In this document: positions 1 to 37,612 of the stretch, piece by piece
Numbering within the stretch: position 1 is the stretch's first letter
How the letters are laid out: every line of letters begins with the position of its first letter
Assembly (NCBI GenBank): GCA_016867715.1
Contig: VGIW01000025.1
Span: 1-37,612, forward strand
DNA: 37,612 nucleotides
DNA from: Candidatus Eisenbacteria bacterium
Lineage (GTDB): Bacteria; Orphanbacterota; Orphanbacteria; Orphanbacterales; Orphanbacteraceae
Direction of reading: 5' to 3'
The notes under the pieces: model-generated
Database searches by the model: none
Seen by the model: the letters and a program-made list of their open reading frames with translations, nothing else
Told to the model about the DNA's origin: nothing
Translations under genes and position numbers: made by a program

Positions 1-36
1 CTCCCTTCCTTCGCCGCTTCCTCATCAGGGACCCGT

Positions 37-88
37 GGCGCGCTTGGATCTTGTCGCGACGGTTACGAGCGACAAGTCCTAGCGCGCC
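37..88. repeat. Long near-perfect hairpin (inverted repeat)
   Basis: The left arm (37-57) and right arm (69-88) are reverse complements apart from one mismatch and one bulged base, around an 11-base loop (58-68). The inner stem is CTTGTCGC/GCGACAAG and the outer stem GGCGCGCT/AGCGCGCC. No T-tract follows on either strand, so a simple intrinsic terminator is unlikely. It could be a REP-like palindrome or the structured end of a transcript entering from the left. No gene could be placed in 1-416. Confidence 0.7.
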
Positions 89-270
89 GGGGGGGCCGAG
101 ACTACGATTCCGGGAGCGGCTCGTCCACGTCGGCCTCTCGGCCCCTAGCTCCACATCCTCGCGACGAAAACGCGTGCATAGTCCAGGCTAGGAGCCCAGG
201 CCGGCGCCTTCCGATTCCATTAGAATAGAAAGCCGGCGCCCGTATCGCACGGTACCTCGCGGGGAATCCA

Positions 271-337
271 GGGACGCCCTACTGAGTTCAATGGAAGAGA
301 GTGCCGGGACGCGATGTCGAATTGAGTATGGCGTCCC
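271..337. repeat. Imperfect inverted repeat upstream of the AAA gene
   Basis: GGGACGCCCTACT at 271-283 is mirrored by AGTATGGCGTCCC at 325-337, with 12 of 13 positions complementary. GCCGGCGCC is also repeated directly just upstream, in about 200-235. The element lies in the leader of the ATPase gene starting at 417, and an upstream in-frame ATG at 291 falls inside it. From memory, similar GGCGTCCCCGG-type palindromes occur near REP-associated transposase genes. No such transposase is in the window, so this link is only a guess. Confidence 0.45.
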
Positions 338-416
338 CGGAACTCCCCCGTTTCCCCGCAATCCCCACCGATTCCTGTTGACATCCCGTCGGATTTCGCC
401 GAAAAATGACGGCGAC

Positions 417-1577
417 ATGGCATCGAAACTCCAACCGAGGATTCTCAAGCCGCCGAAGGGCTCTTTCTTTCTATTTGGACCGCGGGGGACCGGGAAGAGC
501 ACGTGGCTTCGAACCGTCCTTCCTCACGCTCACACCGTGAACTTGCTCGACGAGGGGCTCTACCAGTCGTACCTGGCCGATGTCTCGCTGTTCGCGGCCG
601 AGCTCCGGACCTTGAAGCCGGGATCCTTGGTCGTCGTGGACGAGATCCAGCGGCTCCCGGCGCTGCTCAACGAGGTTCATCGCTTCATCGAAGAGAGGCG
701 GCTCCGGTTCGTGCTCTGCGGATCGTCCGCCCGAAAGCTCAAGCAGAGCGGCACAAACCTCCTCGCCGGCCGAGCGGTTCGGCGCGAAATGCACCCGTTT
801 GTCCCCGAGGAGCTGGGAAAGTCCTTCAACCTCGAAGAGACGCTTCGCTGGGGAGCTTTGCCGGTGATCTGGGCATCCGGAGAGCGTCGCGCGGCGCTCG
901 AGGCCTACGTGCAGCTCTACCTCCGCGAGGAGATTCAAGCCGAGGCGCTCGTTCGCAACCTTCCCGGCTTCGCGCGCTTCCTGCCGATCGCGGCGCTCTT
1001 CCACGGTCAAGTGCTGAACGCGGCCGGGCTTGCTCGCGATGCGCAGGTGGCGCGAACGACGGTCCTCGGCTACCTCAGCGTGCTCGAGGACACTCTCCTC
1101 GCGTTCACGCTTCCCGCCTACGAGGGTAAGCTCCGCGTTAAAGAAAGAAAACACCCGAAGCTCTATTGGTGCGACCCCGGTCTCGTTCGCGCGGTCAAGC
1201 GTCAGTTCCATGCGCCGACGGCCGAGGAGCGCGGGGCCCTGCTCGAAGGATGGGTCGCGGAGGTCCTGCGCGCGTACCGCGACTATCGGGGCCTGTTCGA
1301 CGAGTGGTTCTACTGGGCGCCGGCGGAAGCGGCGCGGACAGAGGTGGACTTTCTCCTCCGCCTAGGGCGGGAGATGGTCGCGATCGAGGTCAAGGCCGGC
1401 CGCAGTTACTCGAAGCAGGCCGCGCGCGGACTAAGCGCGATCTCCGATCTTCGCGGCGTTGTCCGAAGAGTCTTTGTCTACACGGGGGACCGGGTCCTCC
1501 GAACCGAGGACGGCATCGACGTCCTTCCCATCCATCGATTCGTGAGAGAGCTCGAGGAGGCGACGCTGTTCCCGTAG
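417..1577 (+). CDS. AAA-type ATPase with C-terminal DUF4143 domain
   Basis: A 386-residue P-loop ATPase of the AAA_14/DUF4143 family, whose members are usually orphan accessory genes of unknown function. Visible motifs are a Walker A (FGPRGTGKST, about residues 18-27), a Walker B (LVVVDEIQRLP) and a sensor-like stretch (VLCGSSARKLK). The C-terminal half carries EVDFLL followed about 10 residues later by AIEVKAG, the PD-(D/E)xK-like nuclease fold signature typical of DUF4143. The reading frame is open from 291, but the family N-terminus begins near MASKLQPR, so I chose the ATG at 417. A TTGACA lies at 378-383 without a convincing -10 box. It is followed by a broken HNH-type gene, which suggests an accessory, possibly defence- or mobile-element-derived patch. 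The substrate is not predictable. Confidence 0.85.
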   Translation: MASKLQPRILKPPKGSFFLFGPRGTGKSTWLRTVLPHAHTVNLLDEGLYQSYLADVSLFAAELRTLKPGSLVVVDEIQRLPALLNEVHRFIEERRLRFVLCGSSARKLKQSGTNLLAGRAVRREMHPFVPEELGKSFNLEETLRWGALPVIWASGERRAALEAYVQLYLREEIQAEALVRNLPGFARFLPIAALFHGQVLNAAGLARDAQVARTTVLGYLSVLEDTLLAFTLPAYEGKLRVKERKHPKLYWCDPGLVRAVKRQFHAPTAEERGALLEGWVAEVLRAYRDYRGLFDEWFYWAPAEAARTEVDFLLRLGREMVAIEVKAGRSYSKQAARGLSAISDLRGVVRRVFVYTGDRVLRTEDGIDVLPIHRFVRELEEATLFP

Positions 1578-1622
1578 CTGCGATCGAAGAGCCCGAGAGA
1601 CCATGAGCAAGGCAAGAGTGCG

Positions 1623-1870
1623 ATGCACGGCTACTTCGCCAACACCGACTTGGGCTGGTTCCGGTTTCTGCGGACGCGGTCGGATCTGGACGAGGTGAAC
1701 TTCTGGCAGCCGGGGGGTGGGAGCGGTTTTGGTGCGATCCCGCCGGGGGCGCCGTTTTTATTCAAGCTTAAAAAGCTTCATTACGCGATCGGCGGGTTCG
1801 GGTTCTTCGCGCACGCGTCGCGCCTCCCATCCTCGCTCGCGTGGGATGCGTTCGGCGAGAAGGACGGCGC
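1623..1870 (+). pseudogene. N-terminal remnant of an HNH-endonuclease-type protein
   Basis: The first about 80 residues (MHGYFANTDLGWFRFLR, then LDEVNFWQP, PFLFKL, GGFGFFAH and SLAWDAFGEKDGA) match, from memory, the conserved N-terminal region of a widespread family of putative HNH restriction endonucleases of roughly 280-300 residues. After AFGEKDGA the resemblance stops and the frame continues as low-complexity Ser/Arg-rich sequence to 2108, antisense to the next gene. No HNH motif is present in any plus frame before that gene. The break is at about 1860-1870. The C-terminal catalytic part is therefore missing, and this is most likely a truncated, non-functional copy. Confidence 0.65.
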
Positions 1871-1948
1871 GAGCGACGATCCGTTCGAAGGGCACGATGT
1901 CCGTGTTCCTGGCGCGCGCGAAGCTTCTTCCCGAGTCGCCCGGACGAG

Positions 1949-2224
1949 CTACTCCTCCCTCCTCCCATTCGCCGCCTCTTCCGGGGCGGGTTCGGCGGCG
2001 TCCGAGCGGTCGTCGTTCGGGGTCGTCTGTTCTTCGTTCGCTTCCTCGCGAGCCGGGGAGTGGGGCGCTTCGAAGGAGCCGGCGTACTCGCGGAGCCAGC
2101 GGCGGTAGGTCGGCTCCGCCACGCCGATCCGGCGGCAGATCTCCTCGACGGTCATCCCCTCCCCTCGAAGCGTTTCTCCCTCGCGGAGCGCGTCCAGAAT
2201 GAAGTCGATCCAGCGGCGGTCCAC
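1949..2224 (-). CDS. Small transposase-like helix-turn-helix protein
   Basis: A 91-residue protein starting with GTG at 2224, two bases after the TAA of the receiver gene. An AAAGGA ribosome-binding site inside the end of that gene supports the start. Residues about 20-48 (GMTVEEICRRIGVAEPTYRRWLREY) resemble the HTH of IS3/IS911 OrfA-type proteins, which recognise DNA through the R-W pair. The rest is an acidic, Glu/Ala-rich tail. No OrfB, catalytic DDE domain or terminal inverted repeats are seen, so it is not an intact IS. It is the last gene of the 3630-to-1949 operon and may be a domesticated DNA-binding partner of the receiver and AAA proteins. Its role is unknown. Confidence 0.7.
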   Translation of the reverse strand: MDRRWIDFILDALREGETLRGEGMTVEEICRRIGVAEPTYRRWLREYAGSFEAPHSPAREEANEEQTTPNDDRSDAAEPAPEEAANGRREE

Positions 2225-2226
2225 GC

Positions 2227-2676
2227 TTATCGTCCTTTCGGCGCGTGCCGTCGGATCGCCCCGAGCAGCTCCCTCACCCGAATCGGTTTCACGATGAACT
2301 CGTTCATGCCCGCGTCCATGCAGCGGGCGCGCATTTCTTCCCCCCCGAGCGCGGTGAGCGCGAGGATCGGCAGGTCGTGGCTCCGGACGTTCGAGCGGGG
2401 ATTGCGGACGAACCTCGCGAGCGCGATGCCGTCGATCCCCGGCATCTCGATGTCGGTGACGACAAGGTCGAACGGCTCCCGCTCGAGAAGATCGAGAGCG
2501 TCTACGCCGCTCGATGCGGTCTCCACGACCGAACGGACGCGCTTCAAGATCTGCCGCACGAGCATCCGAACGACCGGATCGTCATCGACGACGAGAACGC
2601 GAAGCCCCTCGAGCGCTTCGTACGATCCGCCGGCACGGACGCCTTCCGCCCTTCCCGTCTTCTTCGGATCATTCAT
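2227..2676 (-). CDS. Stand-alone response-regulator receiver protein
   Basis: 149 residues, almost entirely a CheY-like receiver. It has the acidic pocket DDD (residues 31-33), the phospho-acceptor Asp75 in VVTDIEMPG, the Thr of LALTALGG and the Lys of FIVKPI. No output domain follows. The preferred start is the ATG at 2676, preceded by AAAGGCGG; the frame is open to 2742 but the extra residues are Arg-rich and family-unlike. It lies 55 bases after the degenerate sigma-54-type AAA gene and 2 bases before the HTH gene, so it is probably cotranscribed with both. No cognate kinase is adjacent; the nearest histidine kinase in the window is 20 kb away. It probably acts by phosphorylation-dependent protein contact rather than by DNA binding. 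Confidence 0.88.
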   Translation of the reverse strand: MNDPKKTGRAEGVRAGGSYEALEGLRVLVVDDDPVVRMLVRQILKRVRSVVETASSGVDALDLLEREPFDLVVTDIEMPGIDGIALARFVRNPRSNVRSHDLPILALTALGGEEMRARCMDAGMNEFIVKPIRVRELLGAIRRHAPKGR

Positions 2677-2731
2677 CGCTCGCCGCCTTTCTTCTCGCGC
2701 GAGCGGCCGTTCGTTTCGCGGAGGCGGCGCC

Positions 2732-3337
2732 TCATCGCGCACCTCCCGGCGAGCGACTGACCGCCGCTCGGTCTCCCGCGCCCGAAGCGGACCTCGCCCC
2801 GTTCGTCCCGGACGATTCCGGCACGTGAACGTGAAGCGTGGAAAGCCGAAGATAGAGAGGACGGCAGAAGCGGCCGCGAGCGACGAGCGCCGGAAGCGTC
2901 TCGCCGCACGCGCTGATGACCCGCCGGATGCGTCCTCCCGGCGGGCCCTCCATGGGCGATTCCAGGAGGTCGAGCAGCGCGACCTGCGTCCACGGCTCGA
3001 GGCGTTCGAGCCGGTCGATAAAGAGGATCACCGGCCCTCTTTCGGGGATCCCCCGGAGAGCCTCGATGCCGCCCCGGTTCAGGTCGTCCGCCGGCACGAC
3101 CCGAAGCGCGGCCCAAGGATGCGCGTCGCGGAAGAGGCGCCGCGCCACCTCGCGGTCCCCCGTGACGAGAACGTTGGCGTTGCTCTCGAGCGCCCGCTGG
3201 AGCTCGTCCGGTCCTTCTCGCGACCCGAGCGGCTCGGAAGCACGAGCCCCACGGTCGGGCGGTTGGGAGCGAGGTGCGAGAGATCCCCCGCGCGTCCCGG
3301 CCCGGTTTCTGCGCGCACCACGGCCCTTCGTGTTCAT
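2732..3337 (-). CDS. Degenerate sigma-54-activator-type AAA domain protein
   Basis: 201 residues aligning by eye with the central domain of NtrC-type activators. The strand before the P-loop (NVLVTG), a Walker-B-like ILFIDRLERL, LLDLLESP (LLRVLQEG position), RVISACGETL (RVIAATN position) and GRFCRPLYLRLSTLHVHVP (RFREDLYYRL position) are all recognisable. The Walker A Gly-x-Gly-Lys is replaced by GDREVAR, the GAFTGA loop is missing and the Walker B Glu is Arg. ATP hydrolysis and sigma-54 remodelling are therefore not expected. The ATG at 3337 has a strong AAGGAGAT site. It sits between a small secreted protein and a receiver protein, suggesting a signalling scaffold or anti-activator; that role is inference. 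Confidence 0.72.
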   Translation of the reverse strand: MNTKGRGARRNRAGTRGGSLAPRSQPPDRGARASEPLGSREGPDELQRALESNANVLVTGDREVARRLFRDAHPWAALRVVPADDLNRGGIEALRGIPERGPVILFIDRLERLEPWTQVALLDLLESPMEGPPGGRIRRVISACGETLPALVARGRFCRPLYLRLSTLHVHVPESSGTNGARSASGAGDRAAVSRSPGGAR

Positions 3338-3393
3338 GACGACACGATCTCCTTCCTGCTCGTTCCGCCCGAGCTTGCCTTCCGGCGGCGCGG

Positions 3394-3630
3394 CTACGGG
3401 TGCGGCTGGGTCGGATCATCCTCCGCCGGGAACGGGTCGTTCGAGACCCGCGACGAGTCGGCGGAGGAATCGGGGTACGACGGGTTCGCGAAGTAGAGGT
3501 CCCCGCCCCCTCCCCCTTCCGCCGGGGCGCTCACCCCCTGGCATTGGGGAAAAAGAACCAGCGCCGCGAGGAGCGCGCACGCGGTTGCGACCGGGAGGAT
3601 CCGCAAGAGACGCAACGGTTTCCACGACAT
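3394..3630 (-). CDS. Small secreted or membrane-anchored peptide
   Basis: 78 residues. A basic N-terminus (MSWKPLRLLR) and a hydrophobic stretch of about 20 residues form a likely Sec signal peptide or single membrane anchor. Mature sequence after FPQCQG is acidic and poor in structure, with GGGGG, SYPDSSADSS and a Pro-rich end. The Cys in FPQCQ could be a lipobox variant but lacks the usual small residue before Cys. An AAAGGAG site 6 bases upstream of the ATG supports translation. It is the first gene of the operon with the degenerate AAA, receiver and HTH genes. No family is recognised; it could be an extracytoplasmic sensor input or simply an exported small protein. Confidence 0.6.
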   Translation of the reverse strand: MSWKPLRLLRILPVATACALLAALVLFPQCQGVSAPAEGGGGGDLYFANPSYPDSSADSSRVSNDPFPAEDDPTQPHP

Positions 3631-3728
3631 GGACCCACTCCTTTCCGGCCGGCGCCTCGGGCCGGCTGAGAAGGGTCTAGGCAGGAATCGTGCGCGAGTC
3701 CCTTTCCCGCGCCGCGCGCAAATCGTTG

Positions 3729-3752
3729 AAAAAACGCCGGTTCACCTAGGCG
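3729..3752 (-). terminator. Candidate intrinsic terminator
   Basis: Read on the minus strand, CGCC-(TA bulge)-GG, loop TGAA, CC-GGCG forms a 6-bp stem followed at once by TTTTTT (plus-strand A-run at 3729-3734). It lies 460 bases beyond the stop of the kinase/sigma-54 regulator gene and upstream of the secreted-peptide operon. It would end a regulator transcript that had read through the repeat array. Confidence 0.45.
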
Positions 3753-3785
3753 CGGAAAGGGGGGGTTCGAGGGTATCCGGAGAAC

Positions 3786-3865
3786 TCGTACGATCGTACG
3801 AATTCGCCCCGAAATGCGGCCAATCGGAGCCTGACATCTTGTCCGCGATTCGTACGATCGTACGA
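3786..3865. promoter_or_regulatory. Twin 16-bp perfect palindromes (operator candidates)
   Basis: TCGTACGATCGTACGA occurs at 3786-3801 and again at 3850-3865. Each is a perfect dyad, and the centres are 64 bp apart, about six helical turns. They sit 156 to 235 bases upstream of the minus-strand operon beginning at 3630 and downstream of the regulator gene ending at 4212. The paired, same-face arrangement suits a dimeric DNA-binding protein. They could instead be members of an interspersed palindrome family like the neighbouring 13-mers. A clear sigma-70 promoter was not found between them and 3630. Confidence 0.5.
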
Positions 3866-3909
3866 CCCCGCAGAATCGAGCAGAGAGAGGGACGGATCGG
3901 GACCGGAGC

Positions 3910-3948
3910 GGTATCCGATACCGGTATCCGATACCGGTATCAGGTACC
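3910..3948. repeat. Three head-to-tail 13-mers, GGTATCNGATACC family
   Basis: Two copies of GGTATCCGATACC (3910-3922, 3923-3935) and one of GGTATCAGGTACC (3936-3948) abut with no spacer. The first form is a perfect dyad around a central base. Further members lie at 4020-4032, 4044-4056, 4098-4110, 4111-4123, 4184-4196 and 4208-4220, some with one changed base. The family reappears 29 kb away at 33047-33215. An 11-base tandem repeat (ACCGGAACAAC) follows at 3946-3967. Confidence 0.85.
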
Positions 3949-3956
3949 GGAACAAC

Positions 3957-4056
3957 ACCGGAACAACATTTGGCGGTACACGTCGAGCGAAGCACATTGG
4001 GTAGTGCGGGGGGGATTGGGGTATCCGATACGGTCGAGGTGCAGGTATCAGGTACG
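3957..4056. repeat. 100-bp perfect direct repeat, copy A
   Basis: Identical over all 100 bases to 4121-4220, at an offset of 164 bases. It contains two 13-mer family members, at 4020-4032 and 4044-4056, each with one base changed. No convincing reading frame is present. Copy B ends inside the last codons of the kinase/sigma-54 regulator gene, and copy A is followed by a decayed copy of that gene's 3' end (4057-4088). Confidence 0.9.
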
Positions 4057-4062
4057 TTTGAG

Positions 4063-4088
4063 TGGATGCCGAGAAAGCGGGCGGCCCG
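4063..4088 (-). pseudogene. Degenerate echo of the regulator gene's 3' end
   Basis: Bases 4063-4088 match 4264-4289 inside the regulator gene at 23 of 26 positions. On the minus strand they would encode IRAARFLGIH, against SRAARLLGIH in the Fis helix-turn-helix of the intact gene. Bases 4051-4061 (GGTACGTTTGA) then match the gene's last codons at 4215-4225. About 37 bases of the real gene are absent between the two blocks. It appears to be a tandemly duplicated gene terminus that has since decayed. An alternative is the end of a lost paralogous activator gene. Confidence 0.55.
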
Positions 4089-4120
4089 TATCCAGGCGGT
4101 ATCAGGTACCGATATCAGGT

Positions 4121-4220
4121 ACCGGAACAACATTTGGCGGTACACGTCGAGCGAAGCACATTGGGTAGTGCGGGGGGGATTGGGGTATCCGATACGGTCG
4201 AGGTGCAGGTATCAGGTACG
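4121..4220. repeat. 100-bp perfect direct repeat, copy B
   Basis: Second copy of the repeat at 3957-4056. Its right end (4208-4220, GGTATCAGGTACG) contains the stop codon and last two codons of the minus-strand regulator gene: the reverse complement reads CGT ACC TGA. The repeat therefore starts within coding sequence and continues downstream. Confidence 0.9.
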
Positions 4221-7200
4221 CTTGAGACGGAGCCGGCGGATCTTCTTTCGGACGGTGCTCTCGTGGATGCCGAGGAGGCGGGCCGCCCGCGACCGGTTCC
4301 AACCCGATTCCTCGAGCGCCCTGAGGAGCATCTCCTCCTCGATCGAGCGGATCTCTCCGGGGAGGTCCTTCATGTTCTCTTCCGAGCCCTCGAGGGGGGC
4401 GGGCCCGCTCGGGAACGCGGCGCGGACCTCCTCGGTCAGATGCGCCGTCTCGATGCGCGGCCCGTCGCAGAAGACCACCGCCCGTTCGATCACGTGGTCG
4501 AGCTCCCGCACGTTCCCGGGCCACCCGTAGGCGATGAGAAGGCTCTCTGCCGCGCGGGCGATCGACCGGATCTCCTTCCGGTTCCGGCGCGCGTGGACCG
4601 CGAGGAAGGTGCGCGCGAGCGCGGGGATGTCCTCCCGCCGCGCGCGAAGGGGCGGGATCTCGATCGCCACCCCGTTCAACCGATAGAAGAGATCGCTTCG
4701 AAACTCCCCCCGCTCCGCGAGAAGGGCGAGGTTCCGATTCGTCGCGGCGAGAATCCGGACGTCCGACCGGATCGTCTCCGTCCCCCCGAGCCTCTCGAAC
4801 TCCCCTTCCTGAAGCACGCGAAGAAGCTTCACCTGCGAAGCAATCGGCATGTCGCCGATCTCGTCGAGAAGAAGCGTCCCGCGATTCGCCCTCTCGAAGA
4901 TCCCCGCCTTTCGCTCCCTCGCGTCGGTGAAGGCGCCCGGCTCGTGCCCGAAGAGCTCGTCCTCGACGAGCGTGGGAGCGATCGCCGAGCAGTTGAGACG
5001 GAGGAACGGTCGGTCCCGCCGCCGGCTCTCCTGATGGATGAGATGCGCCGCGAGCCCTTTCCCCGCGCCGGTCTCGCCGAGAAGAAGCACGGCGATGTCG
5101 CTTCGCGCCGCCGCGCGAAGCTCGCGAAGCGTTCGTTGCATCGCGGGGCTCTCCGCGATGATCTCCGGAACCTCCGCCCTCCGCGCCGCCTCCTCGCGAA
5201 GAAGCGCGTTCTCCCGCTCGAGATCCTCCAAGAGCCGCGCGTTCTCGAGCGCGACGCCCGCGAGATCGGCGAGCGCCTGGAGAAACGAGAGATCGCGCGG
5301 GGTGAAGACGTTCGCCGAGCGGCAATTGTCGAGATAGACGAGGCCGATCGGCTTCCCCTTCGAGCGGAGCGGCGCGCAGGCGAAGGAAAGGATGTTGTAG
5401 GCGGCGACGCTCTCCGCCCCCTCGAAGCGCGGATCGGAGAGCGCGTTCTCCGCGACGAGAGGCTCCTCCGATTCCTCCGCCTTTCGGAAGAGCGTTCGGC
5501 TGAAGCGGGTCACGTCGCGAAGATCCTCTCCCTCGATCGACCGGGACGCGCGCGGGACGAGATCCCCGTCGGCGCCGTAGAGGAGGATGAGCCCTCGCTC
5601 CCCGCGAAGATGATCGAGCGCCTGGTCGAGAACGTGCTCGAGGACCGCGTCGCTCGCGCGGAGCGAGTTGATGATCCGTGCGATCCGGCAGATCGTGCGG
5701 AGGCCCTCCCCTCCCTCGTCGCCGCCCCCTTGAACGAGCCCCCGCGCCTCGCCGAGTGCCGCCGGCGGGGAGACCGCGCGCATGAGATCGTAGAGCGCGG
5801 CCGCCTCGTCGGCGTGCGCCTTCGCCTTTCTTCTCTCCCCGCCGCGCGCCTCGAGGGCGGCGAGATAAGCAAGCGCCTCCGCGAGGTCGAGCCGCGCGTC
5901 GAGCGCGCGCGCCGAACGGATCGCGTCGCGAAGACAGCTTCGCGCGGTTGCCGGATCCCCGCGGGCCTCCTCGTGCCGGCCGTAAAGAAGATTGAGACGG
6001 CAAGCGATCCACGGGCACTCCGTCCGCGCCGAGAGCCGCTCGGCTTTTTGAAGAAGAGCCGCCGGCGATCCCCTCCCTCCCGCGTGCAATCTCGCCTCGG
6101 CGGCGAGAAGAATGGTCTCCGCCTCCATCAACCGCTCGCCCCGCTTCGAAAAGAGACGGATCGCGCGCACAAGCCCCTTCTCCGCCTCCGCGGGGCGCCC
6201 ATCGAGGAACGCGAGACGCGCCTTCGTCCGATCGAGAAGCGCCTCGTACCTTCCCGAGAGCCGCTCGCCGAGAACCGCCTCCGCTTCCCGGAGAGCCTCT
6301 TCCGCTTCCTTCGGCTCCTCGCGGGCGATGTGCGTGAGGGCGGCGAGATTGAGCGCGTCGAAGACCGCGTACGGGTTCGATCCGGCGCGCGCAAGCGCGA
6401 GGCCCCGGCGGAGAAGCTCGATCGACTGGTCGAGGCGCCCTCTCTCCCGCGCCGTCTGACCGCGCGTGAGGAGCACGCGCACCTTCCCCCCTTCGTCGCC
6501 GAAATCTTCATAGATCGAGAAGGCCTCGTCCCACGCGCGGGCCGCTTCCTCGACCCTTCCGAGCCGGAAGAGAACACGCCCGAGATCCTCGAGGACGCGC
6601 GCCTCCTCGAGCACCTCTCCCGTCTTGCGGGCGAGAGAGAGCGCGTTCTCGAGAAGAGCGGCCGCCTCGGCGAGCCGACCGGTCCAAAGGCGGACGAGCC
6701 CGAGGTTCGCGAACGCTCCGACCGCCTCGGCCGGCGCCGCGCGCTCCAGGATGCGGGCCGCCCGCTCGTAGTGCGCTCCCGCCTCGCGCCACGCGCTCTC
6801 GTAGAACGCGACCGCCCCGAGACGCTTGAGCGTTCGACCGTTGAGCGCCGATGTTTTGCTTCGCTTCGTCGATTGATGCGCCCTCCCGAGGTGCGCCCGC
6901 GCCGCCTCCGCGTCCCCGCGCGAGAGGGCGAACCAGCCGAGATCGCATCGGATCGCGGCCTCCTCCCCCGCCCCGAAAGGTGCCCCCTCGTCGAGAAGAC
7001 GGCCGAGCGCCTTCTCCGCCTCCTTCGCGTTCCCTCGGAAGTAGCGGATCCACGCGGCGAGCCTCCGCGCCGTCCGATCGATCCCCCGCCCCTCTTCGTC
7101 CTTCGCCGCCGTGCGGCGGAGAAGGCGGAGCGCGGCGAGGGCCGCTCGCGGCCGGCCGTCGCGGTGGCGGAGCGAGGCGAGCGCGAGAAGGATCCGGGCC

Positions 7201-9320
7201 CGCTCGTTCGGCGCGCGAAGCCCGTCTTTCGAGCGGAGAGCCATCCGGTAGAGGTCGCCCGCCTCGCGCACGAGAGAGAGCTCCTCCATTCCGGCCGCCG
7301 CGCGAAGAAGCGCGCGCGCCGCCCCCGCGCGGTTTCCCGCGCGCTCCCAGTGGTGCGCCGCATCGAAATGCGCCGCCGGTCCCGCATCCCCCGCGCTCGT
7401 CTCGGCCAGCCTCGCCGCCGCGCGGTGCAAGACGCGCCTCCTCCCCGCGGGGAGAAGAGCCGCGAGCCTCTCGCGCAGGCTCTCCGAGAAGGGGGCGTAC
7501 GCGTCGCCGGCCGGCGCTTGTTCCCTGCGGACGAGACGCCTCTCGAGGAGCGGCGCGGCGAGCATCGGGAAGTCGTGCGGGCGGATCGAGAGAAGCCGCT
7601 CGAAGAAGCGCGCCTCGCGCGGGCCGGCCGGTAGCGCGATCGCCCCCGCGAGTTCACGGGAGCCTACGGAGAGCCCTTCCACCGGGATCCTCCGCGCCCT
7701 CTCCGCTTGAACGGCGGAAGGAGCGGGCGGGGACCCGTGCAGGTGGAGCGTCCCCCGCCTCTTGCGGATCGTCCCGCGCGCCGCCCACTCCCGGACGAGC
7801 GCCTCCAGCCTGGCCGGGTTCCCCTCGGAGAAGCGGGTCGCCGCCTCGAGAAGATCGGGTGCGATCGCGCCGCCGCCGAATGCTCCCTCGATCCACGCGG
7901 CAATCTCTTCGTGTGTGAAGGGATCGGTCCGCTCGATCCGCGCGAGACGCCCAGGCTCGAGCCCCGCGAAGAGAGGGCCCGGCTCGCTCCCCGCTTCCCG
8001 CGCGAGGAGATATCGGGCCGGAAGCGCGCGCCCCCTCTCGATGAGGAAGAGAAGGAATCGAGAGGAGATCTCGTCGAGGCGGTCCGCGTCGTCGATCACG
8101 ACGAGAACCGGCGGCGATCCGTCCCTTGAAAGCCGCCGGAGATCCTCCTCGAAGAGGGCGCGGAGCTTGCGGAAGAGACGCGTTTCCTCTCGGGCTCCCG
8201 CGGCGAGTGGGGAGAGTCCCGCGTCCCCTCTTCGCGCCGGCGCGAGCGGGCCGAGCGCGAGGGAGCGCCCGGAAAGAGCTGCGAAGAGCTTCTCCACGCC
8301 GGCGAACGGATGCGCCTCTCCTGATTCGGTCCCCGCCGCCGCGACGACCGGGCGACCCTCGATGCGAAGCTCCCCCACCAGGCGCCGGAGAAAGCGCGTC
8401 CTTCCCGAACCGGGATCGCCTGCGATCACGAGAGAAGGCCGCTCGTCCTCCGCGAGCCACGCGCGGACGCGCGCTTCCAGATCCTTCCTTCGCACGTTCG
8501 GCGCCACAGGGGCGAGCGCGGCGGTCTTTCGCTTCCGCCCGAGGCCGGCCTCCGCGAGAAACTCCTCGATCGAGGAAGGACGATCCGACGGCTCCTTTTC
8601 CAGAAGCCGAGCGATCGCTTTCCACAGAAGGTCGGGGAAGGGAGAGGCGGCGGGGAGAAGACGCCGCGCGTCGGTTGTGAGGTGCGCGCGTGCGAGATCG
8701 GCGGCGCTCCCCTCGAAGAGCGGGCGCCCCGCGAGGATCTCGTAGAGGGTTGCGCCAAGCGCATAGAGGTCCGCCCGGTGATCCGGATCGTCCCCGCGGA
8801 TCGCCTCCGGCGCCAGATACGCGGGCGTTCCGACGAGAATCCCGAACGTCCCCTCGCGGCGGAACGCGAGCGGGAGGAGATCGGTCCAGCAAAGATCGAG
8901 GATCTCTTCTCCGTCCGCTCGAAAGAGGAGGTTCCCCGGCTTGATGTCGCCGTGAACCTGCCCCCGCTCGTGAAGGAACGCGATCGGCTCGGCGAGACGC
9001 TTCACGAACGGCGCCGTGCGCACGTTCGGCGCGCGGAGCATCCACCGGCGCGGATCGGTCCCCTCGACGAAGGGAGAGACCGCGTAGAGCGAACCGTCGG
9101 CGATCCGCCCCGATTCGAGGATCGGCGCGATCCCCCGGTGGGCAAGATCCGTTCGAAGGCGGACATCGTCGAGGAAGAGGTTGCGGATCCGCTCGGGAGT
9201 TTCCGGCGCGACGGTCTTCACGACGACGGTCGCGCCGCCCTGCGCCGCGCGCGCGACGGCGACCCGCGTGCCGCCTTTCTCCTTGAGCACGCGCTCTTCT
9301 TCGTATCCGCGAGGGAGCAT
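4212..9320 (-). CDS. Giant Ser/Thr kinase-ATPase-TPR-GAF-sigma54-Fis regulator
   Basis: 1702 residues. Order: protein kinase (about 1-270; Lys35, HGD Asp125, APE motif in GTPAYLAPE), with DFG replaced by DLC (Asp142 kept); a STAND-like ATPase (Walker A GDPGSGRT near 301, Walker B VLVVIDDAD near 408); TPR-like helices (about 610-1160); GAF (about 1205-1350); sigma-54 AAA+ domain (GETGAGKG near 1412, GAFTDA at 1462-1467, LLLDEIGDMP); Fis-type HTH at the C-terminus. It should bind enhancer DNA and drive sigma-54 promoters, gated by ligand or phosphorylation. The ATG at 9320 with AGGA 8 bases upstream is preferred; the frame is open to 9410. A weak TTGTGG-17-TAAGAA lies at 9392-9364. It is divergent from the Rrf2/respiratory operon. 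Targets are unknown; a sigma-54 promoter at 35007-35021 is one candidate. Confidence 0.9.
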   Translation of the reverse strand: MLPRGYEEERVLKEKGGTRVAVARAAQGGATVVVKTVAPETPERIRNLFLDDVRLRTDLAHRGIAPILESGRIADGSLYAVSPFVEGTDPRRWMLRAPNVRTAPFVKRLAEPIAFLHERGQVHGDIKPGNLLFRADGEEILDLCWTDLLPLAFRREGTFGILVGTPAYLAPEAIRGDDPDHRADLYALGATLYEILAGRPLFEGSAADLARAHLTTDARRLLPAASPFPDLLWKAIARLLEKEPSDRPSSIEEFLAEAGLGRKRKTAALAPVAPNVRRKDLEARVRAWLAEDERPSLVIAGDPGSGRTRFLRRLVGELRIEGRPVVAAAGTESGEAHPFAGVEKLFAALSGRSLALGPLAPARRGDAGLSPLAAGAREETRLFRKLRALFEEDLRRLSRDGSPPVLVVIDDADRLDEISSRFLLFLIERGRALPARYLLAREAGSEPGPLFAGLEPGRLARIERTDPFTHEEIAAWIEGAFGGGAIAPDLLEAATRFSEGNPARLEALVREWAARGTIRKRRGTLHLHGSPPAPSAVQAERARRIPVEGLSVGSRELAGAIALPAGPREARFFERLLSIRPHDFPMLAAPLLERRLVRREQAPAGDAYAPFSESLRERLAALLPAGRRRVLHRAAARLAETSAGDAGPAAHFDAAHHWERAGNRAGAARALLRAAAGMEELSLVREAGDLYRMALRSKDGLRAPNERARILLALASLRHRDGRPRAALAALRLLRRTAAKDEEGRGIDRTARRLAAWIRYFRGNAKEAEKALGRLLDEGAPFGAGEEAAIRCDLGWFALSRGDAEAARAHLGRAHQSTKRSKTSALNGRTLKRLGAVAFYESAWREAGAHYERAARILERAAPAEAVGAFANLGLVRLWTGRLAEAAALLENALSLARKTGEVLEEARVLEDLGRVLFRLGRVEEAARAWDEAFSIYEDFGDEGGKVRVLLTRGQTARERGRLDQSIELLRRGLALARAGSNPYAVFDALNLAALTHIAREEPKEAEEALREAEAVLGERLSGRYEALLDRTKARLAFLDGRPAEAEKGLVRAIRLFSKRGERLMEAETILLAAEARLHAGGRGSPAALLQKAERLSARTECPWIACRLNLLYGRHEEARGDPATARSCLRDAIRSARALDARLDLAEALAYLAALEARGGERRKAKAHADEAAALYDLMRAVSPPAALGEARGLVQGGGDEGGEGLRTICRIARIINSLRASDAVLEHVLDQALDHLRGERGLILLYGADGDLVPRASRSIEGEDLRDVTRFSRTLFRKAEESEEPLVAENALSDPRFEGAESVAAYNILSFACAPLRSKGKPIGLVYLDNCRSANVFTPRDLSFLQALADLAGVALENARLLEDLERENALLREEAARRAEVPEIIAESPAMQRTLRELRAAARSDIAVLLLGETGAGKGLAAHLIHQESRRRDRPFLRLNCSAIAPTLVEDELFGHEPGAFTDARERKAGIFERANRGTLLLDEIGDMPIASQVKLLRVLQEGEFERLGGTETIRSDVRILAATNRNLALLAERGEFRSDLFYRLNGVAIEIPPLRARREDIPALARTFLAVHARRNRKEIRSIARAAESLLIAYGWPGNVRELDHVIERAVVFCDGPRIETAHLTEEVRAAFPSGPAPLEGSEENMKDLPGEIRSIEEEMLLRALEESGWNRSRAARLLGIHESTVRKKIRRLRLKRT

Positions 9321-9428
9321 GGGGTTGTCCTGCCGGCGGAAGACGAGAAAAGCCCGCCCGCCCTTCTTACTTCGATGTGGATCGTACCACAAGGACGTGC
9401 ATCTCGTCATCGGATCGCGGTTCGCGCG

Positions 9429-9503
9429 CCGGGTCCGAGCGACCCGGACGGGTTTCGCCGCGAGAACGCCCTTGACAAACCGGACCCTCCCATGCTGATA
9501 TAT
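9429..9503 (+). promoter_or_regulatory. Promoter region of the Rrf2/respiratory operon
   Basis: A perfect TTGACA lies at 9472-9477, followed 18-21 bases later by the AT-rich TGATATATG (9496-9504), the only AT-rich stretch nearby. The best -10 match, TATATG at 9499-9504, is spaced a little wide. Upstream, CCGGGTC-N5-GACCCGG (9429-9447) is a perfect 7-bp dyad. Downstream, TCCGGAGGTCCGGA overlaps the ribosome-binding site of the Rrf2 gene. Both could be operators; autoregulation by the Rrf2 protein is a reasonable guess. Confidence 0.55.
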
Positions 9504-9520
9504 GGATCCGGAGGTCCGGA

Positions 9521-9982
9521 ATGCTCAGCCAAACGTCCCAGCACGCGATACGAGCGCTCGTCCATCTCGCACGCGAGGGGAGAGAGCGGCCGCTTCTTCT
9601 TCGCGATCTCGCCGAGCGCGCGCAGGTCCCCCCGAGCTACCTCTCGAAGATCCTCGCCACGCTGACCCGCGCGGGGATCCTGGAGGCGACGCGGGGGCTT
9701 CACGGGGGCTACCGGATGCGCCGTTCTCCGAGCCGCATTACCGTCCGCCGGCTCGCGGAGCTCTTCGAGGGGAACCTCTCCCACGAGACGTGCCTCCTCG
9801 GCCTTCCGCATCCGTGCCGGGACTGTGCCGACTGCCCCGTGCACAAGGATTGGGAGCCGCTCCGCGCCGCATGCCTCGCGTTTCTCGATCGAACGACCCT
9901 CGCCCGCCTGGCCGAAGCGGTCCCGGAAAGCCCGAGAACCGTGAGGTGCTCGGGCGCGGCGAAGAGGAACACGCGCGAATGA
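9521..9982 (+). CDS. Rrf2-family Fe-S transcriptional regulator
   Basis: 153 residues with the standard Rrf2 winged helix (SQTSQHAIRALVHLA, then LLLRDLAERAQVPPSYLSKIL and the GLHGGYRM wing). The Cys loop contains Cys91, Cys99, Cys102 and Cys105, i.e. C-x7-C-x2-C-x2-C, followed by PVHKDW. Family members such as NsrR and IscR use three Cys in this loop to hold an Fe-S cluster and sense NO, O2 or cluster status. The ATG at 9521 has GGAGG upstream. It is the first gene of the respiratory operon, with the next start 16 bases after its stop. It is probably an autoregulator and redox or NO-responsive controller of the Mo enzyme and bc complex. The exact signal cannot be read from sequence. Confidence 0.9.
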   Translation: MLSQTSQHAIRALVHLAREGRERPLLLRDLAERAQVPPSYLSKILATLTRAGILEATRGLHGGYRMRRSPSRITVRRLAELFEGNLSHETCLLGLPHPCRDCADCPVHKDWEPLRAACLAFLDRTTLARLAEAVPESPRTVRCSGAAKRNTRE

Positions 9983-9998
9983 AGAGGAGAACATAAGC

Positions 9999-11918
9999 TT
10001 GATCGCGTCTCCCCGTCTCGCGGTCTCGGTCCCGGATGAGGGCTACCACCGCCGCCTGATCTCCTGCCAGCAGGCATGCCCGGTCCGCACCGACGCGCGC
10101 GGCTACGTCCGAGCGATCGCGCGCGGCGACTTCGAGGAGGCGTACCTCATCGCGCGGGGGCCGAACCCCTTCGCGTCGATCTGCGGAAGGATCTGCGGAG
10201 CGCCGTGCGAGGCGGCCTGCCGGCGAGGGACGATCCCTCGCCTCGGCCCGGACAGCGAGTTCCTCGGGGACGACCGCCCGATCGCGATCCGCGCGCTGAA
10301 GCGCTTCGCGTGCGAGAGAGCCGGGATCGATGTCCGCCCCTCCGACGCGGTGTGGGAGCCGCTCCGAAACTTCGTACCCAAAGTATCGGCCGGACCGGAG
10401 GAGGTCGCCGGCCTTCTTCGCGCCTCCCTCTCGCGGGAGATCGAGCCGGCCTCCGGGGAGAAGGTCGCGATCGTCGGCGCCGGCCCGGCCGGCCTCTCCG
10501 CCGCGCACGACCTCGCCCTTCTCGGGTTTCGCCCGGTCGTCTACGAGAGGGAGCCGGTTCCGGCCGGGATGCTCTTCGTCGGCGTCCCCGAGTACCGGCT
10601 TCCGCGCGAGCTGATCCGCCGCGAGGTGGCGATGATCGAGGCGATCGGCGTGGAGATCCGAACGGGCACCGGCGTCGGCGATGACGTCTCCTTTCGCGCG
10701 CTCCGCGCGGAGCACGCCGCGGTCCTCCTCGCGGTCGGCGCGAAACGGTCGCGTGCGCTCGGCCTTCCCGGCGAGGGGGGTCCCGGCGTCTTCGGAGGGG
10801 TCGATCTCCTTCGCGCGGCCGCGCTCGGCGAGCCCTTCCCGATCAGGCGCGAGGTCGTCGTGATCGGCGGGGGGAACGTCGCCTACGACGTCGCGCGCAC
10901 GGTCCTCCGCCAGGCGGCCTTCGATGCCGCGCGCACCGCGATGCGCCTTCCCGGGCAGCGACGCGTCCGCCTCGTCTCGCTCGAGACCCTCGAGGAGATG
11001 CCGGCCGACACGGTCGAGATCCGCGAGGGGGATGAAGAGGGGATCGAGCGGATGAACGGATGGGGTCCGGTCTCGATCGAGCGCGAGGGGGCGGACGTCC
11101 GCGCGGTCGTCTTTCGCCGGTGCGTCCGCGTCTACGACGACGAGCGCCGCTTCGCCCCGGTCTTCGACGACGCGGAGAGGATCACCGTCCCGTGCGACAC
11201 GGTCCTTCTCGCCGTCGGTCAGGCAACCGATCTTTCGTTTCTCGCGGACGGCGGCGGGGACGTCGAGGAGGCGCTCCCCGGATGGCCGAAGGTCGATCCC
11301 GAAACGCTCGCGACGACCGCGCCCGGCGTCTTCGTCGCCGGGGATCTCGCGCACGGCACGCGGCTTCTCATCGACGCGGTCGCCTCCGGCAAGAAAGCGG
11401 CTCGCTCGATCTACCGGCACATCACCGGCCGCGCGATCGATCACGAGATCGTCGAGACGCATCTCGTGCTCGACCGCTATCGCCGCGAGTCCGGCTACGA
11501 GGCGATCCGCCGGGTGGAGATCCCCGCGGCGGAGCCCGAGGAGAGGCTGCGCGATCCGCGCGCGCCCGTCGAGATCGGCTACGACCGCCCCCTCGCGGAG
11601 CGGGAGGCTTCTCGCTGCCTCGACTGCGGCGTCACCCCGGTCTTCGACGGAACGCGCTGCGTTCTCTGCGGCGGGTGCGTCGATGTCTGTCCGACCCTCT
11701 GCCTCAAGCTGGTTTCGCTGGGCTCGATCGAGCCGACGCCGGATCTCGCGGCCGCGATCGCCGGCACGCTCGGGCCCGGCGCCGAGACATCCCGACACTC
11801 CGCGATCTTGAAGGATGAAGAGCGTTGCATCCGGTGCGCGCACTGCGCGATGCGCTGCCCGGTCGACGCGATCACGATGGAGCGCGCGGCCTTCGAGGCC
11901 CGGTGGAGGTGCGCATGA
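9999..11918 (+). CDS. GltD-like NAD(P)H flavoprotein with two ferredoxin motifs
   Basis: 639 residues. The N-terminal Cys-rich domain of glutamate-synthase small-subunit type ([19 protein letters not shown]) precedes an FAD-binding [11 protein letters not shown] (Gly160 region) and an NAD(P)-binding [12 protein letters not shown] (Gly290 region). [11 protein letters not shown] near residue 447 is the usual second FAD contact. The C-terminus adds two 4Fe-4S motifs, [12 protein letters not shown] (from 554) and [12 protein letters not shown] (from 610). A TTG start at 9999 is supported by GAGGAG 9 bases upstream. It overlaps the Rieske gene by 4 bases. Related flavoproteins have been reported with Rieske/cytochrome b complexes in anammox planctomycetes, so a cytoplasmic NAD(P)(H)-coupling subunit is likely here rather than glutamate synthase; no GltB is present. 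Confidence 0.88.
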
Positions 11919-12412
11919 TCACGAATCCGAAGGACTCGGCCGCCGCGCGCTCGCGGCTCGATCCCGAACCGATCCCGCGCCGAGACTTCCTCGGCCTCGC
12001 CGCCGTGTGGGCGGCCGCGACGGCGGCGCTCTTCGCCCTCGGCGGCATCCTCCGCCTCCCGAAGGCGGCGGTCCTCCCCTCGCCGTCGAAGAAATTCCGC
12101 GTCGTCCTTCCCGAAACGCTCCCCGAGGGGGAGGCGTTTCTTCCTCCCCGCCGCTCGGTCGCGCTCTTCCGCGACGCGGAAGGGGTCTTTGCGGTCTCAA
12201 CGATCTGCACGCACCTCGGGTGCATCGTGAAGGCGGAGGCGGACGGCTTCCACTGCCCCTGCCACGGATCCGCCTTCGCGAAGGACGGCGCCGTCCTCCG
12301 CGGGCCCGCGCCGAAGGCGCTTCCGTGGCTCGCGGTGACGCGCGAGGGGAGCGGGATCTACGTCGTGGACGAGGGGAAGACGGTCCCGCTGGGAACGAGG
12401 GCCGAGGCATGA
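11915..12412 (+). CDS. Rieske 2Fe-2S protein of a bc-type complex
   Basis: 165 residues. [23 protein letters not shown] at about 22-45 forms a Tat-like N-terminus and a single membrane anchor. The cluster motifs are CTHLGC and CPCHGS, giving the two Cys/two His ligand set and the disulfide Cys pair. The C-terminal [10 protein letters not shown] is the usual Pro loop. The ATG at 11915 overlaps the flavoprotein stop (ATGA), with GGAGGTG upstream. It should shuttle electrons from quinol at the Qo site of the adjacent cytochrome b to the c-type cytochrome encoded downstream. Confidence 0.93.
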
Positions 12413-13959
12413 GCGCAGACGAGCGCGCGCACGGGATGAATCGTTTCCTCGAGAACCTGCGCGCGGCTCCGCGTCTCTTCCGGGAGACCGTCTTCCGCTC
12501 CGGCCGTCCGGAAACCGACCGGGCGCGCTCTTCCTTCGTCTTCGGAAGCGTCTTCCTTCATCTTCATTCGGTGCGCGTTCACCGGTGGAGTCTTCGCTGG
12601 ACCACGACCCTCGGCCTCGGCATCGTCACGCTCTCCGCGTTCGTCATCGCCTCGATCACAGGCGTTCTTCTCATGTTCTATTACAAGCCGTACCCGGATG
12701 TCGCGTACGAGACGATCAAGGACATCCACTTCGTCGTTCCGACCGGACGGTTTATCCGGAACATCCATCGGTGGTCGGCGCACGTGATGGTCGTCTCGGT
12801 CCTTCTCCACATGGCGCGCGTCTTCTACACCGCGGCCTACCGCGCCCCGCGCGAGTTCAACTGGGTGATCGGAATGCTCCTCCTCGCGACCACCCTCGGG
12901 CTCTCCTTCACCGGCTATCTCCTCCCGTGGGATCAGCTCGCGTATTGGGCGATCACGATCGGCGCGAACATCGCCTCCTCGCCGCGCGAGATCACCGATG
13001 CGCTCGGGATCACGCGCTTCTTCGATCCGGGGGGGCTGCAAAAGCTCCTTCTCCTCGGCTCCGAGGAGGTCGGCGCGGAATCGCTGATCCGTTTCTACCT
13101 GCTTCACGTGATGGTGCTTCCCATCGTTCTTCTTGCGCTTCTGTCGGTCCACTTCTGGCGCATCCGCAAGGACGGCGGCCTTGCGCGCCCGGACGACGCC
13201 GACACCAAGCTCGGTCCGCCCGATCGATCGACCTATCCGGTCTTCACGGAGGCGCCGGAGAAGACGTATCACCTCGCGGCGATCGTGCGCGGGAAGAGCC
13301 CGCACGTCGGGCGGGGCCCCGAGAAGACGCTCCCCTCGATGCCGCATCTTTTCACTGCTGAAGTAGGTGTGCTTCTTCTCACGGCAGCGCTCTGTATCCT
13401 CCTTGCGATCGTCGCCGACGCGCCGCTCAAGGAGCTCGCGAACCCGGCGGTGCCGGAGAACCCGGCCAAGGCGCCGTGGTACTTCCTCGGTCTTCAGGAG
13501 CTCGTGTCGCACTCGGCGTTCATGGGCGGGATCGGGATCCCGATGATCGTGATCCTCGGGCTCTCGCTGATTCCGTATCTCGACCGGGAGACGGCGGGGA
13601 CCGGCGTCTGGTTCGGCGGACCGGGCGGGGCGGGGCTCGCCGGCTTCTCCGCGCTCTTCGCACTCGCGGCGACGATCGGAATCGAAGCGCTCGTGATTCG
13701 CTTCGGGTGGCTTCGCCAATGGTGGCCCGAATGCCCGCAGCTTCTCATCACGCTCGTGAACCCGGGGACGATCCTCACGGTCGTCTACGCGCTCTACTCG
13801 ATCGGACTCGTGCGGCGCTACGACAGCACGCGGGCCGGAGCGCTCGGCCTCTTCACGTGCTTCGCGATCGGGTTCATCGTTCTGACCGTGATCGGGGTCC
13901 ACTTCCGCGGGCCGAACTGGGACTTCTACTGGTCCCCGTCCGACTGGCCGAGGCACTAG
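12409..13959 (+). CDS. Cytochrome b, fused b6/subunit-IV type
   Basis: 516 residues with about eight or more membrane helices. Heme ligands are His120/His134 (HRWSAH to LLHMARV) and His233/His248 (LLHVMVLP to LSVHFWR). The 14/15-residue spacings are those of b6-type cytochromes. The C-terminal half corresponds to subunit IV, so the two chains are fused. The Qo motif normally reading PEWY is APWY (355-358), with Pro in place of Glu; variant motifs of this kind are known in menaquinone-using complexes. An ATGA overlap with the Rieske gene and a 2-base gap to the cytochrome c gene show tight coupling. It transfers electrons between the quinone pool and the Rieske and c-type partners in the cytoplasmic membrane. 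Confidence 0.93.
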
Positions 13960-13961
13960 CG

Positions 13962-15631
13962 ATGCGCGCGAACAAGATCCTTCTTCTCGCGGCGTCTCTC
14001 GCAACCCTCGCGTTCCTCGTCTGGGCCGCCGCGGAAGAGAACCTCCTCCGCGATTGGCGAGAGCATCAGAAGCGCTATCGTTCGATGCTCCCCGAGGACG
14101 CGCGGGGAGAGTTCAGGGTCCAGCTCCGGCAGATCGTCGTTCCCGCGCTCCGAACGACCGACCGATGCGTCACCTGCCACGTCGGGATGGCGCCCGGCGA
14201 GCCGGGGATCGCGGGGGACCCGCTCTTCGCGCCGCATCCGGACGTCGTGCACGACCCGGCCGAGTACGGGTGCGTCGTCTGTCACGGCGGACAAGGTCTC
14301 GCGACGGAAGAGGCGGACGCGCACGGAACCGCGCCGCATTGGCCCGCGCCGATGATCCCGCGCCGCTACGCGCACGCCGGATGCGGGAGCTGCCATACGC
14401 ATCTCGCGGTCCCGAGCATCGATCGTTTCGAGCGCGGGAAGCGGCTCTTCGAGCGGCTCGACTGCCTCGCCTGCCACGCGATGGACGGCCGCGGGGGGAC
14501 GATCCGTCCGGGTGGGGCGGCGGGGATCGCCGCGCCCGATCTCTCCCGGGCCGACGCGTCCGGAACCGACGAATCTTGGTACCTCAAGCACCTCGCGGCC
14601 CACGAGGAAGCCGCGGACGGTCCGTGGCGCGCCTCCTTCGGGCCGATCGCCGAAGAGGATCGCGAGGCGATCGAGACGTACCTCGCCTCGCGCGTCAGCG
14701 CGCCGGGTCTCGTCGAGGCGAAGGCGCTCTTTCACTCGCTCGGATGCCGCGGTTGCCACAAGGTCGGCGGCGTCGGGGGGGACGACGGCCCCGACCTCAC
14801 GCAGGCGGGAGAGCGCGACCCGGGGCAGACCGACTTCTCTGCGGTCGAAGGCGCGCGCGACCTCGCGGCCTGGTTCGCGGAGCACTTGCGCGCCCCCGCC
14901 TCGGTCGTTCCGGAATCGCAGATGCCGGCGCTCGGTCTTTCGGAGGAAGAGATCGATCGCCTCGTCTTCTTCACCTTCTCCCTTCGCCGGAGCCCTTTCC
15001 CGGAAGCGTACTGGCCGATCGATCGGATCCGCGCGGAGCGCTTCGGCGAGCGCGAGTTCGCCGGCGACGGCGCGACGCTCTACGGGACCTTCTGCGCCGC
15101 CTGTCACGGAGATCGAGGCCAGGGGATGCGCTACGCCGGGATGCTTCCCTTCCCCGCGATCGCGAACGAAGATTTCCTTTCGATCGCAAGCGACTCATTG
15201 ATTCGTCAAACGATCCGGCGCGGGCGCGCCGGGCGGCGGATGCCGGCCTGGGGAGACGCCGAAGGGGGGCTTCGCCCGGTCGAGATTGAGCGGATCGTCC
15301 GGCACCTCCGCGATCTCGGGGGAGTCGAGGCGCCGGAGGAGACGGGGCCCGCGCGCTGGGCGAAGGGGGACGCGGCGGAAGGAGCGCGCCTCTACTCCGC
15401 TTCGTGCGCCGGCTGCCACGGCGGAACCGGCGCCGGCGCCGAGGGGCCTTCCCTCGCCGACCCGGTCCTTCTCGGATCTGCGACTGACACGTACCTCGCG
15501 GAGACGATCGCGCGCGGAAGACGCGGGACAACGATGGAGGCGTTCGCGCGTCCCTCGACCACGCGCCCCGCCTACTCGCGAGAAGAAATCGAATCGATCG
15601 TGACGTTTCTACGAACTTGGGAGAAGAGATC

Positions 15632-15635
<4 letters not shown>
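13962..15635 (+). CDS. Membrane-anchored seven-heme cytochrome c
   Basis: 557 residues. An N-terminal hydrophobic segment ([18 protein letters not shown]) is a signal or anchor. Seven CxxCH heme sites occur: CVTCH (69), CVVCH (104), CGSCH (141), CLACH (168), CRGCH (262), CAACH (378) and CAGCH (482). The last three sit in mono-heme cytochrome c folds with Met-containing loops such as SQMPAL and RRMPAW; the first four form a more compact multiheme region. It replaces cytochrome c1 or f in this Rieske/b gene set. The ATG at 13962 follows the cytochrome b stop after 2 bases, and its own stop overlaps the next ATG. It probably connects the bc-type complex with the extracytoplasmic Mo enzyme or with soluble carriers. 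Confidence 0.9.
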
Positions 15636-19095
<3,460 letters not shown>

Positions 19096-19096
<1 letters not shown>

Positions 19097-20223
19097 TGGC
19101 GCGCGTTCGGAATTGGCAGATCGGGAGGGAGATGTCCTACTGGTATCCCGAGTCGCGCCCGAAGAAGCAGTTCGCGGCTGTTTTCGACATCAACAAATGC
19201 ATCGCGTGCCAGACGTGCACGCTCGCCTGCAAGACGACCTGGACCTCGGGGAAGGGCCAGGAGTACATGCTCTGGAACAACGTCGAGTCGAAGCCGTACG
19301 GGTTCTATCCGCTCGCCTGGGACGTCCGGCTTCTCGAGGCGCTCGGCCGGCAAACGTGGGAAGGTCGGACGTACGCCGGGCGCACGATCTTCGAGGCAGC
19401 GCCGGCGGGGGAACGGGCGCTCGGATGGAGGCCGGACGATCTCGACTACGCGAGCCCCAACGTCGGCGAGGACGATTGCGCGGGGATGATCGAGAACGGC
19501 GCCGATCTCTCCGTTCCGCACGCGGCGTGGTTCTACTACCTCGCGCGCATCTGCAACCACTGCACCTACCCCGCATGTCTCGCCTCCTGCCCGCGCGGAT
19601 CGATCTACAAACGCCCCGAGGACGGGATCGTGCTCGTTGATCAAAGCCGATGCCGCGGATACCGGGAGTGCGTGAAGGCGTGCCCGTACAAGAAGGTCTT
19701 CTACAATCCGATGACGGGAACCTCGGAAAAGTGCATCGCGTGCTTTCCGAAGATCGAGACCGGGGAGCAGCCGCAGTGCTTCGTGAGCTGCATCGGAAAG
19801 ATCCGGATGGCCGGATGGATCTCGGCCCCCGAGGCCGCGCGCGAGGAGAATCCGATCGACTATCTCGTTCATATGCGAAGAATCGCGCTCCCGCTCTTTC
19901 CGCAACTCGGGCTCGAATCGAACGTGTACTACATCCCGCCGGTACACGTGCCTCTTCCGTTCCTCGAGCAGATGTTCGGACCCGGCGCGGGAGCGGCGGT
20001 CGAAACCTACCGCGCCGCGGCGAGCGATTCCGACCTCGCCGGGCTTCTCTGTCTCTTCGGCTCGAGCCCGCGAGTGATGCCGAGATGGAAACGGTCGGGG
20101 AGCTTCGTGCTCGGGCTCGACGAAGACGGGCGCGAGATCGTCCGCGTGCCGCTCCGCGAGCCGGTTCACGTGCGGGCCGCCTTCGACGCAGCGCGCGGCG
20201 TCGCGCGCACGAACGTGCCGTAG
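19096..20223 (+). CDS. Four-cluster Fe-S electron-transfer subunit, NarH/NxrB-like
   Basis: 375 residues. Four Cys groups are visible: [12 protein letters not shown] (near residue 35), [14 protein letters not shown] (near 154), [15 protein letters not shown], and [16 protein letters not shown] followed by CIGKIR. In the third group the second Cys of a 4Fe-4S motif is replaced (C-x2-Y-x2-C), the pattern of the 3Fe-4S cluster in NarH-type subunits. It should carry electrons from the catalytic subunit to the heme subunit. The ATG overlaps the previous TAA by one base and has GGGAGGGAG upstream. No signal peptide is seen, so it is expected to be co-exported with the Tat-bearing catalytic subunit, as in related periplasmic enzymes. 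Confidence 0.92.
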
Positions 20224-20230
20224 GAGGAGG

Positions 20231-21097
20231 ATGATGCGGAAAATATTGAAGTATGGAGCCGCCGTTGCTCTCCCGGGGCTTCTTCTCTTCTCCTGCGGAG
20301 AGCGCGACGCCGCGCCGACGAGCGAGGTCGTCGCGGCGCGCGTTTCTCATGTCACAGAAGACCCGACGGACGCGGCGTGGAAGAACGTCCCCGCCTTTCG
20401 CGCCGACTTGATCCTCCAGGATCTCGTCGAGCCGCGGCTTCTCGTTCCGTCGACGGCGAGCGTGGAGGTCCGCGCGATGACCGACGGAAGCTGGATCGCG
20501 TTTCGTCTCGCGTGGAGCGACTCGACGGCCGACGATCTTCCGGGATCCGCGCGCTTTTCGGACGCGTGCGCGGTGCAGTTCCCGGCAGCGACGGGGCCCG
20601 ATCTTCCCGCGCCGCAGATGGGCGAGGCGGACCGCGCGGTCGAGATCGCGTACTGGCGCGCCTCGTGGCAGGCGAGCGTGAACGGACGACCGGACGAGAT
20701 CCGATCCCTCTACCCGAACGCGCATCCGGATCACTATCCGTTCGAAGCGACGTCACTCGCGCCCGGGTCGGAGGTTGCGAGAGAAGCCGAGCTTCGCTAC
20801 GCGCCCGCGCGCGCGCTCGAGAACCCGATGGAGGGGCCCCGGGAGCGCGCCGTCGAGGACCTCGTCGCGGATGGGCCCGGCACTCTTCGGAGCGCGGCGG
20901 AGAAACGAGCGACCGGCTCCGGAGTGCGCACGGAGATCGGATGGGCGGTCGTGATCGCGCGACCGGCGCCCGCCGGGTTCGCCGATCGAGGACGCGGCAC
21001 GATCGCCTTCGCGGTATGGGACGGAGCGAGAGACGAGACCGGATCGCGGAAGATGCGCACCGGTTGGGTTTCGCTCGTGCTTCGGGAGACGCCGTGA
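20231..21097 (+). CDS. Heme-b lipoprotein subunit, ethylbenzene-dehydrogenase gamma type
   Basis: 288 residues. A lipobox LFSC (Cys about 22) ends the signal peptide, indicating a lipid-anchored extracytoplasmic protein. The body fits the EB_dh/type II gamma-subunit fold: DAAWKNVP near the start, MTDGSWIAFRLAWSDSTADD, DACAVQFPA, and a late VEDLVADGPGTL followed by GWAVVIARP. Members bind a heme b with Met and Lys ligands and take electrons from the Fe-S subunit. Two ATGs lie at 20231 and 20234; the AGGAGG spacing favours the second slightly. Its stop overlaps the GTG of the chaperone gene. It completes an alpha-beta-gamma type II Mo enzyme whose electron partner would be the heptaheme cytochrome c. 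Confidence 0.85.
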   Translation: MMRKILKYGAAVALPGLLLFSCGERDAAPTSEVVAARVSHVTEDPTDAAWKNVPAFRADLILQDLVEPRLLVPSTASVEVRAMTDGSWIAFRLAWSDSTADDLPGSARFSDACAVQFPAATGPDLPAPQMGEADRAVEIAYWRASWQASVNGRPDEIRSLYPNAHPDHYPFEATSLAPGSEVAREAELRYAPARALENPMEGPRERAVEDLVADGPGTLRSAAEKRATGSGVRTEIGWAVVIARPAPAGFADRGRGTIAFAVWDGARDETGSRKMRTGWVSLVLRETP

Positions 21098-21690
21098 ACG
21101 GGACGCATGATTCGAAACGCGCCCTCCTCAACGCGGCCGCCTGGCGCCTCGCGTCGGCTCTCTTCGAGCGACCGAAGCGAGGTTGGAGCGAGGAAATCGC
21201 ATCGCTCGCGGGGGAGATCGACGACCCCGATCTTCGACGAGCGGCGCGCGAAGCGGAGGGAGCGACCGAGGGTCTCTACCTCGCGCTCCTCGGACCGGGC
21301 GGTCCGGTCTCGCCGCGAGAGATCGCCTATCGGCCGCTTGAGGACCCGGCGTGTGTTCTCGCGGATCTCACCGCCGCGTACGAAGCGTTCGCGTACAAGC
21401 CGGCGGCGGAGGATCCGATCGATCACATCGCGGTGGAGGCCGGGTTCGCCGGTTACTTAACTCTAAAAGCATCGTACGCCCGCGCGCTCTCCGACGAGGA
21501 AGCGGCTTCCGTGACGGAAGAAGCGCTCGCGGGATTCCTGCGGGAGCATCTCGATCCCTTCGCGCGCTCCCTCGCCGAGCGCCTCGCCGGGAGCGGAACG
21601 TATCTCGAGAAGGCCGCGCGGGCGCTCGCCGCGCGCGCCGCGCGGGAGCGTCCCGTGGCGCCGGACGCCGAGAGGAGTCCCCGCCCTTGA
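21094..21690 (+). CDS. TorD/DmsD-type Mo-enzyme maturation chaperone
   Basis: 198 residues, all-helical, with the family landmarks YLALLGPGGPVSPREIAYRP, an acidic DLTAAYEAFAYKP block, and EDPIDHIAVEAGFAGYL (the E-P-x-D-H motif of TorD proteins). Such chaperones bind the Tat signal of the catalytic subunit and hold it until Mo cofactor is inserted. The GTG at 21094 overlaps the previous TGA, with GGGAG nearby. Placement right after the gamma-subunit gene supports a dedicated role for the enzyme encoded at 15632-19096. Confidence 0.88.
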   Translation: MNGTHDSKRALLNAAAWRLASALFERPKRGWSEEIASLAGEIDDPDLRRAAREAEGATEGLYLALLGPGGPVSPREIAYRPLEDPACVLADLTAAYEAFAYKPAAEDPIDHIAVEAGFAGYLTLKASYARALSDEEAASVTEEALAGFLREHLDPFARSLAERLAGSGTYLEKAARALAARAARERPVAPDAERSPRP

Positions 21691-22283
21691 GCGAACCCGC
21701 GAACGCGCACCTCGAGTCGAGACCGATCCTCGGGGGCATTCTGATCGGCGGGCGAAGCGTCCGCATGGGCCGCCCGAAGCATCTCTTTCGATGGAACGGG
21801 CGCTCGTTCCTCGAGCACGTCGTCGAGGCAATGAGGCCGCACGCGCAGGAGATCGTTCTCCTCGGCGAGGGGGAGATCCCTCCCGAGTGCGCGGGGCTCG
21901 CGCGTCTTTCGGATGCGGCCGGCGCCGAGGGTCCGATCGCGGGGATCCTCTCCGCGCTCCGCTCGAACCCCGAGGCCGCGTGGGTGATCGCTCCTTGCGA
22001 TCTCCCTCTCCTCACCGCGCGCGCGGTCGGATGGCTCCTCGAAGAGAGAAGCCCCGAACGATGGGTGGTTCTTCCCGTGAACGCGGCCGGACGGGCCGAA
22101 CCGCTCGCGGCGGTCTACGAACCGGAGGCGGCGGCGCTCGTCGAGCGCGCGATCCGCTCCGGACGCTCGGCGCCGCGCGTGCTCGCCGAGGATCGGCGCG
22201 TGCACACGCCCCTCATCCCCCCCAAGCTCGCGCGCGCGTTCCGCGACATCGACACGCCCGAGGATCTCGCCGCGCTCGGGTGA
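21687..22283 (+). CDS. mobA: Molybdenum cofactor guanylyltransferase (MobA-like)
   Basis: 198 residues. The nucleotidyltransferase signature GGILIGGRSVRMGRPKHLFRW appears near residue 15, followed by GPIAGILSAL and APCDLPLL (the metal-binding Asp). MobA adds GMP to Mo-molybdopterin to make the bis-MGD cofactor used by DMSO-reductase-family enzymes. The start is TTG at 21687, overlapping the chaperone TGA, with AGGAG 10 bases upstream. It is the last gene of the respiratory operon, matching the cofactor need of the catalytic subunit. Confidence 0.88.
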   Translation: MSEPANAHLESRPILGGILIGGRSVRMGRPKHLFRWNGRSFLEHVVEAMRPHAQEIVLLGEGEIPPECAGLARLSDAAGAEGPIAGILSALRSNPEAAWVIAPCDLPLLTARAVGWLLEERSPERWVVLPVNAAGRAEPLAAVYEPEAAALVERAIRSGRSAPRVLAEDRRVHTPLIPPKLARAFRDIDTPEDLAALG

Positions 22284-22336
22284 GCCGCGCCCATTCGGGT
22301 CGGGGAATTCCTTCCTCCATCAAGAATCTCTCTCAT

Positions 22337-22368
22337 CCGAACGGCGCCTCGGGCGGAGGTCCGTTCGG
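22337..22368. other. Strong hairpin between mobA and the kinase gene
   Basis: CCGAACGG at 22337-22344 pairs with CCGTTCGG at 22361-22368, with a further inner CCTC/GAGG stem. No T-tract follows, so it may be a Rho-dependent end, an mRNA-stability structure for the respiratory operon, or an operator of the kinase gene. The rest of 22284-22501 shows no gene and no clear promoter. Confidence 0.4.
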
Positions 22369-22501
22369 GGGGAAACGGAACAGGTTCGAAGGGGCTTTCT
22401 TCGGCGGATCCCCGCGAAGAAATCGCCGGCCTTGGTCGTCCTCTTCCCCCTGCAGGGTTCCTCGCGGGATGCCGAAAAGGAGAGAAGGAGGGGAAGACCG
22501 T

Positions 22502-24571
22502 ATGGATCGAGAAGAGCGCGAGCCCGCCGTGACCGATCGAACTGGAAAAGAGAGCGAAGAGACGATGACCGGCGGCTCCCTGTCGCAGGGAGACGAGAGA
22601 GAAGCGGGGAGGTTGTGCTCGCGAGGCACGTCCTGCGACGACCGCCTCCGCGCGATCTTCGAAGCGTCGGCGGACGGGATCGCTCTTCTCGATCCTTCCG
22701 GGGCCATCGTCGAGATGAACCGATCGGCATGCCGGTTGCTCGGCTTCGGCTCGCCCGAGGAGATCATCTCCACCTCCCCCTCTGCGTTCGACCTCGTCGT
22801 TCCCGAGGAGAGGCACCGAGTGATCGCGGAGTTCGCGCGGACCGTGAGGGACGAGATCGTGAGGGGCGTCCGGCTTCGGGTTCGGCGGCGCGACGGCTCC
22901 CCGTTCGAAGCCGAGTGGAGCGGGGCGGTTCAGAGGGACAAGAACGGCCGGAAGAATGGAGTCGTCTTTGTCTTTCGGGATATCAGCGATCGCGCGCGCG
23001 CGGAGAGCGCGCTCACCGAGTCGGAAGAGACGTATCGCTCGATCTTTCGCTCGGCGAACGACGCGATCTTCGTCCACGACGCCGAAACCGGCGCGATTCT
23101 CGACGTCAATGAGAAGACCGTCGAGCTTTTCGGTTGGTCCGCCGACGAGATCCTCGCCCTACAGGTCGTCGACCTGAGCTCCGGAGAACCGCCCTACACG
23201 CAGGAGGAAGCGAAGAAGAAGGTTCGTGCGGCCGCCGCCGGGGAGCCGCAGATCTTCGAGTGGCGATCCAAGAAGAAGAGCGGGGAGTTCTTCTGGGCGG
23301 AAGTGAACCTGAAGCAAGCGACGATCCGGGGGAAGCCCCGGATTCTCGCGCTCGTTCGCGACATCACGGATCGAAAGCGCTCAGAGGAAGAGCGGCGGCG
23401 GACGGAAAGGCTGCTCAGGGATTTCATGGACCACTCCCCCACGTTCTTCTGGGCGAAGGATCTCCGCGGAAGGCTCACGATGGCGAACCAGGCGGTCGCG
23501 GATCTCTTCCGTCGGAGCCCGGAGGAACTCGTCGGCCTGACGGCGCGGGATCTCTTCCCAGCGAATTCGAAGCTGGTCGCGGAAATGGAAGAACAGGACC
23601 TTCGCGTCGTGGAGACCGGAGAAGCCCTCTCGCTCGAGGAGAGCGTTGTTCTCGGAGAAGCGGAGCGCCGCGTCTTGATCTGGAAGTTCCCGCTCCGCGA
23701 CGCCGAGGGAGCCCTCGCGGGGATCGGCGCGGCGGGGCTGGACGTCACGGAGCAGAGAGAACTCGAGGAGCGGCTCCGGCAGTCGCAGAAGCTGGAGGCG
23801 ATCGGGACGTTCGCCGGAGGGATCGCTCACGACTTCAACAACATCATCTACTCGATTCTCGGGTTCACCGAGCTCGCGATGGACCATACGGAAAAGGGGA
23901 GCCGGCCGTTCCGCTGTCTCGAACAAGTGCGCGAGGCCGGGGCCCGGGCGAGCGACCTCGTCGCGCAGATTCTCGAGTTCAGCAGGACGCGGGAGACGGA
24001 GCGAACTCCCTTGCGGCTTCAACGGATGATCCACGAAGCGCTTCGTCTCGCCGAAGGGAGCCGTCCTCCCCGGGTCGAGGTGCGAACGATGCTCGACCCG
24101 AATTGCGGCGAAGTGCTCGCCGATCCGACCGAGATCCACCAGGTGCTCCTCAACCTCGTCGCGAACGCTTTCCACGCGATGGGGGAGCGGGGCGGAACGC
24201 TGGCGATCCGGCTCGAGGAGTACTTCGCCGGCGGAGCCGGCGGTCCGCGGGGGGCGGGCCTCGATCACGGGAGCTATGCCCGCCTCACGGTCGAGGACAC
24301 GGGACACGGGATGGACCCCTCGACGGTGCGGCGGATCTTCGAACCTTACTTTACGACGAAAGGAGTGGGCGAGGGGACCGGGCTCGGCCTCGCCACCGTT
24401 CACGGAATCGTGCGCGCGATGGGCGGCGCGATCTTCGTCGAGAGCGAGATCGGGCGCGGGACGCGGTTCGATGTCTATCTTCCGCTCGTCTCCGATGCGC
24501 CCGCGCGCGATCGGGAGACGGCGAACGACAAAGGGGAGGCGGAACGTGGCGCGCATACTGGTCGTGGATGA
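22502..24571 (+). CDS. Multi-PAS sensor histidine kinase
   Basis: 689 residues. Three PAS domains follow one another (about 40-165, 170-300 and 300-425), each pair linked by a DISDRARAE/DITDRKRSE-type connector helix. The HisKA block has the phospho-acceptor His443 in GGIAHDFNN, and the catalytic domain has the N-box (LNLVANAFHAM, Asn555) and DTGHGMD plus GTGLGLATVHGIV. No membrane helix is seen, so it is probably cytoplasmic and senses an intracellular ligand or redox state. The ATG at 22502 with an AGGAGGGG upstream is preferred over the ATG at 22469. It overlaps the receiver gene by 26 bases. Lying directly downstream of the respiratory operon, it could relate to it, but that is only positional. 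Confidence 0.9.
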   Translation: MDREEREPAVTDRTGKESEETMTGGSLSQGDEREAGRLCSRGTSCDDRLRAIFEASADGIALLDPSGAIVEMNRSACRLLGFGSPEEIISTSPSAFDLVVPEERHRVIAEFARTVRDEIVRGVRLRVRRRDGSPFEAEWSGAVQRDKNGRKNGVVFVFRDISDRARAESALTESEETYRSIFRSANDAIFVHDAETGAILDVNEKTVELFGWSADEILALQVVDLSSGEPPYTQEEAKKKVRAAAAGEPQIFEWRSKKKSGEFFWAEVNLKQATIRGKPRILALVRDITDRKRSEEERRRTERLLRDFMDHSPTFFWAKDLRGRLTMANQAVADLFRRSPEELVGLTARDLFPANSKLVAEMEEQDLRVVETGEALSLEESVVLGEAERRVLIWKFPLRDAEGALAGIGAAGLDVTEQRELEERLRQSQKLEAIGTFAGGIAHDFNNIIYSILGFTELAMDHTEKGSRPFRCLEQVREAGARASDLVAQILEFSRTRETERTPLRLQRMIHEALRLAEGSRPPRVEVRTMLDPNCGEVLADPTEIHQVLLNLVANAFHAMGERGGTLAIRLEEYFAGGAGGPRGAGLDHGSYARLTVEDTGHGMDPSTVRRIFEPYFTTKGVGEGTGLGLATVHGIVRAMGGAIFVESEIGRGTRFDVYLPLVSDAPARDRETANDKGEAERGAHTGRG

Positions 24572-24947
24572 CGACGAGCAGATCCGCACGATGCTCGTCA
24601 TGACTCTCGAGGAAGCCGGCTACGAGGCGGACGAGGCCGCCGACGGAAGGGCCGCGATTCGCAAGCAGCGGGAGAAACCCGCGGACCTCGTGATCACGGA
24701 CCTCATCATGCCGGAGAAGGAAGGACTGGAGACGATCATGGACCTCCGGAAGGAGTGGCCTTCGACCAAGATCATCGCGATCTCGGGGGGCGGAAGGGCC
24801 GTCCCGGGGGACTACCTCCTCCACGCGAGGCATCTCGGAGCGGCGCGGGTCTTTCGGAAGCCGATCGAGAGAAGCGAGCTGCTCGGGGCGGTCCGCGAGC
24901 TTCTCGGCGAAGGAGCGAGCCTTACGAAGGGACGGCGCTCCGTATGA
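24546..24947 (+). CDS. Single-domain response regulator
   Basis: 133 residues consisting only of a CheY-like receiver: DDDEQ (acidic pocket), Asp52 in [10 protein letters not shown], Ser in IIAISGGG and the Lys of VFRKPI. It starts with GTG at 24546, with GGGGAGG upstream, inside the end of the histidine kinase gene, so the two are translationally coupled and probably form a pair. The output may be a phosphorelay or protein interaction. Its 3' end overlaps the convergent mnmA gene by 26 bases. Confidence 0.9.
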
Positions 24948-26013
24948 CCGCGCCCCCGAGAAGACGCTCGCCCCTGTAGAAGACGGCCGACTGCCCGGGA
25001 GTCACCGCGCGCTGCGGCTCCTCGAACAGGACCACGACCGATCCATCCGAGCCGCGGCGGGCGGACGCCGCGGCCGCCGCGTGCCGGGAGCGGATCTTCA
25101 CCTCGATCCTCCCCTCGAAGACCTCGTTCTCGGAGACGAGAAGGTTTTCGTCCCCCGCGACCAGTCCGGACGCGTAGAGATCTCCCTCGGTCCCGAGGCG
25201 GACGCGGTTCTTTTGGATATCAACCTCCGTGACGTAAAGCCGCTCGCCCCCAGCGACGCCGAGCCCCTTCCGCTGCCCCACCGTATAGCGCGCCGCTCCC
25301 TCGTGCGTCCCGAGCCTCCGTCCTTCTCGATCGAGGATCTCTCCCTCGCGCTGAACACCGAGGAAGCCGGCGAGGTCCCCGCCGGGAAGGAAGCAGATGT
25401 CCTGGCTCTCCTCCTTGTCGGCGACGGAAAGACCGGCCCGCTCCGCGACGCGGCGCACCTCTTTCTTCAAGAGCCCTCCGAGCGGGAACGCGAGGGTGAA
25501 TAGATCCGCCGCGCCGATCCCCCAGAGCACGTACGACTGGTCTTTCTCCCGGTCGCGCGCGCGAAGAATCGCCGGCCCGCCTTCCTCCTCAACGAGGCGC
25601 GCGTAGTGCCCGGTCGCGAGAAACGAAAACCCCGCCCTTCGCACCCGGGCGAGGAGGGCGCGGAAGCGGACCCTCCGATTACACTCGACGCACGGGTTCG
25701 GCGTGCGGCCGGCGAGGTACTCGCTCCGGAACGGCTCGATCACCTCCGAACGGAAGATCTCCTCGAAATCCCACACGTGGTGCGGGGTCCCGAGGCGGAC
25801 GGCGACGGCGGCGGCGTCCTCGATCGCTTCGAGCGAGCAGCAGGAGCGGTCGCCTTCGAGATCGGGATGCTCCGACGCACAGAAGAGCTTCAGCGTGACG
25901 CCGGCGACGGAGCAGCCTCTTTCCTTGAGGAGTAAAGCGGCGACCGAGCTGTCGACGCCGCCGCTCATCGCGACCGCGACGCGCGCCCCCGGCGGGGGGA
26001 GAAGCTCCGTCAC
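24922..26013 (-). CDS. mnmA: tRNA 2-thiouridine synthase MnmA
   Basis: 363 residues. It shows the PP-loop [12 protein letters not shown] near the N-terminus, the catalytic Cys in [12 protein letters not shown], the second Cys in ESQDICFLP, and the conserved TGHYA and [10 protein letters not shown] blocks. MnmA uses ATP and persulfide sulfur to thiolate U34 of Lys, Glu and Gln tRNAs. The GTG at 26013 overlaps the cysteine desulfurase stop (GTGA), so sulfur donor and acceptor are translated together. The 3' end overlaps the convergent receiver gene. Confidence 0.95.
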
Positions 26014-27155
26014 GGCGCTCCCTTCCCGCGGAGATCCCGCACGACGGAGGCGAGGCTCTCGACAAGACGATCGACATCCGCTTCGGTGTTCCTGAGGCCG
26101 AAGCCGATCCGAATCCCGCCGAGCGCGAGGGGGCGCGGGATTCCCATCGCGAGAAGAACCGGCGACGGCTCGGGCGATCCGGAGTGGCACGCGGATCCGG
26201 TCGAGATCTCGATGGCGAGACGGTCGAGCGCTTCCGCGACCGCGCCCCCCGAGACCCCCTCGATGAGGAGGTAGCTCGTGCCGGGGATTCTCGCCCGGCC
26301 GCGCCCGAGAGGGGTGACGCCGTCCAAGCGCCTTTCGATCGCGCGCTCGAAACGATCGCGCATCCCCAAGATCCGCCTCTCCTCCGCCTCGCGAGTGCGC
26401 ATCGCGCATTCGAGAGCGACCGCAAGACCGACCGCGAGCGCGACGCTTTCCGTGCCGGGCCGCCTCCCCTTCTCCTGGCCGCCCCCGACGAGCACAGGCC
26501 GGAGCGGGACGCCCTCCCGGACGAGAAGCGCCGCGATTCCTTTCGGGCCGTAGATCTTGTGACCGACGATCGTGACGAGATCGAACGGGTCCTCGCGAAG
26601 GTCGATCGGGAGCTTCCCCGCGGTCTGCGCGGCGTCGGTGTGGAAAAGGACGCCGCGCGCGCGGCAGAGGCGCCCGACTTCCCTCACCGGCTGAAGGATC
26701 CCCGTCTCGTTCTGGCCGTGGATGAGCGAGGCGATCCTTGCGTCCGGGACAAGGGCCTCCGCGAACTCGTCCGGATCGACGGCGCCGTCTCCGCGGACCG
26801 GAACGCGCCGCGCCGCGAATCCTTCCTCCTCGAGAAGGCGCGCCGGTTCCTCGACGGCCGGATGTTCGATGTTTGAAAGAACGACGGTCCCGCGGCCGAG
26901 CGCGCGCGCTGCGCCGGAGAGCGCGAGGTTGTCCGCCTCGGTGCCGCTCCCCGTGAAGACGACCCCGCTCGCCTCCGCGCCGAAGAGGGCGGCGATCCGC
27001 TCCCGCGCCCCCTCGAGCGTCGCCCGCGCCTCTCTTCCGCTCGCGTACGGGCTGGACGGGTTCCCTCCCCAGCGCGCGAGCGCCTCGGTCATCGCCTCGA
27101 CCACCTCCGGCCGCGCCGGAGTCGTGGCGTTATGATCGACATAGAGCCTGTTCAT
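26010..27155 (-). CDS. Cysteine desulfurase (NifS/IscS family)
   Basis: 381 residues. Lys200 in [10 protein letters not shown] holds PLP and Cys323 in STGSACHSG carries the persulfide; [10 protein letters not shown] near the N-terminus and SNIEHPAV are family marks. It provides sulfur from L-cysteine, here most directly to MnmA encoded 4 bases overlapping downstream, and possibly to Fe-S cluster assembly. The ATG at 27155 has a GAGGTG site. The short active-site loop is of the group I (IscS/NifS) kind. Confidence 0.93.
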
Positions 27156-27178
27156 TGGGCACCTCGCTCAAAAGGCAA

Positions 27179-27198
27179 CGCGGGCCGACCCGCCCGCG
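27179..27198 (-). terminator. GC-rich hairpin ahead of the desulfurase gene
   Basis: On the minus strand CGCGGGC-N6-GCCCGCG forms a 7-bp stem, followed by TTGCCTTTTG. It could be a weak intrinsic terminator for the TPR genes upstream, or a leader structure for the desulfurase-mnmA pair, whose ATG is 24 bases further on. The T-run is interrupted, so confidence is low. Confidence 0.3.
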
Positions 27199-27239
27199 CG
27201 CACGAACCCTCTCTCCTCCCACACTTCACTCACTCGAAA

Positions 27240-27418
27240 GCCCGGGTTCCGCACTCGGTTCCGTCACGAGGACGCGGAGCGAGGGGCCGAGAGGCCGACT
27301 CGGACGAGCCGATCCCGGAGGCGTAGCCTGAGCTACGTCGAGGAATCGGCGACGGAGAGGAGGCTTCGCAGGCCGGGATCCGCGACCGCAGTAGGAAACG
27401 AGTGCGGAATCCGGGCTA
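27240..27418. repeat. About 180-bp structured palindromic element
   Basis: The ends are inverted: CCCGGGTTCCGCACTCG at 27241-27257 faces CGAGTGCGGAATCCGGG at 27399-27415 (16 of 17 complementary). Inner stems GCCGAT/ATCGGC and CGTAGC-CTGA-GCTACG nest around a central tetraloop at about 27328-27333. The whole stretch can fold into one long interrupted hairpin. It starts exactly at the TPR lipoprotein stop codon. No T-tract follows. It could be a mobile palindromic element, a structured RNA or a transcript-end stabiliser. Confidence 0.7.
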
Positions 27419-28579
27419 GATTTCTTCCAGCTTTTCGTACTCTTCCCGTTCCTTCTTCTTCTTCTCGCGCTCGATCAGCTGGTCCTGACGCACGACCTCT
27501 CGCTTCGCGTATTCGGACCAGATCGGGTCGCCGAGCGAGGACGCTCGCTGGAATTTCTGCTTCGCCTGCTCGTACATCGCCTGCCGCTCGAGGATCCTCC
27601 CCCACACGCACCAACCGCGCGCGTTCTGCTCGTCGAGCTCGATCCCCTTCTGCACGTTCCGGAGCGCCTCGTCGTACTTGCCGATCTTCGCGGAAGCCTG
27701 GAGGTCGGAGAGCCGCACGAGGGCGTCGGCGTCGGACGGGTTCTTCTTCACGACCTCTTGGTAGGTGGAGGTGGCGGCGGTCGTGTCCCCTTCGAGGAGC
27801 TGCACAACGGCGTAGTTCTTGAGGTATGCGGTGTTGTCCGGTTCGAGCTCGGAGAGCGCCCGGAAGAGATCCCTCGCGGCGGCGTAGTCCCCCTTCTCGG
27901 CGGAGAGCTGCGCGACGGAGAGCATCAGCCTTTGGTTGGTCGGCTCCTTCTCGAGCATCTCCTTCTGCGCCGCGTAGAGATCCTCCGTTCTCCCGAGCTT
28001 CTTGTAGACGACCGTGAGCCGCTGGCGATAGTCGTCGTTCCCCGGATCGAGCTCCGACGCCTTCTCGTACGCGCCCTGCGCCCCTTCCCAGTCCTCGATA
28101 AGCTCGCGATAGTAGCCCTTTTCGTAGTAGAGCTTCGGATCCTCGGGGCTCAGCGCCACCGCCTTGTCGATCTCTCCGGCGGCCGCCCGGTGATCCCCCC
28201 TGTCGCTGTAGACCGCCGCGAGACGCGCGAACCCTTCCGGGTCGTCCGAAAACTTTTGCGTATAACCCTTGAAGAGCTCAAGCGCTTCGTCGGCCCTTCC
28301 CTGCCTGGAGACGGCGAAGGCGAGCAGCGTGTTCGCCTCGCGCGAGTCGGGCTTGATCTCGATCACCTCGCGATACGCCTGCTCGGCTTGCGGATAGAGC
28401 TCGCTGTCGAGATACTGGCGCCCGCTGTTCATGAGGCGCGCGGCCTTCGTCTCCGGATCGACGGTGACGTCCCGCTCGTAGACGATCACGTCCTCTTGGG
28501 TCTGGCACGAGAGGCCGGCCGCGGCGAGTAGGCCCGCCAATACCCACGGGATCCAAGCTCTCCGACCCCGGTCGTTCAT
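27416..28579 (-). CDS. TPR-repeat lipoprotein
   Basis: 387 residues. The signal peptide ends in a lipobox (GLSC, Cys about 25), so the mature protein is lipid-anchored. About eight to nine TPR units follow, recognisable by spaced A-x-Y/F and P residues (for example AEQAYREVIEIKPDS and AQGAYEKASELDPGN), and a Lys/Glu-rich coiled tail (EREKKKKEREEYEKLEEI) closes it. A GGAGGAGGT site precedes the ATG. TPR proteins act as scaffolds in envelope assembly or secretion; the partner is unknown. It lies 86 bases after another TPR gene and is probably cotranscribed with it. Confidence 0.85.
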   Translation of the reverse strand: MNDRGRRAWIPWVLAGLLAAAGLSCQTQEDVIVYERDVTVDPETKAARLMNSGRQYLDSELYPQAEQAYREVIEIKPDSREANTLLAFAVSRQGRADEALELFKGYTQKFSDDPEGFARLAAVYSDRGDHRAAAGEIDKAVALSPEDPKLYYEKGYYRELIEDWEGAQGAYEKASELDPGNDDYRQRLTVVYKKLGRTEDLYAAQKEMLEKEPTNQRLMLSVAQLSAEKGDYAAARDLFRALSELEPDNTAYLKNYAVVQLLEGDTTAATSTYQEVVKKNPSDADALVRLSDLQASAKIGKYDEALRNVQKGIELDEQNARGWCVWGRILERQAMYEQAKQKFQRASSLGDPIWSEYAKREVVRQDQLIEREKKKKEREEYEKLEEI

Positions 28580-28665
28580 GGTCTTCTACCTCCTCCGAAC
28601 CCCTCGCTTGTTGACACACGCGCGCGGGGGATGCGGTTTCACTCTACCGGCGGGCCCGCGGGGCG

Positions 28666-29292
28666 TCAACGCCCCTGCTCACGCCTCACCCGGTCGATGT
28701 TCCTGCGGGATTCGACGGCGAGACGGTGCTGGGGCGAGAGAGCCATCACGTGCTCCCACTCTCGCACCGCCTCCTTATAGATGCCCGTCTTGGCGAACAG
28801 CACGCCGAGCCCGAAATGGGCCTCCAAGCAACGCTCGTCCAGGGCGAGCGCCTGGCGGTACGCGCCCATCGCGCCGGAGACGGACGTCTTCTCGTTCTCG
28901 TCTCCGGAGAGGAAATCGCCGTAGTACGCAAAGAGAACCGGGTCGTCCGGCGTCTGCTTGATCCGCTCCCGGTAGACCGCGTCCGCCTCCTCGCGGCGCC
29001 CCGCCCCCTCGAGCACGAACGTCATGTTGACGAAAACCCGGAAGTCGCCTCCCGCCGCGAGCGAGCGCCGGTAGGCGTCGACCGCCTCCTCGATCATCTC
29101 GGCATCGTGGTACGCGTTGCCGAGCCGGAAGAGAACCTCGGCGGAGTCCTCCTCCGTTCCGAGCAGGGCGAGGTAGGCATCGATCTTCTCCAGCGGGGGT
29201 CGGCCTTCGATGTTCCCCAAGTCCTTCGAGCCGGCCGTCGCCGCAAGAAACAAGAGCGCGCCCGCCGCGATCCATCGGGTGTTCGAGTGCAT
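28666..29292 (-). CDS. Exported TPR-repeat protein
   Basis: 208 residues with a signal peptide (about 1-21, ending near ATAGS) and four to five TPR units (AEVLFRLGNAYHDAEMIEEA, GAMGAYRQALALDERCLEAHFGLG, YKEAVREWEHVMALSPQH). The ATG at 29292 has GGAAGGA upstream and a sigma-70-like promoter at 29353-29381. A small GTTGC-N5-GCAAC hairpin (29316-29330) lies in the leader. It is probably periplasmic and paired with the TPR lipoprotein downstream. No specific function is recognised. Confidence 0.82.
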   Translation of the reverse strand: MHSNTRWIAAGALLFLAATAGSKDLGNIEGRPPLEKIDAYLALLGTEEDSAEVLFRLGNAYHDAEMIEEAVDAYRRSLAAGGDFRVFVNMTFVLEGAGRREEADAVYRERIKQTPDDPVLFAYYGDFLSGDENEKTSVSGAMGAYRQALALDERCLEAHFGLGVLFAKTGIYKEAVREWEHVMALSPQHRLAVESRRNIDRVRREQGR

Positions 29293-29352
29293 GGTTCCTT
29301 CCAGTCCTTCTCTCGGTTGCAGACCGCAACAGGTTCTACCGCAATGAGTTAA

Positions 29353-29381
29353 AGCCTATGCCATTCCCTGCGGCGTGTCAA
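29353..29381 (-). promoter_or_regulatory. Sigma-70-type promoter for the TPR gene pair
   Basis: On the minus strand TTGACA (29381-29376), a 17-base spacer and TAGGCT (29358-29353) lie about 60 bases before the ATG at 29292. The -35 box overlaps the stop codon of the upstream uppP gene, so this would be an internal start separating the TPR pair from the trpA-ubiA-uppP operon. Confidence 0.55.
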
Positions 29382-30160
29382 CCCGAAAGGATCCGGAGAG
29401 TGAGCGCGCCCGACGCGGCCAGGGCGAGGCAGTACCAACCGAAGCGATGGATCCGGCCCCCGAGCACGACCCGAACCAGGTACCGGAGCGCGAGATAGCC
29501 GGAGAGCATCGCGACCGCGGTTCCAAGAAGAGCCGGGAGGAAGACCGCGGTCTCCCCCTCCCCTCCCGGAAGGTCCCGCGCGGTCAAGAGAGCCGCCCCG
29601 AGGATGGCGGGGACCGAAACCAGGAAGGAGAACTCGGCCGCATCCTTCCGGCGAACGCCGAGGAAGAAAGCCGCCGCGATCGTCGCTCCCGACCGGGAGA
29701 TCCCCGGGAGGATCGCGATCGCTTGCGCGACGCCGATGAGAAAGGCGATCCGGATCGTGACGCTTCTCCCCTTCTCGGGGGCGAAGCGGGTCGCGAGCAG
29801 AAAGAGGCCTGTTGCCCCGAGAGCGAGAAGGGTCGGGCCCGGCCTCTCGAAGAGCCCTTCGATCGGGTTCTTGAGGAGGATGCCGACGACGCCCGCCGGA
29901 ACGAGACCGACGAGAATCGCGAGGCGGTAGGCGTTCGTCTCGCGATCAAAACGCGGGCGAAGAAGGTCGGCGACTTTGCTTCGATAATAGAAAATGACGA
30001 CCAATGACGTTCCGACATGAAGCATCACCTCGAGGAGGATTCCTTCCGCGCGGAGGCCGAGAAGCGCTTGGGCGAGCACCAAATGCCCCGAGCTCGAAAC
30101 GGGGAAGAACTCGGTCAGCCCTTGAACGAGACCGAGAAGCGCGGCCGCGGCGGCGCCCAT
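29378..30160 (-). CDS. uppP: Undecaprenyl-diphosphatase UppP (BacA family)
   Basis: 260 residues, about eight membrane helices. The two signature loops are LVQGLTEFFPVSSSGHL (residues 9-25) and LPGISRSGATIAAAF. The enzyme removes a phosphate from undecaprenyl diphosphate outside the membrane, recycling the lipid carrier for peptidoglycan and O-antigen. The ATG at 30160 comes 2 bases after the ubiA stop, with GGGAGG about 11 bases upstream. The frame is open much further upstream, antisense-like over ubiA, so the ATG matching the family N-terminus was chosen. Confidence 0.95.
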   Translation of the reverse strand: MGAAAAALLGLVQGLTEFFPVSSSGHLVLAQALLGLRAEGILLEVMLHVGTSLVVIFYYRSKVADLLRPRFDRETNAYRLAILVGLVPAGVVGILLKNPIEGLFERPGPTLLALGATGLFLLATRFAPEKGRSVTIRIAFLIGVAQAIAILPGISRSGATIAAAFFLGVRRKDAAEFSFLVSVPAILGAALLTARDLPGGEGETAVFLPALLGTAVAMLSGYLALRYLVRVVLGGRIHRFGWYCLALAASGALTLRILSG

Positions 30161-30162
30161 CT

Positions 30163-30993
30163 CTAGAGGAACCTCCCGGCGAGCATCGCCGTCATCCCGA
30201 CCACCATCTGTCCCTTGAGAACGCGGGAGAGAAACCCGAGGTTCGAACGGTCCGGCCGGCGAAGGCAGCGGGCAAAGGCGACCGCGAGGAGAAGGTCCAC
30301 GCCGACGAGAATGATCAGAAGATAAAGGACATTGTAGAGACCGAAGACGAACGGCAGCGGCGAGAGAAGGACGAGGAGCGCGAGCGGCACCGCGGAGAAG
30401 ACGAGCGCCCTCCGGTCTCCAAGAACGATCGCGAGGCTTCGGCGCCGGCCCTCTCGGTCTCCGGGGGCGTCCGCGATGTCCTTCACGATCTCGCGCCCGA
30501 AGTGGAGGAAGAACGCGAAGAGCGCCGGGACGATCCCCGCCGAGAGAGAGCCCCCGAGGTGCGCGCCGAGAAGAAGCGCGGACGAGGCGACCGCGCTCAC
30601 GAGGAGGTTCCCGGGTAGGCCGGTCCGTTTGATGCCCGCTTCGTATGCGGCGAGTAGAACGGCCCAGACCGCGAGAACCGCGGCGGTCGTCCCTCCGGAG
30701 AGAGCTCCTGCGGCGAAGGCACCGGTGAGAAGAAGCGCTCCGAGCGCGGCCGCTCGGCGGGGCGAGATCGCCCCCGAGGGGATCGGACGCCCCGGGCGGT
30801 TCACCTGGTCCACCCGGCGGTCCGCGCAATCGTTCCATACATAAAACGCCGCGACGAGAAGGACCGCTCCGGCCGTTCCGAAGAGAAGCGAGGGGCGATC
30901 GCCGGCGGCGCCCGCGAGAAGATACGCAAGAAGGATCGCGCCAGCGAGGATGAGGAGGTTCACGAGGCGCACGAGACGAAGGAGAGCGCTCAT
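30163..30993 (-). CDS. UbiA-family polyprenyl transferase
   Basis: 276 residues, about eight to nine membrane helices. The first Asp motif is NDCADRRVD (54-62), and the second KDIADAPGDREGRRRSL. The second motif and the short length resemble geranylgeranylglyceryl-phosphate-type members (digeranylgeranylglyceryl phosphate synthase-like) more than MenA or UbiA, but quinone or other prenyl acceptors cannot be excluded. The ATG overlaps the trpA stop (ATGA). It is followed by uppP, another prenyl-lipid gene, which suggests a shared link to membrane isoprenoids. Confidence 0.88.
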   Translation of the reverse strand: MSALLRLVRLVNLLILAGAILLAYLLAGAAGDRPSLLFGTAGAVLLVAAFYVWNDCADRRVDQVNRPGRPIPSGAISPRRAAALGALLLTGAFAAGALSGGTTAAVLAVWAVLLAAYEAGIKRTGLPGNLLVSAVASSALLLGAHLGGSLSAGIVPALFAFFLHFGREIVKDIADAPGDREGRRRSLAIVLGDRRALVFSAVPLALLVLLSPLPFVFGLYNVLYLLIILVGVDLLLAVAFARCLRRPDRSNLGFLSRVLKGQMVVGMTAMLAGRFL

Positions 30994-31835
30994 CGCTTCC
31001 TCCCCGGGGCAAGCGCCTCGAGCAGCGCGCCGACCTCCCGTTCGAGAGCGGCGAAGCGCTCCCGGTCCGACCGGGCGCTCTCGATCGCCCGAACGAGGGC
31101 GCTCCCCACGACCACCGCGTCCGCGTGGGGCGCGAGCGCGCGGGCGTGCTCGGGGCGGGAGACGCCGAAGCCGACGGCGAGCGGCTTCTTCGTCCGCGCG
31201 CGCACCTCGGCGAGTCGCCGCGCGAGGCCATTCTCGAGCGAGCGCCGAGCCCCGGTGACTCCCGTCCGGCTAACGTAGTAGAGGAACGCGGTGCATGCCC
31301 TCGCGATGCGCGCGATCCGTTCAAGAGGGCTCGTCGGGGCCGCGAGAAAGACGGTCCCGATCCCGCGGTCCCGAAGAACCGCGCGCCACGCCGCCGACTC
31401 CTCCAGGGGAAGATCGGTGGCGATCACCGCGTCCACCCCGGCCTCCGATGCTTCATCAGCGAACCGTTCGACTCCAAAGCGAAGGATCGGGTTGACATAG
31501 GACATGAGGACGATCGGCGCGGCGATCTCCCCGCGAAGGCGCGCGACGAGACCGATCGTCTTCTCGAGCGTCGCTCCGGCCGCGAGCGCGCGCTCCGACG
31601 CCCGCTGGATCGTCGGCCCGTCCGCCAGGGGATCCGAGAAGGGAACGCCGATCTCGATCGCCGCCGTGCCGGGTCGATCGAGGAGCCGGATCGCTTTCTC
31701 TGTGAAGCCCGGGCTCGGGTCCCCGCACGTGAGGAAAGGGATGAGACCGGTCCGGCGTTCGGCGCCGAGCTCCTCGAAGCGGCGGGCGAGCCGGTCGGAT
31801 CGCGGGAGAACGCGGCGCGTCGCGCCCGGCATCAT
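30990..31835 (-). CDS. trpA: Tryptophan synthase alpha subunit
   Basis: 281 residues. The catalytic Glu and Asp lie in AIEIGVPFSDPLADGPTIQ; YVNPIL, FLYYVSRTGVTGAR and AVGFGVSRPE are the phosphate-binding and loop-6 landmarks. It splits indole-3-glycerol phosphate to indole and G3P and normally works with TrpB. No trpB or other trp gene is in the window. Tandem ATGs at 31835 and 31832 overlap the upstream TPR stop; the first is used here. The C-terminal Ala/Glu-rich end is normal for the family. Confidence 0.95.
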   Translation of the reverse strand: MMPGATRRVLPRSDRLARRFEELGAERRTGLIPFLTCGDPSPGFTEKAIRLLDRPGTAAIEIGVPFSDPLADGPTIQRASERALAAGATLEKTIGLVARLRGEIAAPIVLMSYVNPILRFGVERFADEASEAGVDAVIATDLPLEESAAWRAVLRDRGIGTVFLAAPTSPLERIARIARACTAFLYYVSRTGVTGARRSLENGLARRLAEVRARTKKPLAVGFGVSRPEHARALAPHADAVVVGSALVRAIESARSDRERFAALEREVGALLEALAPGRKR

Positions 31836-32941
31836 CGCCCCACCTGCTGGAGCCGGTCCGCGGTCCGGTACGCCTCGCGCGCCTGATCCTTCACGCCCTT
31901 CTTGTCGTAGGCGATCCCGAGGGCGTAGTGGAAACGCGCGTCGTGCGGCTGGATCGCGATCGCCTTCTCGAGAGCGACGATCGCCTCGTCGACGTTCTCC
32001 GTTTTGTTCTCCGCGACGCCGAGATAGTAGTAGGCCTTCGCGTTGTCCGGGTCGAGGGCGATCACTCGTTGCATCTGCCGGCGCGCCTTGTCGTAGATTC
32101 CTCTTCGAATGTACGCGCGCCCGAGAAGATAGTGAGCCCGGATGTTCTCCGGGTCCGCCTCGATCGCGATCCGAAACTCTCGGATCGCGTCCTCGAACGC
32201 TCCTTGGTCGTGATAGATCATCCCGAGGTTGAAATGCGCTTCGACGTTCTTCGGGTCGAGCGCGAGCGCCTGGTGGAACTCGGCGACCGCTTCGTTCCTC
32301 ATCCCCTTCTCCGCGTACACGGCGCCGAGGTTGATGTGCCAGAGCGCCTTCTCGGGTTCCAATCGGACCGCGCGGCGGAAGTGAGTGAGAGCATCGTCGA
32401 CGCGCCCGCTTCGATCGTAGAGGAGGCCGAGATCCGAGTGTGCGCGCGCCATGCGCGGATCGAGATCGAGCGCCCGCTCGAACGAGAGAACCGCCTCGTC
32501 GATTCGTCCCTCCGAACGTAGAACCAAGCCGAGCGCGTAGTGCCCGAGCACCGCCGCCGGGTTCTTCGAGAGAATGCGAAGCGCGATCCTCTCCCCCTCG
32601 GCGGGACGTTCGAGAGCGAGCAGCGTCTTGACGAGGTGGAGCTGCATCTCGAGGTCGCCCGGGAATAGCCGGACGCCTTCCTCGAGACGATCGAACGACT
32701 CATCGAGCCGCCCGATCTTTCGGAGGATCCTCCCGAGTCGCCGGATGTGGGACGCGTCCCCCGGCTCCAGGGAGCGGAGCTTCTCGAGATGAACGGCCGT
32801 CTCTTCGAGCGTCCCCTCCGCCTCGCAGAAGTCGGCCGCCTCGCGGAGAAGGTCCTTGTTCTCGGGGTTCTGTTGGAGCTTCTTGAGAACGGCGGAGCCA
32901 CCCCGGTCCTGCGGGCCCCGCCGCCAAAGGCGAATGCTCAC
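31832..32941 (-). CDS. Cytoplasmic TPR-repeat protein
   Basis: 369 residues, with nine to ten TPR units over nearly the whole chain (for example AVLSFERALDLDPRMARAH, ALTHFRRAVRLEPEKALWH, AVAEFHQALALDPKNVEAH). No signal peptide is seen. The start is GTG at 32941 with AAGGTG 7 bases upstream, and a candidate promoter lies at 33016-33044. It is the first gene of an operon with trpA, ubiA and uppP, an unusual partnership that gives no functional clue. It is probably a protein-interaction scaffold. Confidence 0.85.
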   Translation of the reverse strand: MSIRLWRRGPQDRGGSAVLKKLQQNPENKDLLREAADFCEAEGTLEETAVHLEKLRSLEPGDASHIRRLGRILRKIGRLDESFDRLEEGVRLFPGDLEMQLHLVKTLLALERPAEGERIALRILSKNPAAVLGHYALGLVLRSEGRIDEAVLSFERALDLDPRMARAHSDLGLLYDRSGRVDDALTHFRRAVRLEPEKALWHINLGAVYAEKGMRNEAVAEFHQALALDPKNVEAHFNLGMIYHDQGAFEDAIREFRIAIEADPENIRAHYLLGRAYIRRGIYDKARRQMQRVIALDPDNAKAYYYLGVAENKTENVDEAIVALEKAIAIQPHDARFHYALGIAYDKKGVKDQAREAYRTADRLQQVGR

Positions 32942-33015
32942 GTCGGCACCTTCTTCCGCCCGCCCCTCCCGCCGCGCGAGCGGAAACGAGCCGAGGGATG
33001 CGAGTCGCTCCCCTT

Positions 33016-33044
33016 TGTTTAGCCCGGACCGAGGGCGAAGTCAA
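33016..33044 (-). promoter_or_regulatory. Sigma-70-type promoter for the TPR-trpA-ubiA-uppP operon
   Basis: On the minus strand TTGACT (33044-33039), a 17-base spacer and TAAACA (33021-33016). The predicted start is near 33009, about 68 bases before the GTG at 32941. The -35 box is only 2 bases from the first 13-mer repeat (33047-33059). Confidence 0.45.
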
Positions 33045-33046
33045 CC

Positions 33047-33215
33047 GGTACCTGATACCGATTCCGGAGGGGTATTTCCGGAGAGGTATCGGATACCTTT
33101 CCGAGCCGATCGGGGGCGACTTCACCTGTAACTGGAACTGGAAGAAGGAGTTCACGAACCGGGTATCTGATACCGGATGGAAAGCGGTATCAGGTACCTG
33201 ATCGTATCGGATACC
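33047..33215. repeat. Second array of GGTATCNGATACC-family 13-mers
   Basis: Members: GGTACCTGATACC (33047-33059), GGTATCGGATACC (33085-33097), GGTATCTGATACC (33162-33174), GGTATCAGGTACC (33186-33198) and GTATCGGATACC (33204-33215). They are spread over 170 bases rather than abutting as at 3910-3948. The last copy ends 2 bases beyond the stop codon of the small outer-membrane-like gene. Nothing else could be recognised in 32942-33217 apart from the promoter and the gene echo listed separately. Confidence 0.85.
33131..33153 (-). pseudogene. Echo of the neighbouring gene's 3' coding sequence
   Basis: These 23 bases match 33292-33314 inside the small outer-membrane-like gene at 21 of 23 positions. 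On the minus strand the echo would encode NSFFQFQ, against NFLFQFQ in the intact gene. It lies between two 13-mer repeats, as the regulator-gene echo does at 4063-4088. It could be a decayed duplication or the leftover of an older, longer C-terminus. Confidence 0.45.
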
Positions 33216-33217
33216 TA

Positions 33218-33685
33218 CTACTCCTCGTAGAACGGGTCGCCGGTGAAGCGCGGGTGGTGAAGAAAGTAGGACGCCGAGGAGATCCGCCGGTACTGGAACT
33301 GGAAGAGGAAGTTCGGGTTCGGCTGGTACGAAAGGGAGAGGCCGGGCAGAAACTCTCCCCCCTCGTTCTCCGAAAGCCCCCGGTCGAAGGGAGAGAACTC
33401 GTAGCCGAGAAGGAACGTGACCCGAAGCGGATCCGCGAGTTGATAGCTCAACCGGTTTTCGTAGAGCCCGATCCCACGGCCGGGGGCGCCGCCCGAACCG
33501 GTCGCATAGAGAAGCGAGAATCGGTTCGTCATCGAGACCTTGGTCGGGTCCAGAATGCCGCCGAGGGCGGACGGCGTGTCGAAGACGCTCCGGGGCGACG
33601 CGCCGACCCCGGCGACGGGATCCGCGGCCGCCGCGGAAACCAAGAAGACACAGACCGCGATCAGCGAGAACAAGAACGCGCGCAC
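33218..33685 (-). CDS. Small exported, beta-strand-rich protein
   Basis: 155 residues from a GTG at 33685, which has GGGAGGTG upstream and gives a clean signal peptide (about 1-21, ending SAAAA-DP). The frame extends to an ATG at 33718, but with poor ribosome-binding sequence. The mature part alternates polar and aromatic residues (SMTNRFSLLYATGSGG, NRLSYQLADPLRVTFLLGYEFSP, FLFQFQYRR), typical of a few outer-membrane beta strands. It is too short for a complete large barrel. It follows the MglA-like gene by 56 bases and is probably cotranscribed with it. No family recognised. Confidence 0.75.
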   Translation of the reverse strand: MRAFLFSLIAVCVFLVSAAAADPVAGVGASPRSVFDTPSALGGILDPTKVSMTNRFSLLYATGSGGAPGRGIGLYENRLSYQLADPLRVTFLLGYEFSPFDRGLSENEGGEFLPGLSLSYQPNPNFLFQFQYRRISSASYFLHHPRFTGDPFYEE

Positions 33686-33741
33686 GGAGGACGCACCTCC
33701 CGAGGGGATCCGGCCCATGCCGCGGGCCGACGCTCCCGATC

Positions 33742-34947
33742 TTAGGGCCGTCCGCCGCGGCTGTCAAGGGAGAGCGCCTCGGCCTTCGCCCCCTTCTCCC
33801 GCTCGAGGCGGATCTCGAGGACGATCTCGAGCCGCACGACCCCGGCCTCCTCGTCGATTCGAACCGGCACGCGAACGACCGCGGGCTCGCCCTCGGAGAG
33901 CTTCGCCGCTATCGGGCGCTCGGCCGCCGAAGGACGCTCCCCTGCCCGAACCAGCCCCTCGAGGCTCGGAAGAGAACCGGACGGACCGGAACCCACTCCC
34001 TCGCGGTCGACGGGCGGCGCATCCCCCCGAGCGGAAGGAAGTTTCGGTGCTTGAACCATCGCGTCTCGCTCCCCGGCCGGTTTCGGAACATCCTCCCTCC
34101 TTCTTTCCGGCGGCCTCGCATCGGCGCCGGTTCCGAGCCGCGCGCTCGTCTCGGTTTCCTTCGCACGTGAATCAATCGTCTCTCTCCAGGAGCCGACCGT
34201 TCCGGAAAGGCGGACGACGTCGTCGATCGCCGCCCCGACGTCGTACACCGGCGCCTCGCGTTCGAACCGCCGGTCCGCGTCCGTGGCCGGCTTCGCGGGC
34301 TCCGAGACCCCCTCCGGCCTCTTCTCTTCCGTTCCGCTCTCCGGCTTCTCCTTCTCGGCGCCGAGTGTCTTCTCCAAGTTTTCGAAGAGGGCGCGCGTCG
34401 CCGCGCGAAACGTCTCCCAGACGCCGTCGCTTCGCACCGCCACCGCCTCGAACCAGGGCCATCCGCGCCGGTTCAGATCGGCGTTCAGCTCGTCGATCGT
34501 GAGCGGGTTCGGAAGGTCGCGCTTGTTGTACTGGAGGATCACCGGGATCTTGTCGAGAGAGAGCTGGTACTCGGAGAGGTTCTGCTCGAGGTTCGCGAGA
34601 CTCTCGATGTTCGCCTGCCGAAGCGCCGGATCGGAATCCGCCACGAAGATGATCGCGTCGGTCCCCTTGAGGACGAGCTTCCGAGTCGCGTTGTAGTGAA
34701 CCTGACCGGGCACCGTGTAGAGAAGGAAGCGCGTCCGGAAGCCGCGGATCTCGCCCGCGTTCACCGGAAGAAAGTCGAAGAAGAGGGTCCGATCGCTTCT
34801 CGTCTTCATCGAGACCATCTTCCCGCGCCGGTTCTCCGGAACCTGGCCGTAGATCCGCTCGAGGTTCGTGGTCTTTCCGGAAAGCCCCGGGCCGTAGTAG
34901 ACGATCTTCGCGTTGATCTCTTTGCCGCTGTAGTTGAACACGACCAT
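33742..34947 (-). CDS. MglA-type Ras-like GTPase with long C-terminal extension
   Basis: 401 residues. The first about 195 are a complete MglA-like G domain: G1 GPGLSGKTTN (19-28), VPGQVHYNATRKLVLKG, VADSDPALRQANIESL and NKRDLP (G4). The next about 150 residues are low-complexity, rich in Glu, Pro and Arg. A short terminal module (VVRVPVRIDEE, VVRLEIVLEIRLE) has beta-strand character. MglA proteins set cell polarity and drive motility in Myxococcus and relatives; the extension is unusual. The ATG at 34947 has GGAGG 8 bases upstream. A near-perfect sigma-54 promoter lies 60 bases upstream (35007-35021). It is divergent from the subtilase gene and cotranscribed with the small exported protein. 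No MglB partner is in view. Confidence 0.88.
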   Translation of the reverse strand: MVVFNYSGKEINAKIVYYGPGLSGKTTNLERIYGQVPENRRGKMVSMKTRSDRTLFFDFLPVNAGEIRGFRTRFLLYTVPGQVHYNATRKLVLKGTDAIIFVADSDPALRQANIESLANLEQNLSEYQLSLDKIPVILQYNKRDLPNPLTIDELNADLNRRGWPWFEAVAVRSDGVWETFRAATRALFENLEKTLGAEKEKPESGTEEKRPEGVSEPAKPATDADRRFEREAPVYDVGAAIDDVVRLSGTVGSWRETIDSRAKETETSARLGTGADARPPERRREDVPKPAGERDAMVQAPKLPSARGDAPPVDREGVGSGPSGSLPSLEGLVRAGERPSAAERPIAAKLSEGEPAVVRVPVRIDEEAGVVRLEIVLEIRLEREKGAKAEALSLDSRGGRP

Positions 34948-35006
34948 GGTCTTTGCCTCCGATCCGGTACGGCGTGAACTTTGCAGGTCTTGCGTGCGGA
35001 TAGGGG

Positions 35007-35021
35007 GCAAGAGACGTGCCA
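35007..35021 (-). promoter_or_regulatory. Sigma-54 (-24/-12) promoter of the MglA-type gene
   Basis: On the minus strand the sequence is TGGCACG-TCTC-TTGC (35021 to 35007), matching the sigma-54 consensus TGGCACG-N4-TTGC at all fixed positions. Predicted transcription starts near 34996, giving a leader of about 50 bases before the ATG at 34947. Such promoters need an AAA+ activator; one is encoded in this window at 4212-9320. Confidence 0.75.
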
Positions 35022-35155
35022 CGCAGGCTCCGGAGAAGGCCCGGAGCGGAGGCCATAACTTGTTGAAAATAAGCAGGTTTCGGCGTCCGGTCCGCGGGAG
35101 GGCGGCCCGCCGGGCGCGGGCGCGGCGGTCCGCTTGCGAAACGCACCTCCTCGCC

Positions 35156-37612
35156 GTGCATTCTGCGCGCCTCGCCGCCACGTCGCTCGTGTTCCTCGCG
35201 CTCCTCGCGGCGTCCGCGACGAGCGAGAGGATCCGCGAGGTCGGCCCCCTCGAGGATTCCGAAGGAACGCCCCCGCCTCCCCGCATTCTGTGGAAGTCGG
35301 GCGCCGCCGATGTCGCGCCGCAGGCCGATCCTTCTCTCGAAGCGCGGCGCCTTCTCGCGGAGGGGAAGACGCGCGTTCTTCTGCAGCTCCGCGAGAAGCC
35401 GGACCGGGACACGCTCCTGGCGGCCGGGATCGAGATCCTCCGCTATCTCCCGAGCGACACATGGATCGTTCGCCTGTCGGAGCCGATCGACTGGACGGCG
35501 TTCGGCACGATCGTCCGTTGGGCGGGAGAGATCCCCGCGGAGAGGAAGATCGCGCCCCCGCTCGCGGAGGAGGGGGCGGCGAAGAGCGCGGGAGCGGTTC
35601 CCCTTCGCGTCCGCTTCCACGACGACGTCGATGTCGAGGAAGCCGCCGCGATCCTTCGCGCCGCGGGCGCCTCGATGCTTGAAGCACGAACGATCGTCCG
35701 CGTGTTCGAGGCGATCCTCCCGGCTCCGGCGGTCGAGGATCTCGCCGCGCGGGACGAGGTCCTCTGGATCGCTCCCCCGCTTCCGCCGCCCGTTCCGGCG
35801 AACGACGGAATCCGCCAGAGCGCGAACATCGACTCCGTCCACGCCGCTCCTTACCTTCTCACGGGGAGCGGCGCGAAAGCGGGCATCTGGGACGGGGGCC
35901 GCGTGGACGCGCACGACGACTTCTCGGGACGCCTCACGATCGCCGACGGCGGCTCGCCGGTTTCCGATCATGCCACCCACGTCGCGGGAACGCTCGCCGG
36001 ATCGGGCGCGCGGAGCGCCCCGTACGGCGGCTTGCCCCTCCAGTGGCGGGGAGCTGCTCCTCAAGGTTTCATCTATTCATACGATTATTATGGGGACGTC
36101 CCGGCCGAGTTCGGCGCGGCGATCGGCGCGCACGGCATCGACCTCTCCTCGAACTCGTGGGTTCTCGACGTGGACCAGGCCAGGTGGGGGAACTGCTATC
36201 TCTACGGCGACTACGACGGGTACGCCCCCGAGTTCGACGAGATCGTCGCGGGCTACTTCGGAAAGCCGATCGTCCTCGTGATCGCCGCCGGCAACGAACG
36301 AAACGACGGGGACTGCGGGATCGACGCGCGGAGCGGCTACGCGTGCATGCCGCCGCCTGCGACCGCGAAGAACGCGATCACCGTCGGGGCGATCCACACG
36401 AACAACTCGGCGATGACCTCCTTCTCGAGCTACGGCCCGACCGACGACGGGCGCGTGAAGCCGGACCTCGTCGCGGGCGGCTGCCAATCGACCTACGACT
36501 ACTCGATCTGGTCCACGTGGCCGGGGAACGGGTACGGCGCGACGTTCTACTGCGGCACCTCGATGGCGGCGCCCGCGGTCGCGGGGACCGCGCTTCTTCT
36601 TTTCGAGGCGTGGCGGAGCGAGGCCGCCGCGCATCCGGGCGCGCTCTCGGGCGCCCCCTTCCCCTCGACGATCAAGGCGCTTCTTCTCGGATCCGCGGAC
36701 GATCTCGGCAACGCGGGGCCCGACTTTCGCTTCGGCTACGGGCGGATGAACGCGAAGCGCGCGGTCGATTTCATTCGGACCTCAACGATCGTTCAGGATA
36801 GCCTCGCGGACGGCGAGGTTCGGACATGGACCTTCCCCGTCCCCGCCGGCCTTCCCTCGATCCGGGTCACGCTCGCGTGGGACGATCCGGCGGGGGTTCC
36901 GCTCGCCGCGCGCGCGCTCGTGAACGATCTCGACCTCGCGCTTCTCTCCCCCGGCGGATCGACCTTCTACCCGTACGTTCTCGATCCGGGGAACCCGGCG
37001 GCCGCCGCGACGAACGGCGCGGATCACCGGAACAACGTCGAGCAGGTCGCGGTGCTCTCTCCGCAGGCGGGGATCTGGACGGCACGCGTCGCGGGGACGG
37101 ACGTTCCGGTCGGCGCGCGGCAGAGGTTCTCGCTCGCCGGCATCGACGCGCGCGCTCCGGCCGCTCCCCGCTCGTTCGGCGCCTCGGGGCTCTCCGACTC
37201 GTCGATCGCGCTCTCTTGGTCGGCCCCGAGCGAACCGGACGCGGTGGGAATCCTTCTCGTGCGAAGCACCGCGTCGCTTTCGTGGACGCCAATCGCGGGG
37301 ACGATCTACACGGCGGGAGAGAATCTCGGCGGCGGGGTCGTCGTCGTCGCGGAGACGGCGGGGACGAGCCTCGACGATTCGGGTCTCCCCTCCTGCACGC
37401 GCTTCCACTACCGCGCGTTCGCCTTCGATCGGAACCGAAACTACTCCTCCCCGTCGAGCGCGAGCAGCCTGACGACCGGGACTTGCACCGCGGTCCCTCT
37501 CGGCGGCGGCGTCCCTTCGGCCGTGCGTCTCCACGGCGCGCGGCCGAACCCCTTCAACGCGACCACGCGGATCCGCTTCGATCTTCCCACGAGCGGAAGC
37601 GCGCGCCTCGCG
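35156..37612 (+). CDS. Secreted subtilisin-family (S8) protease, 3' end cut by window
   Basis: 819 codons to the window edge, still open. Taking GTG at 35156, the first about 22 residues form a signal peptide (LAATSLVFLALLAASAT). The frame is open further upstream, and a TTG at 35060 with GGAGG 7 bases before it is an alternative that adds an Arg-rich N-terminus. A prodomain-like region (about 45-220) precedes the catalytic domain: Asp246 (GIWDGG), His275 (DHATHVAGT), Asn380 (VIAAGNE), Ser469 (GTSMAAPAVAG). A beta-sandwich and a fibronectin-III-like domain (SFGASGLSDSSIALSWSAP) follow. The last segment, RPNPFNATTRIRFDLP, begins a FlgD-like/T9SS-type C-terminal sorting domain. It is probably an exported or cell-surface peptidase. 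Divergent from the MglA-type gene. Confidence 0.88.
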   Translation, partial: MHSARLAATSLVFLALLAASATSERIREVGPLEDSEGTPPPPRILWKSGAADVAPQADPSLEARRLLAEGKTRVLLQLREKPDRDTLLAAGIEILRYLPSDTWIVRLSEPIDWTAFGTIVRWAGEIPAERKIAPPLAEEGAAKSAGAVPLRVRFHDDVDVEEAAAILRAAGASMLEARTIVRVFEAILPAPAVEDLAARDEVLWIAPPLPPPVPANDGIRQSANIDSVHAAPYLLTGSGAKAGIWDGGRVDAHDDFSGRLTIADGGSPVSDHATHVAGTLAGSGARSAPYGGLPLQWRGAAPQGFIYSYDYYGDVPAEFGAAIGAHGIDLSSNSWVLDVDQARWGNCYLYGDYDGYAPEFDEIVAGYFGKPIVLVIAAGNERNDGDCGIDARSGYACMPPPATAKNAITVGAIHTNNSAMTSFSSYGPTDDGRVKPDLVAGGCQSTYDYSIWSTWPGNGYGATFYCGTSMAAPAVAGTALLLFEAWRSEAAAHPGALSGAPFPSTIKALLLGSADDLGNAGPDFRFGYGRMNAKRAVDFIRTSTIVQDSLADGEVRTWTFPVPAGLPSIRVTLAWDDPAGVPLAARALVNDLDLALLSPGGSTFYPYVLDPGNPAAAATNGADHRNNVEQVAVLSPQAGIWTARVAGTDVPVGARQRFSLAGIDARAPAAPRSFGASGLSDSSIALSWSAPSEPDAVGILLVRSTASLSWTPIAGTIYTAGENLGGGVVVVAETAGTSLDDSGLPSCTRFHYRAFAFDRNRNYSSPSSASSLTTGTCTAVPLGGGVPSAVRLHGARPNPFNATTRIRFDLPTSGSARLA

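Follow-up and report, generated by a model that had tools for sequence, protein, structure and literature searches.

Small palindromic repeats of bacteria are usually treated as leftovers of insertion sequences. Among those relevant here are ERIC, Correia (NEMIS) and RUP, which excerpts of PMC2229807 present as small bacterial MITEs with terminal inverted repeats, TA ends with target duplication and a stem-loop at the RNA level; the same excerpts report an orientation-dependent effect on mRNA for ERIC. REPs and REPINs are dispersed hairpin palindromes downstream of genes, the REPs being 20-40 bp long and carrying GTAG/CGTC tetranucleotides (PMC3733652, in excerpt). In E. coli, 446 of 4,072 lie within 15 nt of a stop codon, where ribosome stalling has been reported (PMC12306157, in excerpt). 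Rickettsia palindromic elements (RPE) are stem-loop repeats of 105-146 bp that are reported to be fused inside protein and RNA genes (PMC2229807, again in excerpt).

Here we describe a palindromic element from a window of 37,612 nt (the whole stretch of DNA that was analysed) of a Candidatus Eisenbacteria genome. By analogy, its behaviour appears nearest to that of the TA-ended MITEs (ERIC, Correia, RUP), and then to that of REP/REPIN. Like ERIC, Correia and RUP it is short, has terminal inverted repeats and contains no transposase ORF, a likeness drawn from their descriptions; unlike them it is about 183 nt long with fixed internal loops, covaries across families and prefers stop codons. The element works in the manner of a TA-duplicating MITE; its structure is unusually conserved, and it prefers stop codons. 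In the literature searched, from which most subscription papers are absent, the element is undescribed, five 14-15-nt pieces of its ends had no match, and a hairpin as the exact edge of an element at stop codons was not found. The features of the window are as follows, with genes given as codon-model calls made in this analysis.

1-191, minus strand: second copy of the element, in the long form (one additional apical hairpin), truncated by the contig start
26010-27155, minus strand: ORF for a class-V aminotransferase (cysteine-desulfurase-like), the next gene downstream
27178-27199, minus strand: hairpin resembling a terminator, with a T-rich tail, outside the element (two overlapping sites called against 0.4 expected)
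27240-27418, plus (canonical) strand: the element (covariance-model match 27238-27419, 182 nt)
27239-27257, plus strand: left outer arm, forming an uninterrupted 19-bp helix with 27399-27417
27262-27271, plus strand: conserved 5' side of the basal internal loop region, CGTCACGAGG (family CGTNRCGAGR)
27320-27339, plus strand: apical hairpin, 8-bp stem with a CTGA loop at 27328-27331
27386-27398, plus strand: conserved 3' side of the basal internal loop region, CCGCAGTAGGAAA (family CGCAGYAGRA)
27399-27417, plus strand: right outer arm, gene-proximal, pairing with 27239-27257
27416-27418, minus strand: TAG stop of the TPR gene, forming the gene-proximal edge of the element (CTA on the plus strand)
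27416-28579, minus strand: ORF for a TPR-repeat protein, ending in the element

The preliminary description of this locus had proposed that nearly the whole element folds as one hairpin, with 17-nt outer arms matching at 16 positions and inner stems nesting to a CTGA loop. The fold of 27240-27418 is a single long interrupted hairpin, and the segment 27230-27428 reaches -116.9 kcal/mol, where shuffled versions average -82.9 (z = -7.6) and none of 200 is equally stable. The arms match in sequence at the 16 positions, the odd one being a G-U pair, and the 8-bp apical stem is closed by CTGA as described. Folding of the core is stronger on the canonical strand than on the opposite strand (-79.6 versus -66.5 kcal/mol). 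The statement that the element begins at a stop codon holds for one end: its right end on the plus strand is the minus-strand TAG stop of the TPR gene, whereas the left edge at 27240 carries no stop. The left flank of this copy is AA, not TA, and the aminotransferase gene starts 82 nt past the matched element. Terminator-like sites were called only outside the element, at 27178-27199, in agreement with the earlier view that it is no simple terminator; because such a site lies beyond it, the element need not terminate anything there. In the genome of the same genus (G001), the TPR orthologue ends in TAG and the element is absent within the 76 nt remaining to the contig end. In the second window copy, a 104-aa minus-strand ORF has its TAG at the copy edge.

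Far from being a single unconserved sequence, the palindrome has many conserved copies. Seven genomes of the phylum were compared, including the source genome (G000), G001 and a genome of the same family and another genus (G004). BLAST gave 39 matches in the source genome. Covariance model R1, which scored the window element at 176.6 bits (172 bits with model R2, below), gave 57, which mark 38 distinct places, short and long variants included; the other 19 matches read these places from the opposite strand. Our table of copies holds 113, with 37 in G000, 50 in G001, 24 in G004 and two in G005 (one of standard length, one a short match); it omits opposite-strand matches, duplicate loci, locus L154, the window's second copy and, from G001 and G004, several matches that lie at contig ends or are weak and partial, and the ranges of eight long copies in it were extended by hand. 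With 150 candidates scored per genome, no element was found in G002, G003 and G006. Size varies: some copies carry an additional apical hairpin and measure 246-250 nt, others have further arms and reach about 300-320 nt, and short forms span 56-146 nt. Elements of unequal size also occupy orthologous loci (246 versus 183 nt at L146/L021; 81 versus 246 nt at L158/L094). Solo right arms that lack a left arm were seen at L279, L280 and L281 of the source genome, all three adjoining ORF stop codons, and at L267 near position 5338 of genome G123.

Across copies, the element of about 183 nt combines variable stems with conserved purine-rich internal loops. An alignment of 30 copies made with MAFFT and not fitted to a model (A1) has 65 pairs with 96.2% of cells paired, compared with 37-40% for slid structures. 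The covariation check advised in the preliminary description was made on this alignment: two-sided change occurs in 45 of the 65 pairs, against a shuffled mean of 20.2 and with no instance of this value in 500 shuffles, and the covariation score is 0.370 versus 0.140 shuffled. Two-sided change extends to 59 of 65 pairs in 42 more diverse copies (A2) and to 62 of 65 in copies from other families (A4), both alignments being model-fitted. GU/UG pairs outnumber AC/CA by 95:28 in A1, 136:35 in A2 and 207:42 in A4; because a G-U pair on the canonical strand is a C-A mismatch on the opposite one, it is the canonical strand that has to fold. Length is 180-186 nt in 115 of 117 aligned copies (81/82 in A3; 34/35 in A4). 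The best kept parts are the basal loop (CGTNRCGAGR/CGCAGYAGRA) and the apical region around GGCGTAGC/GCTACGTC, and the apical hairpin is among the best kept stems in other bacterial families. As far as these alignments reach, the stems change in matched fashion and the internal loops and total length are fixed. The compensatory changes and G-U strand bias support the structure in the earlier suggestion of a structured RNA; the folded form may be RNA or single-stranded DNA. No Rfam family scored above its gathering score, and below-threshold matches were weak. This structure is more conserved than the terminal repeats usually described for MITEs.

Model R2, built from the 42 copies of A2, was run on 241 genomes with a cut-off of E <= 1e-6; as 11 candidates were scored per genome, absences and copy counts are limits of the search. 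Matches occurred in 14 genomes, four of the element's own family and 10 of the 234 outside it. The latter belong to nine families related to the source at the level of domain only and hold at least 1-9 copies each, nearly all of full model length (180-185 nt). Multi-copy genomes mostly share ends like TAGCCYG..., with other ends at four loci of G154 (L274, L275, L277, L278) and in single-copy genomes; confidence is lowest for the lone copies of G094 (5e-11) and G160 (1e-7). A pattern scan of genome contigs returned 35 stretches, of which 24 came from JAGUYC01 (taken as G001) and the other 11 failed the model. Carriage by phages or plasmids was considered and set aside, as the window element and L271 had no BLAST match in phages, L264 and L258 had none in plasmids, and viral pattern matches (6 and 12 stretches) were rejected by the models.

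Copies lie preferentially at the ends of genes. In 76 of the 113, a gene or tRNA 3' end falls within 15 nt of the edge, against 10.5% of random noncoding points (maximum 15.9% in 200 draws). The edge is exactly the TA of a TAG or TAA stop in 46 of 87 tabulated copies of G000 and G001, compared with 121 of 1315 TAs (9.2%) that lie in stops among noncoding and stop TAs away from elements. In other families, 12 of 35 copies have an edge at the stop codon of an ORF 100 aa or longer, against a control of about 2% per strand. Judged by these counts, copies are concentrated on the TA of TAG/TAA stops. The E. coli REPs near stops are likewise hairpins beside a stop, but here the stop's TA is itself the element edge; and the element resembles RPE in being a long stem-loop repeat, but has its edge at a stop codon instead of lying inside a gene. 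Seven copies start 1-3 nt past a tRNA-Gln, -Leu or -Gly gene, at junctions without TA, and L133 (G004) follows 23S and 5S rRNA genes. At L142, also in G004, the element stands directly behind an apparent partial tRNA-Pro broken near the anticodon, with an intact tRNA-Pro following. Orientation is also biased: relative to the gene that a copy abuts, the canonical strand is antisense in 63 cases and sense in 13. Where the next gene runs in the same direction, it is closer to sense copies (10-298 nt, n=8) than to antisense copies (17-721 nt, n=36; Mann-Whitney p=0.003).

Five sites that are filled in one of G000 and G001 and empty in the other could be resolved (sites 1, 2, 4, 5 and 6). At sites 2, 4, 5 and 6 the best-fitting gap is exactly 2 nt, with 5-12 mismatches per 60 against 16-23 for the next-best gap; a 2-bp duplication does not fit site 1. 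The empty-site dinucleotide is TA in sites 5 and 6, the former called as a stop codon in the genome that has the element, and other dinucleotides occur in sites 2 and 4. A search for target duplications, also advised in the preliminary description, therefore yields a 2-bp duplication by length at four of five sites, with TA visible in two of these four, as described for ERIC, Correia and RUP in the excerpts cited (PMC2229807). In G000 and G001, TA flanks both sides of 33 of 70 copies; the left flank is TA in only 35 and the right in 54, so that the duplication is often not visible. The element is dispersed, and its insertion, to judge from filled and empty pairs, fits a 2-bp duplication in four of the five that are resolvable. 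These sites, together with the many dispersed copies that hold no transposase gene, bear out the earlier proposal of a non-autonomous mobile palindrome.

Turnover is also visible at particular places. At tRNA-Leu an element is present in each of G000, G001 and G004, with differing stems, and in the flanks of L149 and L095:12021-12203 the source genome seems to have a decayed left arm like the one in use in G001, and vice versa. At the G004 contig starts L126-L129, partial left arms stand in tandem beside a complete copy. Our reading of the tRNA-Leu flanks and tandem arms is that insertion and loss may have been repeated at one site. At least 12 tabulated G004 copies are close to a contig end.

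We conclude that the window palindrome is probably a resident copy of a non-autonomous mobile element of about 183 nt. A recombinase acting in trans would insert it at TA in the manner of a MITE, and the form that is recognised or functional may be the folded canonical strand, as single-stranded DNA or RNA. The TA of a stop codon would be a preferred target and a harmless one, since TA-GCC... restores TAG and the protein stays intact. The spacing of genes, with eight sense cases, suggests that a copy whose canonical strand is antisense to the abutting gene may hamper downstream expression; antisense copies would thus survive at the ends of transcription units, and insertions in tight operons would be found mainly in the other orientation.

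A mobilising partner was sought in several ways. No transposase or autonomous copy was found for the element, and an end-to-end pattern search of extracted loci gave no ORF-bearing long version, which accords with the earlier statement that this is no IS with a transposase. The sole ORF-bearing candidate, a pair 1297 apart at L267, consists of a complete copy and a solo right end on either side of an XdhC-type gene. IS630/DDE_3, the sole DDE family searched, was found in G000 and G002 and not in G001, G004 or G005; that none was found in three of the four bearing genomes of the family distinguishes the element from an ERIC/Correia-type MITE. Reverse transcription was suggested by the precise gene-side junctions and the three solo right arms of the source genome, and was rejected: among the seven phylum genomes RVT_1 is present in G000, G002 and G005 only, and was not found in G001 (91% complete) or G004 (95%), both of which are rich in copies.

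The outer stems of many G004 copies are locus-specific and would be unreadable for a sequence-specific terminal-repeat transposase, which counts against the mobile-element reading as set out above. A bolder version, which we put forward only tentatively and regard as possible rather than likely, is that the element represents a novel class of mobile structured nucleic acid. What the mobilising machinery reads would be the folded single strand, RNA or DNA, of a 183-nt rod in which the internal loops are fixed, so that the stems would be free to diverge. Insertion would be directed to stop codons and to the 3' ends of tRNAs, letting the element spread through bacterial families without damage to genes.

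Alternatively, the canonical strand could be transcribed as a structured noncoding RNA that binds a partner, has also become dispersed and is retained for its benefit to the host rather than by selfish spread. The retention of loops and length over several bacterial families while stems change would suit such an RNA, as would the G-U strand bias and the orthologous tRNA-Gln sites of G000 and G001, where the copies keep their structure (G004 also has a copy beside tRNA-Gln). We nevertheless think it unlikely, because in the 63 antisense cases among 76 gene-abutting copies the canonical strand would not be in that mRNA, because a scan of window 26950-27700 for sigma-70-type promoter-like sites, the only type scanned, found none, and because empty sites are lineage-specific.

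Decidedly less probable is a REPIN-like hairpin of single-stranded DNA moved by a RAYT (Y1/HUH) transposase. The element shares with REP/REPIN its dispersal as hairpin palindromes downstream of genes, GTAG/CGTC tetranucleotides in the basal loop region and a single folding strand; within the phylum, Y1_Tnp occurs in all four bearing genomes and none of the three non-bearing ones, and one RAYT-like gene of the source genome ends TAG-CCTGG, resembling the element edge. The perfect tracking is lost in the wider set, however (7 of 10 bearing versus 27 of 42 other genomes), and RAYT was set aside as the partner. Y1_Tnp was undetected in the bearing genomes G072, G160 and G213, the last with three copies, although these are drafts in which absence is no proof. 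The Y1 loci scanned held no element above noise (best E 0.013), and three RAYT-like Y1 transposase genes (L172, L173, L174) are flanked by other short hairpin repeats of their own. The element, moreover, is no 20-40 bp unit, and Y1 transposases are not known to leave a 2-bp duplication when they insert.

It is very improbable that the palindrome is a non-mobile, orientation-dependent transcription terminator or 3' UTR stabiliser born at gene ends: its location at stop codons and beside tRNA and 5S rRNA genes and its orientation with respect to gene spacing would agree with this, but it is carried at only some dozens of places per genome, its lineage-specific insertions fit target duplication, and no U-tract terminator directly after a GC-rich hairpin was called at the window copy. 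Quasi-palindrome correction by template switching, which would match the arms of a structure under no selection, is scarcely credible, since despite the near-perfect G004 arms of unrelated sequence and the tandem partial left arms there, it should erase the mismatched internal loops that are the most conserved parts, and it predicts neither G-U over A-C nor a fixed length.

In this element, structure and length are conserved across bacterial families to a greater degree than the sequence of the stems, and stop codons are among the preferred sites of insertion. Should recognition depend on the folded strand, the element would be a mobile one that is read by its shape; should the canonical strand be RNA, it would form an undescribed family of structured RNA. 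The family may also provide a ready test of how mobile DNA spares dense bacterial genomes.

Other repeats accompany the element in places. A second G004 repeat of about 200-250 bp, 91-95% identical between copies, lies near several element copies (L125, L132, L135, L138, L140). In the window, a 115-bp direct repeat with 96% identity (3909-4235) stands beside short palindromic units GGTATCCGATACC/GGTATCAGGTACC and belongs to a different repeat family.

Follow-up and report, generated by a model that had tools for sequence, protein, structure and literature searches.

A predicted sigma-54 promoter of an mglA gene, an upstream element in common with pilA, and an apparent exchange for FliA-like promoters in relatives

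An exact sigma-54-type -24/-12 site lies ahead of a gene for an MglA-type GTPase in the stretch of DNA analyzed here (all 37,612 nucleotides of contig VGIW01000025.1 from a Candidatus Eisenbacteria bacterium; herein referred to as the window). We consider it likely that this site is a functional RpoN promoter of an operon of mglA and an exported-protein gene, that it is activated by PilR through a paired element at 35134-35168, and that its sigma factor has been swapped in some relatives. In the mechanism we propose, closed sigma-54 polymerase would wait at TGGCACG-N4-TTGC before mglA and would be opened by an enhancer-binding protein, most likely PilR, bound at paired TTGCR and GCA-N3-TGC sequences ~115-147 bp upstream, and one signal would turn on both pilin and the pole-selecting GTPase. 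In some relatives mglA would have moved onto a FliA/sigma-28-like promoter and, because in the window's family a FliA-like sigma gene has a sigma-54 site of its own ahead of it, this move may amount to a step one tier lower in the same cascade. MglA-type GTPases select the pilus-bearing pole in other bacteria, and to our knowledge the coordination of pilus making with pole choice has been described mainly at the level of proteins; a promoter class and upstream element common to pilA and mglA would hence give a transcriptional link that is conserved across poorly studied phyla, and the apparent swap of two alternative sigma factors at mglA would be a natural experiment on regulon evolution.

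The -24/-12 site of mglA and its conservation

The string TGGCACGTCTCTTGC is read exactly at 35021..35007 (-), with GG at -24, GC at -12, a 10-base spacing and the TGGCAC/TTGC context, and 59 bp separate its TTGC from the mglA ATG (34947). The initial annotation had described a near-perfect -24/-12 element on the correct strand before an MglA-type gene, with every fixed consensus base present and a chance match unlikely; the string, its orientation and its distance from the gene all agree with this description (11 of 11 fixed bases), the exact pattern occurs only once in the window, against 0 expected, and was absent from all 100 dinucleotide shuffles of it. Matches with up to two mismatches occur at chance level (6, against 6.15 expected), such that the weight rests on the exact match only, and the TTGC is followed by C where A or T is preferred, a small departure from the consensus. 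The presence of a sigma-54-type site before mglA is thereby confirmed, and its reading as the promoter of that gene is supported; from general sigma-54 promoter geometry, we take transcription to start at 34995 (-), ~12 nt past the -12 C.

Table 1. Positions in the window of mglA, its predicted control elements and the adjoining genes
Feature	Position	Strand	Details
Predicted sigma-54 promoter of mglA	35007..35021	-	TGGCACG-N4-TTGC; exact match in pattern search
-24 box	35021-35015	-	TGGCACG, then 4-base spacer (TCTC)
-12 box	35010-35007	-	TTGC
Ribosome-binding site	34956..34960	-	GGAGG, 8 nt before mglA ATG; read in sequence
mglA	33742..34947	-	401 aa; solved MglA structures E 2e-68; Arf/Ras Pfam matches
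Exported protein, probable second operon gene	33218..33685	-	155 aa; GTG start; signal-peptide-like N terminus
Upstream element, whole	35134-35168		TTGCR paired with GCA-N3-TGC; also upstream of pilA
Upstream element, TTGCR half	35134..35145		TTGCGAAACGCA; paired with core in pilA upstreams
Upstream element, core GCA-N3-TGC	35156..35168		GTGCATTCTGCGC; 135-147 bp upstream of -24
Divergent subtilase (Peptidase_S8) gene, cut by contig end	35156..37612	+	PF00082 E 2e-31

The genome to which the window belongs (G000; 3.5 Mb in 172 contigs) was surveyed by pattern searches and extracted stretches of sequence. It encodes rpoN, on whose presence the initial annotation had made its reading depend, in one copy (E 5e-61), together with ~24 full sigma-54 activator domains. 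Exact -24/-12 matches number five across the genome against one for a reversed control pattern, and all five are intergenic (as judged by a simple codon-usage gene caller, with an estimated coding fraction of ~0.8-0.9) and oriented to a gene start 20-191 bp away. Matches with one mismatch are also mostly intergenic and do not exceed the control (51 vs. 59 reversed), limiting enrichment in number to the exact matches. Among the activator domains is one in the window itself, where a ~1700-aa open frame at 4212-9320 (-) joins a Sigma54_activat domain (4662-5162) to a long additional portion, its product being a putative, very large enhancer-binding protein.

Conservation upstream of orthologues, a check that the initial annotation had proposed, was assessed in 25 mglA upstream regions drawn from the window's family and from named genomes (together covering Eisenbacteria, Krumholzibacteria and Latescibacterota, with a single genome of Fibrobacterota), against a background of 39 from other phyla. 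A -24/-12 site with no more than one mismatch is present in 15 of the 25 (0.08 expected), with none on the opposite strand of the same regions, and seven have lost it and carry another type of promoter. No mglA upstream region of the other phyla has a site with fewer than three mismatches (0/39); a search for such a likeness at the MglA loci of Nitrospirota, Desulfuromonadales and the like gave nothing. The sister species shares 24 unbroken bases over the site, with differences in the flanks, genome G004 (whose MglA is 60% identical) has TGGCATG-GCTC-TTGC before mglA, and rpoN was detected in 24 of the 25 genomes. The expectation that the element should persist in close relatives holds only in part: four of six same-family relatives are without it, whereas it is kept across several phyla. 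These four losses look like replacement and not chance, since a different alternative-sigma-like promoter stands at the same place. On these comparisons, we take the predicted sigma-54 promoter of mglA to be genuine and widely conserved.

An upstream element common to pilA and mglA

The type IV pilus genes of G000 are ordered pilB, pilT, pilC, pilS, pilR and pilA, with pilR (domains Response_reg, Sigma54_activat and HTH_8) directly before pilA, and a sigma-54 site lies ~145 bp before the pilA start. Such a site (zero to two mismatches) precedes pilA in all six same-family genomes that could be read and in 10 further genomes, and a PilT-family protein was detected in 24 of 24 genomes tested, in 23 of them above the curated cut-off. 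Comparison of the regions upstream of pilA and mglA yielded a common element, TTGCR followed after 15-20 bases by GCA-W-T-S-TGC, and GCATTCTGCG in the mglA core recurs unchanged within the pilA element TCGCATTCTGCGA; mglA hence shares the upstream element of pilA. Two narrower descriptions were set aside, a perfect palindrome TGCR-N3-YGCA being too strict for pilA and a strict 13-base matrix derived only from pilA being weak at single loci (P ~0.04-0.07 at most of the better mglA loci).

The strict composite element occurs seven times (non-redundant) in 1.66 Mb of sequence, always before pilA or mglA, and its reversed control does not occur in the same sequence; a relaxed form has 17 matches, adding five mglA loci of another family. 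Counted as GCA-N3-TGC lying 50-180 bp upstream of -24, the core is found at 13 of 16 pilA and 12 of 17 sigma-54-type mglA loci, counts that are partly non-independent because a comparison of pilA with mglA had first brought the element to light. It was found at none of the 46 remaining mglA loci (0/7 FliA-type, 0/39 other-phylum) and at 2 of 23 other sigma-54 sites of G000 (0.9 expected), and the pilA element is not shared by the HU and FliA-like sigma genes. Since pilA, the gene immediately after pilSR, has the same element before its sigma-54 promoter, and since the core is nearly limited to pilA and sigma-54-type mglA, PilR is the best candidate and the likely activator of mglA.

PilR and sigma-54 act on pilA in Pseudomonas aeruginosa and Myxococcus xanthus (PMC3546991, PMC6058289, PMC6211767), and for M. 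xanthus PilR has been reported for pilA (PMC3546991). The arrangement described here resembles these PilS-PilR/RpoN systems in having pilSR beside pilA, a sigma-54 site before pilA and an NtrC-type regulator; it differs in that mglA, too, appears to have the upstream element and sigma-54 promoter of pilA.

The most substantial alternative is a real sigma-54 promoter whose activator is another of the ~24 enhancer-binding proteins, acting on mglA and pilA together or on mglA alone. Many activators are encoded in G000, several of them near sigma-54 sites; the pilA-like core is missing from three sigma-54-type mglA clades (L072; L082/L084; L087/L099); and the PilR sites of P. aeruginosa are of the TGT-N11-AGA / GTCT type, unlike GCA-N3-TGC (PMC6058289). 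We nevertheless regard this alternative as unlikely, because, of the sigma-54 promoters examined, hardly any apart from those of pilA and mglA have the common element, and because pilR immediately adjoins pilA. That mglA should be driven by a housekeeping promoter, with the -24/-12 string a chance occurrence devoid of a role, is scarcely credible: the absence of the site from most same-family relatives fits such a view, yet the number of loci with a site far exceeds expectation, none lies on the reverse strand, and the sister species has retained the site amid altered flanks.

The divergent S8 peptidase gene bounds the mglA control region and lies outside the operon, and it offers another explanation, namely that the upstream element belongs to that gene, as its start or as part of its own regulation, and that the likeness to pilA is accidental. 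The S8 gene is divergent from mglA in G004 as well, and in both genomes the core upstream of mglA overlaps its putative GTG start, GTGCATTCTGCGC encoding the conserved VHSAR with which the S8 protein begins; coding constraint could therefore contribute to the element in G000 and G004. Against this, in the family of L075-L081 the element is intergenic and paired before mglA with no divergent gene read, the core is upstream of mglA in L071/L074/L078/L085 with no S8 gene read, and CAT and TCT look like unusual codons for so GC-rich a genome (an impression, made without calculation). We judge this explanation to be very improbable, and retain PilR acting through the element as the preferred reading. 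In some loci (L281, L079, L081, L087 and L099), a conserved small gene with the motif R[YF][IV]PL[DE]I..LW lies directly upstream of mglA.

FliA-like promoters in the place of sigma-54 sites

Seven of the 25 related mglA upstream regions, four of them from the window's own family, have no -24/-12 site and carry instead T[ACT]AN-N16-[AG]CCGAT (0.1 expected), a pattern present in none of the 39 upstream regions from other phyla. All seven match the FliA/sigma-28 promoter form of TnAA, ~15-16 bases and GCCGAT, and all seven genomes encode a FliA-type sigma above the cut-off as well as flagellin. On the MglA tree, well-supported branches force two or more changes between the promoter types, and the sigma-54 state is probably ancestral, being the wider of the two.

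A FliA-like sigma factor would be the reader of the alternative mglA promoter. In every one of the seven family genomes a sigma-54-like site (with one mismatch in six, two in the other) stands before a FliA-like sigma gene, and a FliA-like sigma is also encoded in G000 and its sister (G001), in neither of which flagellin was found. The flagellar FliA paralogue is a doubtful reader of the family's alternative promoter, since the flagellin upstream regions of G003, G005 and G006, compared by eye, read TCAAGTTC...TGCGATT, unlike CTAA...TGCCGAT. Genome matches to the related pattern CTAA-N17-GCCGAT are not enriched in number, are intergenic in 20 of 22 cases and include a helix-turn-helix gene in G000, G001, G003 and G006. 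In G000, which has no flagellin, the FliA-like sigma gene (L202 15397-18747; contig C6, ~21.4-24.7 kb) lies beside genes for a response-regulator enhancer-binding protein and a PilZ-domain protein.

An HU-like gene provides a second apparent promoter swap, having a sigma-54-like site in G000, G004 and G005 and a FliA-like pattern in G003 and G006. This gene lies downstream of the pil cluster, with the sites at L264 14795, L269 10581, L272 8746 and L266 11369 and also in L254 (G006). The FliA-like pattern additionally lies ~175 bp upstream of a lysine/alanine-rich, histone-H1-like gene in L250 and L259 (G003 and G006).

Taken jointly, these patterns allow a broader reading, which we advance tentatively and hold somewhat short of probable: mglA may be a core member of the pilin regulon, under PilR and sigma-54, across several phyla, with sigma re-tiering in at least two lineages in which mglA would have passed to a FliA-type promoter one step lower and, in one lineage, the HU-like gene would have moved similarly. 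As part of the same reading, G004 (TTGCCGATCC) may show how a -12 element can overlap a FliA -10.

A sigma-54-to-FliA hierarchy governs flagellar genes, for example in Pseudomonas and Campylobacter. The present case is alike in having a sigma-54 site before the FliA-like sigma gene and FliA-like promoters downstream, and unlike it in that the FliA-like sigma is found also in genomes without flagellin (G000, G001) and that the tier of mglA varies by species. In the accessible part of a study of Bdellovibrio, FliA acts on the TAD operon (Tad/Flp pilus genes), similarly serving surface and pilus functions beyond flagella, and an MglA promoter is not described there (PMC5430801). A multi-phylum survey of sigma-54 regulons does not mention MglA (PMC12316311), and the open literature searched yielded no earlier report of mglA under sigma-54/RpoN, PilR or FliA. 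Each part is of a kind already known, and what looks new is their combination and the apparent exchange of sigma factors.

The MglA protein, its operon and repeats in the window

The initial annotation's assignment of an MglA-type GTPase stands on the match to solved structures (E 2e-68) and on residues diagnostic of Group 1 MglA (TVPGQ and an arginine adjacent to the G2 threonine; PMC4316618): a TVPGQ G3 motif (T78-Q82) and R53 beside the G2 threonine T54, both invariant in the alignment. That alignment of seven orthologues delimits a G domain (~1-195), a variable linker and a conserved C-terminal motif, VVRVPV...GVVRLEI.LE. The protein thus resembles Group 1 MglA of Myxococcus xanthus and Thermus thermophilus (PMC4316618) and differs in its long C-terminal extension and in its partner, as a search at E 0.001 gave no MglB/Roadblock (Robl_LC7) in the seven family genomes, G000 included, while detecting it in positive controls and in 10 of the other 17 genomes. 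An MglB partner is typical of Group 1 MglA and not required, 390 of 449 catalogued MglA being coupled to MglB and orphan MglA existing (PMC4316618); its absence from the window's family raises the question of what switches off this MglA, for which a role in pilus polarity would be expected.

The exported-protein gene matched no family in profile searches. Its likeliest start is the GTG at 33685, 56 bp past the mglA stop, since the sister species does not retain the alternative ATG at 33718. In the relatives read, mglA is followed 24-73 bp past its stop by a gene with a signal-peptide-like start, the same gene in same-family genomes; as the exported-protein gene so closely follows mglA, a two-gene operon, and hence the cotranscription that the initial annotation proposed, is plausible.

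The window further contains a palindrome, GGTATCNGATACC, in two clusters at 3910-4196 and 33047-33215 (11 copies, against 0.02 expected, allowing one mismatch at most). The second cluster, located between the exported-protein gene and a TPR gene, is absent there in the sister species and resembles a recent intergenic repeat insertion.
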